A stretch of 64,000 nt of DNA from Pseudomonadota bacterium (GTDB lineage: Bacteria; Pseudomonadota; Gammaproteobacteria; Burkholderiales; Burkholderiaceae_E), in contig CAUJHG010000035.1 in NCBI GenBank assembly GCA_963204785.1, positions 1 through 64,000 of the forward strand, written 5' to 3'. Of the stretch, positions 1 to 64,000 are shown in pieces (position 1 is the stretch's first letter; the number at the start of each line of letters is the position of its first letter). A model generated the notes under the pieces. It saw nothing but the letters and a program-made list of their open reading frames with translations. It made no database searches and was not told where the DNA came from. A program made the position numbers and the translations under genes.

Positions 1-322
1 CAGATTCAGCGGGCCGCTGCTGTCGAGCCAAGGCGGTAAGGTCGGAACGGACAGCCTCCTGGCCGCGGCAGTTCCCCTCCGGGTAGGCAATGCCGCGATC
101 CAACCGCTTGAACCGTCCGCGCGTAACCCGTTGATTTGAAAGGGTGCTGAACTGTGCCTTTGCGGACTCCGGGCCATTCGCGGAGAGCGAAGCCCGGGAG
201 AAGAATGGCCAGGAGAGAGCGAAAAGCGGCCGAGAACGGGCCAGACAGGCAACCGGCGAAGTCCGCAGGTGTCCGCATGAACCCGCGCAAACACGCGGGA
301 ACTGTCGGCAACAGACGAGAAA

Positions 323-352
323 AAGCCCCAACTGAGAACAGTTGGGGCTTCA
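323..352 (-). terminator. Rho-independent terminator of ssrA
   Basis: Inverted repeat AGCCCCAACT-gagaac-AGTTGGGGCT, followed on the minus strand by a T-run (GGGGCTTTTTC), directly downstream of the tmRNA 3' end. Confidence 0.85.
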
Positions 353-356
353 ATAG

Positions 357-721
357 TGGTGGAGCCGGCGGGAATCGAACCCGCGTCCGCAAGTCCTCTA
401 CGACCAGTTCTACATGCTTAGTCGATCTATTTGGGTCTCGATGCGGACTTAGCCGGTCGACAGGCCGGTACGCACCCAGTCACCTACTTTTTAGCTCTCC
501 GACAAGTGACCCGCCGGAGCACGATCCGATGTGAATGACACTGCCGCTCCCTTGCGGGAACCCGGGCCATCGGAAACCCGGTGCAGTGGCTTAGGCCTTA
601 AGCGGCCAGAGCGAAACGCTCGTCGTTGGCGTTTGTGGTTTTGCCAATGGATTAACGAGGAAAAGGCGCCTCGGCATGCCCTGTGCCGCTTCGCTACCCA
701 CGTCGAAACCAGGTCGGCCCC
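357..721 (-). ncRNA. ssrA: tmRNA (transfer-messenger RNA)
   Basis: Minus strand starts GGGGCCG and ends CGGCTCC-ACCA, giving a 7-bp acceptor stem with a G3-U pair. Contains GTTCGATTCCCGCCGGCTCC and the tag ORF GCC AAC GAC GAG CGT TTC GCT CTG GCC GCT TAA = ANDERFALAA* (630..598). Confidence 0.96.
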
Positions 722-786
722 GGAATTCGGTTCGTGCTGCAGTGTTGCTGCGCAAGTGGCGCGGTCGACTTCCGCGCTGAAACCCA

Positions 787-792
787 ATTATA
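787..792 (-). promoter_or_regulatory. Putative -10 box of the ssrA promoter
   Basis: Perfect TATAAT on the minus strand, about 66 nt upstream of the mature tmRNA 5' end. No good -35 at optimal spacing. Confidence 0.45.
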
Positions 793-823
793 GGCATGTT
801 TCGGAATTTCAAGGGGCCGGTGA

Positions 824-2698
824 TCAGAACCAGCCGGTGACCCCGACCCCGACGTACCGGCGCCAGTACCCTTCGCCGCCACTGGCCACCCCCATCGAGC
901 CGCCCGAGCCGCCCGCATAGGCGTGCACGCGCAGCGAGCGATGCAGGTCGTAGCCGGCGGAGAGCTCCCACAGGTTCGGGTGCCCGCTGCTGCGCTGGCC
1001 CCAGCCGTCCTCCTCGCGAGCGATGCCCAGGCCGAGCTTCAGGGTGAAGTCCCAGGGCCGGGCTTCATGGCCGAGGGCCAGGTACGCGCGCGCCTCGCGA
1101 TAGCTGCGCGGGTTCCAGTAGCCCCGGGCCGGGCGCGTCGCGGAGCTCGGGTCGGAGCTGCGGAAGGCCATCGCTTCGACGCCCACGACCACCTTGGGCT
1201 GCGAGCGCAGCTGGTGGTCTGCGCGCAGGTTCAGGCGGGTGCGCTGGTTGCCGTCGTCGAACCGCAGTCCCGCAAGGGCGGCGGAGATCGAGGAGGCGGG
1301 CTGCCAGCGCCAACGCGCGCCGACCGACGCGACGTCGACCGTGACCCGATTCGCAACTGCGAGCGGAGTCTCGGCCACCTCGCGTCCGAGTTCACCGTCC
1401 ACCCGCAGGGCGTCCGTGGGCAGCCAGTGGGCGCGCGCGGCGCCGGTCACCGGGTGCCAGTCGCCGTAGCGGTTGGCCTGCACCGTGAGGCCCACCCAGG
1501 CCGGGCCGCGATCGGCGGGCGTGCCGATCGCCTCGGCGTCGCTTGCGAGCCGGGTGCGCCAGGTGAGACCGAGGCGCTCGCCGCGGGCGGCGCGGGTCGG
1601 TTCGGTGAGGTCCACCCAACGCGCGGCGAGCTCCACGCTGCTCGCCTGCGTCGGCCGCCAGCCGGCGGAGGCGGTGGTGGTGCGCGTGTCGAGCCGGTCG
1701 CGGTCGGTGGCGAACTCGACGCTGGCATCGGCCCAGGACTGCAGCTCCCGCCCGGTGCGGTGATCGCGCAGCCAGCGGGCTTCGGGATGCTCGAGCCCAT
1801 CGAGCGCGGCGTGCGCGAGCCGGTCGTAGCCTGCCCAGCGCAGGGCGCGGGCGTGATCGATGCGCGCGTCGACCGGGGCTTGCAGACCGGCGGAGCGGTC
1901 GCGGGCGAAGCCGTCGCGGTAGGCGGCCACCGCTTCGCGATGCCGCCCGGCGAAGTTGCGGGCCTGGGCCAGTCCGTAGCGGCTTGCGCGGTCGCCGGGA
2001 TCCTCGCGCAGCAGCTGCTCGTAGGCGGCGATCGCCTCGTCGTACCGGTCCATCCAGGCCAGGGTCTGCGCCCTGGCGCGTGCGATCCTGCTGTCCGCCG
2101 GGCGCAGGGCGTGCGCACGTTCGTAGGCCTGCAGGGCCTCGGCGAGGCGGCCGTCGTTGCGGCGGGCCTGCGCGAGCCCATCCCAGGCGTCGAAGCCGTC
2201 GTCGCCGCCCGCGAAGGCGGCCGGGTGTGCGCTGACCTCCAGGAACAGCGGTTCGGCGCGGGCGGGCTCGCCGGCCCACAGCGTCTGCCAGGCCAGCGAC
2301 AGCAGCACGTCGGGACGGCGCGACGGCGCCAGCTCGAGGACCCTGCGATAGCGTTCGGCGGCGTCGGCATTGCGGTCGGCGAAGCCGTGCACGCGCGCCG
2401 ACTCGATCAGGAGGTCGACGTCCCCGGGGGCGGCGGCTTCGAGCGCCCGCCAGCGGGGCAGGGCGTCGGCCCAGTCGCGGCGCTCGGTGGCTGCGCGCGC
2501 CATCGCGCGCATCGCGCCCAGGTCGCGGTCCTCATCCGCTACGCCCTGCGCAGATCTCGGCTCAGCCGCAGGCGCCGCCTGGGCAAGCGCGGTTCCGGGC
2601 GTGGCAAGCGCGGCCAGCCCGAGCGAAAGCGCCGCCGCGAGGACAGCTCCGTGATGCGCGGGGATCGCCCGCTGGCGGTCCGTCTGGCGAGGCCTCAT
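824..2698 (-). CDS. TPR-containing outer-membrane beta-barrel protein, PgaA-like polysaccharide exporter
   Basis: 624 aa. Signal peptide, TPR-like repeats (DALPRWRALEAAAPGDVDLL..., EALQAYERAHALRPADSR...) and a C-terminal beta-barrel ending ...YVGVGVTGWF. ATG overlaps the pgaC stop (ATGA). Confidence 0.8.
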   Translation of the reverse strand: MRPRQTDRQRAIPAHHGAVLAAALSLGLAALATPGTALAQAAPAAEPRSAQGVADEDRDLGAMRAMARAATERRDWADALPRWRALEAAAPGDVDLLIESARVHGFADRNADAAERYRRVLELAPSRRPDVLLSLAWQTLWAGEPARAEPLFLEVSAHPAAFAGGDDGFDAWDGLAQARRNDGRLAEALQAYERAHALRPADSRIARARAQTLAWMDRYDEAIAAYEQLLREDPGDRASRYGLAQARNFAGRHREAVAAYRDGFARDRSAGLQAPVDARIDHARALRWAGYDRLAHAALDGLEHPEARWLRDHRTGRELQSWADASVEFATDRDRLDTRTTTASAGWRPTQASSVELAARWVDLTEPTRAARGERLGLTWRTRLASDAEAIGTPADRGPAWVGLTVQANRYGDWHPVTGAARAHWLPTDALRVDGELGREVAETPLAVANRVTVDVASVGARWRWQPASSISAALAGLRFDDGNQRTRLNLRADHQLRSQPKVVVGVEAMAFRSSDPSSATRPARGYWNPRSYREARAYLALGHEARPWDFTLKLGLGIAREEDGWGQRSSGHPNLWELSAGYDLHRSLRVHAYAGGSGGSMGVASGGEGYWRRYVGVGVTGWF

Positions 2699-3957
2699 GC
2701 TGCCGACCCGGTGCGTTGCGTGTTCCAGCGCACCGGTGTGCGCGTCGGTCTGCGGAACAGCCAGTGCAGCGACAGCACCGTGCCCAGCGACAGGAACATC
2801 CAGTAGACGATCGGGTACCAGACCGCGTAGGGCAGCATCGCGAGGATCGAGCGGTCGTAGCGGCGGTCGATCAGGGTGCCGATGCTCAGCTGCGCCAGGC
2901 ACAGGGTCCCGATCGTCATGCCCCACAGGTTGGGGATCGGCGAGGCGCCCACCGGGGGCAGGCCCGCGGCCCAGGAGACGGTCCAGATCGTGGTCAGGAC
3001 GACGAAGCAGAGCGCCCAAAGTGTGGAGAGCGAGGATTCCACGTACACCGGCCACATGCGCCGGTACTTCCAGTGCGCCATCACGTCGCGGTGCTTGTGC
3101 AGCACCTGCATCAGTCCGCGCGCCCAGCGCAGCCGCTGCTTCCACAGGCCGCGGTAGCTCGCGGGCACGGTCATCCAGCACACGGCGCGCGGCTCGTAGC
3201 GCACGTCGTAGAACCGCTTCTGGAGCTTCCAGGTGAGCTCGATGTCCTCGGTGGGCATCTCCGGGCTGAAGCCGCCCACGTCGAGCAGCGCGCTGCGCCG
3301 GAACGCGGCCACCACGCCGGAGACCGTGACGATGCGGCCCCAGATCCGCTGCGAGCGGCGCAGCAGGCTGACGATCGAAGAGAACTCGATCGACTGGAGC
3401 CGCGCGAGGAAGGTGCTGGTGTTGCGCACCCGCGGGTTGCCGGTGACCGCGGCCACGCGCGCCGACGCGAAGTGCGGCGCCATCTGCCGCAGCAGGTCCG
3501 GCTCGGGCTCGGCATCGGCGTCCAGGATCAGCACGATCTCGCCGCGCGCCAGGGGCAGCGCGTCGTTCAGGGCCATCGCCTTGCCCTCGTTGGCCAGCTT
3601 GCGCACCACCCGCAGCTTCGCGTCCTCGCCCAGCTCCGCGAGCGCCGCGACGGTGCCGTCGGTCGAGCCGTCGTCGACGACGATCACCTCGAAGTCCGGG
3701 TAGTCCATGGCGAGCATCGCGCGCACCGAGCGCGCGATCACTGCCTCCTCGTTGTGCGCGGGCACCAGCACGCTGGCGGCGGGGAGGAGACCCGGCTGGG
3801 CGTCGACTTCGCGACCGGGGCGTTCCCAGCGCACGCGGAACATGAGCGCCGTGGTGATCCAGAGGATGCTGGTCGCGATCGGGTAGGCCGCGAAATAGAT
3901 CAGCGCCGCCTGGTAGACGATCGAGTGCTGCAGAACGGACAGGAACTCGGTGAGCAT
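2695..3957 (-). CDS. pgaC: Poly-beta-1,6-N-acetyl-D-glucosamine synthase-like family 2 glycosyltransferase
   Basis: VVDDGSTDGT, DADAEPEP, EDIELTWKLQ and QRLRWARG (QxxRW) motifs, flanked by transmembrane helices. Confidence 0.88.
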   Translation of the reverse strand: MLTEFLSVLQHSIVYQAALIYFAAYPIATSILWITTALMFRVRWERPGREVDAQPGLLPAASVLVPAHNEEAVIARSVRAMLAMDYPDFEVIVVDDGSTDGTVAALAELGEDAKLRVVRKLANEGKAMALNDALPLARGEIVLILDADAEPEPDLLRQMAPHFASARVAAVTGNPRVRNTSTFLARLQSIEFSSIVSLLRRSQRIWGRIVTVSGVVAAFRRSALLDVGGFSPEMPTEDIELTWKLQKRFYDVRYEPRAVCWMTVPASYRGLWKQRLRWARGLMQVLHKHRDVMAHWKYRRMWPVYVESSLSTLWALCFVVLTTIWTVSWAAGLPPVGASPIPNLWGMTIGTLCLAQLSIGTLIDRRYDRSILAMLPYAVWYPIVYWMFLSLGTVLSLHWLFRRPTRTPVRWNTQRTGSAA

Positions 3958-4436
3958 CAGCCGGTGCTCCGCGTGAGGGTTCTGGTGGGGGCGCCGCCGT
4001 TGCCACCGTTGTGCAGACCGTGCGCCGTCGATCCCTCTTTGGCCATCCGATAGACCTTGCGCTCGCCGTCGAGCTCCACGGTGATCAGGCGCGCGTGCGC
4101 GAGCGCAGGCCAGTCCGCGACCACCTCGCGTCCGTTCCAGTCGCGCGGGTAGCTCTCGTCGATCCTCGGAACACCGGTGCGTGCGCCCTTGCGCCGATGG
4201 ATGCCGAGGTTGTGCAGGATCCAGGCGATCGTGATCGTCGGCAGCACCACCAGGGAACCGACGATCAGCCAGGACAGCGCCTCGCTGTCCCAGGGGCGGC
4301 CGAGCACCTCCAGCCAGCCCCAGACGAACAGCGCCCAGCCCGCGACGACCACCACCGTGTGGGCGAGACGCTGGGGCCAGCCGGACAGACTGGCTGCGCG
4401 CGTGCGCGCGCCCGGATCGATCGTCGCCTGGCTCAC
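3957..4436 (-). CDS. pgaD: PgaD-like membrane subunit of PNAG synthase
   Basis: Small protein with two hydrophobic segments (AHTVVVVAGWALFVWGWLEVL, LIVGSLVVLPTITIAWILHNL) immediately upstream of pgaC. GTG start overlaps the upstream stop (GTGA). Confidence 0.75.
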   Translation of the reverse strand: MSQATIDPGARTRAASLSGWPQRLAHTVVVVAGWALFVWGWLEVLGRPWDSEALSWLIVGSLVVLPTITIAWILHNLGIHRRKGARTGVPRIDESYPRDWNGREVVADWPALAHARLITVELDGERKVYRMAKEGSTAHGLHNGGNGGAPTRTLTRSTG

Positions 4437-5344
4437 GCCTGGCGGTTCCGCTGCCTGCGCGTGGCGGCCGCGAGCGCGACGGCGCCGATCGCCAGGACGC
4501 CGGCGGTCGCGGGCACCGGGACCGGCCTGGGGTCGTTCACCAGGTGCTCGGTCGGCACGGTCAGCCACTCGCCGTCGCCCTGGCGCCAGGCGAGGTTTAC
4601 CACGCCGACCTCGAGGCGATCATAGGTGCCGAGCTCGAAGCGGTACAGCCCGGTGCCGAGCAGCAGGTCCTCGTCGAAGCCGAGCCGGTCGCGCGCGCTC
4701 AGGAAGTCCGAGGAGATCTCCAGTGGCGTGGCGTCGGCGCCCCAGATGCGCAGGAAGAAGCCGTCGTCGTAGAGCACCCCGAAGTTGTAGCTGCCGGGAT
4801 CGGTGATCCGCAGGTAGCCGGTGTAGTGCGAGGTCCAGTTGTCCTGGGGACCGCTGGTGCCCGCGAAGAGGGCGCCGGGGAGCGCACCGACCGTGCCCCA
4901 GCCCGAGTAGCCGGCGCTTGCATACTCGGCGTCGGAGTGGTCGATCGTGGCGACAACTCCGCTCCAGCCCTGCACCGGCAGGGTCGATCCGGCAGCATTG
5001 ATCGCCGCCCAGTCGGCGAGTCCCCAGATTCCGGTGCCCCAGCCGTATTCGCCGATCCGCTGGAAGCCCGCTCCCGGACTGTTGGAATACTCGCCGACGC
5101 CCGGCTCGATCTCCTTCCAGTACACCGAGGTCCCGGTCCAGTTGCCGTCGATGCGCAGGAAGCTCGCGTTCGCGCCGGTGCCGGCAGCGAACTGCCCGGC
5201 CATCAGGGGGTCGAGCGTGATCGCGGCCTGTGCCGCGGGCACGGCGAGCAGTGCCGAGAGGGCTGTCAGTGCCAGGGCCGCCATCGAGCGCGCAGGATGC
5301 CCAGCGGCGTGCCGGATCGTCTTCCGGTTCTGTTTCATGTTCAT
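4433..5344 (-). CDS. PEP-CTERM-like exported protein with PA14-type domain
   Basis: N-terminal signal sequence; TGYLRITDPGSYNFGVLYDDGFFLRIWG resembles PA14; C-terminus VPVPATAGVLAIGAVALAAATRRQRNRQA has the PEP-CTERM layout (VPxPA - hydrophobic helix - basic tail). An upstream ATG at 5392 is possible. Confidence 0.75.
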   Translation of the reverse strand: MNMKQNRKTIRHAAGHPARSMAALALTALSALLAVPAAQAAITLDPLMAGQFAAGTGANASFLRIDGNWTGTSVYWKEIEPGVGEYSNSPGAGFQRIGEYGWGTGIWGLADWAAINAAGSTLPVQGWSGVVATIDHSDAEYASAGYSGWGTVGALPGALFAGTSGPQDNWTSHYTGYLRITDPGSYNFGVLYDDGFFLRIWGADATPLEISSDFLSARDRLGFDEDLLLGTGLYRFELGTYDRLEVGVVNLAWRQGDGEWLTVPTEHLVNDPRPVPVPATAGVLAIGAVALAAATRRQRNRQA

Positions 5345-5586
5345 TCGTCCACCTTGTTTCGCCTGTTCCGAGGCCTTCGTCGGGGCACTCATGAGAGTGC
5401 TGCAAGTCTAGGCATGGAGGCAGACGGACAGCAGCGACTTCGTCACGCAAACGCCAAGATCGTTCTGCGCACGCGTGAGATCCTGCACGAAGGGAACACA
5501 ACGAGGACGGGCCGCCCGATGGGCGACGTGGGACGGGCGATGGGCGCTGTCGCCGCCCGCGTCAGTCGACGCGGTGCGAAGGCTGC

Positions 5587-6279
5587 TCAGAGCGGCAGCA
5601 GCTCCAGCAACTGCAGCGGACTTGCGATCAGGTGGTCTGCGCCCCAATGCTCGGGCCGAGAGGCTTCGCCGCAGAAACCGTAGGCCGCCGCCACCGTGAT
5701 CATCCCGGCGGCCTGTCCGGCGAGGACGTCGCGCTCGTCGTCGCCGACGTAGATCGAGCGCGCCGGATCGACCCCGGCCAGGCGCGCCGCGTACAGCAAG
5801 GGCTCCGGGTGTGGCTTCGCGTGCGGGGTGGTGTCGCCGCCCACCGCGGTTGCGGAGCGCTCCAGTACGCCGAGCGCCGCCAGGATCGGACGCACGAAAC
5901 GCTCCACCTTGTTGCTGACCACGCCCCAGGTCACGCCGCGCCGCTCCAGCGTCTCGATCACCAGCTCCATGCCCTCGAAAAGGCGCGTGTGCACGCAGAT
6001 TGCAGCCTCGTAGCGACCGAGGAACTCATCGCGCAGCATGTCGAAACCGGGGTCTCCTGGCGATACGCCCAGCCCGTGGCCGAGCAGGCCCCGCGCGCCG
6101 GCCGATGCATAGGGGCGCAGCGCCTCCAGGGGCAGCGGCTCCAGCCCGCGTTCGAGGCGCAAGGCGTTCACCGGCGCGGCGAGGTCCGCCGCAGTGTCGG
6201 CCAGCGTGCCGTCGAGGTCGAAGAACACCGCCTGGGGCAGCGCGCGTACCGTCGTCGCCGTTGCCTGCCGTGCGCTCAC
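5587..6279 (-). CDS. gph: Phosphoglycolate phosphatase (HAD family)
   Basis: [15 protein letters not shown] and [11 protein letters not shown] motifs. GTG start overlaps the ubiG stop. Confidence 0.88.
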
Positions 6280-7007
6280 AGCGGCCGTCGCAATGCAAGC
6301 ATGTAGTTGACGCTCACGTCGCCTGGAACGAGCCGGTACGCACGGGTGATCGGGTTGTAGGTCATCCCGGTCATCCCTGCAGGCTCGAGGCCGTGGCGGC
6401 GGGAGAAGCTCAACAGCTCCGAGGGTCTGATGAACTTCTCGAAGGCGTGGGTGCCGCGCGGCAGCAGGTTCAGCAGGTATTCGGCGCCCACGATCGCGAA
6501 CAGGAAGGCTTTCGGATTGCGGCTGATCGTCGAGAAGAAGACCCAGCCCCCGGGGCGCACCAGCGCAGCGCAGGCGCCGACCACCGAGGAGGGATCGGGC
6601 ACGTGCTCGAGCATTTCCATGCACGTGACGACGTCGTAGGCCGCCGGCTCGCGCGCAGCCAGCTCCTCGACGGCGACCCGCTCGTAGGCGACCTGCACGC
6701 CGCTCTCCAGGCCGTGGAGCTTCGCGACCTCGAGCGCCTTCTCGCCGAGATCGATTCCGGTGACCCGTGCGCCGCGTTGCGCCATCGACTCGGCCAGGAT
6801 GCCGCCGCCGCATCCGACGTCGAGCACGCGCTTGTCGGCCAGCTTCGCGAGCCCGTCGATCCAGCCCAGGCGAAGCGGATTGATCTCGTGCAGCGGCCGG
6901 AACTCCGAGCCTGGATCCCACCAGCGGCTGGCCAGTGCCTGGAACTTGGCGAGTTCTGCCTGATCGACGTTGCGAGCAGAAGCCGGGTCTCGGATGGGTT
7001 GGGGCAT
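6276..7007 (-). CDS. ubiG: Bifunctional 3-demethylubiquinol / 2-octaprenyl-6-hydroxyphenol O-methyltransferase
   Basis: [22 protein letters not shown] and [16 protein letters not shown] signatures. Confidence 0.95.
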
Positions 7008-7066
7008 CGGTGGTGCTTGCTTGGGCAGGAGGCGGGCCGCCTATTCTACGGGCTGCCCGAAATGAG

Positions 7067-7093
7067 AAAGCCCCGCACGCGGCGGGGCTTTCC
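7067..7093 (-). terminator. Terminator downstream of ompA
   Basis: AAAGCCCCGC-acgc-GGCGGGGCTTT hairpin between the ompA stop and the ubiG start. Confidence 0.75.
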
Positions 7094-7111
7094 TGGCGCA
7101 GCGGCGAAGGC

Positions 7112-7789
7112 TTATTTCTTCGCGCGCGTGCCGACCACTTCGATCTCCACGCGACGGTTCTTCGCGCGGCCTGCAGCGGTCTTGTTGTCGGCGACCGGCT
7201 GCTTCTCACCCTTGCCTTCGGTGTAGATGCGGTTGGCCTCGACGCCCTTGCTCACCAGGTAGCCCTTGACGGCTTCGGCACGACGGACCGACAGGCGCTG
7301 GTTGTACTGGTCGGTACCGATGCTGTCGGTGTGGCCGACCGCGATGATCACCTCGAGGGTGATGTCCTTCAGCTTGCCGGTCAGGTCATCCAGCTTGGCC
7401 TTGCCTTCGGGCTTCAGGACCGACTTGTCGAAGTCGAAGAAGGCGTCTGCCGCGAAGGTGACCTTTTCGCTGGTCGGGGCCGGCGCGGGCTTCGGCGCGG
7501 GTGCCGGAGCCGGAGCGGGTGCCGGGGCCGGAGCGGGACGAGCGGCCGCCGGTGCCGGAGCCTTGGGCAGGAGGTCGTCGTCGCAGCCCTTGATCGCGTT
7601 GGCAGGCGCGAAGTAGCCGGTACGCCAGCACAGCCCGAACCCGCTCTTGACGACGTTCGTGCCGGCCTGGGTGTCATTGCTGATCACATAGCCGCTGTTC
7701 TTGGGATCGGCGACTTGCGCGGAAGCCACCGACGAGGCTGCGAGCAGCGCTGCGGCGACCAGGGAAGACAGAGCGACCGGTTTGTTCAT
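7112..7789 (-). CDS. ompA: OmpA family outer-membrane protein with Ala/Pro-rich linker
   Basis: C-terminal OmpA domain (FFDFDKSVLKPEG...GHTDSIGTDQYNQRLSVRRAEAV...AKNRRVEIEV), PAPAPAPAPAPAPAPKPAPAP linker, signal peptide. Confidence 0.92.
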   Translation of the reverse strand: MNKPVALSSLVAAALLAASSVASAQVADPKNSGYVISNDTQAGTNVVKSGFGLCWRTGYFAPANAIKGCDDDLLPKAPAPAAARPAPAPAPAPAPAPAPKPAPAPTSEKVTFAADAFFDFDKSVLKPEGKAKLDDLTGKLKDITLEVIIAVGHTDSIGTDQYNQRLSVRRAEAVKGYLVSKGVEANRIYTEGKGEKQPVADNKTAAGRAKNRRVEIEVVGTRAKK

Positions 7790-7842
7790 GTTTCTCCTCA
7801 CGGTAGAACGAATCTTGGAAGCGGAGCCGACCCTGCGCCGGA

Positions 7843-9189
7843 TCAGGACGCACCGGCACCTGGGCCGTCCGGCAGAATCTCGCTGATCCGATTGTGCCAT
7901 AGCCTTCCGCGGCCAACTACCTCCGAAACCCTGCGCCGGACTTCGTTCTCGGCGAGTTGTCGCTTGTGGACAACAGGTTTCCCGGCAATCCAGACCTCGG
8001 CCACCTGTTCGCGGCCAGCGGCGTAGACGAGCTGTGAAACCGGGTCGAACACCAGCGCGGTCTGCAGTTCCGAGAGGTCGACGGCAACCAGGTCGGCCGC
8101 CTTTCCGGCCTCGATCGAGCCGATCCGCTCGCCCAGTCCGAGCGCGCGCGCCCCCCCCAGGGTCATCGCGTGCAGCACCTCGTGCGCCGGCCACGCGGTG
8201 GCGTCGCCCGAGGTCCCCTTGGCGAGCAGCGCGGCGGTACGCGCCTCCTGCAGCAGGTCGAGCCGGTTGTTGCTGGCGGCGCCATCGGTGCCGATGCCCA
8301 CGTTGATGCCGAGCGCGCGCATCCGGGCGGTGCGTGCGAGGCCGCTGGCGAGCTTGAGGTTGGAGTGCGGGCAGTGCGCCACCGATGCGCCGTGCATCGC
8401 GAGCAGTTGCAGGTCGGTGTCGTCCAGGTGCACCGCGTGCACCGCGATCAGCTCGGGTCCCAGCAGTCCCAGGTCGGCCAGGCGCTGCAGCGGCCGACGT
8501 CCGTGCCGTGCGAGGCTCTCGGCCACTTCCTGCGCGGTCTCGTGCAGGTGGCAGTGCACCGGCATCCCGGTCTCGCCGACCAGGCGGGCGATGCGCATGA
8601 AGCTCTCGTCGGACACGGTGTACGGGGCGTGCGGGGCGAGGCAGAAGCTCGTCAGCGGGTCGTCGCGAAGGCGGTCGCGCAGCTCGAGGCCCTTGCGCAG
8701 GTAGTCCGCGGGCCCCGAGCCGTAGGCCGAGGGGAATTCGACCGCGATGATGCCCAGTGCCGCGCGCATTCCCATCAGCGAGGCGGCTGCCGCCACCTGC
8801 TCGGGGAAGAAGTACATGTCGTTGAAGCAGGTGATCCCGCCGAGCGCCATCTCGGCGCAGGCGAGCAGGGCGCCGTCGTAGACGAACTCGGGCGACATCA
8901 GACGGCCCTCGAGCGGCCAGATCCGCTGCTCGAGCCAGGCCTGCAGCGGCAGGTCGTCGCCGACGCCCCGCAGCAGGCTCATCGATGCGTGCGTGTGCAG
9001 GTTGACCAGGCCGGGGACGAGCAGGTGTCCGGGAAGCTCGACGCAGGGGGCCGACGGGTGCAGCGCACGCGCCTGCGGCGCCGGCATCAGCCCGGCGATG
9101 CGTTCGTCCTCGACCAGCACCGCGTGGCCGGTCAGCACTTCGGGCGAGGGCGCGACGGGGGCGATCCATTCCGGGCAGATCAGCTGCAT
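7843..9189 (-). CDS. TRZ/ATZ family amidohydrolase (5-methylthioadenosine/S-adenosylhomocysteine deaminase-like)
   Basis: [36 protein letters not shown] and [12 protein letters not shown] metal/active-site motifs. Confidence 0.88.
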
Positions 9190-9255
9190 GGGCGGAATTC
9201 AACCACAGGGCAGCGCGATCGCGTCCGGCGCCTCCGGGAGGAAGGTCCCGAAATG

Positions 9256-9261
9256 TTACAA
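9256..9261 (+). promoter_or_regulatory. Putative -10 element of the gyrA promoter
   Basis: TGTTACAATTC, a TACAAT hexamer about 140 nt upstream of gyrA. Confidence 0.4.
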
Positions 9262-9366
9262 TTCAAAGGTTTAACGCCCTCCGCGGCTTCGCCGCGGTCG
9301 CTCGACCGCTGACATCTTCCTGCGCCGGTGGCCCGGTCACCGGCCGCCGCCGATGCGGGCGTTGCC

Positions 9367-9400
9367 GCCTCGCCTCCCCAAAGGCCTCGCCTCCCCAAAG
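9367..9400 (+). repeat. Perfect 17-bp tandem duplication in the gyrA 5' UTR
   Basis: GCCTCGCCTCCCCAAAG repeated twice (9367-9383, 9384-9400), one base before the gyrA ATG. Confidence 0.95.
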
Positions 9401-9401
9401 C

Positions 9402-12017
9402 ATGGATCAGTTCGCCAAAGAAACGCTGCCGATCAGCCTCGAAGAGGAAATGCGGCGCTCGTATCTCGATTACGCGATGAGCGTGATCGTGGGCCGGGCC
9501 CTGCCGGACGTCCGCGACGGCCTGAAGCCGGTGCATCGCAGGGTGCTGTTCGCGATGCACGAATCCAACAACGCCTGGAACCGCCCCTACGTGAAGTGCG
9601 CGCGGGTGGTCGGGGAGGTGATGGGGAAGTACCACCCCCATGGCGACAGCGCGATCTACGACACGCTGGTGCGCATGGCGCAGGACTTCTCCCTGCGCTA
9701 TCCGCTGGTCGACGGACAGGGCAACTTCGGCTCGGTCGACGGTGACAGCCCCGCGGCAATGCGCTACACCGAGTGCCGCCTCGAGAAGATCGCCGCCGAG
9801 CTGCTGGCCGACATCGACAAGGAGACGGTCGACTTCCAGCCCAACTACGACGGCAAGGAGCTCGAGCCCACGGTGCTGCCCACGCGGCTGCCGAACCTGC
9901 TGGTCAACGGCTCCGCGGGGATCGCGGTGGGGATGGCGACCAACATCCCGCCGCACAACCTGGCCGAGGTGATCGACGCCTGCCAGCTGCTGCTGCGCAA
10001 CCCGCAGGCGAGCATCGACGAGCTGATCGAGCTGATCCCGGCCCCCGACTTCCCCACCGCGGGCATCATCTACGGCGTGGCCGGGGTGCGCGAGGGCTAC
10101 CGCACCGGGCGCGGCCGCGTCGTGATGCGCGCGAGCACCCACTTCGAGGAGATCGACCGCGGCAACCGCAGCGCGATCATCATCGACGAGCTGCCCTACC
10201 AGGTGAACAAGCGGCTGCTGCTCGAGCGCATGGCCGAGCTGGTCAACGAGAAGAAGCTCGAGGGCATCTCCGACATCCGCGACGAGTCCGACAAGTCCGG
10301 CATGCGCGCGGTGATCGAGCTCAAGCGGGGCGAGGTCCCCGAGATCGTCCTGAACAACCTGTACAAGAACACCCAGCTCCAGGACACCTTCGGCATCAAC
10401 ATGGTGGCGCTGGTCGACGGCCAGCCCCGTCTGCTGAACCTGAAGCAGATGCTCGAGCACTTCCTGTCGCACCGGCGCGAGGTGATCACCCGGCGCACCG
10501 TGTTCGAGCTGCGCAAGGCGCGCGAGCGCGGGCACGTTCTCGAGGGGCTGGCGGTGGCGATCGCCAACGTCGACGAGATGATCGAGCTGATCAAGGCCTC
10601 GCCGACACCGCCGATCGCCCGCGAGCGCCTGATGGCGCGCGACTGGGCTGCGGGGGTGGCCCGCGAGATGCTCGAGCGCGCGGGCGCCGAGGCCGCCGCG
10701 TTCAAGCCCGAGGGGCTCGATCCCTCGGTGGGGCTGCACGGCGAGACCTATCGGCTCTCGGAGGTCCAGGCGCAGGAGATCCTCCAGATGCGCCTGCAGC
10801 GGCTCACCGGGCTGGAGCAGGACAAGATCGTCCAGGAGTACCGCGAGGTCATCGGGCAGATCGCCGATCTCCTCGACGTGCTCGCGCGCCCGGAGCGCGT
10901 CACGCAACTGATCCGCGACGAGCTCGCCGCGATCCGCGCCGAATTCGCGGAGGGCAAGGCCGACACGCGCCGCTCGCGCATCGAGCTCAACGCCACCGAA
11001 CTCGAGACCGAGGACCTGATCACCCCCACCGACATGGTGGTGACGCTCTCGCACACCGGCTACGTCAAGAGCCAGCCGCTGTCGGAATATCGCGCGCAGC
11101 GCCGCGGCGGCCGCGGCAAGCAGGCCACCACGATGAAGGACGAGGACTGGATCGACCAGCTCTTCATCGCCAACACGCACGACTACCTGCTGTGCTTCTC
11201 CAACCACGGCCGGGTCTACTGGCTGAAGGTCTGGGAAGTGCCGCAGGGCACGCGCAACTCGCGCGGCAAGCCCATCGTCAACCTCTTTCCGCTCGCCGAG
11301 GGCGAGAAGATCACCGTGGTGCTGCCGGTCAAGGCCTTCGACGAGGCGCGCTACGTCTTCATGGCCACCAGCCTTGGCACCGTGAAGAAGACGCCGCTGT
11401 CGGAGTTCTCGCGCCCGATGAAGCGCGGGATCATCGCGGTCAAGCTCGACGACGGCGACTTCCTCATCGGCGCCGCGGTCACCGGCGGCGAGCACGACGT
11501 GATGCTGTTCTCCGACGCAGGCAAGGCGGTGCGTTTCGACGAGAACGACGTGCGGGCGATGGGTCGGGATGCGCGCGGCGTGCGCGGGATGAACCTCGAG
11601 GATGGCCAGCGGGTGATCTCGATGCTGGTTGCCGGCAGCGAGCAGCAGTCGGTGCTCACCGCCACCGAGAACGGCTTCGGCAAGCGCACCCCGATCGCCG
11701 AGTACACGCGCCACGGGCGCGGCACCAAGGGGATGATCGCGATCCAGACCAGCGAGCGCAACGGCAAGGTCGTCGCCGCGGTGCTGGTCGACGAGAACGA
11801 CGAGATCATGCTGATCACGACCGGCGGCGTCCTGGTGCGCACGCGCGTCGCCGAGGTCCGCGAGATGGGGCGTGCCACGCAGGGGGTCACCCTGATCGCG
11901 GTCGACGAGGGCACGACGCTCTCGGGCGTGCAGCGCGTGGTGGAGTCCGACAGCGACGAGGACGCGGCCGAGGCCGGCGAGGCCGAGGCGAAACCGGAGC
12001 CGCCCGACGCTTCCTGA
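9402..12017 (+). CDS. gyrA: DNA gyrase subunit A
   Basis: [49 protein letters not shown]; GyrA box [30 protein letters not shown] (wild-type-like S/D). Confidence 0.98.
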
Positions 12018-12093
12018 TGCCGGCGTCTCCCGTCTTTCCCGAGGCCGGCACGGTGCGACGCGGCGTGCCGGCCGTTTGCTACCATGTCGCGCC

Positions 12094-13200
12094 ATGTCCG
12101 AAGACCAATCCGCGAATCCCGCCGCGTACGTCGATGCGCGCCTGGGCGAACTGCGCCGCTCGATCGACGAGGTCGACGCGCAGATCGTCGAACTGATCAG
12201 CCGGCGCGCCAACCTGGCGCGCGAGGTCGGCGAGGTCAAGAAGCTGATCGACGCGCCCGTGTACCGGCCGGAGCGCGAGGCGCAGATCTTCGCGAAGCTG
12301 CACGCGCTCAATCCGGGGCCGCTGCCCAACGCGAGCGTCGAGGCGGTCTATCGCGAGATCATCTCCGCCTGCCGGGAGCTCGAGCGGCGGATGCGCGTGG
12401 CCTACCTGGGGCCGCCCGGAACCTTTTCCGAGCAGGCGCTGATGCGTCACTTCGGCAGCGGGGTCGATGCGCTCGCCTGCCCGTCGATCGACGAGGTGTT
12501 CCGGGCCACCGAAGCCGGCACCACCGACTTCGGCGTCGTCCCGGTGGAGAACTCCAGCGAGGGTGCGGTGAACCGCTCGCTGGACCTCTTCCTGCAGACG
12601 CCGCTGCGCATCTGCGGCGAGGTGTCGATTCCGGTCCGGCACAACCTGCTGACCCGCAGCGGTTCGATGGATGGCGTGCAGCGGATCTGCGCGCACGCGC
12701 AGGCGCTGGCGCAGTGCGCCGGCTGGCTCGACCGCAGCCATCCGGGCATCGAGCGGGTGCCGGTGTCGAGCAACGCGGAGGGCGCGCGGCTGGCCTCGCT
12801 CGACGACGCCACCGCTGCGATCGCGGGCGACACGGCTGCATCGCGCTACGCGCTGCAGGCGGTGGCCAGCGGGATCCAGGACGATCCGCTGAACCGCACC
12901 CGCTTCGCGATCATCGGTCACTACGACTGCGGCCCTTCCGGCAACGACCAGACCTCGCTGATCCTCTCGGTGCCTGACCGCGCCGGCGCGGTGCACACGC
13001 TGATCGAGCCGCTGGCGCGGCACGGCGTCTCGATGAAGCGCTTCGAATCGCGCCCCGCGCGCTCGGGGCAGTGGGAGTACTTCTTCTACATCGACCTGAT
13101 CGGCCACCGTGACGACGCGAGCATCGCTGCGGCGCTCGCCGAGATCCGTGACCATGCGGCCTTCTGCAAGGTGGTCGGCTCCTACCCCCGCGCTGTCTGA
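12094..13200 (+). CDS. pheA: Bifunctional chorismate mutase / prephenate dehydratase
   Basis: N-terminal chorismate mutase (LRRSIDEVDAQIVELISRRANLAREVG), prephenate dehydratase (YLGPPGTFSEQA, VPVENSSEGAVN) and C-terminal ACT (FESRPARSGQWEYFFYIDL). Confidence 0.96.
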   Translation: MSEDQSANPAAYVDARLGELRRSIDEVDAQIVELISRRANLAREVGEVKKLIDAPVYRPEREAQIFAKLHALNPGPLPNASVEAVYREIISACRELERRMRVAYLGPPGTFSEQALMRHFGSGVDALACPSIDEVFRATEAGTTDFGVVPVENSSEGAVNRSLDLFLQTPLRICGEVSIPVRHNLLTRSGSMDGVQRICAHAQALAQCAGWLDRSHPGIERVPVSSNAEGARLASLDDATAAIAGDTAASRYALQAVASGIQDDPLNRTRFAIIGHYDCGPSGNDQTSLILSVPDRAGAVHTLIEPLARHGVSMKRFESRPARSGQWEYFFYIDLIGHRDDASIAAALAEIRDHAAFCKVVGSYPRAV

Positions 13201-13253
13201 TCCCGCGGGCCGCAGCGCCCGCGGGCCGATCGACCTCATCGAACCCGAACCGA

Positions 13254-14351
13254 ATGAGCATCCCAGCCCCCAGCTACGTGCGCGGCATCGCGCCCTACCA
13301 GGCCGGCAAGCCGATCTCCGAGCTCGCCCGTGAGTACGGGCTGCAGGAGGAGCGCATCGTCAAGCTCGCCTCCAACGAGAACCCGCTGGGCGTGCCCGAT
13401 TCCGCGCGTGCGGCGATGCTCGTCGAGCTCGACGAAATGGCGCGCTATCCCGATTCCAACGGCTTCGAGCTCAAGCGGGCGATCTCGCGGCGCTACGGGG
13501 TGCCGGAAGACTGGGTCACGCTGGGCAACGGCTCCAACGACATCCTCGAACTGGCCGCGCACGCGGTGGTGCAGCCGGGCCAGTCGGTGGTCTATGCGCA
13601 GTTCTCGTTCGCGGTCTACGCGCTGGCAACCCAGGCGGTGGGCGCGCGCGCGATCGTCGTGCCGGCCCGCGACCACGGCCACGACCTGGAGGCGATGCGC
13701 GCGGCGATCGAGCCGGACACGCGGCTGGTCTTCATCGCCAATCCGAACAACCCCACCGGCACCTTCGCGCCGGCCGAGACGGTCGAGCGCTTCGTCAGCG
13801 CGGTGCCGGCCGACGTCGTGGTGGTCCTCGACGAGGCCTACAACGAGTACCTGCCGCCCGAGCTGCGCTTCGACTCCACCGCGCTGGTGCGCCGCTTCCC
13901 GAACCTGCTGGTCTCGCGCACCTTCTCGAAGGCTTACGGACTCGCCGGGCTGCGTGTGGGCTTCGGACTGGCGCAGCCGGAGCTCACGGATCTGCTCAAC
14001 CGGATCCGCCAGCCCTTCAACGTCAACTCGCTGGCGCAGGCCGCGGCCTGCGCGGCGCTCTTCGACGACGCCTTCCTGCAGCGCAGCTACGAGGTCAACT
14101 CCGCGGGCCTGCAACGCCTGCAGTCGGCCTTCACGGCAATGGGGCTCGAGCACGTGCCTTCGTTCGCCAACTTCGTGCTGGTGCGCGTCGGCGACGCCGC
14201 GGCGGTCTACGAGCAGCTGCTGCGCGCCGGCGTGATCGTGCGGCCGGTCGCAGGCTACGGGCTGCCCGAATGGCTGCGCGTCTCGGTCGGCCTGCCCGAG
14301 GAGAACGAGCGCTTCCTCGCTGCGCTGGCGAGCGCGCTGGGCCGCACTTGA
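13254..14351 (+). CDS. hisC: Histidinol-phosphate aminotransferase
   Basis: KLASNENPLG, NPNNPTGT, DEAYNEY and SRTFSKAYGLAGLRVGF aminotransferase motifs. Confidence 0.94.
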   Translation: MSIPAPSYVRGIAPYQAGKPISELAREYGLQEERIVKLASNENPLGVPDSARAAMLVELDEMARYPDSNGFELKRAISRRYGVPEDWVTLGNGSNDILELAAHAVVQPGQSVVYAQFSFAVYALATQAVGARAIVVPARDHGHDLEAMRAAIEPDTRLVFIANPNNPTGTFAPAETVERFVSAVPADVVVVLDEAYNEYLPPELRFDSTALVRRFPNLLVSRTFSKAYGLAGLRVGFGLAQPELTDLLNRIRQPFNVNSLAQAAACAALFDDAFLQRSYEVNSAGLQRLQSAFTAMGLEHVPSFANFVLVRVGDAAAVYEQLLRAGVIVRPVAGYGLPEWLRVSVGLPEENERFLAALASALGRT

Positions 14352-15238
14352 GCGCGCCGCTGCGACTGCGCCGCGCCGCTGTGCTCGGTGTCGGTCTGAT
14401 CGGCGGCTCGGTTGCCGCTGGCCTGCGCCATCGCGGCGTCGCGGCCGAGGTGATCGGCTATTCGCCCAACGACGACGCGCAGCGAGCGCAGGCCCTGGGC
14501 CTGGTCGACCGAGCGACCGATCGCCTGGACGAGGCGATCGACGGCGCGGACCTGATCGTGCTCGCCGCGCCGATCCCGGTCCTGCCCGGCCTGCTCGCCG
14601 CGATGCACGGCCGGCTGGCCCATGACGCGGTGGTCACCGACTGCGCAAGCACAAAGCGCAGCGTGATCGCCGCGGCACGTGCCGGGCTGGGCGCCGGGTT
14701 CCCGCGCTTCGTTGCCGGGCATCCGATCGCCGGGGGCGAGCGGCACGGGCCCGAGGCGGCCCGCGTCGACCTCTTCGAAGGCTGCGTCGCGATCGTCTGT
14801 GCGCACACGCAGGCCGCGCCGGATGCGGTCGAGCGGGTGGGCGCGATGTGGGGCGCGCTGGGCGCGCGCACCACGGCCATGGATCCTGTCGAGCACGACG
14901 AGCTCTTCGCCGAGGTCTCGCACTGGCCCCATGCGGTCGCCTTCGCGCTGTGCGGCGCGATCGCGGCGGGCGAGCGCGCCGACGCCGCACGCCGCTTCGC
15001 CGGCGCGGGCCTGCGCGACACCACCAGGATCGGCGCGTCGTCGGCGCAGTTGTGGGCCGATATCCTGATCGACAACCGCGAGGCGGCTCTGCGCTGCTCG
15101 CGAGCCTTCCAGGCCGAACTCGGCGCAATTGCCGACGCGCTCGAGGCTGCCGACCGGGAGGCGCTCGCGGCACGCTTCGAGGCAGCCAGCCAGTGGCGGC
15201 GCCGGCTCGCTGCGCCTGGCGCGACGGATACCGAATAG
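14348..15238 (+). CDS. tyrA: Prephenate dehydrogenase
   Basis: AAVLGVGLIGGSVAAGLR nucleotide-binding motif, VVTDCASTKRSV, GHPIAGGERHG. TTG start overlaps the hisC stop. Confidence 0.92.
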   Translation: MSAPLRLRRAAVLGVGLIGGSVAAGLRHRGVAAEVIGYSPNDDAQRAQALGLVDRATDRLDEAIDGADLIVLAAPIPVLPGLLAAMHGRLAHDAVVTDCASTKRSVIAAARAGLGAGFPRFVAGHPIAGGERHGPEAARVDLFEGCVAIVCAHTQAAPDAVERVGAMWGALGARTTAMDPVEHDELFAEVSHWPHAVAFALCGAIAAGERADAARRFAGAGLRDTTRIGASSAQLWADILIDNREAALRCSRAFQAELGAIADALEAADREALAARFEAASQWRRRLAAPGATDTE

Positions 15239-15280
15239 AGTCGCGGTTCCGCGCGGCCTGAAGGAGTCGCGCGGTCGGCG

Positions 15281-15670
15281 TCAGCGGCCTGCGCGGCGAC
15301 GACGGCTCGCCTGGTGGTATTCGCGCAGATCGGTCAGTTCGCGCAGGACCTCGAACGGAAAGCCCTGCCGGCCGCCGCGCCGGTCGATCACCAGCGAGTC
15401 GATCGTCGCCTCGAACGCCTGCGGATCGTGCCAGACGGCAGCGATCCCGTTGAGCAGTCGCGGGTACACCCCGCGCAGCGTCGACAGGCGCATCTGCGGC
15501 GGCAGCGCCTCGAGCAGGCGCGCCGCGGCGGCGTCGAGCCGCTGGTCCTCGGGAACCCGGACGCGGGCCGGCGTCGACTCGGCGCGGGGTGCGGGGCCGC
15601 GGGCGATGCGGCGGATCAGCGCGGCGACCGCCCCTTCGATCGGGCTGTCCTTGGGGCGGGGGAGGCTCAT
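15281..15670 (-). CDS. Hypothetical protein (129 aa) opposing the aro operon
   Basis: Intact ORF MSLPRPKDSPIEG...[39 protein letters not shown] filling the tyrA-aroA gap with no better + strand candidate. Confidence 0.65.
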   Translation of the reverse strand: MSLPRPKDSPIEGAVAALIRRIARGPAPRAESTPARVRVPEDQRLDAAAARLLEALPPQMRLSTLRGVYPRLLNGIAAVWHDPQAFEATIDSLVIDRRGGRQGFPFEVLRELTDLREYHQASRRRRAGR

Positions 15671-15766
15671 GGGCTGCCGGTAGAATTCGCTTGCTCTGCG
15701 GACGTGACCGCATCCGGATCGGCGAGAGTGTCGATCGTCCGCTCCTCTAGAAACAGGAACAAGTTC

Positions 15767-17086
15767 ATGTCCAACGCATTCCGGGTGCTGCCCGGCGGAC
15801 GGCTGACCGGGCGCCTTCGGGTCCCGGGCGACAAGTCGATCTCGCACCGCGCGATCATGTTCGGCGCCATCGCCGACGGCCAGACCCGGGTCACCGGCTT
15901 CCTCGAGGGCGCCGACGCGATCTCCACGATGGACGTGTTCCGCGCGCTGGGCGTGCGCATCGACGGTCCGGTCGACGGCCGCGTGACGGTGCATGGGGTC
16001 GGCATCGACGGACTGCGCGGCAGCGCCGCGCCGCTGGACTGCGGCAACGCCGGCACCGCGATGCGCCTGCTGATGGGGCTGCTGGCCGGACAGCGCTTCG
16101 AGTCCACGCTGGTGGGCGACGAGAGCCTGAGCCGGCGCCCGATGCGCCGTGTCGCCGAGCCGCTGGCGCGCATGGGGGCGCGCATCGAGACCACCGACGG
16201 CTGCCCGCCGGTGCGCATCCGGCCCGCGCAGGCGCTGGCCGCGATCCACTACGACATGCCGATGGCCAGCGCCCAGGTCAAGTCGGCGGTGCTGCTGGCG
16301 GGCCTGTACGCGGACGGGGAAACCACGGTCACCGAACCCGCGCCCACGCGCGACCACACCGAGCGGATGCTCACGGGCTTCGGCGTGCGGGTCGGGCGCG
16401 AGGGGTCGACGGTGCGTCTTGCCGGCGGACAGCGCCTGCGCGCCACCGCGATCGACGTTCCGGCCGACATCTCGTCGGCGGCCTTCTTCCTGGTCGGCGC
16501 CTCGATCGCCGAAGGCTCCGACCTGCTGCTCGAGCACGTGGGGATGAACCCCACGCGCACCGGAATCATCGACATCCTGCGCCTGATGGGCGCGGACATC
16601 GAGCCGCTGAACCAGCGCGAGGTCGGCGGCGAGCCGGTGGCCGACCTGCGGGTGCGCTCGGCACGACTGCGCGGCATCGCGGTGCCCGAGTCGCTGGTGC
16701 CGCTGGCGATCGACGAATTCCCCGCGATCTTCGTCGCCGCGGCCTGCGCCGAGGGCCGCACCGTGGTGAGCGGCGCGGAGGAACTGCGGGTCAAGGAGTC
16801 GGACCGGATCGCAGTGATGGCCGAGGGGCTTCGCGCACTGGGCGTGGACGCCACGCCGACGCCCGACGGCATGGTGATCGAGGGCCGCGGCGAAGGGCCG
16901 GCCTTCCACGCCGGCGAGGTGCACTCGCACGCCGATCACCGGATCGCAATGTCCTTCACGATCGCCGCGCTGCGCTCCGATGGCCCGCTGCTGATCCGCG
17001 ACACCGCCAACGTCGGCACCTCCTTCCCCGGCTTCCCCGCGACCGCGGCGCGGGTGGGCGTGGCGATTTCCGAAGCCGATGCCTGA
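15767..17086 (+). CDS. aroA: 3-phosphoshikimate 1-carboxyvinyltransferase
   Basis: [46 protein letters not shown]. Confidence 0.97.
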
Positions 17087-17744
17087 GACGCCGGTCATCG
17101 CGATCGACGGCCCGACCGCCTCGGGCAAGGGCACGATCGCCCAGCGGGTCGCGTCCACGCTCGGCTGGCACTACCTGGATTCCGGTTCGCTCTACCGGAT
17201 CGTCGCCCTGCGCGCGCTGCGCACCGGGACCGACCTCGGTGACGGCGGGGCGCTCGCAGCCCTGGCCGACGGGCTCGCGCCACGCTTCGAGAGCGGGCGA
17301 ATCCTGGTCGACGACGAGGACCTGAGCGATGCGATCCGCACCGAGGAGGCCGGCAACGCCGCCTCGCGGGCCGCAGCCCAGCCGCTGCTGCGCGCCGCAC
17401 TGCTCGGGCTGCAGCGGCGCGCCCGCCGTGCGCCCGGGCTGGTCGCCGACGGGCGCGACATGGGCACCGTCGTCTTCCCCGATGCGGTGCTGAAGGTCTA
17501 CCTGACCGCGAGCGTGGAGTCGCGTGCGCAACGTCGGCATAAGCAGTTGATCGAAAAGGGTTTTTCTGCTATCATTTCCGACCTTTTGCGGGATCTCGCC
17601 GAGCGCGACGCACGCGACATGCAGCGTGCCGAGGCGCCGCTGGAGCCTGCGAAAGGGGCGCTGGTGCTCGATTCCACGCGGCTGACCATCGACGAGACGG
17701 TGGCGGCGGTGCTCGAAGCCTACCGGCGCAGGGTCGCTGCCTGA
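17079..17744 (+). CDS. cmk: Cytidylate kinase
   Basis: [48 protein letters not shown]. Confidence 0.96.
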
Positions 17745-17915
17745 GCCGCCTGCACGGCGCATGGGTCCGCGGCCCGAAGGGGTACGGAAGGTCCCGGGCT
17801 GCCCGGGGCGTCCGTGCATGGCGTGAACTCCGCTGGGCTTTCCGCGCCGGTGGCGGCCTCTGACCAGGCCACCGGTGACGACCGTCCGGCGTGCTCATCA
17901 ATCCGGAACCACAAA

Positions 17916-19634
17916 TTGACTACTTCCACTGAAACGGCCGCTCCCGCCGCGGTCGAAAGCTTCGCCCAGATGTTCGAGGAATCGCTCTCCAGGCAGGAGA
18001 TGCGCGCGGGCGAAGTCATCACCGCCGAGGTGGTGCGCATCGACCACAACTTCGTGGTCGTCAACGCCGGCCTGAAGTCCGAGAGCTACATCGACATCGA
18101 GGAGTTCCAGAACGACCGCGGCGAACTCGACGTCAAGGAAGGCGATTTCGTCTCCGTGGCGATCGACTCCCTGGAGAACGGCTACGGCGAGACGCGGCTG
18201 TCGCGCGACCGCGCCAAGCGTCTGGCGGCCTGGATCAGCCTGGAGAAGGCCCTCGAGACCGGCGACCTGGTTTCGGGCACGATCACCGGCAAGGTCAAGG
18301 GCGGCCTGACCGTGATGTGCAACGGCATCCGTGCGTTCCTGCCGGGCTCGCTGATCGACATGCGCCCGGTCAAGGACACCACGCCCTACGAGGGCAAGAC
18401 CTCCGACTTCAAGGTCATCAAGCTCGACCGCAAGCGCAACAACGTCGTGCTGTCGCGTCGCGCCGTCATCGAGCTCACCCAGGGCGAGGAACGCGCCAAG
18501 CTTCTCGAGACCCTGCACGAGGGCGCGATCGTCAACGGCGTGGTCAAGAACATCACCGACTACGGCGCCTTCATCGACCTCGGCGGCATCGACGGCCTGC
18601 TGCACATCACCGACATGGCCTGGCGCCGCGTGCGTCACCCGTCCGAGGTGCTCCAGGTGGGCCAGGACGTCACCGCCAAGGTGCTCAAGTTCGACCAGGA
18701 GCGCAACCGCGTCTCGCTGGGCGTCAAGCAGCTCGGCGACGACCCGTGGGTCGGCATCGGCCGCCGCTATCCGCAGGGCACGCGCATGTTCGGCAAGGTC
18801 ACGAACATCACCGACTACGGCGCCTTCGTCGAGATCGAGCCGGGCATCGAGGGCCTGGTCCACGTGTCCGAGATGGACTGGACCAACAAGAACGTGAACC
18901 CCGGCAAGGTCGTGCAGCTCAACGACGAGGTCGAGGTGATGGTGCTCGAGATCGACGAGGACCGTCGCCGCATCTCGCTGGGCATGAAGCAGTGCCGCGC
19001 CAACCCCTGGGAGGAGTTCGCCGACAACCACCGCAAGGGCGACAGGGTCAGCGGCACGATCAAGTCGATCACCGACTTCGGCGTGTTCATCGGCCTGCCC
19101 GGCGGAATCGACGGCCTGGTGCACCTGTCCGACCTGTCCTGGAACACCCCGGGCGAGGAGGCGGTGCGCAACTTCAAGAAGGGCGACGAGGTCGACGCGG
19201 TGGTGCTGGCGATCGACACCGAGCGCGAGCGCATCTCGCTGGGCATCAAGCAGCTCGACGGCGATCCGTTCACCAGCTATGCCGGCAGCCACGAGAAGGG
19301 CGCCGTGATCAAGGGCATCGTCAAGAGCGTCGAGCCCCGCGGTGCGGTGATCGACCTCGGCGGCGACATCGAAGGCTACCTGCGCGCTTCGGAGATCTCC
19401 CGCGACCGCGTCGAGGACGCACGCAACCTCCTGAAGGAGGGCGACGAGGTCGAGGCGATGGTGATCAATGTGGATCGCAAGAACCGCTCGATCAGCCTGT
19501 CGATCAAGGCCAAGGACTCGGTCGAGACCGCCGAGACCCTGCAGCGTCTGGCCGCCGAGAGCAGCGCAGCCACCGGCACCACCAACCTCGGTGCGCTGCT
19601 GCGGGCCAAGCTCGACAGCCAGAAGGACCAGTAA
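17916..19634 (+). CDS. rpsA: 30S ribosomal protein S1 (TTG start proposed)
   Basis: Repeated S1 domains ([27 protein letters not shown]...). N-terminus [30 protein letters not shown] is typical of S1. An in-frame ATG exists at 17814. Confidence 0.95.
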
Positions 19635-19691
19635 GGCGCCTGCCGCTTCGCGCATCCCTCCGTGGACAGGAACGACTCCTCCCCGGCGACG

Positions 19692-19988
19692 ATGACCAGG
19701 TCGGAGCTGATTGCCCGACTCGCGGAGCGGTATCCGCAACTGGTCGTGAAGGATGCCGAGTTCGCCGTCAGGACGATCCTCGACGCGATGGCCCGCACGC
19801 TCGCGCAGGGCCATCGCATCGAGATCCGCGGATTCGGCAGCTTCGCGCTTTCCCACAGGCCGCCGCGCATCGGCCGCAACCCGAAGTCCGGCGAGCGTGT
19901 GCTGGTCCCGCAGAAACGGGTGCCGCACTTCAAGCCGGGCAAGGAGTTGCGCGAGCGCGTCGATGCCGCACTCCGGGGCGAGGGCTGA
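19692..19988 (+). CDS. ihfB: Integration host factor subunit beta
   Basis: [17 protein letters not shown]...[29 protein letters not shown]. Confidence 0.95.
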
Positions 19989-20031
19989 GTTGCCGGTCCG
20001 CGCATCCACGCCACAGCGGGACACCTGACCG

Positions 20032-20370
20032 ATGCGCTTCGTCTCCTGGCTCTTCCGGGCGATCCTGTTCCTCGTCGCCCTCGGCTTCGCGCTTTCCAAC
20101 ACCTCGGTGACGGAACTGCGCTTCTTCGGGGTCGATCTGGTCTGGCGTGCCCCTCTGGTCATCTTCCTGCTGGCCTTCTTCGGCGCCGGCGCCGTGCTCG
20201 GCCTGCTGGCAGTGGTGCCCACGCTCTTTCGCCAGCGCCGCGAGATGGGGCGCATGCGCCGCGAGCTCAAGGCCACCGCCAGGAACGGATCGGCGGGCAG
20301 TCTCCCGCAGCAGCCACCGGTGGCGGATGGCGCAGTGGCGGAGGTGGTCGGTACGCCGCGCCAGGGGTGA
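20032..20370 (+). CDS. lapA: LapA-domain (DUF1049) membrane protein
   Basis: Two-TM small protein (FALSNTSVTELRFFGVDLVWRAPLVIFLLAFFGAGAVLGLL) directly upstream of lapB. Confidence 0.82.
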   Translation: MRFVSWLFRAILFLVALGFALSNTSVTELRFFGVDLVWRAPLVIFLLAFFGAGAVLGLLAVVPTLFRQRREMGRMRRELKATARNGSAGSLPQQPPVADGAVAEVVGTPRQG

Positions 20371-20382
20371 TGGCACGCACCG

Positions 20383-21564
20383 ATGGAGATCGAATCCTGG
20401 TGGCTGCTGGCGGTTCCGCTGTTCTTCGGGCTCGGCTGGTTCGCTGCGCGCCTGGACTTGCGCAGCGGTGCGGCGCGTCCCAAGGGCCAGCTGCCCGAGG
20501 CCTATTTCCGCGGCCTGAATTTCCTGCTCAACGAGCAGCCTGACAAGGCGATCGATGCCTTCGTCGACGTCGTCCGGATCGATCCGGAGACGGTCGAACT
20601 GCACTTTGCCCTCGGCAATCTGTTCCGGCGCCGCGGCGAAACCGATCGGGCGATCCGCGTCCACCTGAATCTCGCCGAACGCCGCGACCTCGATGCGGCA
20701 CAGCGTGAGCACGCGCTTTTCGACCTGGGCCAGGACTACCTGAAGGCCGGGCTGCTCGACCGCGCCGAGGACGCCTTCGATCGCCTCGAGGGCACCCGAT
20801 ACGCGGCGGCGGCGCTGCGCCACCGGCTGGAGATCGCGCAGATGGTGCGCGACTGGCCGCTTGCCATCGCACACGCGCAGCGTCTCGGGCACGACGGCGA
20901 CCAGCGGCACCGGCGCGAGATCGCGCACTTCCACTGTGAGCTGGCCGCCGCGGCGCTGGCGAGCGCGAACCCGGAGGGCGGCGAGACCGCGCGCCGCGAG
21001 ATCGCCGCGGCATCGGCAGCCGACCCCCGCCATCCCCGCCCCATGCTGCTCGCCGGCGAACTCGCCCGCGCGCAGGACGATCCGGCCGCCGCGATCGAGG
21101 CCTGGAGCCGGCTCGCAAGGGAAAGCCCCGAGTATCTCGCGCTCGTCGCGCCGCAATGGCTCGAGGCGCACAGGCTGGTCGGCCGCGCCGAGGCGGGGAT
21201 CGACGTGCTGGAGCGCATCCATCTCGCCCACCCCTCAGTGGACACGCTCTCGGCGATCGCCGAGGCCCTGGTGCCGGTGCGTGGTCAGGAGGCCGCGCTC
21301 GCATGGGCGAAGGCGCAGCTCGAGCGCCAGCCCTCGCTGCTGGGCTTCGAGCGCCTGCTCGCTCTGCACGCACCGCTGGTCGACGAGACGCGCCGCGCGG
21401 AGATCGAGTTCACCCAGGGGCTGATCCGCCCGCAGGCGCAGCGGCTGGCGCGCTACGTCTGCCGCCATTGCGGCTTCAAGGCGCGGCGCTTCTACTGGCA
21501 GTGCCCGGGGTGCAGCCGCTGGGACACCTACGCGCCCAAGCGCACCGAGGAGATCGAACGCTGA
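20383..21564 (+). CDS. lapB: Lipopolysaccharide assembly protein LapB (TPR + rubredoxin-like metal-binding)
   Basis: YFRGLNFLLNEQPDKAIDAFVDVVRIDPETVELHFALGNLFRRRGE; C-terminal YVCRHCGFKARRFYWQCPGCSRWDTY. Confidence 0.93.
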   Translation: MEIESWWLLAVPLFFGLGWFAARLDLRSGAARPKGQLPEAYFRGLNFLLNEQPDKAIDAFVDVVRIDPETVELHFALGNLFRRRGETDRAIRVHLNLAERRDLDAAQREHALFDLGQDYLKAGLLDRAEDAFDRLEGTRYAAAALRHRLEIAQMVRDWPLAIAHAQRLGHDGDQRHRREIAHFHCELAAAALASANPEGGETARREIAAASAADPRHPRPMLLAGELARAQDDPAAAIEAWSRLARESPEYLALVAPQWLEAHRLVGRAEAGIDVLERIHLAHPSVDTLSAIAEALVPVRGQEAALAWAKAQLERQPSLLGFERLLALHAPLVDETRRAEIEFTQGLIRPQAQRLARYVCRHCGFKARRFYWQCPGCSRWDTYAPKRTEEIER

Positions 21565-22505
21565 TGGAACAGGGCAGGCAGGCGCGCGTCGATTTCTCCG
21601 CAGCGCGGATCCTCGTCGTGGGCGACGTGATGCTCGACCGCTACTGGTTCGGCGAGGTCTCGCGGATCTCGCCGGAGGCGCCGGTGCCGGTGGTGCGGGT
21701 GACGCGAAGCGACGAGCGGCTCGGCGGCGCCGCCAACGTCGCGCGCAACGCCGCCGCACTGGGTGCGCGCGTGGCGCTGGTGGGCGTCGTGGGCGACGAC
21801 GAGCCTGGGCGCTGCATCGAGGCGATGGCGGTGCAGGAAGGAATCGAATGCCGGCTCGCGCACGACAGCGCGCTGCCCACGACGATCAAGCTGCGCGTGA
21901 TCGGTCGTCAGCAGCAGCTGCTGCGCGTGGACTTCGAGCAGGCCCCCGGGGAGGCTGCACTGGCGCGCAAGCTCGACGCGGTGCGCGAGCTCCTGCCCGG
22001 CGCGGGGGTGCTCGTGCTCTCCGACTACGGCAAGGGCAGCCTCGTGCAGATCGAGGAGATCGTGCGTGCGGCGCGCGAGGCTGGCAAGATCGTGATCGTC
22101 GATCCCAAGGGCGACGACTACCACCGCTACCGCGGCGTCACCGTGCTCACGCCGAACCGCGCCGAGCTGCGCGAGGTGGTCGGCGCCTGGCGCGACGAGG
22201 CCGACCTGGCCGAACGTGCGCAGGCGCTGCGGCGGTCCCTGGGAATCCGCTACCTGGTGCTGACCCGCTCCGAGGAGGGCATGACCCTGTTCTCCGACGA
22301 GGGCGAGACCAGCGTCCCGGCGCAGGCGCGCGAAGTCTATGATGTCTCCGGCGCCGGTGACACGGTCGTGGCGGTGCTCGCGGCGATGCTCGCGGCCGGC
22401 CTGCCTGCCGACGCCGCGATGCGGCTTGCGAACCGCGCTGGCGGGATCGTCGTGGGCAAGCTCGGCACTGCCGCGGTCTCGCCGCTGGAGTTGTTCGGTC
22501 CCTGA
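21564..22505 (+). CDS. rfaE1: D-glycero-beta-D-manno-heptose-7-phosphate kinase (RfaE domain I only)
   Basis: ILVVGDVMLDRYWFGEVSRISPEAPVPVV; GGAANVARN; SGAGDTVVAVLA. No C-terminal nucleotidyltransferase domain. Confidence 0.92.
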   Translation: MEQGRQARVDFSAARILVVGDVMLDRYWFGEVSRISPEAPVPVVRVTRSDERLGGAANVARNAAALGARVALVGVVGDDEPGRCIEAMAVQEGIECRLAHDSALPTTIKLRVIGRQQQLLRVDFEQAPGEAALARKLDAVRELLPGAGVLVLSDYGKGSLVQIEEIVRAAREAGKIVIVDPKGDDYHRYRGVTVLTPNRAELREVVGAWRDEADLAERAQALRRSLGIRYLVLTRSEEGMTLFSDEGETSVPAQAREVYDVSGAGDTVVAVLAAMLAAGLPADAAMRLANRAGGIVVGKLGTAAVSPLELFGP

Positions 22506-22550
22506 GGCGTGGCGCCGCCGCGCCCGCCTTCCCGTCGAAAGGTCCCCATC

Positions 22551-23543
22551 GTGATCATCGTCACCGGCGCAGCAGGCTTCATCGGCAGCAACCTGGTCCT
22601 CGCGCTGAACCGGCGTGGAGAGTCCGAGGTCGTCGCGGTCGACAATCTCTCCCGGGCCGAGAAGTTCCACAACCTGGTCGACTGCGAGATCGCCGACTAC
22701 CTCGACAAGGAGGTGCTGCTCGAGCAGCTGCCGTCGATGCAGGGCGTGCGCGCGGTGTTCCACCAGGGCGCCTGCTCCGACACGATGGAGTCCGACGGCC
22801 GCTACATGATGGAGAACAACTTCCGCTACTCGCTGGCGCTGCTGGAGTTCTGCGCGCAGCGGGAGATCCCCTTCGTGTACGCGTCCTCGGCCGCGGTCTA
22901 CGGCGGTTCGCAGCGCTTCGTCGAACAGCGCGAGTTCGAGCGGCCGCTGAACGTCTACGGCTACTCGAAGTTCCTGTTCGACCAGGTGGTGCGCCGGCGG
23001 CTGCCGACGCTGCGCAGCCAGGTGGTGGGCCTGCGCTACTTCAACGTCTACGGCCCGCGCGAGGCGCACAAGGGGCGCATGGCCTCGGTGGCCCTGCACA
23101 ACTTCAACCAGTATCGCAGCCAGGGGAAGGTGCAGCTCTTCGGCGGCTGGGACGGCTGGGAGGCGGGCGGCCAGAGCCGGGACTTCATCCACGTCGACGA
23201 CGTCGTCCAGGCCAACCTGCACTTCCTCGACACGCCAGGAGTGAGCGGCATCTTCAATCTCGGCACCGGGCGGGCGCAGCCCTTCAACGACATTGCGGTC
23301 ACGGTGGTGAACACCCTGCGCGCGCTCGACGGCGAACCCGGCCTGCCGCTCGACGCGCTGGTGGCCAGTGGAGCGATCGAGTACCTGCCCTTCCCGGAAG
23401 CGCTCAAGGGGAAGTACCAGAGCTACACGCAGGCCGAGGTCACGCGGCTGCGCGAGGCCGGCTACCAGGCCCCGTTCGCCACGGTCCAGCAGGGGGTCGA
23501 AAGCTACGTGCGCTGGCTCGCCGGCAGGGCAATGCACGACTGA
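22551..23543 (+). CDS. hldD: ADP-glyceromanno-heptose 6-epimerase
   Basis: [58 protein letters not shown] start. Confidence 0.95.
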
Positions 23544-23599
23544 CCGAGCCATCGGGCCAGCCCGAAAGGCCTGCTGCGTGTCCGCTGCGCCGTGGCACG

Positions 23600-24076
23600 A
23601 TGGTGGGCATGAAACTGCCCGCTGCGCACCCGGCGAAGGTTCTCGCCTGTCTTGCGTTCATCGCCCTGCTGCATGGCGGCATCGCGCGCGCCGGCGTCGT
23701 CGATGCCAACACCGCCGACCAGCCTGCCCTCGAACAGGTGGTCGGAATCGGCCCGGCGATCGCCGCGCGCATCGTCGAAGCCCGCCGCGAAGGCGGTCCC
23801 TTTCGTGACCTGGACGACCTTCGCGACCGGGTCCGGGGAATCGGCGCCGCCAACATCCGCAGGATAGCCGCAGGAGGCCTTGCCGTGCCGGGCAGCCGGG
23901 TCCTGCCGCAGGTGCCCGGGAGCCAGGCCTCGGCAGGCGCCGTGCGGCCGACGATCGCCGGCGCCTGCGTGCCCGCCGGGCTCGAGCTGATCGTCGGGAT
24001 GCCCCGGCTTCCCCCGCCGGCGCCGCCGCCTGCCCCTGCGCGAGGCCGGGGGCGTCCGCTAGACTTGCGCCGATGA
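23600..24076 (+). CDS. ComEA-like helix-hairpin-helix protein
   Basis: Signal peptide then [42 protein letters not shown]...[11 protein letters not shown]. Confidence 0.82.
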
Positions 24077-24969
24077 GTTCCGAAGCCCGCCCCGAAGTGC
24101 CCTCCGCCGCCGTCCCATCCCGTTTCGAGCTGTACTGGCGGCTGGTGCGCCTGCACCGGCCGATCGGCATCCTGCTGCTGCTGTGGCCCACGCTGTGGGC
24201 GCTGCTCGTGGCCACCGCAGGGGCGCCAGGCGGCTACCTGCTGTTCGCCTTCGTCGCGGGAACCGTGCTGATGCGCTCGGCCGGCTGCGCGATCAACGAC
24301 TACGCCGACCGCGACTTCGACCGCCACGTCGAGCGCACCCGCGAGCGCCCGCTCACTGCCGGGCTGATCCAGCCCTGGGAGGCGGTGGCGGTCTTCGCGG
24401 TGCTCGCAGCGCTGGCCGCGCTGCTGGTGCTCCCGTTCAACCGGCTCACCTGGGCCCTGGCGGGCGTGGCAGCCTTCCTGGCCATCAGCTACCCGTTCAC
24501 GAAGCGGTTCCTCGCGCTGCCCCAGGCCTACCTGGGCATCGCCTTCGGTTTCGGCATCCCGATGGCCTTCGCAGCGGCGCAGGGCACGCTGCCGCCGACG
24601 GCCTGGGTGATGCTGGCGGCCAACGTGTTCTGGGCGCTCGCCTATGACACCGAGTACGCGATGGTCGACCGCGACGACGACCTGCGCATCGGCATTCGCA
24701 CCGCGGCGATCACCTTCGGGCGCTTCGACCTCGCCGCAGTGATGCTCTGCTACGGCGCCACGCTCGCGCTGCTGGGCGTGGCGGGCTGGCTCGAGGGCTT
24801 CGGCCCCTTCTTCTGGCTCGGGCTGCTCGTGGCCGCAGGCATTGCCGGCTACCACTACACCCTGATCCGCAGCCGCAGCCGGGAGGGGTGCTTCCGGGCG
24901 TTCAACCACAACAACTGGTTCGGTGCGGCGGTGTTCGCGGGGCTGCTGCTCGAGTACCTGGTGCCCTGA
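24073..24969 (+). CDS. ubiA: 4-hydroxybenzoate octaprenyltransferase
   Basis: [51 protein letters not shown]. Confidence 0.95.
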
Positions 24970-24984
24970 GCGCCTCGGGGCCGA

Positions 24985-25797
24985 TCAGTCGCGCCCGAGT
25001 TCGTCGCCGAGCTCGACGGAACGGGCCCTGGCGGCCGCGAGCGCATCGGCGATGTGGCGGCCGACCGCGCGCTCGGCCATCACCGCAAGCGCAGCCGCGG
25101 TCGTGCCGCCCTTGGAGGTCACCCGCTCGCGCAGCACCGACGCAGGCTCGGGAGAGTCGGCCGCCAGGCGCGCGGCGCCCGAGAAGGTCGCCAGGGTCAG
25201 CATCCGCGCCTGCTCGTCGTCGAAACCCATGCCGAGCGCCGCATCGTGCATCGCCTCCATGAAATGGAAGACGTAGGCGGGGCCGCTGCCGCTGATCGCG
25301 GTGACCGCGTCCAGCATCGGCTCCTCCTGCACCCAGAGGGTCTGCCCGACCGCGCCGAGCAGGTCCTCGGCGATCTCGCGATCGCCAGGGCTCACACCGG
25401 GCATCGCGTACAGCCCGGTGATCCCGGCGCCGATCAGCGCCGGCGTGTTCGGCATGCAGCGCACGATGCGCCGATGGCCGCCGAGCCAGCGGGCGATGTC
25501 CGCAGCGCGGATCCCGGCCGCGATGCTCACGACCAGCTGCCCCGACAGCACCGGCGCGAGCGCCACGCAGGCCTCGCGCATCTGCTGCGGCTTGACCGCC
25601 AGCACCACGACCTCGCTGCCGGGCGCCAGCGCCCGGCTGTCTTCGCCGCTGTCGACGCCGAAGCGATCGCGCAGCACAGCCCGCTGGCCTTCGGACGGCT
25701 CGACCACGCGCAGCGCGGACGCAGGGGTGCCGTCGGACACCAGTCCGCCGATCAGGGCCTGGGCCATGTTGCCCCCGCCGATGAAGGTGATCTGCAT
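24985..25797 (-). CDS. proC: Pyrroline-5-carboxylate reductase
   Basis: ITFIGGGNMAQALIGGL; RCMPNTPALIGAGITGLYA; ISGSGPAYVFHFMEAM. Confidence 0.95.
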   Translation of the reverse strand: MQITFIGGGNMAQALIGGLVSDGTPASALRVVEPSEGQRAVLRDRFGVDSGEDSRALAPGSEVVVLAVKPQQMREACVALAPVLSGQLVVSIAAGIRAADIARWLGGHRRIVRCMPNTPALIGAGITGLYAMPGVSPGDREIAEDLLGAVGQTLWVQEEPMLDAVTAISGSGPAYVFHFMEAMHDAALGMGFDDEQARMLTLATFSGAARLAADSPEPASVLRERVTSKGGTTAAALAVMAERAVGRHIADALAAARARSVELGDELGRD

Positions 25798-25884
25798 TGC
25801 CGCTCCTGCTCCAGGCTTCGATTCGTCAGTTGAGGGATTGTCGCCGCTTCGGGCGCGTGCGCGCCTGCGCTTCGTGGCGCCTGC

Positions 25885-27441
25885 TCAGTCGTCCCGCGTG
25901 CGGCGCAGGAACTGCCGCGGGCGCAGGCCCGTCAGCACCAGGACTGCAAGGTAGCTTGCCGCGCCCAGCGCGACCAGCCCCAGGACCGCGCCGGCGCGAA
26001 GCGCGGGAGTCTCGCGCATCGCGATCCAGTCGAAGCGTGCGCCGATGGACAGCAGCAGCGCCGCCATCGCAAGCGTGGCCGCCGCCACCTGGGCGCCGAG
26101 CCTGGTCCAGCCGCTGCGCGGCCGATAGACGCCGCGGCGCAGCAGGCCCGTCAGCAGCAGCCCCGCGTTCACCCAGGCGCCCAGCGAGATCGACAGCGCC
26201 AGCCCCGCATGCTGGAGGAAGGGCACCAGCGCGAGGTTCATCAGTTGCGTGGCCACAAGCACCAGCAGGCCGATCTTCACCGGCGTGCGCACGTCCTGCT
26301 GGGCGTAGTAGCCGGGCGCGAGCACCTTGATCGCGACCAGCGCCAGGAGCCCCGCGGCGTAGCCGATCGCCGCGTTGCGGGTCATCAGGACGTCCTGCGC
26401 GTCGAAGCGGCCGTAGTGGAACAGCAGCGCGGTCAGCGATTCGGCCATCAGCGCGAGCCCGGCCATGCACGGGACCGACAGCACGAAGACCAGCCGCAGC
26501 CCCCAGTCGAGCAGCCCGCTGTACTCGTCGCGATCGCCTCCGGCGCTGGCGCGCGACAGGCTCGGCAGCAGCACCGTGCCCAGCGCGACGCCGAGCAGTG
26601 CGGTCGGGAACTCCATCAGCCGGTCCGCGTACGAGACCCACGACACGCTGCCCGGTGCGAGCCGCGAAGCGATGTGGGTGTTGATGATCAGGCTGATCTG
26701 CGCAACCGACACCGCGAGCACTGCCGGCGCCATCAGCTTGAGCAGGCGCGCGGTGTGCGGGTCGCGCAGGGCCGCCGCCACGCCCAGCCCGACGCGCGGC
26801 AGCATCCCGATGCGACGCAGCGCGGGCAGCTGGATGGCGAGCTGCGCGATGCCGCCGACGACCACGCCGACGGCCAGCGCGTACACCGGCGGGTCGAAGT
26901 GCGGCGCCAGGCCCAGCGCGGCCCCGATGAAGCACAGGTTGAGCATCACCGGCGAGAACGCCGGCAGCGCGAAGCGCTTCCAGGTGTTCAGGATGCCCGC
27001 CGACAGCGCGACCATCGAGATGAACAGGATGTAGGGAAACATCCAGCGCGTCATCGTGACCGCGGCGTCGTAGGCCGCAGGCTCGCGCGCAAGCCCGGAG
27101 GCCATCAGCCAGACCAGTGCCGGGGCCGCGGCGATTCCCGCCAGCGAGATCGCGACGAGCACCCAGAACAGCACGGTCGCGGTCCGGTCGACCATCTCGC
27201 GCGTGCGCTGCGGGCCCTCCTCGGCGCGCGCCTGCGCCAGCAGCGGCACGAAGGCCTGGGAGAACGCTCCCTCGGCGAACATCCGACGCAGCAGGTTCGG
27301 CAGCCGGAAGGCGACGAAGAAGGCGTCGGTGAAGGCCGAGGCACCGAAGATCGAGGCGGTGAGGTTCTCCCGCACCAGCCCGGTGATGCGCGAGAGCAGG
27401 GTGATTCCGCTCACGGTGGCGGCGGCGCGCAGCAGGTTCAC
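25885..27441 (-). CDS. murJ: Lipid II flippase MurJ
   Basis: TLLSRITGLVRENLTASIFGASAFTDAFFVAFRLPNLLRRMFAEGAFSQAFVPLLAQ. Confidence 0.95.
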   Translation of the reverse strand: MNLLRAAATVSGITLLSRITGLVRENLTASIFGASAFTDAFFVAFRLPNLLRRMFAEGAFSQAFVPLLAQARAEEGPQRTREMVDRTATVLFWVLVAISLAGIAAAPALVWLMASGLAREPAAYDAAVTMTRWMFPYILFISMVALSAGILNTWKRFALPAFSPVMLNLCFIGAALGLAPHFDPPVYALAVGVVVGGIAQLAIQLPALRRIGMLPRVGLGVAAALRDPHTARLLKLMAPAVLAVSVAQISLIINTHIASRLAPGSVSWVSYADRLMEFPTALLGVALGTVLLPSLSRASAGGDRDEYSGLLDWGLRLVFVLSVPCMAGLALMAESLTALLFHYGRFDAQDVLMTRNAAIGYAAGLLALVAIKVLAPGYYAQQDVRTPVKIGLLVLVATQLMNLALVPFLQHAGLALSISLGAWVNAGLLLTGLLRRGVYRPRSGWTRLGAQVAAATLAMAALLLSIGARFDWIAMRETPALRAGAVLGLVALGAASYLAVLVLTGLRPRQFLRRTRDD

Positions 27442-27475
27442 CTGGGAACCTCCGCGTCGCTGCGCGCGCGCCGGC

Positions 27476-27505
27476 TTGTGCGGGGCGCGTCAAAGCGTAT
27501 ATAAT
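27476..27505 (+). promoter_or_regulatory. rpsT promoter
   Basis: TTGTGC - 18 bp - TATAAT (27500-27505), upstream of rpsT. Confidence 0.6.
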
Positions 27506-27600
27506 TCAAGGCTTTCCGTTTGAGACCGACGAGTTGCGGCGGGTGCCGAACCGCAGCGGTCGCGAACCCGACAAGACCCGACAAGAGTCAGGATTCTCGC

Positions 27601-27864
27601 ATGGCCAACATTGCCTCTGCCCGCAAGCGCGCTCGTCAGGACGTCAAGCGCAACGAACACAACCGGAGCCTGCGCTCGCGGATGCGCACCGCGATCAAGG
27701 CGGTGCGCAAGGCGATCGCCGCTGGCGACAAGGCCGCTGCCACCAGCGTCTTCGCAGCCTCCACCAGCGTGATCGACAAGATCGCCAACAAGAAGATCGT
27801 CCACAAGAACGCCGCGGCCCGCTACAAGAGCCGTCTGGCCGCTGCCCTGAAGGCGATGGGCTGA
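27601..27864 (+). CDS. rpsT: 30S ribosomal protein S20
   Basis: [35 protein letters not shown]... Confidence 0.97.
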
Positions 27865-28000
27865 TTTTCCGGCCGGCGCCGGGCGCGCGTCTGCGCGCAT
27901 CCGGTGCGGTCTGCAGGCGCCGCCGACCCTTCCGGTCAGCAGGGCGTCGGGGCGCCCCGGTGGCGCCGCCCTCGGGGTGCAGCGTCGCGGCGCCCCGTGT

Positions 28001-28744
28001 TCATTGCGCCGAGCGGGTTCCGAAGAGCGCACTCCCGACCCTGATCAGCGTCGCCCCCTCCGCGATCGCAGCCTCGAGGTCGTCGGACATGCCCATCGAC
28101 AGCGTGTCCACTTCCAGCCCCTCGTGGCGCAGCAACTCGAAGACCTCGCGCACCCGCGCGAACTGTGCGCGCTGCACTGCGTGGTCATCGCTGGGCGCGG
28201 GGATCGCCATCACGCCGCGCAGGCGCAGCCCGGGCAGCCGGCTGATCTGCCGTGCGAGCGCCACCGCCTCCCCGGGCGCGCAGCCGCTCTTGGCGGCCTC
28301 GTCGCTGACCTTCACCTGGACGCAGACGTTCAGCGCAGCAAGCCCTGCGGGACGCTGCTCGGACAGCCTGCGCGCCACGCGTTCGCGGTCGACCGAGTGC
28401 ACCCAGTCGAAGCGCTCGGCCACCGGGCGGGTCTTGTTCGACTGCAGCGGGCCGATGAAGTGCCACTCGAGCCTGCCGGTCTGCGGCGTCGCTGGCCGCC
28501 CGGCGAGCACCGGCTGCCGTCCGGCCTCGCAGGCGTCGATCTTCGCGACCGCCTCCTGTAGATAACTCTCTCCAAAGGCGTGCTGCCCGAGCACAGCGAG
28601 CTCGAGCACCCGGGATGCAGGGAAGGTCTTGCTGACTGCCAGGATGGTCACCGACGCCGGTGGGCGTCCGGCGGCCTCGCAGGCCGACCGCACCCGCAGG
28701 TGCAGCCGCTCGTAGCGCTCTTGCAACGTGGACTGGCCGTTCAT
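28001..28744 (-). CDS. yggS: YggS family pyridoxal phosphate homeostasis protein
   Basis: VTILAVSKTFPASRVLELAVLGQHAFGESYLQEA; WHFIGPLQSNK; LSMGMSDDLEAAIAEGATLIRVGSALFG. Confidence 0.93.
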   Translation of the reverse strand: MNGQSTLQERYERLHLRVRSACEAAGRPPASVTILAVSKTFPASRVLELAVLGQHAFGESYLQEAVAKIDACEAGRQPVLAGRPATPQTGRLEWHFIGPLQSNKTRPVAERFDWVHSVDRERVARRLSEQRPAGLAALNVCVQVKVSDEAAKSGCAPGEAVALARQISRLPGLRLRGVMAIPAPSDDHAVQRAQFARVREVFELLRHEGLEVDTLSMGMSDDLEAAIAEGATLIRVGSALFGTRSAQ

Positions 28745-28831
28745 CGCCAGATTCTACTGTCCGCCGGCTGCGGGCAGCCGGGTTGCGCGCGCGCGAAGAG
28801 CATCGGTCGATCCGGTCATCGTGGAGTGGAA

Positions 28832-29875
28832 ATGGACATCGCAGAACTTCTGGCCTTCGCCGTCAAGAACAAGGCGTCGGACCTGCACCTGTCGGCAGGG
28901 CTGCCGCCGATGATCCGCGTGCACGGTGACGTGCGCCGGATCAACCTGCCGCCGATGGAGCACCGCGACGTCCACGGCATGATCTACGACATCATGAACG
29001 ACAACCAGCGCAAGGAGTACGAGGAAAACCTCGAGTGCGACTTCTCCTTCGCGATTCCGGGGCTGGCGCGCTTCCGGGTCAACGCCTTCGTGCAGCAGCG
29101 CGGCGCCGGCGCAGTGATGCGGACCATCCCCTCGAAGATCCTCACGCTCGAGGAGCTCAAGGCGCCCAAGTCCTTCATCGACATCTCCTCCCAGCCGCGC
29201 GGCCTGGTGCTGGTGACCGGGCCGACCGGCTCGGGCAAGTCGACCACGCTGGCGGCGATGATCAACCACGTCAACGAGAACCACTACGGGCACATCCTGA
29301 CCGTCGAGGATCCGATCGAATTCGTCCACGAGTCCAAGCGCTGCCTGATCAACCAGCGCGAGGTCGGGCCGCAGACGCTGTCGTTCAGCAATGCGCTGCG
29401 CTCGGCGCTGCGCGAGGACCCGGACGTGATCCTGGTGGGCGAGCTGCGTGACCTGGAGACCATCCGGCTGGCGATGACCGCGGCCGAGACCGGCCACCTG
29501 GTGTTCGGCACGCTGCACACCTCGTCGGCGGCCAAGACGGTCGACCGGATCATCGACGTCTTCCCGGCGGCGGAGAAGGAGATGGTGCGGGCGATGCTCT
29601 CCGAGTCGCTGCGCGCGGTGATCTCGCAGACCCTGCTCAAGACCAAGGACGGCAGCGGCCGCGTCGCGGCGCACGAGATCATGATCGGCACGCCCGCGAT
29701 CCGCAACCTGATCCGCGAGGCGAAGGTCGCCCAGATGAACGCCGCGATCCAGACCGGCGCCCAGCTCGGGATGCAGACCCTGGACCAGTGCCTGGCGGAT
29801 CTGGTGCGCAAGAACACGATCTCGATGGCCGAGGCGCGCAGCGCCGCGCAGGTCAAGGAGAACTTCCCGGGCTGA
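28832..29875 (+). CDS. pilT: Type IV pilus retraction ATPase PilT
   Basis: MDIAELLAFAVKNKASDLHLSAGLPPMIR; Walker A GPTGSGKSTT; AIRNLIRE. Confidence 0.96.
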   Translation: MDIAELLAFAVKNKASDLHLSAGLPPMIRVHGDVRRINLPPMEHRDVHGMIYDIMNDNQRKEYEENLECDFSFAIPGLARFRVNAFVQQRGAGAVMRTIPSKILTLEELKAPKSFIDISSQPRGLVLVTGPTGSGKSTTLAAMINHVNENHYGHILTVEDPIEFVHESKRCLINQREVGPQTLSFSNALRSALREDPDVILVGELRDLETIRLAMTAAETGHLVFGTLHTSSAAKTVDRIIDVFPAAEKEMVRAMLSESLRAVISQTLLKTKDGSGRVAAHEIMIGTPAIRNLIREAKVAQMNAAIQTGAQLGMQTLDQCLADLVRKNTISMAEARSAAQVKENFPG

Positions 29876-29970
29876 TCGCAGCGGCGCGCCAGCGGCCGGG
29901 GCGGGCTGCCGCCGGCCGCCGCCACGCCGGCTGATGCGGGACGCCACAGGCAACGAACCGGAACGCTGAC

Positions 29971-31104
29971 ATGGAACGCGAACAGGCATCGAAATTCCTC
30001 CACGACCTGCTGCGGCTGATGGTGAGCCGCAACGGATCGGATCTCTTCCTGACCGCGGAGTTCCCGCCGGCCTTCAAGGTCGACGGCCGGGTGGCGCCGG
30101 TCTCGAGTGTGCCGCTGACGCCGCAGCACACGATCGAGCTCGCCCGTGCTCTGATGAACGACCGCCAGGCGGCGGAGTTCGAGGCGAAGAAGGAGGTCAA
30201 CTTCGCGATCAGTCCCGGCGGGATCGGCCGCTTCCGGGTCAACACCTTCATGCAGCAGGGCCGCGTCGGGATCGTGCTGCGCACGATCAAGTCGGAGATC
30301 CCGACGATCGAGCAGCTTTCGCTGCCGCTGATCCTGCGCGACCTGGCGATGACCAAGCGCGGCCTGCTGATCGTGGTCGGGGCCACCGGCTCGGGGAAGT
30401 CGAACACGCTGGCGGCGATGATCGGCTATCGCAACGAGAACAGCCAGGGCCACATCGTCACCATCGAGGACCCGGTGGAGTTCGTCCACCCGCACAGGCA
30501 GTGCATCGTCACCCATCGGGAGGTCGGCGTGGACACCGAGAGCTGGGAGGTGGCGCTGAAGAACACGCTCCGCCAGGCGCCCGACGTGATCATGATCGGC
30601 GAGATCCGCGACCGCGAGACGATGGAGCACGCGGTGGCCTTCGCCGAGACCGGCCACCTGTGCGTGGCGACCCTGCACGCGAACAGCTCCAACCAGGCGC
30701 TCGACCGGATCATCAACTTCTTTCCGGAGGAGCGGCGCGCGCAGCTGCTGATGGACCTGTCGCTGAACCTGCGCGGGATCATCTCGCAGCGGCTGATCCC
30801 GCTGAGCGGCGGCAACGGCCGGGTGCCGGCGGTGGAGATCATGCTGAACTCGCCGCTGATCGCCGATCTGATCTTCAAGGGCGAGGTCGGAACGATCAAG
30901 GACGTGATGAAGAAGAGCCGCGAGCTCGGCATGCAGACCTTCGACCAGGCGCTGTTCGACCTCTACGAGGAGAGCCTGATCGACTACGAGGATGCGCTGC
31001 GCAACGCAGACTCGGTCAACGACCTGCGGCTGAACATCAAGCTGAACAGCCGTCACTCGGACCGCGACCTGAACCGCGGAATCGAGCACCTGGGCGTGGT
31101 CTGA
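29971..31104 (+). CDS. pilU: PilT-like retraction ATPase PilU
   Basis: MEREQASKFLHDLLRLMVSRNGSDLFLTAEFPPAFKVDGR; GATGSGKSNTLA; directly follows pilT. Confidence 0.95.
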   Translation: MEREQASKFLHDLLRLMVSRNGSDLFLTAEFPPAFKVDGRVAPVSSVPLTPQHTIELARALMNDRQAAEFEAKKEVNFAISPGGIGRFRVNTFMQQGRVGIVLRTIKSEIPTIEQLSLPLILRDLAMTKRGLLIVVGATGSGKSNTLAAMIGYRNENSQGHIVTIEDPVEFVHPHRQCIVTHREVGVDTESWEVALKNTLRQAPDVIMIGEIRDRETMEHAVAFAETGHLCVATLHANSSNQALDRIINFFPEERRAQLLMDLSLNLRGIISQRLIPLSGGNGRVPAVEIMLNSPLIADLIFKGEVGTIKDVMKKSRELGMQTFDQALFDLYEESLIDYEDALRNADSVNDLRLNIKLNSRHSDRDLNRGIEHLGVV

Positions 31105-31138
31105 GCGCAGCGGCGGCGCGACCGCTGCCGGCCCCGCC

Positions 31139-32446
31139 TCAGCACTCGTCCTGCGCCGCTGCGGGGTCGCGCACCGGCGCGAAGATCTCGAAGCCGAACA
31201 GCCGGCACTCGATCGGGCCGTTGTAGAGCGGCGCGCGGCGCCGGGCCTTCATGCCGAGCATCCGGGGCAGCTCCGGGTCGCTGGTGAGCACCCAGAGCCG
31301 CCAGCCACCGAAGCGCTCCTTGAAGCTGCGCCCGATCGCGGCCCAGTCGGCCGCATGTCCGCCGGCGTCGCCATGGCGCCGGTCGTCGCCGTGCAGCGGT
31401 GCGCGCGGAAGGCGCGCTGCGGCGCTCTCCGGGCGGGCGCGGGCGCTGCGCCCGGAGAGGATGCCGCCCCCGGTCTGCAGCTCGATGCGCTCGCCATAGG
31501 GCGGGTTGGTGACGATGGTCCCGGGCCTGTCGAAGGGCGGGCGGGCGTCGCGTGCGTCGCAGCAGGCCAGGCGCAGCGCCTGCGGCGGCAGCCCCGCCCG
31601 CTGCGCGTTGCGTTCGACCTGGGCGATCGCTCGCGGGTCGAGGTCGCTGGCCGCCACCTGGAGCGTACGCGCCGCCGTGGCCTGGGCGGCCTGGGTCGCG
31701 CGCACCGCGTCCGCGTGCAGCTTCGCCCACAGCGATGCGTCGAAGTCGAGCAGCTTCTGGAAACCGAAGGTCCGGTCCAGCCCCGGGGCGATTCCGAGCG
31801 CGCGCTGCGCCGCTTCGATCACGATGGTGCCGGAGCCGCAGAAGGGGTCGTACAGCGGCTCGCCGGGACTCCACCCCGCCAGCGTCAGCAGCCCCGCCGC
31901 GAGGTTCTCCTTCAGCGGCGCCTCGCCCTTGTCGTCGCGCGCGCTGCGCCAGCCGCGCTTGAACAGCGGCTCGCCCGACAGGTCCAGGTAGAGGACTGCG
32001 TTGCGCTCGTCGAGGAAGGCGAAGACGCGCACGTCGGGGCGCGCGGTGTCGATCGACGGGCGCACGCCGGTGCGCCTGCGGAAGCGGTCGACGATGCCGT
32101 CCTTCAGGCGCAGCGTCGCGAAGTTCAGGCTGCGCAGCGGCGAGCGCATCGCCGAGACGTCCACCCGCAGCGTGCGCTGCACGTCGAACCAGTGCTCCCA
32201 CTCGCAGCGGTTGGCGAGCCGGTAGAGGTCGTCGTCGTCGCGGTAGCGGGCTTCGGCCACGCGCAGCAGCACCCGGCTGGCGATGCGCGAATGCAGGTTG
32301 GCGAGATAGCCGATGCCGTGGTCCCCGGTGAAGGCCACGCCGCCGCCCACCGGACGCGTGCTGCCGGGCTCGGCGCCCAGGGCGCGCAGCTCGTCGGCGA
32401 GCGCCTCTTCGAGGCCGCGCGGGCAGGGTGCGAAGAAGTGGAGCAC
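31139..32446 (-). CDS. THUMP-domain class I SAM-dependent rRNA methyltransferase (RlmL-like)
   Basis: FFAPCPRGLEEALADEL; THUMP region; DPFCGSGTIVIEAA; NPPYGERI. Confidence 0.88.
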   Translation of the reverse strand: MLHFFAPCPRGLEEALADELRALGAEPGSTRPVGGGVAFTGDHGIGYLANLHSRIASRVLLRVAEARYRDDDDLYRLANRCEWEHWFDVQRTLRVDVSAMRSPLRSLNFATLRLKDGIVDRFRRRTGVRPSIDTARPDVRVFAFLDERNAVLYLDLSGEPLFKRGWRSARDDKGEAPLKENLAAGLLTLAGWSPGEPLYDPFCGSGTIVIEAAQRALGIAPGLDRTFGFQKLLDFDASLWAKLHADAVRATQAAQATAARTLQVAASDLDPRAIAQVERNAQRAGLPPQALRLACCDARDARPPFDRPGTIVTNPPYGERIELQTGGGILSGRSARARPESAAARLPRAPLHGDDRRHGDAGGHAADWAAIGRSFKERFGGWRLWVLTSDPELPRMLGMKARRRAPLYNGPIECRLFGFEIFAPVRDPAAAQDEC

Positions 32447-32461
32447 GCTCGGGCGCGCAGC

Positions 32462-32884
32462 TCAGAAGGGCTTGACCACGACGAGCACGAGCGTGAGCAG
32501 CAGTGCGATCGTCGGGATCTCGTTGAACCAGCGGTACCAGCGGTGCGAGTGCGCGTCGGTCCCCGCCGCCAGGCCACGCAGCAGGCGTCCGCAGGCGTGG
32601 TGATAGCCCAGCAGTGCGATGACGATCACCAGTTTCGCGTGCATCCAGCCTGCGCCGCTGCCGATGCCGTAGCCCAGCCACAGCCACAGGCCGAAGGCGA
32701 GCGCCAGCAGCATCAGCGGCGCCATGAAGCGGTACAGCTTGCGGGCCATCAGCAGCAGCCGCTCGCGCTCCGCGGTGGAGCCGGCGGGCACCATCGCGAG
32801 GTTCACGAAGATGCGCGGCAGATAGAACAGGCCTGCGAACCAGCTGGTCACGAACATGATGTGCAGCGTCTTCACCCAGAGCAT
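32462..32884 (-). CDS. hemJ: HemJ/CopD-like membrane protein (protoporphyrinogen oxidase HemJ family)
   Basis: MLWVKTLHIMFVTSWFAGLFYLPRIFVNLAMV; four predicted TMs; GWMHAKLVIVIALLGYHH. Confidence 0.82.
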   Translation of the reverse strand: MLWVKTLHIMFVTSWFAGLFYLPRIFVNLAMVPAGSTAERERLLLMARKLYRFMAPLMLLALAFGLWLWLGYGIGSGAGWMHAKLVIVIALLGYHHACGRLLRGLAAGTDAHSHRWYRWFNEIPTIALLLTLVLVVVKPF

Positions 32885-32895
32885 CGACGCTGCCC

Positions 32896-34179
32896 TCAGC
32901 CGCGCACCTGGCCCGAGCCGAGCACCACGTACTTCAGCGAAGTGAGGCCCTCGAGCCCCACCGGCCCGCGCGCGTGCAGCTTGTCGGTGGAGATGCCGAT
33001 CTCGGCGCCCAGGCCGTACTCGAAACCGTCGGCAAAGCGCGTGGATGCGTTGACCATCACCGATGCGGAGTCGACCTCGCGCAGGAAGCGCATTGCCCTC
33101 GTGTAGTCCTCGGTGACGATGGCGTCGGTGTGTCCGGAGCCGTGCTCGGCGACGTGGGCGATCGCCTCGTCCAGGTCGCCCACCACGCGGATCGCGAGGA
33201 TCGGCGCCAGGTACTCGGCCTGCCAGTCCGCCTCGGTGGCCGGCGTGCTCGCGATGCCGGCGCTGCCGAGGATCTCGCGGCTGGCCGGGCAGCCGCGCAG
33301 TTCGACGCCCTTGTCGGCGTAGATGCGGCCGATCGCGGGCAGGAAGCGCCTGGCGATCGCCTGCGACACCAGCAGCGTCTCCATCGCGTTGCAGGGCGAG
33401 TAGCGCTGCGTCTTCGCGTTGTCGGCGATGCGGATCGCCTTGTCCAGGTCTGCGGCAGCATCGACGTAGACGTGGCAGATCCCGTCGAGGTGCTTGATCG
33501 TCGGCACCTTCGAGTCCCGGGCGATCCGCTCGATGAGCGACTTGCCGCCGCGGGGCACGATCACGTCGACGTACTCGGGGTGGGAGATCAGCTCGCCGAC
33601 CGCCGCACGATCGGTGGTCTCGATCACCTGCACCGCGTCGGCCGGCAGGCCGGCTGCGCCGAGTCCCTCGCGGATCAGGGTGGCGAGCGCCTGGTTGCTG
33701 TGGATGGCCTCGGAGCCGCCGCGCAGGATCGTTGCATTGCCCGACTTGATGCACAGGCCTGCCGCGTCGATGGTCACGTTCGGGCGCGACTCGTAGACGA
33801 TTCCGATCACCCCGAGGGGCACGCGCATGCGGCCGACCTGGATGCCGGTGGGGCGAAAGCGCAGGTCGGTGATCTCGCCGATCGGATCGGCCAGTGCGGC
33901 GATCTGCTCGAGGCCCACTGCCATCGATTCGATCACCTCGTCGCTCAGCGCGAGGCGGTCGATGAAGGCGGGGTCCTCGCCGGCGGCGCGCGCGGCGTCG
34001 AGATCCTGTGCGTTGGCGAGCTTCAGCGCGGGGGCCTCGCGACGCAGCGCTGCCGCGGTGGCCAGCAGTGCGCGGTCCTTGGCTGCAGTGGCGGCGCGCG
34101 CCATCTCGCGCCCTGCGGCGCGGGCGCGTCGGCCCACGTCGGCGACGTAGGCGGCGATGTCCAGGGGTCGGGTGTCCAC
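32896..34179 (-). CDS. proA: Gamma-glutamyl phosphate reductase
   Basis: [53 protein letters not shown]. Confidence 0.96.
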
Positions 34180-34199
34180 GGCGGTTTCCGTTTCGGGGT

Positions 34200-35240
34200 T
34201 CAGCCAGGCAGGGCTTCGCGGGGGCGTTCGAGCGCAGGCGCGCCGGCGATCATCGTGGCGAGCCGGGCGATCGCGGCCCAGGCGTCATCGGCGATCAGCC
34301 CCTTGACGATTCTATCGATCCGGGCGGCCTCCTGCAGCGCAGCGCCCAGCGTCCTCAGGTCGAGCCGCTGCAGCGCGCGCTCGTAGAGCCGCTCGCGGGG
34401 GCCGAAGATGCGCAGCTCGCGCATTCGCTGCGACAGTGCGCGCCCGTCGCCGGCGCTGCCGGCGAGCCGGTGCAGGTTGCGGATCGCGTCGGCGATCGCC
34501 CACAGCACCAGCGGCTCGGCCTCACCTTCCGCGCGCAGTCCGTCGACGCTGCGCAGCGCGCGGGCGGCGTCGCCGGCGAGCATCGCCTCGGCCAGGCCGA
34601 AGGCATCGTAGCGGGCGACATTGAGCACTGCCTGGCGCACCTCCTGCACGGGCAGTTCGCCCTCCGGGAAGAGCAGGGCGAGCTTGCGCAGTTCCTGGTG
34701 CGCGGCCAGCAGATTGCCCTCGACGCGCTCGGCGAGGAAAGCAAGGGTGGCCTCGTCGGCGCGCTGGCCGGCGGCGTCCAGTCGCTGCGCGATCCAGCGC
34801 GGCAGTTGCGCGCGCTCCACCGGGAACACCGGCACGACGAGTCCGGCGCGGTCGAGCTGGCCGAACCAGGCGGACTCGCTGACCGTGCGTTCGAGCCGCG
34901 GCCCGGAAAGCAGCAGCCGCGTCGTGTCGTCGAGCGAGGCTGCCGCCTCGGCCAGCGCCTCGCCGAGCTCCTTGCCGGGCCTGCCGCTCAGGCGCAGTTC
35001 GAGGATGCGGTTGGACGCGAACAGGGAGAGTGCGCGGGTCTCGGCGAGCAGCGCCTCGACGCGGAAGCTGCGGTCGACCGTGAAGACCTGCCTCTCCTGG
35101 AAGCCCGCCTCGCGCATCGCCTGCCTGGCCAGGTCGGTGGCCTCGATCACCAGCAGCGGCTCGTCGCCGTGGACCCAGACGACAGGAGGGATTCGCCGCC
35201 GCAAGGCGGCGGCCAGGGCGTCGGGGCGGACCTGCGCCAT
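34200..35240 (-). CDS. holA: DNA polymerase III subunit delta
   Basis: [23 protein letters not shown]...; position directly downstream of lptE/leuS. Confidence 0.92.
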
Positions 35241-35261
35241 CCGGAGGCGGGATCCGTGCCG

Positions 35262-35762
35262 TCAGCGGCGCACCGCCGCGAGGCGACGCAGCAGCTGCTG
35301 GACGAGGTCGTGCTGCATGTCGCGGTAGAGCAGCGCTTCCTCCTGCTCCTTGGCCACGTACTGGGTGTCCAGCGTGGTGATGTCCCTGCGCAGCACCAGT
35401 TCGGTGGGCGGCGCCAGCTCGTTGTCCTGCGCATCGAGCACCCGGAAGGTGAACAGAAGCCGAAGCTGGTACTCCCGTGGGCGACCGGTGCTGGTGAAGC
35501 CGACGGTCTCCTTCTCGCGGCGCTCCTCCAGCACCAGGAGCCGGACCTCGGCGTGCTGGGGCTGGTCCACCAGACGGGTGCTGCTGCCGCGCAGGGCCCG
35601 GGCGAACACGGTTCCCGTGGTCGAGCCTGCGGGGAAGGCGGTGAACAGCGTGCGGAAGGGGAGCTCGGCCGTGCCGCGCAGCTGGAAGCCGCAGCCCGCC
35701 AGCGCCAGCGCCGACGCGACGAGCAGCAGGCGACGGGCGCGCATCGGGCTGCGGGCAGGCAT
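35262..35762 (-). CDS. lptE: LPS assembly lipoprotein LptE
   Basis: Lipobox LALAGCGFQLRG; between leuS and holA. Confidence 0.9.
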   Translation of the reverse strand: MPARSPMRARRLLLVASALALAGCGFQLRGTAELPFRTLFTAFPAGSTTGTVFARALRGSSTRLVDQPQHAEVRLLVLEERREKETVGFTSTGRPREYQLRLLFTFRVLDAQDNELAPPTELVLRRDITTLDTQYVAKEQEEALLYRDMQHDLVQQLLRRLAAVRR

Positions 35763-35776
35763 CGGCGGCACCCCGC

Positions 35777-38473
35777 TCACACGACCAGGTTGACCAGGCG
35801 TCCGGGCACCACGATCGTCTTCTTCGGGGCCCGCCCCTCGCTGGCGCGGGCGAAGGCCTCGGTGTCCATTGCCGCAGCCTCGATCGTCCTGGTGTCGGCG
35901 TCGGCGGGCACGCGCACCGCGCCGCGCACCTTGCCGTTGATCTGCAGCACCAGTTCGATCTCGTCGCGCACCAGCGCGCCTTCGTCGACCTGCGGCCAGG
36001 GCGCATCGAGCAGGTCGCCGTGCACCGTCGCGTAGCCGAGTCCGGCCCACAGGCCGTGGGTTGCGTGCGGGACGACCGGATAGAGCACCCGCAGCAGGAT
36101 CGAGAAGCACTCGCGCAGCACCTCGGTGGCGGCCGTTCCCTCGTCGAGCTTCGCGGCCTCGAGCGCGTTGAGCATCTTCATTCCCGCCGAGACCACGGTG
36201 TTGTACTGCAGGCGCTGGTAATCGTAGTCCGCCTGCCGCAGCACGGTGTGGATCTCGAAGCGCAGCGCCTTGTGCGCCGGCGCAAGCTTCGCAGCATCGA
36301 ACGCGGCTGGCGGCGTCGCGAACCGGGACGCCTGCGCCTGTCCGAAGGCCCAGAGCCGGCGCAGGAAGCGGTGTGCGCCCTCGACTCCGGCGCCGGACCA
36401 CTCGAGGGTCTGCTCGGGCGGGCTGGCGAACATCACGAACAGGCGTGCGGTGTCGGCGCCGTAGCGGTCGATGATCTCCTGCGGATCGACGCCGTTGTTC
36501 TTGCTCTTGGACATCGTGCCCACGCCGCCGTAGTCGACCGGGGATCCGTCGGACTTCAGTTTCGCGCCGCAGATGCGTCCGCCGCCGTCGAACACGTTCT
36601 CGACCTCGTCGGGCCAGAAGTACTCGGTGGCGCCACGTTCGTTGCGGCGCGAATAGATGTGGTTGAGCACCATGCCCTGGCACAGCAGGCGGGTGAAGGG
36701 TTCGTCGAACTTCACCAGCCCGCGCGTGTCGTCGCCCGGGAAGCCGCCGCGCACATCACGCATGACCCGGGTCCAGAAGCGGGCGTACAGCAGGTGCAGC
36801 ACCGCGTGCTCGATGCCGCCGATGTACTGGTCCATCGGCATCCAGTAGTCGTTGCGCGCGTCGACCATCGCCTCGTCGTTGTCCGGCGAGCAGTAGCGCA
36901 TGTAGTACCAGGCCGAGTCGATGAAGGTGTCCATCGTGTCGGTTTCGCGCTGCGCGGGCTTGCCGCACTTCGGACACTGGCACTTCAGGAAGCGCTCGTC
37001 CCTGGCCAGCGGGTTGCCGCTGCCATCGGGAATGAGGTCTTCGGGCAGCCTCACCGGGAGCTGGTCGTAGGGCACCGGCACCGGGCCGCAATCCGCGCAG
37101 TGGATGATCGGGATCGGCGTGCCCCAGTAGCGCTGGCGCGAGATGCCCCAGTCGCGCAGACGCCACTGGGTCTTCTTGCCGCCGAGCCCGCGTGCCTGCA
37201 GATCGGCGGCGATCGCGTCCATCGCCGCGTCGAAGCCCAGCCCGTCGTAGGGGCCGGAGTTCACGCAGGCGCCACGGCCCTTCTCCTCGTACCAGGGCTG
37301 CCAGGCCTCGGTGGAGAAGGGCTGGCCGTCGACGTCGATCACCTGGCGGATCGGCAGGCCGTACCGCCTCGCGAAGGCGAAGTCGCGCTCGTCATGGGCC
37401 GGAACCCCCATCACCGCGCCGTCGCCGTAGCCCATCAGCACGTAGTTGCCCACCCAGACGTCGACCTGCGCGCCGGTCAGCGGATGCGTGACCGTCAGGC
37501 CGGTGGGCACGCCCTTCTTCTCCATCGTTGCCAGATCGGCCTCCATCACCGAACCCTGCCTGGCCTCGTCGACGAAGGCCGCGACCTTCGGGTCGCGTGC
37601 CGCCGCGACCGTGGCCAGCGGGTGCTCGGGCGCCACGGCGACGAAGGTCACGCCCATGATGGTGTCGGCGCGCGTGGTGAACACGTACAGGCGACCTTCG
37701 CCCACCAGCGTGCCCTCGGCGTCGCGCACTTCGTGCGGGAAGGCGAAGCGCACGCCGACCGAGCGGCCGATCCAGTTCGACTGCATCGTGCGCACGCGCT
37801 CGGGCCAGCCCTCGAGGTGGTTCTCGACCTGGTCGAGCAGTTCCTCGGCGTAGTCGGTGATCTTCAGGTAGTAGCCGGGGATCTCGCGCTTCTCGACGGG
37901 CGCGCCGGTGCGCCAGCCGCGCCCGTCGATCACCTGCTCGTTGGCCAGCACCGTCTGGTCGACCGGATCCCAGTTGACCACCTGCGTCTTGCGGTAGGCG
38001 ATTCCCGCCTCGAGCATCTTCAGGAACAGCCACTGGTTCCACTTGTAGTACTTCGGGTCGCAGGCGGTGATCTCGCGCGACCAGTCGATCGCCAGCCCCA
38101 TCGCCTGCATCTGCTTCTTCATGTAGGCGATGTTCTCGTAGGTCCACTTCGCCGGAGCCACGCCGTTCTTCATCGCGGCGTTCTCGGCGGGCAGGCCGAA
38201 GGCGTCCCAGCCCATGGGCATCAGCACGTTGTAGCCGTTCATCCGGAGATGGCGGTACATCACGTCGTTGATCGTGTAGTTGCGCACGTGCCCCATGTGC
38301 AGCTTGCCCGACGGGTAGGGCAGCATCGAGCAGGCGTAGAACTTGCCTTTCGGGAAGCGCGGGTCGTCCTCGAGCGCGCGGTAGGCGTCGATTGCGGCCC
38401 AGTGCTGTTGCGCGGCGGATTCGACTGCGCCCGCGTCGTAGCGGAGCTTGCCCGCGTCGTTGGTGTCTTGCAT
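35777..38473 (-). CDS. leuS: Leucyl-tRNA synthetase
   Basis: [19 protein letters not shown] (HIGH-type), [14 protein letters not shown] (KMSKS), [15 protein letters not shown]. Confidence 0.97.
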
Positions 38474-38765
38474 GGTGGCGTGCCCAGGGAAGCGCGGGCC
38501 TGGCGCGGCCCGGACGCAACCTTCGATCTTACCGCGGTTCGCCCCGCGGGCAGGCCGTGCCGTCGGGCCTGGCGGGGCGCGCCTCGCCCCTGCCGTGACC
38601 GGCCGGGGCGGCAGCGGGCCGGGCGGCTGCGCAAACGCCGAAACGGGTTGCGCGGCCCGGCGCGACCCTGTCCAATGCAGCTCCGATGCCTGCATCCTGT
38701 CTTCGATCGTCGATCCCGGGAGCTGCGCCGCGCGCCTGCGTCGCCGCTGCAGTGGAGCTGTCCGG

Positions 38766-40349
38766 ATGAGCGACAGCGGGTCCATGTCGCCGTGGCTGCC
38801 GCTGCGGCATCGCGGCTTCCGCACCGCCTGGTTCGCCGCGCTGGCCACCTACCTGGTGGTCTGGATGCAGAGCGTCGGCGGCGCCTGGTACATGACCTCG
38901 CTGACCCCGTCGCCCCTGTGGGTGGCGCTGATGCAGACCGCTGCGAGCCTGCCCGGTTTCTTCTGGTCGCTGCCGGCGGGGGTGCTTGCCGACCTGATCG
39001 ACCGCAGGCGCCTGCTGCTGGTCACCCAGGTGCTGATGCTCGCAGCCTCCGGGCTGATGGCCCTGCTCGCCTCGGGGCAGTGGATGGGGGAGGCAGGGCT
39101 GCTGGTGCTGACCTTCCTGCTGGGGACCGGCCTTGCGCTGAACGCGCCGGCCTGGCAGTCGGCGCTGGCGGAGTCGGTCCCGCGCGAGGACGTCACGCAG
39201 GCCGTGACGCTGATCGGCGTCGCCTTCAACATCGCCCGCTCGGTCGGGCCCGCGATCGCCGGCTTCGTCGTGGCCTTCGGCGACGCCTCCGCGGTGTTTG
39301 CGCTGAACACCGTGGTGCTGGTCTACGTGACCATCGTCGTCTGGCGCTGGAAGATGGTCCGGCGCACCAGTCCGCTGCCTCCGGAGCGGCTGCTCGGCGG
39401 AATGCGGGCGGGACTGCGCTTCTTCGTGCACTCGACCCTGGTGCGCGCCTTCCTGCTGCGCACCCTGCTGTTCGCCCTGTGCGGCAGTTCGCTGTGGGCG
39501 CTTCTGCCTGCAGTGGCGCAGCAGCGGCTGGGGGCATCGGCAGCAGGCTTCGGGACGCTGATCTCCTGCCTGGGAATCGGGGCGATCGTGGTCGGGGTCC
39601 TGATGCCGGTGATCCGGGCGCGCTTCACGATCGAGCGCGCGCTCGCGGTCGCCTCGGCAGCCTTCGCGGTGACGCTGGTGATCGTGGCCACGGTGCGCAG
39701 CACCTGGGTGCTCTACCCGGTGCTGATGGTGGGCGGGGCGGCGTGGACCGCAACCTTCTCGAAGATCCACGCCGGGCTGGTGACCTCCGTTCCCGGCTGG
39801 GTGAGCTCGCGGATGATCGCGCTCTACATCCTGGCCAGCCAGGCCGGCATGGCGCTGGGCGCCCTGGTCTGGGGGGCGCTGGCCGCCTGGCAGGGCCTGC
39901 AGGTCACCCTGCTGGTGTCGGCGGCGGCGCTGCTGGCGACGCGCCTGGCCAGCAGGCGCTTCGTGCTGCGCTACGGGGAGGAGCGCGAGGTCACCCACTC
40001 CGGTCCTGCCGAGCAGCCGGCGGCCTTCACCCATCCGCCGATGGAGGCGGGGCCGGTCGCGGTCGAACTGCGCTATGCGATCGACCCGGCTTCGCGCGAG
40101 GCCTTCGTCGAGGCTGCTGCGCGGCTGGGCGAGGTCCGCCGGCGCAACGGCGCCACCTTCTGGCGCCTGTACCGCGACCTGGCTGACGAACACCGCTTCA
40201 CCGAGCGCTTCATCGTCGAGTCCTGGGTCGAGTACCAGCGGCAGCTGATGCGCTCGACCCTGGTCGACCGCGACATCGAGGACGCGGCGCGCGCCTTCCA
40301 GCAGTCAGGCATCCCGATCACGACCGCCTACTTCCTGGCGGAGCGCTGA
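38766..40349 (+). CDS. MFS transporter (MFS_3/EntS-like) with C-terminal ABM-like domain
   Basis: MFS helices ([37 protein letters not shown]) then soluble tail [63 protein letters not shown]. Confidence 0.85.
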
Positions 40350-40354
40350 GCCTG

Positions 40355-40371
40355 CCGGGCGTGGCGCCCGG
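40355..40371 (+). terminator. Possible stem-loop after the MFS gene
   Basis: CCGGGCG-tgg-CGCCCGG perfect 7-bp stem just past the stop. No U-tract. Confidence 0.3.
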
Positions 40372-40499
40372 ATCCATTGCGGATGCGGACAGCCAGGTCC
40401 ACAATCGCAGATCGAACTGTCGCCGCGACGACGTTTAAGGGTTTTCCCGAGGTTTGATTTCGAAAGAGAGACACCGGATTCCATTTTGGATATATTTCA

Positions 40500-40524
40500 G
40501 GTTTGAACATTTCAACTTCAAACC
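40500..40524. promoter_or_regulatory. Inverted-repeat operator upstream of the IclR-family gene
   Basis: GGTTTGAA-catttcaac-TTCAAACC perfect 8-bp arms in the leader. An additional GGTTTGA half-site lies at 40451. Confidence 0.65.
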
Positions 40525-40541
40525 AACAACGAGGAGACGCG

Positions 40542-41327
40542 ATGATCGAGGAAACCCTGAAGGCCAACGATTCCGTCCCGGCCGGGTCCGCCATCCTGCG
40601 GGCGGTGCGCATTCTCGAGGCGATCGCCAGCCAGGATTCGCCGCCGCCGCTGTCCGAGATCTGTCGCGAGGTGGACCTGCCCAAGCCCACGGTCTACCGG
40701 ATCCTCACCACGCTGGAGCACGCCGGCCTGATCGGCCGCGAGCCCGGAACCAAGCGCTATACCTGCGCCGAGCGCCTGAGCTCGCTGGCCGGCGAGACCC
40801 TGCTGCGTTCGCCCAATCGCGCGGCGCGGCGCGGCGTCCTCGAGGAGCTGGTCGAGCAGGTCGGCGAGACCTGCAACATCTCGATCCCGAACAACAATTC
40901 GGTGCTGCTGCTCGATCGCGTCGAAGTGGGCTGGCCGCTGCGCGTGCAGCTCACCGCGGGCTCGACCCTGCCTCTGTACGCATCGGCCAGCGGCAAGCTG
41001 TTCCTGAGCCACCTGCCCAAGCGCAGCCGCGACCGCTTCCTGCGCGTCACTCCGCTGATCCCGCACACGCGCAGCACGATGACCGATCCCGCCCGGCTCT
41101 CGCGCGAGTTCGAACAGATCCGCAGCGACGGCTACGCCACCGAGAACGAGGAGTACCTGGCGGGAATCGGCTGCCTGGCAGTGCCGGTGCGCGACATCGA
41201 CGGCCGGGTGGTCGCGGCGCTGTCGGTGCATGCGCCGGTCGGCCGCCTGGGGGTGGACGAGGCCAAGGAGTTCCTGCCGCTGATGCGGCAGTCGGCCGAC
41301 GCGATCGCGCAGACCATCGACTGGTGA
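40542..41327 (+). CDS. IclR family transcriptional regulator
   Basis: N-terminal wHTH (AILRAVRILEAIASQDSPPPLSEICREVDLPKPTVYRILTTLEHAGLI) and IclR C-terminal domain. RBS GAGGAG 5 bp before the ATG. Confidence 0.92.
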   Translation: MIEETLKANDSVPAGSAILRAVRILEAIASQDSPPPLSEICREVDLPKPTVYRILTTLEHAGLIGREPGTKRYTCAERLSSLAGETLLRSPNRAARRGVLEELVEQVGETCNISIPNNNSVLLLDRVEVGWPLRVQLTAGSTLPLYASASGKLFLSHLPKRSRDRFLRVTPLIPHTRSTMTDPARLSREFEQIRSDGYATENEEYLAGIGCLAVPVRDIDGRVVAALSVHAPVGRLGVDEAKEFLPLMRQSADAIAQTIDW

Positions 41328-41364
41328 ATCGGGCGCAGCGCCGGTTCCGGCGCTGGCGGTGACC

Positions 41365-41394
41365 GCAAGGGCCCGGCAGATGCCGGGCCCTTGC
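41365..41394 (+). terminator. Terminator hairpin after the IclR gene
   Basis: GCAAGGGCCCGGC-agat-GCCGGGCCCTTGC perfect 13-bp stem, 4-nt loop, followed by CATTTG. Confidence 0.7.
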
Positions 41395-41419
41395 CATTTG
41401 TGCCGCCGGATCGCGGCAA

Positions 41420-41436
41420 TGCCTCGATCTGGTGCG
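41420..41436. promoter_or_regulatory. Putative NtrC box 1
   Basis: TGCCTC-GATC-TGGTGCG matches TGCACC-N4-TGGTGCA at 10 of 13 positions. Confidence 0.6.
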
Positions 41437-41451
41437 CATCGGCGCCCCGCC

Positions 41452-41468
41452 TGCACCAGAGCGGCGCG
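41452..41468. promoter_or_regulatory. Putative NtrC box 2
   Basis: TGCACC-AGAG-CGGCGCG matches TGCACC-N4-TGGTGCA at 10 of 13 positions; centre 32 bp from box 1. Confidence 0.6.
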
Positions 41469-41532
41469 TCGACGGGCCCTCGCGGGCACTCGCAGCGCAG
41501 CGCTGCGAGGAGACGGCCCGGCCGAATCCATC

Positions 41533-41548
41533 TGGCACGACTCCTGCA
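41533..41548 (+). promoter_or_regulatory. Sigma54 (-24/-12) promoter of glnA
   Basis: TGGCACGACTCCTGCA; GG-N10-GC spacing exact, one mismatch to TGGCACGNNNNTTGCA. Confidence 0.85.
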
Positions 41549-41584
41549 TTTGTCATGTCACACAAACGCAGATGGAGTGCTCCA

Positions 41585-43000
41585 ATGGCAGCAAGCGCAT
41601 CAGATGTCCTGAAGATCGTCCGGGAACAGGACATACAGTTCATCGATCTTCGCTTCACCGACACGCGTGGCAAGGAGCATCACGTCACCGTGCCCGCCTC
41701 GGCCTTCGGCGAACAGCAGTTCAGCGACGGCCACCCCTTCGACGGGTCCTCGATTGCCGGCTGGAAGGGCATCGAGGCCTCGGACATGCTGCTGATGCCC
41801 GATCCGGTAACGGCGAACGTGGATCCGTTCTTCGAGGCACGCACGCTGATCCTCAGCTGTGACGTGCAGGATCCGGGCACCGGAGCGGCCTACGGGCGCG
41901 ATCCGCGCTCGCTCGCGCGGCGCGCGGAGGCCTATCTGAAGAGCAGCGGCATCGGGGATGCCGCCTACTTCGGCCCGGAGCTGGAGTTCTTCGTCTTCGA
42001 CAGCGTGCGCTGGCACTCCGGGATGTCGGGCTGCATGGTCCAGATCGACTCCGACGAGGGCGCCTGGAACAGCGGCACCGCCTACGCGCACGGCAACAGA
42101 GGGCATCGCCCGGCGGTCAAGGGCGGCTATTTCCCCGTGCCGCCGGTCGACAGCTTCCAGGACATGCGCTCGACGATGTGCCTGCACCTCGAGGCGCTGG
42201 GCGTTCCGGTCGAAGTGCATCACCACGAGGTCGGCACCGCGGGGCAGATGGAGCTGGGCACGCGCTTCTCCACCCTGGTGCAGAGAGCCGACTGGGTGCA
42301 GTTGCAGAAGTACGTGGTGCACAACGTGGCGCATGCGCACGGCAAGACCGCGACCTTCATGCCCAAGCCCATCGTCGGCGACAACGGCTCGGGCATGCAC
42401 GTGCACCAGTCGGTGTGGAAGGACGGACGCAACCTGTTCGCCGGCGACGGCTATGCGGGTCTGAGCGAGACCGCGCTGCACTACATCGGAGGCATCATCC
42501 GGCATGCGCGCGCGCTCAATGCGCTGACGAACCCGTCGACGAACAGCTATCGCCGCCTGGTGCCGCATTTCGAGGCGCCGGTCAAGCTCGCCTACTCGGG
42601 CCGCAACCGTTCGGCGTCGATCCGCATCCCCTACGTCGCCAGCCCGAAGGGCAGGCGCGTCGAGGTGCGCTTCCCCGATCCGACAGCCAACCCCTACCTG
42701 GCCTTTGCCGCGATGCTGATGGCCGGGCTCGACGGCGTGCAGAACCGCATCGATCCGGGCGCCCCCCTGGACAAGGATCTGTACCACCTGCCTCCCGAGG
42801 AGGACGCAAGCGTCCCCACCGTCTGCTCCAGCCTCGAGCAGGCGCTCGAGAACCTCGATCGCGATCGCGGCTTCCTCACGCAGGGCGGGGTGTTCAGCGA
42901 CGCGATGCTCGATGCCTTCATCGAACTGAAGATGGCGGAGGTGACACGCCTGCGCATGACCACGCATCCGGTCGAGTTCGACCTGTACTACAGCCTGTGA
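41585..43000 (+). CDS. glnA: Glutamine synthetase type I
   Basis: [38 protein letters not shown]; adenylylation-site region [11 protein letters not shown]. Confidence 0.97.
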
Positions 43001-43012
43001 GGTCGGGTCGCG

Positions 43013-43849
43013 ATGAAGTTCACGAAGATGCACGGGCTGGGCAATGACTACGTCTATGTCAACGCCTTCGAGGAGTCGATCCCGGATCCGCGCGCCCTCG
43101 CGATCGAGATGTCGCGCCCGCACTTCGGGGTGGGCGCCGACGGGCTCGTGCTGATCGGGCCGTCGGCCGAGGCCGACTTCGCGATGCGCATGTTCAACGC
43201 CGACGGATCGGAGGGAGAGATGTGCGGCAACGCCGCGCGATGCGTCGCCAAGTACGTGCACGACCGCGGCCTCACGGACAAGACCCGGCTGACCCTGGCC
43301 ACGCGCGGCGGTACGCGGGTGCTCGAGCTCGAGCTGCGCGACGGGCGCGTCGAGCAGGTCACCGTGGACCTCGGTGCGCCGGTGCTCGACCCGGCCGGAG
43401 TCCCGGTCGACCTCGCCGGCGAGGCGGTCGTCGACCGCCCGCTCCAGGTCGCCGGGCAGGTCCTGCGCATCACCTGTGTCGGTATGGGCAATCCGCACGC
43501 AGTGGCCTTCGTAGGCCACCCGCAGGCGGTCGACGTCGCGGGCATCGGCCGGCAGATCGAGACGCATCCGCTGTTTCCGAAGCGAACCAACGTCGAGTTC
43601 GTGCGCGTCGTGCAGCGCGACCGGCTCCAGATGCGCGTCTGGGAGCGTGGCAGCGGCGAGACCCTGGCCTGTGGCACGGGCGCCGCTGCCGCCCTCGTCG
43701 CGGGCGTCCTGAACGGTCTTTGCGAGCGCAGCGCGACCGTGGAGCTGACCGGCGGCGCGTTGCAGGTCACCTGGAATGTGCGCGACGACCACGTCTACCA
43801 GCGCGGCCCGGCGAGCTTCGTCTTCGACGGCGTGTGGCCCGGAGCCTGA
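43013..43849 (+). CDS. dapF: Diaminopimelate epimerase
   Basis: FTKMHGLGNDYVYVNAF; MFNADGSEGEMCGNAARCVAKY; ERGSGETLACGTGAAAA (both catalytic Cys). Confidence 0.96.
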   Translation: MKFTKMHGLGNDYVYVNAFEESIPDPRALAIEMSRPHFGVGADGLVLIGPSAEADFAMRMFNADGSEGEMCGNAARCVAKYVHDRGLTDKTRLTLATRGGTRVLELELRDGRVEQVTVDLGAPVLDPAGVPVDLAGEAVVDRPLQVAGQVLRITCVGMGNPHAVAFVGHPQAVDVAGIGRQIETHPLFPKRTNVEFVRVVQRDRLQMRVWERGSGETLACGTGAAAALVAGVLNGLCERSATVELTGGALQVTWNVRDDHVYQRGPASFVFDGVWPGA

Positions 43850-43851
43850 AG

Positions 43852-45072
43852 ATGCGACTGAATGCCTGCCTCGCTGCCATGCCCGGCGGCTACCTGTTCG
43901 GCGAGATCGGGCGTCGCGTGCGCGCCTACGAGCCGGGCGCACCGCGTCCGATCATCCATCTCGGCATCGGCGACGTCTCTCAGCCCCTGGCGCCCGCGAT
44001 CACCGAGGCTTTCGTGCGCGCGGCCCGCGAAATGGGCACCCCGCAGGGCTTCCATGGCTACCCGCCGGAGCAGGGCTACCCGTTCCTGCGCCAGGCGATC
44101 GTCGACGCCGACTATGCGCCGCTGGGCGTCCGGCTCGATCCGGACGAGGTGTTCGTGAGCGACGGCGCCAAGACGGACACCTCGGCCCTGCCCGAGCTGC
44201 TCGCGCCCGACGCACGGGTGGCGGTCACCGATCCCGTCTATCCGGCCTATGTCGATGCCAACGCGATGGCCGGCCGGCTCGGTCGGCACGAGAACGGCGA
44301 ATGGTCCGACCTGGTCCTGCTGCCCTGCCATCCGGGCAACGGCTTCGTGCCGGAACTGCCCGGCCGGCAAGTGGACCTGCTCTACCTGTGCTACCCGAAC
44401 AACCCCACCGGGACCGTGCTGACCCGTGCGCAACTGGCGCGCTTCGTCGAGTACGCGCTCGAGACGCGGACCCTGATCCTCTTCGATGCCGCCTACAAGG
44501 CCTACATCACCGATCCTGCCATTCCGCGCTCCATCTACGAGATCCCCGGTGCGCAGCAGGTCGCAGTCGAGTGCTGCTCGTTCTCGAAGTCGGCCGGCTT
44601 CACCGGGATGCGCTGCGCCTACACCATCGTGCCGAAGGCGCTCACCGGGGAGGTCGATGGCCGCAGCGTGTCGCTCAACGCGCTGTGGGCGCGCCGCGTG
44701 GCCTGTCGGCAGAACGGCGTGGCCTACCCGATCCAGCGCGCCGCGGCTGCCGCGCTCTCGCCCGAGGGGCGCGCGCAGGTGGACGCACAGGTGCGTGCCT
44801 ACCTGGACAACGCGCACCGCATCGTCCGGACCCTGCAGGGCGCCGGTCTGGAGGTCTTCGGCGGCATCCACGCGCCCTACGTGTGGCTGCGCACCCCGGA
44901 GGGCCACAGCTCCTGGGACTTCTTCGACCTGCTGCTGCACGAAGCGCAGGTTGTCGCCACGCCCGGATCGGGCTTCGGTCCCGCCGGCGAAGGCCATCTG
45001 CGCCTGACCGCCTTCAATTCGGCCGAGCGCACGCAGGAGGCGCTCGATCGCATCCTGGCCGTGCTCCGATGA
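43852..45072 (+). CDS. dapL: LL-diaminopimelate aminotransferase
   Basis: MPGGYLFGEIGRRV; LGIGDVSQPL; GYPPEQGYPFLRQAI; VSDGAKTDTSAL; SFSKSAGFTGMRCAYTIVPK; SLNALWARR; GGIHAPYVWLRTPEGHSSWDFFDLLL; TPGSGFGPAGEGHLRLTAF. Confidence 0.9.
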   Translation: MRLNACLAAMPGGYLFGEIGRRVRAYEPGAPRPIIHLGIGDVSQPLAPAITEAFVRAAREMGTPQGFHGYPPEQGYPFLRQAIVDADYAPLGVRLDPDEVFVSDGAKTDTSALPELLAPDARVAVTDPVYPAYVDANAMAGRLGRHENGEWSDLVLLPCHPGNGFVPELPGRQVDLLYLCYPNNPTGTVLTRAQLARFVEYALETRTLILFDAAYKAYITDPAIPRSIYEIPGAQQVAVECCSFSKSAGFTGMRCAYTIVPKALTGEVDGRSVSLNALWARRVACRQNGVAYPIQRAAAAALSPEGRAQVDAQVRAYLDNAHRIVRTLQGAGLEVFGGIHAPYVWLRTPEGHSSWDFFDLLLHEAQVVATPGSGFGPAGEGHLRLTAFNSAERTQEALDRILAVLR

Positions 45073-45198
45073 CGGCGGATGCCGTGCGCGCAGCCGGGAC
45101 GCCCGGGAGGTCGGGCCCGCCTTGCGCCGCAATGGCCTGCGCCAGCGGCTACACTCTTCTTCCGACGAGAACGCTGGAAGGACCCTTCGAGCCGTCCC

Positions 45199-46416
45199 AT
45201 GTCCGCCGCTTCGACCCGTGACCCGCCTGCCGCGCGCCGCCCGCCCCGGTCCGGTTCCGGCGCGCGGCCTGTGCCCGGGATGCCGGTCACCGGGGCGGCA
45301 GGCGTCGGGGTGCCTGGGCACGATCAGGAGGTCTTCGACCGGCTGGCGACGATGGTTGCGGTGGTGCGGGTCGATGCGCGCTGCCTGCTGGTCAACTCGG
45401 CACTGGAGAACGCGCTGCGGCAGTCACGGCGCAGGCTGGTGCGCACCAGAGCAACCGAATGGTTCGAGGACTCGCTGCCCCTGCAGGCGGCGCTGGAGAA
45501 GATGGCTGGCGATCAGATGTTGGTCAGCCGCTTCGAGGCAGTCCTGTGCTGCCCGCCACCGGACATCCGCAGCGTTCCGGTGAACGTGATCGTCAGTCCG
45601 ACCGGGCGCGACGGTTCGCATCCGGCAGTGATGATCGAGATGATCGAGATCGCGCGCCAGCGGCAGCTCGATCGCGAGGCGCGATTGCACGGCGGGGTCC
45701 AGGCGCACCGGGAACTGCTGCGCAACCTGGCGCACGAGATCAGGAACCCGCTCGGGGGCATTCGCGGCGCGGCGCAGCTGCTGGCGCTAGAGTCCGCGTC
45801 GCAGAACCTCACCGACTACACCGACGTCATCATCCGCGAGGCGGATCGTCTGCAGACCCTGGTCGATCGTCTGCTGACATCGGGCCGCAGCCCGCCGGCC
45901 TTCGCCGACCTCAATATCCACGACGTCTGCGAGCGCGTGCGGATGCTGGTGACGGCGGAGTTTCCCGCGGGCCTGCAGGTGCTGCGGGACTACGATCCCT
46001 CGCTGCCCGGGCTGCGCGGAGACCGGGAGCAGCTTATCCAGGCCCTGCTGAACATCGTGCGCAATGCGGCGACGGCGCTGGCAGCGCGCATTGCGGCGGG
46101 CGACGCGCGGATCGTCCTGCGAACCCGCGCGATCCGTCAGGCCACGGTGGGCGGCAGACACCACCGGCTGGCGATCCAGGTGCAGGTCGAGGACAACGGT
46201 CCTGGCGTTCCCGAAGCGCTGCGCGAGCAGATCTTCCAGCCCCTGGTGTCCGGCGATCCGGCCGGGCACGGGCTCGGGCTCACCCTGGCGCAGACCCTCG
46301 TGCAGCAGCACGGCGGCGCGCTCGGGTTCGACAGCCGCCCGGGGCTGACCCGCTTCACGCTGGTGCTGCCGCTGGATGCCGCGGGATCGCCAGGCGATGC
46401 GGAGCGCGTGCCATGA
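45199..46416 (+). CDS. ntrB: Nitrogen regulation sensor histidine kinase NtrB (GlnL)
   Basis: PAS-like region; H-box NLAHEIRNPLGGIRGAAQLL; N-box; VEDNGPGVPEALREQIFQPLVSGDPAGHGLGLTLAQTLVQQHGG. Confidence 0.92.
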   Translation: MSAASTRDPPAARRPPRSGSGARPVPGMPVTGAAGVGVPGHDQEVFDRLATMVAVVRVDARCLLVNSALENALRQSRRRLVRTRATEWFEDSLPLQAALEKMAGDQMLVSRFEAVLCCPPPDIRSVPVNVIVSPTGRDGSHPAVMIEMIEIARQRQLDREARLHGGVQAHRELLRNLAHEIRNPLGGIRGAAQLLALESASQNLTDYTDVIIREADRLQTLVDRLLTSGRSPPAFADLNIHDVCERVRMLVTAEFPAGLQVLRDYDPSLPGLRGDREQLIQALLNIVRNAATALAARIAAGDARIVLRTRAIRQATVGGRHHRLAIQVQVEDNGPGVPEALREQIFQPLVSGDPAGHGLGLTLAQTLVQQHGGALGFDSRPGLTRFTLVLPLDAAGSPGDAERVP

Positions 46417-47810
46417 AGCCGGTGTGGATCGTCGACGACGACCCGTCCATCCGCTTCGTGCTCGAGCGTGCGCTGATCCGCGCCGATCTCGCGGTGCGTG
46501 TCTTCGCCGACCCGCAGGCGGTCCTTGCGGCGCTCGATGCCGGCGAGGTCCCGCAGGTGCTGGTGAGCGACATCCGCATGCCGGGGCTCAGCGGCATCGA
46601 ACTGCTGGCGCAGGTCCGACGCAGCCTGCCCGGGCTGCCGGTGATCGTCACCACGGCCTATACGGATCTGGGCAGCGCGGTGGCGGCCTTCGAGGGCGGC
46701 GCCTTCGAGTATCTGCCCAAGCCCTTCGACGTCGTCAGCGCGGTCGAACTGATCCGCCGTGCAGCCATCGAGTCACCGGGGCCCGGTCCGGCCGAGGCCG
46801 GCTTGTCCGAACTGCAGCCGATGCTGGGCCAGGCGCCGGCAATGCAGGAAGTGTTCCGTGCCATCGGACGGCTCAGTCATAGCGATGCGACCGTGCTCAT
46901 CACGGGCGCCAGCGGCACCGGCAAGGAACTGGTCGCGCAGGCGCTGCATCGGCACAGCCCGCGCGCCGACGGTCCCTTCGTGGCGATCAACACGGCGGCC
47001 ATCCCGAAGGATCTGCTCGAAAGCGAGCTGTTCGGCCACGAACGTGGCGCCTTCACCGGGGCTCAGCTCGCGCGCCCAGGCCGCTTCGAGCAGGCGGCCG
47101 GGGGCACGCTCTTCCTGGACGAGATCGGCGACATGCCGCTGGAACTGCAGACGCGCCTGCTGCGCGTGCTGAGCGACCGGCAGTTCTACCGCGTCGGCGG
47201 ACAGCAAGCCCTGCGCGCCAATGTCCGCGTGATCGCCGCGACCCACCAGGACCTCGAGCAACAGGTGCGCGCCGGCAGTTTCCGCGAGGATCTCTACCAC
47301 CGCCTGAACGTGATCCGGCTGCGCCTGCCGGCGCTGCGCGAGCGTCCCGAGGACATCGCGCTGCTGGTGAGCTTCTTCCTGGCGCGAAGCGCGCGCGAAC
47401 TCGGCATCGCGGCCAAGCGCATCAGCGATGCGGCCCTGCAGCGGCTGGTGCGCTACGAGTTCCCCGGAAACGTGCGTCAGCTCGAGAACCTCTGCCACTG
47501 GCTGACGGTGATGGCGCCGGGACAGCGCATCGAGCCCGAGGACCTGCCACCGGAGATGCGCGCCGAGCCGGCGCCGGACGCGCGCCAACCCTCCGACGAC
47601 TGGCTCGCACTGCTCGCACGCGAGGCGCGCGCGCGCCTCGAGGCCGGCGATTCCCAGGTCTGGAAGACTCTCTGCGACGACTTCGAACGAACGCTGCTGC
47701 GCACCGCGCTCGCGACGACCGACGGCCAGCGCCAGCAGGCAGCGCTGCGCCTGGGGATAGGCCGTAACACGCTGACGCGCAAGGTGCAGGAACTCGGGCT
47801 CGATGACTGA
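46413..47810 (+). CDS. ntrC: Nitrogen regulation response regulator NtrC (GlnG)
   Basis: Receiver (VWIVDDDPSIRFVL, SDIRMPG), AAA+ with ESELFGHERGAFTGAQ, and Fis-type HTH (QAALRLGIGRNTLTRKVQELGL). Confidence 0.95.
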   Translation: MKPVWIVDDDPSIRFVLERALIRADLAVRVFADPQAVLAALDAGEVPQVLVSDIRMPGLSGIELLAQVRRSLPGLPVIVTTAYTDLGSAVAAFEGGAFEYLPKPFDVVSAVELIRRAAIESPGPGPAEAGLSELQPMLGQAPAMQEVFRAIGRLSHSDATVLITGASGTGKELVAQALHRHSPRADGPFVAINTAAIPKDLLESELFGHERGAFTGAQLARPGRFEQAAGGTLFLDEIGDMPLELQTRLLRVLSDRQFYRVGGQQALRANVRVIAATHQDLEQQVRAGSFREDLYHRLNVIRLRLPALRERPEDIALLVSFFLARSARELGIAAKRISDAALQRLVRYEFPGNVRQLENLCHWLTVMAPGQRIEPEDLPPEMRAEPAPDARQPSDDWLALLAREARARLEAGDSQVWKTLCDDFERTLLRTALATTDGQRQQAALRLGIGRNTLTRKVQELGLDD

Positions 47811-47963
47811 GTCCGCAGCCCCGGCAGGGTTGCGGTGTCTGCTGCCGGGGACTGCCGATCCGATCGCGGCCGCCGTGCCCGGGGCGTCCGCCGATGGCTT
47901 CGGCGATCCGATCGGCGCGGCGGCTGCCGGGCTGCCCACCCTGGGCGGACGTATCATCGCGTG

Positions 47964-48791
47964 ATGCCCGATTCGATGCTGTTCCTCGTGCTGTTCGCCC
48001 TTGCAGGTGCGCTCACCGGCCTGCTGATGGCGCTGTTCGGCATCGGCGGCGGCGCCTTCGTCGTGCCGGTGATCGACACCCTGTTCCATCACGTGCCGGG
48101 TCTCTCGCCGGTGCCCATGCGCATCGCGGTGATCTGCAGCCTGGTGGCGATCGGGATGGGATCGACCTGGCGGGCGATCGAACTGCTGCGCTTCGGCGCG
48201 GTGCGCCTGCGCGCGATCGGGCTGCTTGCCGCAGGCTCGGTGCTTCCTGGGCTGCTCGGCGTGACCCTGCTCACCCGGCTGTCGGGCGATGTGCTGCGCC
48301 AGCTCTTCGCGCTGCTGCTGTGCGTGATCGGCCTGTGGACCGCCCTGGGCCGGCCGGCGCCGGTGATCGAGCCTGCCGCCGGCGCCAGGTCGACGATGCG
48401 TGTCGGCGCCGCGGCGGTGATGGCGATGGGGGGGGCAGCCGGACTGGCCTCGGCGATGTTCGGGCTGGGCGGGGCCACGCTGCTGATGCCGCTGCTGACG
48501 ATGCGTGCCGGAATGACGGTGTTCGATGCCGCGAACCTGTCCACCGTGTTCGTCGCGTTCGCGACCTGGCAGTCGCTGCTCATGCTCGGACTGAGCGGGG
48601 CGCTCGCGCCGTCGGCGCTGGCCGCGGCGGGCGTCGGCAGCGTCCACGCGGGGCTGCTTGCCGCGCTCACGGTCGCGCTGGTGGGCTCGCAATGGTTCTT
48701 CTCGCGGCGCCTGCGCCGGATGGACGATCGCCTGCGCCGGCGCCTGCTTGCGGCATACCTGCTCGCGGCTGCCGCCTGGATGTTCCGCTGA
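47964..48791 (+). CDS. TauE/SafE family membrane transporter
   Basis: Glycine-rich TauE motif GALTGLLMALFGIGGGAFVVPV repeated as AGLASAMFGLGGATLLMPLL; 7-8 TMs. Confidence 0.88.
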   Translation: MPDSMLFLVLFALAGALTGLLMALFGIGGGAFVVPVIDTLFHHVPGLSPVPMRIAVICSLVAIGMGSTWRAIELLRFGAVRLRAIGLLAAGSVLPGLLGVTLLTRLSGDVLRQLFALLLCVIGLWTALGRPAPVIEPAAGARSTMRVGAAAVMAMGGAAGLASAMFGLGGATLLMPLLTMRAGMTVFDAANLSTVFVAFATWQSLLMLGLSGALAPSALAAAGVGSVHAGLLAALTVALVGSQWFFSRRLRRMDDRLRRRLLAAYLLAAAAWMFR

Positions 48792-48833
48792 AGCCCGCGT
48801 GCGCTGCGTGGCGTCCAGGCTGCCCGCAGACCA

Positions 48834-48849
48834 CTGTGTAGAATCACAG
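48834..48849. promoter_or_regulatory. LexA/SOS-type box upstream of uvrD
   Basis: CTGTGTAGAATCACAG = CTGT-N8-ACAG, overlapping a TAGAAT -10-like hexamer 17 bp before uvrD. Confidence 0.65.
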
Positions 48850-48866
48850 CCCATCCAGGGGCCACG

Positions 48867-51296
48867 ATGTCCAGTCTCCTTGCTCACCTGAACGAAGCGC
48901 AGCTCGCCGCAGTCACCCTGCCGGCGGAGCACGCGCTGATCCTCGCCGGCGCCGGCAGCGGCAAGACCCGCGTCCTCACCACGCGCCTGGCCTGGCTGAT
49001 CTCCACCGGGCAGGTCAGTCCCCAGGGCGTCCTCGCGGTCACCTTCACCAACAAGGCCGCCCGCGAGATGAATGCCCGCCTGTCGGCGATGCTGCCGATC
49101 AGCACCCGCGGGATGTGGATCGGCACCTTCCACGGCCTGTGCAACCGGATGCTGCGGGCCCACCATCGCGACGCGGGCCTGCCCCAGGCCTTCCAGATCC
49201 TCGATGCGCAGGATCAGCTCGCCGCGATCAAGCGGCTGCTGAAGACGCTGAACGTCGACGACGAGCGCTTCCCGCCGCGCAACCTCCAGCACTTCGTCAA
49301 TGGCGCGAAGGAGGAGGGGCTGCGCCCCGGAGAGGTCGACGCGCACGACGAATACAGCCGGCGCTGCGTCGAGCTCTACCGGGCCTACGAGGAACAGTGC
49401 CAGCGCGAGGGCGTGGTCGACTTCGCCGAGCTGCTGCTGCGCTGCCACGAGCTGCTCGAGCGCAACCAGCTGATCCGCGAGCACTACCAGCGGCGCTTTC
49501 GCCACATCCTGGTCGACGAGTTCCAGGACACCAACCGGCTGCAGTACCGCTGGCTGGGACTGCTCGCCGGCGGTGGCGCTGCGGTGTTCGCCGTCGGGGA
49601 CGACGACCAGAGCATCTACGCGTTCCGCGGCGCCAACGTCGGGAACATGGCGGCGTTCGAGCGCGAATACCGGGTGCGCAGCCTGATCAGGCTCGAGCAG
49701 AACTATCGCTCGCACGGCAACATCCTGAACTGCGCGAACACGCTGATCCTGAACAACCGCAGCCGGCTGGGCAAGCAGCTGTGGACCGACGCCGGCGACG
49801 GCGAACCGGTGCGGGTGTACGAGGCGCTGGACGACCGCCAGGAGGCGCAGTGGCTGGTCGAGGAGGTGCGCGGGCTGGTGCGCGAAGGCTGGGCGCGCTC
49901 GGACCTCGCCGTGCTCTACCGCTCCAACGCACAGTCGCGCGTGATCGAGCACGCGCTGTTCTCGGCAGGGCTTCCCTATCGCGTCTACGGCGGGCTGCGC
50001 TTCTTCGAGCGCGCCGAGGTCAAGCATGCGCTCGCCTACCTGCGCCTGCTCGAGAACCCTGCCGACGACGGCGCCTTCCTGCGGGTGGTCAACTTTCCTG
50101 CGCGCGGCATCGGCGCGCGCTCGCTCGAGGCGCTGCAGGATGCCGCGCGTGCAGCCGGCACGAGCCTGTTCGAGGCCACTGCGGCGGTGCCGGGCGCGGC
50201 TGCGACGCGCCTGGCGGCCTTCGCGCGGCTGATCCAGGACCTTCGCGCGCAGACCGCCCGCCTGCCGCTGCCGGAACTGGTCGAGCAGGTGGTCGAGCGC
50301 AGCGGCCTTGCGGCGCACTACCAGGCCGAGAAGGAGGGGCAGGAGCGCCTCGAGAACCTGCGCGAACTGGTCAATGCGGCAGCGGTCTTCCTGACCGAGG
50401 AAGGCATCGGGCTGGATCTTCCCGCTGCGCTCGGGGTGAGCGCGGCCACGGAGCCGGCGCAGGTCTTTGCGCTGACCGACGGATCCGGGAACGAGCCGCT
50501 GCCTGCCGACGTTCTGGCGGCGCCGGCGCTGACGCCACTGGCGGCCTTCCTCTCGCACGCCTCGCTCGAGGCCGGCGACAACCAGGCAGGCGAGGGCGTG
50601 GATGCGGTGCAGCTGATGACCATCCACGCGGCCAAGGGCCTCGAGTTCGACGCGGTCTTCGTCACCGGGCTCGAGGAGGGGCTGTTCCCGCATGAGAACG
50701 CGGTGGCCGGCACGCCCCGCGGTCCCGGTCGGGTGACGGACCCCGGCGAGGCCGGCCTCGAGGAGGAGCGCCGGCTGATGTACGTGGCGATCACCCGCGC
50801 ACGCCAGCGCCTGTACCTGTCCTTCGCCCAGGCCCGCATGCTGCACGGGCAGACGCGCTACAGCATGCGCTCGCGCTTCCTCGACGAACTCCCCGAGGCC
50901 GCGCTGAAGTGGCTGACGCCGCGCATGCAGCACCGCGCGCAGCCTGCATGGAGCGAGGGGTATCGCGGCGCCTGGGAGGGCATCGATCCACGGTCGCGCG
51001 GGCGCGCCGGCGGTGCGCACGCCGGGGCCCGCCAGACGAGCGGCAGTGCGGTGCGGTCGCGCGGGGTCGGCGCGGACACCGGGCGCCTGGACGAGCACGA
51101 GCGGCGCGCGTCCCAGCGCTTCGACCGGGGGATCCCCTGGCGCGTCGGCCAGGGGGTCGCACATGCGCGCTTCGGCGAGGGCGTGATCGTCGCGATCGAG
51201 GGCGACGGCGAGGACGCACGCGTGCAGGTCGACTTCGGCCGCTCCGGAACCAAGTGGCTCGCGCTCTCGGTGGCCAGACTGGAGCCCGTCGGCTGA
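48867..51296 (+). CDS. uvrD: DNA helicase II (UvrD/PcrA)
   Basis: LNEAQLAAVTLPAEHALILAGAGSGKTRVLTTRLAWLI; TFTNKAAREMNARL; DEFQDTNRLQYRWL; VGDDDQSIYAFRGA. Confidence 0.96.
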   Translation: MSSLLAHLNEAQLAAVTLPAEHALILAGAGSGKTRVLTTRLAWLISTGQVSPQGVLAVTFTNKAAREMNARLSAMLPISTRGMWIGTFHGLCNRMLRAHHRDAGLPQAFQILDAQDQLAAIKRLLKTLNVDDERFPPRNLQHFVNGAKEEGLRPGEVDAHDEYSRRCVELYRAYEEQCQREGVVDFAELLLRCHELLERNQLIREHYQRRFRHILVDEFQDTNRLQYRWLGLLAGGGAAVFAVGDDDQSIYAFRGANVGNMAAFEREYRVRSLIRLEQNYRSHGNILNCANTLILNNRSRLGKQLWTDAGDGEPVRVYEALDDRQEAQWLVEEVRGLVREGWARSDLAVLYRSNAQSRVIEHALFSAGLPYRVYGGLRFFERAEVKHALAYLRLLENPADDGAFLRVVNFPARGIGARSLEALQDAARAAGTSLFEATAAVPGAAATRLAAFARLIQDLRAQTARLPLPELVEQVVERSGLAAHYQAEKEGQERLENLRELVNAAAVFLTEEGIGLDLPAALGVSAATEPAQVFALTDGSGNEPLPADVLAAPALTPLAAFLSHASLEAGDNQAGEGVDAVQLMTIHAAKGLEFDAVFVTGLEEGLFPHENAVAGTPRGPGRVTDPGEAGLEEERRLMYVAITRARQRLYLSFAQARMLHGQTRYSMRSRFLDELPEAALKWLTPRMQHRAQPAWSEGYRGAWEGIDPRSRGRAGGAHAGARQTSGSAVRSRGVGADTGRLDEHERRASQRFDRGIPWRVGQGVAHARFGEGVIVAIEGDGEDARVQVDFGRSGTKWLALSVARLEPVG

Positions 51297-51372
51297 GCGC
51301 CTCCGGCGCGGTGCGCGAGGCCGATGATCATCGCGGCGCCCGGCCGCCCGATCGGACCGTCGCCGCAGCGCC

Positions 51373-52173
51373 TCAGGGGAGCTCGTCGGCGTCGGGGCCG
51401 GCCAGCACGGCGTCGCGATAGGTGGGCCACAGCGAGCACAGCAGCGCCCCGGTCATCACCAGCGAGACGGGCGAGAGCACGAAGAACGCGAGCAGCTGGG
51501 AGCCCTCGCCGAAGATCGACTCGAGCAGCCGGAAGATCAGCGAGGCTGCCAGCGCCACCGCGAACCAGGTGAGCGCGAACTGCACGAAGGCCCAGCGGTT
51601 GCGCCAGGTGGCCACGAAGCTGAAGAACATGGCCTTGCGTGGCGCCACACCGTGCCACGCGACGAAGAGCGGCGCATACCACAGCGCCATCTGCACCGGC
51701 GTATAGAGCAGCAGGAAGATCGCCGGGCCCAGCAGCAGCGAGAGGTCGGGAATCTGGTCCTGGGGGGCATCGGTGCCGCCGGGAGGACGCATCGCGGCAT
51801 CGGGCATTCCGCCAGCGAGCAGGCTCGCGATCGCCAGCGCGACCAGCGAGGCGACGAGATTCACCACACCGAGGATCACCAGCGGCTTGACCGCCTTGCC
51901 GCCGTCGTCCTTCAGCCCCGCCAGCAGCATTCGCGGCGCCGGGACTTCGCCACGGTCGATCGCACGCACTGCGTGCATCAGCCCCACCAGGAGCACCGGC
52001 GTGCCCAGCGCCCAGGCCAGCGGGCCGACCAGCGGGATCACCGAACTCACGCCGAGCAGCAGCATGCACAGCACGACGAGCAGCAGCATGGGAACCGGCT
52101 GGCGTCGCAGCAGGCGAAAGCCATCGGCGACCCAGCGGCGGCCGGCGGAGGCGGGAAGGCGGGCGACCTGCAC
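51373..52173 (-). CDS. BPSS1780-like membrane protein
   Basis: Multi-TM protein MQVARLPASAGRRWVADGFRLLRRQPVPMLLLVVLCMLLLGVSSVIPLVG... Confidence 0.75.
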   Translation of the reverse strand: MQVARLPASAGRRWVADGFRLLRRQPVPMLLLVVLCMLLLGVSSVIPLVGPLAWALGTPVLLVGLMHAVRAIDRGEVPAPRMLLAGLKDDGGKAVKPLVILGVVNLVASLVALAIASLLAGGMPDAAMRPPGGTDAPQDQIPDLSLLLGPAIFLLLYTPVQMALWYAPLFVAWHGVAPRKAMFFSFVATWRNRWAFVQFALTWFAVALAASLIFRLLESIFGEGSQLLAFFVLSPVSLVMTGALLCSLWPTYRDAVLAGPDADELP

Positions 52174-52185
52174 GGATCGGCCGCC

Positions 52186-53139
52186 TCAGGCGAACTCGGG
52201 CACGCGCTCGCGGCGTGCGCGCAGCACGCGCTCGAAGTGCGCGGGATCCTTCGGAGTCACCATCTCGGCCGGGCGCGGCAGGTGCAGGTCGAACAGCCGC
52301 GACAGCCAGAAGCGCAGCGCAGCGGCGCGCAGCATCAGCGGCCAGGCCTCGCGCTCGGCGTCCGAGGGGTGGCGCACCGCGCAGTAGGCGTCCAGGAGCG
52401 CACGCAGCCGCGCCGGCTCGAAGCTGCCGTCCGCATCGTGCACGCACCAGTCGTTGCAGGTCACTGCGAGATCGAACAGCCAGGTGTCGCGGCCGGCGAA
52501 GTAGAAGTCGATCACCCCGCCCAGGCGGTCGCCGTCGAACAGGACGTTGTCGCGGAAGAGGTCGGCGTGCACTGCGCTCTCGGGAAGCGCCGCGTGGGCG
52601 GCGGAGGCCGCGAACGCCTGCTGCGCCGCGAGCTCCTCGCGCAGCAGCGCGGCCTGCCCGGCGTCGAGGAAGGGCAGCACGCGAGGGACGGTCTCGCACC
52701 ACCAGGGCAGCCCGCGCAGGTTCGGCTGCGTGCCGCCGTAGTCGGCCGCGGCCAGGTGCATGCGGGCGAGGATCTCGCCGACCTGTGCGCAGTGCTGCGG
52801 GCCGGGGCTCATGTTCGAGTGGCCGCGCAGCCGGGTGACCAGCGCTGCCGGCTTGCCCTCGAGCGTGCCCAGCGCCTGTCCGCTGCGGTCGGGGACCGGA
52901 TCGGGGCAGGGGATGGCGCGCTCGGCCAGGTGGTGCATCAGCCCCAGGTAGAAGGGGAGCTGCTGCGCGGTCAGCCGCTCGAACAGCGTGAGCACGAAGC
53001 GGCCGCGCTCCGTGTCGACGAAGAAATTGGTGTTCTCGATGCCCGAGGCGATGCCCTCGAACGCGCGCAGGCGGCCGAGGTCGTAGCGTTCGAGCCAGAG
53101 TTCGAGCTGTTCGCGGGATACCGGCGTGAAGACGGCCAT
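52186..53139 (-). CDS. thrB: Homoserine kinase (ThrB, type II/APH-like)
   Basis: MAVFTPVSREQLELWLERYDLGRLRAFEGIASGIENTNFFVDTERGRFVLTLFE; HADLFRDNVLFDGDRLGGVIDFYFAG. Confidence 0.93.
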   Translation of the reverse strand: MAVFTPVSREQLELWLERYDLGRLRAFEGIASGIENTNFFVDTERGRFVLTLFERLTAQQLPFYLGLMHHLAERAIPCPDPVPDRSGQALGTLEGKPAALVTRLRGHSNMSPGPQHCAQVGEILARMHLAAADYGGTQPNLRGLPWWCETVPRVLPFLDAGQAALLREELAAQQAFAASAAHAALPESAVHADLFRDNVLFDGDRLGGVIDFYFAGRDTWLFDLAVTCNDWCVHDADGSFEPARLRALLDAYCAVRHPSDAEREAWPLMLRAAALRFWLSRLFDLHLPRPAEMVTPKDPAHFERVLRARRERVPEFA

Positions 53140-53233
53140 GGGCGGGGCGGCTGCAATGGGAACGGCGGATCCGGGACGGATGCGGCGCGCGCAGGATAGC
53201 AGAGGACGTCGCCCCCGGATGCGCAGCGTCGCT

Positions 53234-53968
53234 TCACAGATAGAGCATCACCTCGTTCTCGCGGCCGGTGGGCTCGAAGCCGCGCGCCTGGTAGAAGTCG
53301 AAGATCGCCTCGACCGCCTCGGCGGGGTCGTCGATCACGCGGATCAGGTTCAGGTCCTCGGCGTCGATCAGGCCGTTGTCGAGCATCGCGCTGCGGATCC
53401 AGTCGATCAGCCCGTTCCAGTAACCGGAGTCGATCAGGATCACCGGGATGCGTCGGCCCATCCGCGTCTGCGAGAGGGTCAGCACCTCGGCGAGTTCGTC
53501 GAGCGTGCCGAAGCCGCCTGGCACCGCGACGAAGGCCGACGCGTACTTCGCGAAGGCCACCTTGCGCGCGAAGAAGTGCCGGAAGGTCAGCGCGATGTCC
53601 TGGTAGCCGTTGCCGCTCTGCTCGTGCGGCAACTGGATGTTCAGTCCGACCGACGGCGAGGCGCCGGCGAAGGCGCCCTTGTTGGCGGCCTCCATGATGC
53701 CGGGGCCGCCGCCCGAGATCACCGCGAAGCCGGCGTCGGACAGGCGTCGTGCCAGCCCCACCGTGAGTTCGTACCAGCGGTGCCCGGGCCCGACGCGGGC
53801 GCTGCCGAAGATCGAAACCGCGGGACGGATCTCGGCCAGCCGCTCGGTCGCCTCGACGAACTCTGAGATAATTCCCAGGATATGCCACGACTCACGCGCC
53901 TTCAGGGAGGTCGAGCGCTCGGGGCTGCTGATCCCGCGCAACTGCGGCACGTTCTTGGTGCTGGACAT
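53234..53968 (-). CDS. LOG family (TIGR00730) Rossmann-fold protein
   Basis: SGGGPGIMEAANKGAF and VPGGFGTLDEL (LOG/lysine decarboxylase-like PGGxGTxxE). Start 53968 proposed. Confidence 0.88.
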   Translation of the reverse strand: MSSTKNVPQLRGISSPERSTSLKARESWHILGIISEFVEATERLAEIRPAVSIFGSARVGPGHRWYELTVGLARRLSDAGFAVISGGGPGIMEAANKGAFAGASPSVGLNIQLPHEQSGNGYQDIALTFRHFFARKVAFAKYASAFVAVPGGFGTLDELAEVLTLSQTRMGRRIPVILIDSGYWNGLIDWIRSAMLDNGLIDAEDLNLIRVIDDPAEAVEAIFDFYQARGFEPTGRENEVMLYL

Positions 53969-56780
53969 GACTGACGAAACGCTCCTGCTGGTCGATGGCT
54001 CGAGCTTCCTGTATCGCGCTTTCCACGCGCTGCCCGACCTGAGAAACCGGGAGGGCGAGCCCACCGGTGCGATCTACGGAATCGTGGCGATGCTAAGGCG
54101 TCTGCGCGCCGACATCAAACTGGGCGGCGGCGCAAGCCACGGCGCGGTGGTCTTCGACGCGCCGGGCCCGACCTTCCGCGACGACTGGTACCCGCAGTAC
54201 AAGGCCAACCGCAAGGCGATGCCCGAGGATCTCGCGCGACAGATTCCGCTGATTCACGAGATCGTGCGTGCGCTGGGCTGGCCGCTGCTGATGATCGAGG
54301 GCATCGAGGCCGACGACGTGATCGGAACCCTGGCCGGGCAGGCGCAGCGACGGCGGATGAACACCGTCGTCTCCACCGGGGACAAGGATCTCGCGCAGCT
54401 GGTGGACGACCACGTGGTGCTGGTCAACACGATGACCCCGCGCGGCGGGCCGCCCGAGCGCCTGGACCGCGAGGGCGTGATCGCGAAGTTCGGCGTGCCG
54501 CCCGAGCGCATCGTCGACTACCTCTCGCTGGTCGGCGACACCGTCGACAACGTGCCGGGCGTCGACAAGGTCGGCCCCAAGACCGCGCTCAAGTGGCTCG
54601 ACCAGTACGGCTCGCTCGAAGGGGTGATCGCGCACGCGGACGCGATCGGCGGGGCTGCGGGCGAGAACCTGCGCCGCGCGCTCGACTGGCTGCCGCTGGC
54701 GCAGCGCCTGGTGACCGTGAAGACCGACTGCGACCTCTCGCCGCACCTGGGCTCGCTCGACGAGCTCGACCTGCGCCCCGAGGATCGCGAGCGGTTGCGC
54801 GCGCTCTTCGAGCGCTGCGGCTTTCGCAGCTGGCTGAGCGAGCTCGGCGGCGCGGAGGCTGCGGCGCCAGCGCGCGTCGTGAACGCGGACCTCGCCGCGG
54901 GCGACGACCCGATCGCGGTCGTCGATGCGGGCGCCGGGAGCACGCAGACGGGGCCCGCGGCGAACGCGCCGATCGAGCCGGAATACGAGATGGTGCTGAG
55001 CGTCGACGCGCTCGAGCGCTGGATCGCGCTGATCGAGCGGGCGCAGCTGGTCTCGCTGGACACCGAGACGACCTCGCTGGACCCGATGGCTGCCGAGCTC
55101 CTCGGCATCTCGCTGTCGGTCGAGCCGGGGCGCGCCTGCTACGTCCCGGTCGGGCACCGCTACGCGGGGGCGCCGCAGCAGCTCGCGCGCGAGCAGGTGC
55201 TCGAGCGCCTGCGCGCGTGGCTCGAGGATCCGCAGCGCGCCAAGGTCGGGCAGAACCTCAAGTACGACGCCCACGTGCTCGAGAACCACGGAGTGCGGCT
55301 GGCCGGGATCCAGCACGACACCCTGCTCGAGTCCTACGTGCTCGAGGCGCACCGCAGCCACGACATGGATTCGCTGGCGCGGCGTCACCTCGAGCGCACG
55401 ACGATCACCTACGACGCGGTGACCGGCAAGGGCGCCGGGCGCATCCCTTTCGAGCAGGTCGCGCTCGAGCAGGCAACGCGCTACGCGGGGGAGGATGCCG
55501 AGGTCACGATGCACCTGCACCGCACGCTCTACCCCCGGGTGGCTGCGGACCCGAAGCTCGACTTCGTCTACCGCAGCATCGAGATCCCCGCTTCCAGGGT
55601 GCTGCAGCGCATGGAGCGCACGGGCGTGCTGGTCGATGCCGCACTGCTTGCGCAACAGTCCGGGGAGCTCGGGCGGCGGCTGCTCGAGATCGAGGCCCGG
55701 GCCTACGAGGTCGCCGAACAGCCCTTCAACCTGAATTCGCCCAAGCAGCTCGGCGAGATCCTCTTCCAGCGCCTCGGACTTCCGGTGCTCAAGAAGACCG
55801 CCAGCGGCGCGCCGTCCACCGACGAGGAGGTGCTCGCGAAGCTGGCCGAGGACTACCCGCTGCCGCGGGTGGTGCTCGACTACCGGGCCCTGGCCAAGCT
55901 GAAGTCCACCTACACCGACAAGCTGCCGAAGATGGTGAACCAGCGCACCGGACGCGTGCACACCAGCTACTCGCAGGCGGTGGCGGTCACGGGTCGCCTC
56001 GCCTCGAGCGACCCGAACCTGCAGAACATCCCGGTGCGCACGCCGGAAGGCCGGCGCATCCGCGAGGCCTTCGTCGCGCCCCCCGGCGCCAGCATCGTCT
56101 CGGCCGACTACTCCCAGATCGAGCTGCGCATCATGGCCCACCTGTCGGGCGACGAGAGCCTGCTGCGGGCCTTCGCCGAGGGCCTGGACGTGCACCGCGC
56201 GACCGCGGCCGAGATCTTCGGCCTGCCGCTGGCGGAGGTCGGCCCGGAACAGCGGCGTTATGCGAAGGTGATCAACTTCGGCCTGATCTACGGGATGAGC
56301 CCCTACGGCCTGGCCTCGAACCTGGGCATCGACCGCGACGCCGCGAAGAACTACATCGACCGCTACTTCGCCCGCTATCCGGGCGTGCGCCGCTACATGG
56401 ACGACACGCGCGAGCTGGCGCGGGCGCAGGGCTGGGTCGAGACCGTCTTCGGGCGCCGGCTGTGGCTGGCCGAGATCGCGAGCCCCAGCGGCCCGCGCCG
56501 GCAGGCCGCCGAGCGCGCCGCGATCAACGCGCCGATGCAGGGCACCGCAGCAGACCTGATCAAGCTGGCGATGATCGGGGTCCAGGACTGGATCGAGCGC
56601 GAGCGGCTGGGCGCGCGCCTGGTGATGCAGGTGCACGACGAACTGGTGCTCGAGGTGCCCGAGGCGGAGCTGCCGCAGGTGCGGGCGAGACTGCCGGAGC
56701 TGATGACCGGGGTGGCGCAGTTGCGCGTGCCGCTGGAGGTCGAGGTGGGCGTCGGCCCCAACTGGGAGCAGGCGCACTGA
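53967..56780 (+). CDS. polA: DNA polymerase I
   Basis: LLLVDGSSFLYRAFHALPDLRN; 3'-5' exo DTETTSLDPM; SADYSQIELRIMAHLSGDESLLRAF; MQVHDELVLEV. Confidence 0.97.
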   Translation: MTDETLLLVDGSSFLYRAFHALPDLRNREGEPTGAIYGIVAMLRRLRADIKLGGGASHGAVVFDAPGPTFRDDWYPQYKANRKAMPEDLARQIPLIHEIVRALGWPLLMIEGIEADDVIGTLAGQAQRRRMNTVVSTGDKDLAQLVDDHVVLVNTMTPRGGPPERLDREGVIAKFGVPPERIVDYLSLVGDTVDNVPGVDKVGPKTALKWLDQYGSLEGVIAHADAIGGAAGENLRRALDWLPLAQRLVTVKTDCDLSPHLGSLDELDLRPEDRERLRALFERCGFRSWLSELGGAEAAAPARVVNADLAAGDDPIAVVDAGAGSTQTGPAANAPIEPEYEMVLSVDALERWIALIERAQLVSLDTETTSLDPMAAELLGISLSVEPGRACYVPVGHRYAGAPQQLAREQVLERLRAWLEDPQRAKVGQNLKYDAHVLENHGVRLAGIQHDTLLESYVLEAHRSHDMDSLARRHLERTTITYDAVTGKGAGRIPFEQVALEQATRYAGEDAEVTMHLHRTLYPRVAADPKLDFVYRSIEIPASRVLQRMERTGVLVDAALLAQQSGELGRRLLEIEARAYEVAEQPFNLNSPKQLGEILFQRLGLPVLKKTASGAPSTDEEVLAKLAEDYPLPRVVLDYRALAKLKSTYTDKLPKMVNQRTGRVHTSYSQAVAVTGRLASSDPNLQNIPVRTPEGRRIREAFVAPPGASIVSADYSQIELRIMAHLSGDESLLRAFAEGLDVHRATAAEIFGLPLAEVGPEQRRYAKVINFGLIYGMSPYGLASNLGIDRDAAKNYIDRYFARYPGVRRYMDDTRELARAQGWVETVFGRRLWLAEIASPSGPRRQAAERAAINAPMQGTAADLIKLAMIGVQDWIERERLGARLVMQVHDELVLEVPEAELPQVRARLPELMTGVAQLRVPLEVEVGVGPNWEQAH

Positions 56781-56844
56781 TGTCCGTGGCTGCGGGTCCG
56801 ACCCGCCACCGCCCGTCCCCTCCACACCTGCACCGGAGCTCCAC

Positions 56845-57627
56845 TTGATCCTCGCGCTGATCATCGTCGCCACCCTGCTGACCGGGCTGGCGAGCGTCGC
56901 CGCGGCGGCGCTGATCTCGATGCGGCTGCTCTCGGGCGTGATCCAGCGGCTGGTGAGCCTGTCGGCGGGCCTGCTGCTGGCCACCTCGATGCTGCACATG
57001 ATCCCCGAGGCGATCGAGTCCGGGGCCGAGCTGCACGCGCTCACCGCCACGCTGCTGGCCGGCCTGATCGGCTTCTTCGTGCTCGAGAAGATGGAAGTGC
57101 TGCGTCACAGCCATCACTTCGAGGGCGACGGCCACGGCCATCACCACGGTCACGACCGCGACGCGGCAGGCCCGGGAGGAACGCTGATCCTGGTCGGAGA
57201 CACGATCCACAACTTCGCCGACGGAGTGCTGATCGCCGCGGCCTTCCTCACCGACCTGCGGCTCGGGATGATCACCACCGTCGCGATCGCCACCCACGAA
57301 CTGCCCCAGGAGATCGGCGACTTCATCGTCCTGCTCAATGCCGGCTACACGCGGCGGCGGGCGCTGCTGTTCAACGCGCTCTCGAGCCTGTCGGGCGTGG
57401 TCGGCGGGGTGGCCGGCTACCTCGCGCTGGGCAGCGCGCAGGGGGCGGTGCCCTACGTGCTGATGATCGCCAGCGCGAGCTTCGTCTACATTGCGCTGGC
57501 CGATCTGGTCCCGGATCTGCACCGGCAGACGCGCCAGCGGGTCAACGGCTGGGTCAGCCAGTTCGTGCTGATGCTGGCAGGCGTGGCGGTGATCGCACTG
57601 CTCACCGGCTTCATCCACCAGCACTGA
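56845..57627 (+). CDS. ZIP family metal transporter
   Basis: His-rich loop HSHHFEGDGHGHHHGHDRD; GDTIHNFADGVLIAAAF; TTVAIATHELPQEIGDF. TTG start. Confidence 0.92.
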   Translation: MILALIIVATLLTGLASVAAAALISMRLLSGVIQRLVSLSAGLLLATSMLHMIPEAIESGAELHALTATLLAGLIGFFVLEKMEVLRHSHHFEGDGHGHHHGHDRDAAGPGGTLILVGDTIHNFADGVLIAAAFLTDLRLGMITTVAIATHELPQEIGDFIVLLNAGYTRRRALLFNALSSLSGVVGGVAGYLALGSAQGAVPYVLMIASASFVYIALADLVPDLHRQTRQRVNGWVSQFVLMLAGVAVIALLTGFIHQH

Positions 57628-57658
57628 GGGCGCCGACGGCGCCGCGCGTGCGCCCCGG

Positions 57659-58507
57659 TCAGGGCGCGTCGCCGCGCGCCACCGGCCGGGCCGGATCGGC
57701 GCACCACTCGCTCCACGAGCCCGCGTAGAGCGCCCCGCCCGGCAGGCCTGCGAATTCCATCGCCAGCAGGTTGTGGCAGGCGGTCACGCCGGAACCGCAC
57801 TGGTGGATCAGCGACTGCGGCGCGCGTCCGCCGAGCAGTGCCTCGAATTCCTGGCGCAGCACCGGGGCCGGCTTGAAGCGACCGTCGGCGCGCAGGTTCT
57901 GCTGGAATGGACGGTTGACTGCGCCCGGGATGTGGCCTGCGACCGGGTCGAGCGGTTCGATCTCGCCGCGATAGCGCTCGGGTGCGCGCGCATCGACCAC
58001 CAGCCGTTCGCCGCGCGCGAGGTTCGCCAGCACCGCGTCCGCGTCGACCTGCGCGACCCTGGAGGCGCCCGGCGTGAAGTCGCCCTGGCGCGGCGTCGGG
58101 GTCGCGGTCTCCAGCGGGAAGCCGGCGCGCGTCCAGGCGTCCATCCCGCCGTCGAGCACCGCGACCGCCTCGTGCCCGAGCCAGCGCGCCAGCCACCACA
58201 CCCGCACCGCGAACATCCCGCCCTGTCCGTCGTAGGCCACGAGCTGGCGCCCACGATCCAGGCCTGCGGCGCGCAGCTTCGCCGCGAAGGCCTCGCGCTC
58301 GGGCAGCGGATGGCGGCCGTTGCTTCCGGTCCTGATGCCGGCCAGGTCGTGATCCTGGTGCAGGAAGACGGCCGAGGGGATGTGGCCGGCCGCGTAGGCG
58401 GCCAGCCCGGCCTGCGGGTCCATCAGGTCGTGACGGGCGTCGATCACGGTGCAGCGGTCGATCGCTGCGGCCAGTTCATCGGCGCAGATCAGAGTGGTCC
58501 AGGTCAT
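57659..58507 (-). CDS. Sulfurtransferase (two rhodanese domains, SseA-like)
   Basis: VIDARHDL..., YDGQGGMFAVRVWWLARWLGHEAVAVLDGG, active-site loop QCGSGVTACHNLLAM. Confidence 0.9.
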   Translation of the reverse strand: MTWTTLICADELAAAIDRCTVIDARHDLMDPQAGLAAYAAGHIPSAVFLHQDHDLAGIRTGSNGRHPLPEREAFAAKLRAAGLDRGRQLVAYDGQGGMFAVRVWWLARWLGHEAVAVLDGGMDAWTRAGFPLETATPTPRQGDFTPGASRVAQVDADAVLANLARGERLVVDARAPERYRGEIEPLDPVAGHIPGAVNRPFQQNLRADGRFKPAPVLRQEFEALLGGRAPQSLIHQCGSGVTACHNLLAMEFAGLPGGALYAGSWSEWCADPARPVARGDAP

Positions 58508-58540
58508 CGGGCAGCCTCCTCGGGTCAGGGTCGGGGTTCT

Positions 58541-59437
58541 TCAGGCCGACGCGCAGCGGCGCGCCGGCGCCGCCTCGGCCGCCGACGCCGCCGAGGAGAC
58601 CCGCGTGGCGACGGCCCCGCTTGCGACGATCAGCGCGATGCCGGCGAGTTCGATCCACTCGAAGCGGTCGTCGAACACGGTCCAGCCGATCACGGTGGCG
58701 AAGATCACGCCCAGATACTGCAGGTTGGCGGTCAGCAGGGTGCGGCCCCGCCCGAAGGCGCGGGTCATCATCATCTGGCCGACCGAGGCGAGCGTGCCGA
58801 TCAGCAGCAAGGGGGCGAGGTTGCGCAACTGCACCGGGTGCCAGCCCTGGAGTGTTGCGGCAACGGCGCCGAAGAGCACGTTGGTCACTGCGAACCAGAA
58901 CACGACCACCCAGTCCGGCTCGCCGAGCTGGCTGAGCCGGCGCACCTGGAGGTAGACGAGCGCCGCGAGCATCCCCGAGAGCAGGCCGATCATCAGCACG
59001 CCGGCCTGGTCCTGCTCGATCGCAGGGCGCAGGATCATCAGCACCCCGGCGAAGCTGGCGGCGATCGCAAGGTAGAGCAGGCCGCGCATCGGCGCCCGGC
59101 GCCCATGCCACCAGCCCGCGGCCGCCACTGCCAGCGCAATGAACAGGGGCGAGGTGTAGTTCAGCGTCACCGAGGTGGCCAGCGGCAGGGCGCCGAAGGT
59201 GCTGAACCAGCAGGCCATCGCGGTGGTGCCGATCAGCGAGCGCGTCGCGTGCAGGCCAGGTCGGCCGGTGCGCACGCTGCGACCGGTGAGCGCGACCCAG
59301 CCCCCCACGAGCAGCGCCGACACCAGTCCGCGATAGAAGACGATCTCGAAGGCCGAGTGCCAGGCCGAGACCTGCTTGATGATCGCGCCCATCACCGCAA
59401 AGGCGAGCGCGGCCCCCACCATCCAAAGCGACTGCAA
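58541..59437 (-). CDS. DMT/EamA family transporter
   Basis: Ten TM segments, duplicated EamA organisation (ALAFAVMGAIIKQVSAWHSAFEIVFYRGLVSALLV; NLQYLGVIFATVIGWTVFDDRFEWIELAGIALIV). Confidence 0.88.
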   Translation of the reverse strand: MQSLWMVGAALAFAVMGAIIKQVSAWHSAFEIVFYRGLVSALLVGGWVALTGRSVRTGRPGLHATRSLIGTTAMACWFSTFGALPLATSVTLNYTSPLFIALAVAAAGWWHGRRAPMRGLLYLAIAASFAGVLMILRPAIEQDQAGVLMIGLLSGMLAALVYLQVRRLSQLGEPDWVVVFWFAVTNVLFGAVAATLQGWHPVQLRNLAPLLLIGTLASVGQMMMTRAFGRGRTLLTANLQYLGVIFATVIGWTVFDDRFEWIELAGIALIVASGAVATRVSSAASAAEAAPARRCASA

Positions 59438-59484
59438 TCAGTCTCTCCGGATCCGGGGCACGCGCTCGGGCCGGTGCGCGAGGC

Positions 59485-60612
59485 TCATCGCGCGAGCCTG
59501 TCGCCGGGCGCGTCGAAAGCCATCTGCCGCCGGTAGAACTCGTGGAAGTGCTGCATCCCGTCTTCCATCGGGCTCTGGTAGGGCCCGATCTCGGAGACGC
59601 CGCGCTCGAGCAGCGCGCGCCGGCCGGCGTCCATGCGCAGGGCGATCTCGTCGTCCTCGATCGCGGTCTCCATGTAGGCGGCGCGCTCGGCCTCGACGAA
59701 TTCGCGCTCGAAGAGCGCGATCTCCTCAGGATAGTAGAACTCGACGATGTTGGTCGTGTGCTGCGGCCCGCGCGGCACGAGCGTCGACACCACCAGCACC
59801 TGCGGGTACCACTCCACCATCACGTTGGGGAAGTAGGTCAGCCACACCGCTCCGTGCTGCGGCATGCGGCCTTCGCCAAGGCGCAGCACCTGCTCGTGCC
59901 AGCGCGCGTAGGCCGGCGAGCCGGGCTTGCGCAGTTCCTGGTGGATGCCCACCGTCTGCACCGAGTACCACTCGCCGAAGTTCCAGCGCAGGTCGTCGCA
60001 GGACACGAAGTGGCCCAGCCCCGGGTGGAAGGGGGCGACGTGGTAGTCCTCGAGGTAGACCTCGATGAAGGTCTTCCAGTTGTACTGGCACTCGTGGATC
60101 TCGACGTGGTCGAACAGGTAGCCGCTGAAGTCGAAGATGCCTTCGAGGCCCACCCCGGCGAGATCCGCAGCGACCGGGCGAGGACCTTCGAACAGCATCC
60201 CGCGCCAGTCCTGCAGCGGTGTGCTGGACAGCCGCACGCAGGGCTGCTCCTCGAAGTGCGGCGCGCCCAGCAGACGGCCGTCCAGGTCGTAGGTCCAGCG
60301 ATGGACCGGGCAGACGATGTTCTGCGCATTGCCGCGGCCATCGAGCATGATCGCCTGGCGGTGCCTGCAGACGTTGGAGAGCAGTTCGACACCGCCTCCC
60401 TGTCCGCGCACCAGCACCCGTGCGTTGCGTTCGGCGCACAGCGTGAAGTAGTCCCCCGCCTCGGGCACCATCGCCTGGTGGCCGATGTAGCCGGGGCCGT
60501 TCCTGAACAGCAGTTCGAGTTCGCGCTGGAACAGCGCCTCGTCGAAGTAGGCGGAGACGGGAAGCTGCGCTTGTGAACGCGCAAGGAATTCGCGCCGACC
60601 CAGATCCGACAT
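59485..60612 (-). CDS. Rieske-type aromatic ring-hydroxylating oxygenase alpha subunit
   Basis: Rieske CRH...CPVH (NVCRHRQAIMLDGRGNAQNIVCPVHRWTYDLDG) and catalytic EVYLEDYHVAPFHPGL. Confidence 0.92.
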   Translation of the reverse strand: MSDLGRREFLARSQAQLPVSAYFDEALFQRELELLFRNGPGYIGHQAMVPEAGDYFTLCAERNARVLVRGQGGGVELLSNVCRHRQAIMLDGRGNAQNIVCPVHRWTYDLDGRLLGAPHFEEQPCVRLSSTPLQDWRGMLFEGPRPVAADLAGVGLEGIFDFSGYLFDHVEIHECQYNWKTFIEVYLEDYHVAPFHPGLGHFVSCDDLRWNFGEWYSVQTVGIHQELRKPGSPAYARWHEQVLRLGEGRMPQHGAVWLTYFPNVMVEWYPQVLVVSTLVPRGPQHTTNIVEFYYPEEIALFEREFVEAERAAYMETAIEDDEIALRMDAGRRALLERGVSEIGPYQSPMEDGMQHFHEFYRRQMAFDAPGDRLAR

Positions 60613-60853
60613 CCGAAACCTCCGGGGCAAGCAAGCCGAAGAGCCGAACCAAGTCTGCTGGCCGGCGCATGCTCCCTGTGGAGGCGCTGGCCGGCCGGCC
60701 GATGGAAGAGGGGGCGAAGAATACCCGAATCCGCTCAGGCGGGCATTGACCGATGTCCAGGGGCGGCGCTTTCGCCGGCGGAGGAGCCCGATCGGTTTCG
60801 GCTGTAAAATCTGGCTTTGCCGCGCCCGGTCGCGGCGCGGGACGGGCACGCAA

Positions 60854-61150
60854 ATGGTCAGGAAAACCGGCACGCAACCGGAGCTCGGGAGCGCTGCGCC
60901 GCAGGCTGCGCCAGCCTCGTTCGAAGAGGCGATCGCGGAGCTCGAGCTCCTGGTGCAGCAGATGGAGAGCGGCACGCTGTCGCTCGAGGGCTCGCTGGCG
61001 GCCTACCGGCGCGGCGCCGAGCTCACCGCGTTCTGCCGGCGCTCGCTGGAGGCGGTGCAGCAGCAGGTCAGGGTCCTGGAGGGCGAGATGCTGCGCCCCT
61101 TCGAGCCTGGCGCCGGGCCCGCGGATGACGAGGATTCCGATGCGAGCTGA
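60854..61150 (+). CDS. xseB: Exodeoxyribonuclease VII small subunit
   Basis: SFEEAIAELELLVQQMESGTLSLEGSLAAYRRGAELTAFCRRSLEAVQQQV. Confidence 0.94.
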   Translation: MVRKTGTQPELGSAAPQAAPASFEEAIAELELLVQQMESGTLSLEGSLAAYRRGAELTAFCRRSLEAVQQQVRVLEGEMLRPFEPGAGPADDEDSDAS

Positions 61151-62081
61151 ACCGATGACCGGCCTCGCACCGGCTGCGCCGCAGCAGGGGGCCGACTTCG
61201 CGCAGTGGATGCACCGCACGGCAGCGCGTACCGAGTCGGCCCTCGAGCGCCTGTTGCCATCGGCCACGGTCGTGCCGCAGCGCCTGCACGAGGCAATGCG
61301 CTACGCGGTGCTCGGCGGGGGCAAGCGGGTGCGGCCGCTGCTGGTCCACGCGGCGGGCGAGGTCGCGGGGGCGCCGGCCGCGGCGCTGGACTGCGCTGCG
61401 GCAGCGGTCGAGCTGATCCACGCCTACTCGCTGGTTCACGACGACATGCCCTGCATGGACGACGACGCGCTGCGCCGGGGCAAGCCGACGGTGCACGTCG
61501 CCTACGGCGAGGCCACCGCGATGCTGGTCGGTGACGCGCTGCAGGCGCTGGCCTTCGAGGCGCTTGCCGCAGCCCCGGACGGTGGCGCGCCGACGGTCGC
61601 TGCGGCCGCGATGTGCGCGGAACTCGCGCGCGCTGCAGGGTCCGTCGGCATGGCTGGCGGCCAGTCGATCGACCTGGACGCGGTCGGGCGTCGGCTCGAC
61701 CTCCCTGCGCTCGAGGACATGCATCGGCGCAAGACCGGCGCGATGCTGCGCGTGTCGGTGCGCCTGGGCGCGCTGTGCGGTGCGGCGATGCCGGTGGAAC
61801 GGATGGCGGCGCTCACCCGCTACGGCGAGGCGATCGGACTGGCCTTCCAGGTGGTCGACGACATCCTCGACGTCGAGGGCGACTCCACGACGCTGGGCAA
61901 GACCGCCGGCAAGGACAGCGCCAGCGACAAGCCCACCTACGTGTCGCTGCTCGGGGTTGCGCAGTCGCGCCGGATGGCAGCGGCCCTGCATCGGGAGGCC
62001 TGCGACGCGCTCGCGCCGCTGGGCGCACCGGCCGCGCGCCTGCGCGGCCTGGCCGACCTGATCGTGCTGCGGAGCGCCTGA
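61140..62081 (+). CDS. ispA: Polyprenyl (farnesyl/geranyl) diphosphate synthase
   Basis: [41 protein letters not shown]. Confidence 0.94.
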
Positions 62082-62083
62082 AC

Positions 62084-64000
62084 ATGAGCGGCCGGACCCT
62101 GCTCGAACGGATCGACGACCCCGTTGCGCTGCGCGCGCTCGATCGCCAGCAGCTCGGGCCGCTGGCCGCGGAGCTGCGTGCCTTCGTGCTCGAATCGGTG
62201 TCGCGCACCGGCGGCCACCTGTCGTCGAACCTCGGTACCGTCGAACTCGCGATCGCGCTGCACTACGTCTTCGACACGCCGCGCGACCGGCTGATCTGGG
62301 ACGTCGGCCACCAGAGCTATCCGCACAAGATCCTCACCGGCAGGCGTGAACGGATGGCGGGGCTTCGCCAGCAGGGCGGCATCTCCGGGTTTCCCAGGCG
62401 CAGCGAATCCGAGCACGACGCATTCGGCACCGCACACTCGTCGACCTCGATCTCCGCCGCGCTCGGAATGGCGGTGGCCTCGCGCAACAAGGGCGAGAAT
62501 CGCGGGCCCGGGCGGCGGCGGCACGTCGCGGTGATCGGCGACGGCGCGCTCACCGCCGGAATGGCCTTCGAGGCGATGAACAACGCGGGGGTCACCCCCG
62601 ACATCGACCTGCTGGTGGTGCTCAACGACAACGACATGTCCATCTCGCCGCCGGTGGGGGCGCTCAATCGCCACCTGGCGCGGCTGATGTCCGGGCAGTT
62701 CTACGCGAAGGCGCGCGACGTGGGCCGCGCGGTGCTCTCGAAGGTGCCGCCGGTCTTCGAGCTGGCCCGGCGCATCGAGGAGCACGCCAAGGGCTTCGTC
62801 GTGCCCGCCGGCACCATGTTCGAGGAGTTCGGCTTCAACTACGTCGGACCGATCGACGGCCACGACCTCGACGCGCTGATCCCCACGCTGCAGAACCTGC
62901 GCGAACTGCGCGGGCCGCAGTTCCTGCACGTGGTCACGCGCAAGGGCCAGGGCTACAAGCTCGCCGAGGCCGACCCGGTGCTCTACCACGGCCCCGGGCG
63001 CTTCGACCCGGCCGAGGGCATCCGCAAGCCCGCCACCGCTGCCAGGCCCACCTTCACCCAGGTGTTCGGCGACTGGATCTGCGACATGGCGGCAGCCGAT
63101 CCGCGCCTGATCGGCATCACGCCGGCGATGCGCGAGGGCTCCGGGCTCGAGGAGTTCGAGCGCCGCTTCCCCGACCGCTACTTCGACGTCGGCATTGCCG
63201 AGCAGCACGCAATCACCTTCGCTGCCGGCCTGGCCTGCGAGGGGCTCAAGCCGGTGGTCGCGATCTACTCGACCTTCCTGCAGCGCGGCTACGACCAGCT
63301 GATCCACGACGTTGCACTGCAGGACCTGCCGGTGATGTTCGCGCTCGACCGCGCCGGCCTGGTCGGCGCCGACGGCGCGACGCACGCGGGAGTCTTCGAC
63401 TACGCCTTCCTGCGCTGCATTCCGAACATGGTGGTGCTGGCGCCGTCCGACGAGAACGAGTGCCGTCGGATGCTGTGCACCGCCTTCCAGCACGACGGCC
63501 CCAGTGCGGTGCGCTTTCCGCGCGGCGCGGGCGTCGGCGCCGAGGTGCTGCGCGAGCTCGACACGATCCCCTTCGGCAAGGCCGAGCTGCGGCGCCAGGG
63601 GCGGCGGATCGCCATCCTGGCCTTCGGCACGGTGCTCGCGCCGGCCCTGGCGGCGGGCGAGGTGCTCGACGCCACCGTCGTCGACATGCGCTGGGTCAAG
63701 CCGCTGGACCGCGAACTGCTGCGCCAGCTCGCCGCAACGCACGAGGCGCTCGTCACCGTCGAGGAGCACGTGCTGATGGGCGGAGCGGGCAGCGCGGTCG
63801 CCGAGGCGCTCGCCGAGGACGGTCTTGCCCGGCCGCTGCTGCTGCTGGGGCTGCCCGACCGCTTCATCGACCATGGCGACCAGGCGCAGCTGCTGCGCGA
63901 CGCCGGGCTCGACGCAACGGGAATCGAGCGCTCGATCCGCACCCGCTTCGAGGATCTGCTGGCGACGGCCCCCGGCGGTCCGCGCCTGGTGCTCGGTGCA
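62084..64000 (+). CDS. dxs: 1-deoxy-D-xylulose-5-phosphate synthase (3'-truncated by window end)
   Basis: [69 protein letters not shown]; no stop before 64000. Confidence 0.96.

Follow-up and report, generated by a model that had tools for sequence, protein, structure and literature searches.

A pga-type operon without pgaB that includes a predicted PA14 lectin gene in Quisquiliibacterium and other Burkholderiales

Introduction

The best-described machinery related to the locus reported here is the synthase-dependent PNAG system encoded by pgaABCD/hmsHFRS in E. coli and Bordetella. In classical PNAG, partial deacetylation by PgaB gives the polymer its surface retention. The TPR domain of the exporter PgaA is the site of complex formation with PgaB (PMC5933820). 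A 2020 survey, in the portion dealing with pga organizations, lists one from environmental bacteria in which pgaC is rearranged and pgaB and pgaD were undetected (PMC7112194).

A second relevant system is that of the exosortase XrtA and its PEP-CTERM substrates, whose genes mostly form single-gene operons behind a sigma-54 site (PMC1569441). The role that PEP-CTERM proteins play with exopolysaccharide has been an open question since the exosortase was described in 2006. In Aquincola, the PEP-CTERM protein PepA converts soluble exopolysaccharide into the bound form (PMC9850573). Here we describe a Burkholderiales locus in which features of both systems meet in one operon; our search of the open-access literature returned no description of a lectin linked to a pga-type operon.

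Results

The window, a stretch of 64,000 nucleotides from a draft genome (93% complete, 83 contigs) of Quisquiliibacterium (Burkholderiales), contains four minus-strand genes that overlap head to tail and span positions 824-5344. All four reading frames are open:

4433-5344, minus strand: gene 1, PEP-CTERM protein with PA14 lectin-like fold (predicted), 303 aa
3957-4436, minus strand: gene 2, PgaD-like small membrane protein, 159 aa
2695-3957, minus strand: gene 3, PgaC-like GT2 polysaccharide synthase, 420 aa
824-2698, minus strand: gene 4, PgaA-like exporter, 624 aa
357-721, minus strand: tmRNA gene (ARAGORN), downstream bound of the operon, outside the cassette

Compared with pgaABCD/hmsHFRS, the cassette shares a PgaC-type GT2 synthase with its catalytic motifs, a PgaD-like partner, an exporter modelled as TPR repeats with a 16-strand barrel, and the single-operon layout. 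It differs in having no PgaB, in its gene order (PEP-D-C-A instead of A-B-C-D), in a PgaC clade carrying DADA, in an exporter shortened by about half of the TPR domain, and in the additional PEP-CTERM PA14 gene. The organization in that part of the 2020 survey (PMC7112194) likewise has a rearranged pgaC and no pgaB; the cassette, on the other hand, includes a divergent PgaD-like gene, and the PEP-CTERM/lectin gene is unreported in that portion of the survey.

The overlapping stop and start codons proposed in the preliminary description were recovered at all three junctions, read on the minus strand as GTGA between genes 1 and 2 (4436-4433), TGATG between genes 2 and 3 (3959-3955) and ATGA between genes 3 and 4 (2698-2695), and the sequence AAGGTGG stands before the ATG start of gene 1. 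Because the tmRNA gene comes after gene 4, a fifth operon gene lost at the contig edge could be ruled out. Upstream of gene 1, we found no sigma-70-like promoter in the window, nor any sigma-54/PrsR site scoring better than shuffled sequence; when the sigma-54 search was extended to 18 loci, only one stood out clearly (G236, shuffle p 0.01), with three more at a marginal level. Sites of this kind are common before PEP-CTERM substrate genes in Proteobacteria, but they are not universal.

The gene order is a stable property of the cassette. We collected 19 loci from Quisquiliibacterium, Azohydromonas, Methyloversatilis, Rubrivivax and MAGs, all from soil and water Burkholderiales, and every one of them displays the PEP-D-C-A order, at differing chromosomal sites. 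The reversed order first read at the window locus is kept in relatives, and some eight genera or MAG lineages have the PEP-CTERM gene linked to the synthase operon. When loci were retrieved by gene 1 alone, with order disregarded, the identical four-gene order appeared in 17/17, so the arrangement is more than chance. In a set of 400 genomes from Burkholderiales, five contain a synthase of the clade (692-866 bits), and these are also the five, and the only ones, with a strong gene 1 homologue, a count that ignores kinship. Distances among gene 1 proteins track the PgaC, PgaD and PgaA distances (r 0.62-0.71). We considered a fifth conserved neighbour and rejected it, since the clustered flanking ORFs are common to close relatives only. 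No examined genome has both the cassette and a canonical pga operon; with an expected overlap of less than 1 in 400 genomes, this non-overlap is not statistical evidence of mutual exclusion.

The pga-type assignments of the preliminary description fared differently from protein to protein in the profile searches. Gene 3 matches the PgaC family TIGR03937 strongly (393.9 bits, E=8e-118), just below the cut-off of 422.3, and contains the GT2 motifs DDGS, TED and QRLRW (QxxRW). Gene 2, in turn, has no usable match in Pfam or NCBIfam; its PgaD-like character is supported by its position and size and by hhalign, which pairs its profile with the one for canonical PgaD at E=6.8e-6 and a probability of 84.6%.

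The synthase also bears on the nature of the polymer. It may be that the same machine makes another product (a different hexosamine, linkage or glucan), for which gene 1 would be the specific surface lectin. Cassette synthases form a clade apart from canonical PgaC with 100/100 support, in a tree that was built without BcsA and XrtA-cluster GT2 enzymes and shows separation, not direction; rooting with those enzymes was tried and dropped, as the branches were too long. Their DxD motif, including that of gene 3, reads DADA where canonical PgaC has DGDA, and they score 378-426 bits on TIGR03937 as opposed to 588-648 bits. Lying mostly under the PgaC cut-off and carrying DADA, they may use a different sugar. 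However, no other family comes near PgaC/IcaA in its match to gene 3 (the runner-up reaches only 110.8 bits), and the porin barrel and the PgaD-like partner are of pga type as well, so that we regard another polymer as unlikely.

Profile support for a PgaA-like exporter is fair. Gene 4 exceeds the cut-off of the PgaA_barrel family PF21197 (41.5 bits, cut-off 27) and remains far below that of TIGR03939 (70 bits, cut-off 366.65). Its structure model (pLDDT 90), for which fold searches returned BcsC, PelB and the PgaA barrel 4y25, comprises two regions:

residues about 50-319: TPR superhelix
residues about 322-623: 16-strand outer-membrane barrel

What is absent is the N-terminal half, roughly, of the TPR domain of PgaA. 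Judging from this fold, gene 4 would carry the polymer across the outer membrane.

Gene 1 has the following predicted organization:

residues about 1-40: candidate signal peptide
residues about 41-272: PA14 domain
residues 193-194: Asp-Asp pair, invariant in 19/19 family members
residues 275-303: PEP-CTERM-type tail

That gene 1 is a PEP-CTERM protein stood up better in the family than in the window itself. The window tail is borderline, at 11.6 bits in the whole-protein scan and 16.4 bits in the genome scan against a cut-off of 16; orthologues have clearer tails (VPEPAT/IPEPS/LPGT), TIGR02595 picks up 15/19 family members with E values no higher than 1, and the alignment shows the tail to be conserved across the family. 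Tails of this kind combine the motif with a hydrophobic stretch and a basic end. Against the model of the flocculation-associated PepA (NF033554, cut-off 80), only the tail matches, at 19.6 bits.

PA14 folds occur also in proteins that do not bind sugar. The Pfam PA14 profile gives 21.4 bits on gene 1, just below its cut-off of 24, and the structure model (pLDDT 83) matches PA14 lectins with a Foldseek probability of 1.00. The Asp-Asp pair aligns with that of MpPA14, where it holds the sugar-binding calcium and GlcNAc is bound (PMC8092209). Gene 1 is therefore a predicted PA14 lectin with a calcium-site Asp-Asp pair. Similarity to the adhesin lectins MpPA14, Flo5, Epa1 and Cea1 lies in the predicted fold and in this pair, whereas identity is low (10-19%) and a PEP-CTERM tail takes the place of RTX or GPI anchoring.

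The exosortase implied by such a tail is encoded in the window genome: XrtA was found at 301.9 bits on TIGR03109 (cut-off 208), with an EpsI domain, in a separate exopolysaccharide cluster away from the cassette. An exosortase over cut-off is present in 17/18 carrier genomes, compared with 151/400 (38%) Burkholderiales, as raw counts ignoring kinship; none was found in the remaining carrier, G075, which is 83% complete. Most exosortase-bearing genomes among the 400 do not have the cassette. With the described XrtA/PEP-CTERM system (PMC1569441) the locus shares XrtA with its EpsI domain, the link to exopolysaccharide genes, and a gene 1 product with a candidate signal sequence and a PEP-CTERM-type tail; it departs from it in that gene 1 heads a synthase operon remote from the XrtA cluster, with no sigma-54 site found. 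PepA (NF033554; PMC9850573) has a similar C-terminal tail and has been proposed to help attach exopolysaccharide to cells, but it adjoins prsT, while gene 1 belongs to the synthase operon.

These data also speak to the idea that gene 1 acts in the periplasm as a PgaB substitute, before or without exosortase processing, guiding the chain to the exporter. It occupies an operon that misses an export partner, its PA14 domain could bind the chain, and the TPR domain of the exporter is remodelled. Even so, a guide in the periplasm would have no use for sorting, to which both the conserved tail and the enrichment of exosortases in carrier genomes point, and we consider this role improbable.

No pgaB stands at the locus, as initially described, and a full PgaB (TIGR03938 over cut-off) was found in 0/18 carrier genomes, that of the window included. 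A pgaB hidden past the contig end is ruled out by the tmRNA gene after gene 4 together with this genome-wide result. In a draft that is 93% complete the absence from the window genome would be weak alone; the 18 genomes together carry the argument. None of the genomic findings that the preliminary description named as grounds for its own rejection came up: the genome encodes an exosortase, gene 1 has a PEP-CTERM-type tail, and a full pgaB is missing.

Ordinary, partly deacetylated PNAG could nevertheless be produced if a deacetylase of the XrtA cluster acted in trans, leaving gene 1 as an accessory matrix protein. The window genome has three CE4-type (Polysacc_deac_1) deacetylases elsewhere, which could act on the polymer; two lie within the XrtA locus. 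One XrtA-cluster enzyme is partly similar to the N-terminal region of PgaB, at 66.6 bits for a cut-off of 321.9, another of the three resembles NodB/PdaB, and short PgaB-N-like deacetylases were found in several carrier genomes. On the other side, all of these enzymes are without the PgaB hydrolase domain, no deacetylase is a common neighbour of the cassette across the loci, and NCBIfam has a separate deacetylase family, TIGR03006, for XrtA clusters, making this scenario slightly more improbable still.

Finally, a covalent anchor created by XrtA transferring gene 1 onto the polymer, among the options of the preliminary description, would fit the transpeptidase-like activity proposed for exosortases in exopolysaccharide settings (PMC1569441) and the joint encoding of gene 1 and the synthase, but it is very improbable, because XrtA sits in its own exopolysaccharide cluster and most exosortase-bearing Burkholderiales are without the cassette, so that the polymer is an unlikely XrtA acceptor, and because a lectin fold requires no covalent bond and points to non-covalent binding instead.

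Discussion

Our preferred reading is that the locus is a self-contained, synthase-dependent cassette of the pga/PNAG type, in which an XrtA-sorted lectin retains a probably undeacetylated polymer; we give it about an even chance (roughly 0.5). In this mechanism, the PgaC-like synthase and its PgaD-like partner would polymerise and translocate a hexosamine polymer, most likely of beta-linked GlcNAc, and the TPR-barrel protein would take it through the outer membrane. With PgaB absent, the polymer probably stays undeacetylated during export. Meanwhile, XrtA would process the gene 1 lectin and place it at the surface, as the tail and the co-occurrence suggest, where the lectin would bind and retain the exported chain. 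It would thereby replace the surface retention that classical PNAG owes to PgaB. A broader proposal is put forward more tentatively, at somewhat less than even odds: PNAG-type secretion would have a branch that works without PgaB, where the polymer is retained at the surface by a calcium lectin, encoded alongside and sorted by exosortase, and not by deacetylation.

Because the gene for the predicted lectin shares its operon with a single synthase and a single exporter, the partner polymer of the protein is named. If this mechanism is correct, exosortase would here have a substrate, the gene 1 protein, for which the operon itself identifies the polysaccharide partner, and strains that can be cultured would allow the link between lectin and polymer to be tested on four genes. 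A further question is whether PgaB is indispensable for PNAG-type export: a cassette found in nature that dispenses with PgaB and with about half of the PgaA TPR domain would reveal what the minimal secretion machine consists of. For the organisms themselves, the cassette could account for how freshwater and wastewater Burkholderiales, for instance Methyloversatilis and Rubrivivax, form their matrix.

Organization and conservation of the cassette

The cassette (824–5344, minus strand) encodes proteins of 303, 159, 420 and 624 aa: a PEP-CTERM/PA14 protein (gene 1), a PgaD-like protein (gene 2), a PgaC-like synthase (gene 3) and a PgaA-like exporter (gene 4). The preliminary description had proposed four overlapping genes, and reading the junctions on the minus strand bears out their positions:

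4436–4433, minus strand: gene 1/gene 2 junction, GTGA
3959–3955, minus strand: gene 2/gene 3 junction, TGATG
2698–2695, minus strand: gene 3/gene 4 junction, ATGA
357–721: tmRNA gene, beyond the last cassette gene (gene 4)

Since the tmRNA gene comes after gene 4, the operon ends there, though the contig end is also near. The tmRNA of the window carries the tag ANDERFALAA; in Quisquiliibacterium transsilvanicum DSM 29781 (G003; Burkholderiales), which belongs to the same genus as the window genome, the tag is ANDQRFALAA.

A profile search with gene 1 over one genome per species (85,462 species) returned 17 loci in Quisquiliibacterium, Azohydromonas, five Methyloversatilis, two Rubrivivax and several MAGs. 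Homologues of PEP, PgaD, PgaC and PgaA lie in that order on one strand at 17/17, so that the proposed linkage of the PEP-CTERM gene with pgaCD is kept in related genomes. With the window and genome G236, whose stretch stops inside PgaC and does not cover the porin, the total comes to 19 loci. The PEP–PgaD and PgaD–PgaC junctions are short or overlapping at almost all loci, while the PgaC–porin junction is less sure because the porin start is uncertain at several. Clustering of the flanking genes across loci revealed variation by genus and no additional common gene, indicating that the four genes are the unit. Over 400 Burkholderiales genomes, a profile of the PgaC clade gave five matches at 692–866 bits, followed by a gap down to 415 bits, and these five genomes are identical to the set with a strong gene-1 match. 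A sixth genome, G207, has a weak gene-1-like (PA14) match (L065, G207:C98:289-810) within a 6100-aa open frame that is probably a giant adhesin.

Divergence of the synthase and the exporter

The closest family of gene 3 is the poly-beta-1,6-GlcNAc synthase PgaC/IcaA (TIGR03937, 393.9 bits, cut-off 422.3), with the runner-up at 110.8 bits. Phylogenetic analysis of 19 cassette synthases and 13 canonical PgaC sequences (E. coli included) splits the two groups with support 100/100. All 19 cassette synthases carry DADA at a site where canonical PgaC has DGDA (one canonical row, L080, fits neither pattern), retain TED or EED plus QxxRW, and score 378–426 bits against TIGR03937, versus 588–648 for canonical PgaC. 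The clade is thus PgaC-like, with an uncertain sugar specificity. Gene-1 pairwise distances rise with those of PgaC (r=0.66) and PgaA (r=0.71), and 0/2000 permutations reached such values; this is expected if the genes travel together, and shared species descent alone would also yield some correlation.

Gene 2 has no significant family match, but its profile (17 members) aligns to that of canonical PgaD with a probability of 84.6% (E 6.8e-6). Gene 4 contains TPR repeats and a PgaA barrel (PF21197). Its model (pLDDT 90) combines a TPR superhelix with a barrel of 16 strands, and in a fold search matches BcsC, PelB and the 4y25 barrel of PgaA (TM-score 0.78 on target). The profile alignment with canonical PgaA starts near canonical residue 255, which means that roughly half of the TPR domain has no counterpart in gene 4. 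This shortening fits the loss of PgaB, without proving its reason.

A predicted PA14 lectin with a PEP-CTERM tail

The PA14 match of gene 1 is weak (21.4 bits, cut-off 24) and its PEP-CTERM tail borderline. The tail is one of five above the TIGR02595 cut-off in the window genome; across the family, the C-terminus is of PEP-CTERM type, with TIGR02595 matches of E up to 1 in 15/19 members. The model (pLDDT 83) resembles, with probability 1.00, the PA14 lectins Epa1, Marinomonas PA14 domain, Flo5 and GlcNAc-bound Cea1, with TM-scores (query 0.35–0.45, target 0.40–0.68) that reflect extra parts in the protein. The Asp-Asp pair 193–194, invariant in 19/19 members, lines up with that of MpPA14, a lectin in which Asp-Asp (DcisD) coordinates the sugar-binding calcium and which has GlcNAc as one of its strongest ligands (PMC8092209).

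Exosortase and PgaB in carrier genomes

The preliminary description called for a genome-wide look for an exosortase and PgaB. The window genome holds a single exosortase, of type XrtA (TIGR03109, 301.9 bits, cut-off 208), within an exopolysaccharide gene cluster on contig 34. Counting each genome once and leaving out that of locus L059, 17/18 carrier genomes have an exosortase above cut-off, the exception (G075) being 83% complete, compared with 151/400 Burkholderiales genomes. The plain binomial probability of this enrichment is 7e-7, or 4e-4 counting only about eight lineages, neither being a proper phylogenetic test.

As proposed for the operon, full PgaB is missing from the whole window genome, where the lone TIGR03938 match is a 36-bit partial one with a short deacetylase encoded in the XrtA cluster, and full PgaB is found in 0/18 carrier genomes. 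Polysacc_deac_1 proteins number three in all in the window genome. The XrtA cluster encodes two CE4-type deacetylases (L015:1562-2599 and L015:809-1468), one partly like the PgaB N-terminus and one NodB/PdaB-like.

Four cassette-free genomes within the same genus or family (G008, G015, G027, G035) have PgaB, and a PgaC just 44–47% identical to gene 3; their loci (L038–L041) are canonical, with PgaB and no gene-1 homologue. None of the genomes examined has both cassette and canonical pga.

Relation to known systems and proposed mechanism

A 2020 survey describes a pga organization of environmental bacteria with pgaC rearranged and pgaB and pgaD undetected (PMC7112194). Some cassette loci may be among these, which means that the absence of PgaB is not entirely new. 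PEP-CTERM genes are mostly single-gene operons, often behind a sigma-54 site in Proteobacteria (PMC1569441, the paper defining PEP-CTERM), whereas gene 1 lies in a synthase operon, and its upstream region in the window contains no sigma-54 site scoring above shuffled sequence. A sigma-54-like site, CTGGAACAGGAATTGCT, occurs 55 bases upstream of gene 1 in G236 (L064; shuffle p 0.01); as the best of 18 upstream regions, it may be due to chance. In the open-access literature, no account was found of a synthase operon with an exosortase-type lectin as a fixed member. The components themselves are known; combined in this fixed way, and together with PgaB loss, they appear to be undescribed.

In Q. 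transsilvanicum, a MASE2-GGDEF diguanylate cyclase gene (L032:2267-3538, G003:C2) begins 12 bases past the end of the porin gene, in the same orientation, which suggests control by c-di-GMP, as for PgaCD. The gene lies between cassette and tmRNA gene, and is missing from the window, where the place of the tmRNA gene is unchanged.

Alongside what is established here, namely the conserved unit, the lack of full PgaB, the presence of an exosortase and the predicted folds, we propose that the PgaCD-like proteins would make a polymer, the porin would export it, XrtA would deliver the lectin, and the lectin would retain the polymer. Deacetylation of PNAG helps to keep the polymer cell-bound, and retention by a dedicated lectin would be an alternative means to the same end. 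Among PEP-CTERM proteins there is a precedent in PepA of Aquincola, which turns soluble exopolysaccharide into bound exopolysaccharide (PMC9850573).
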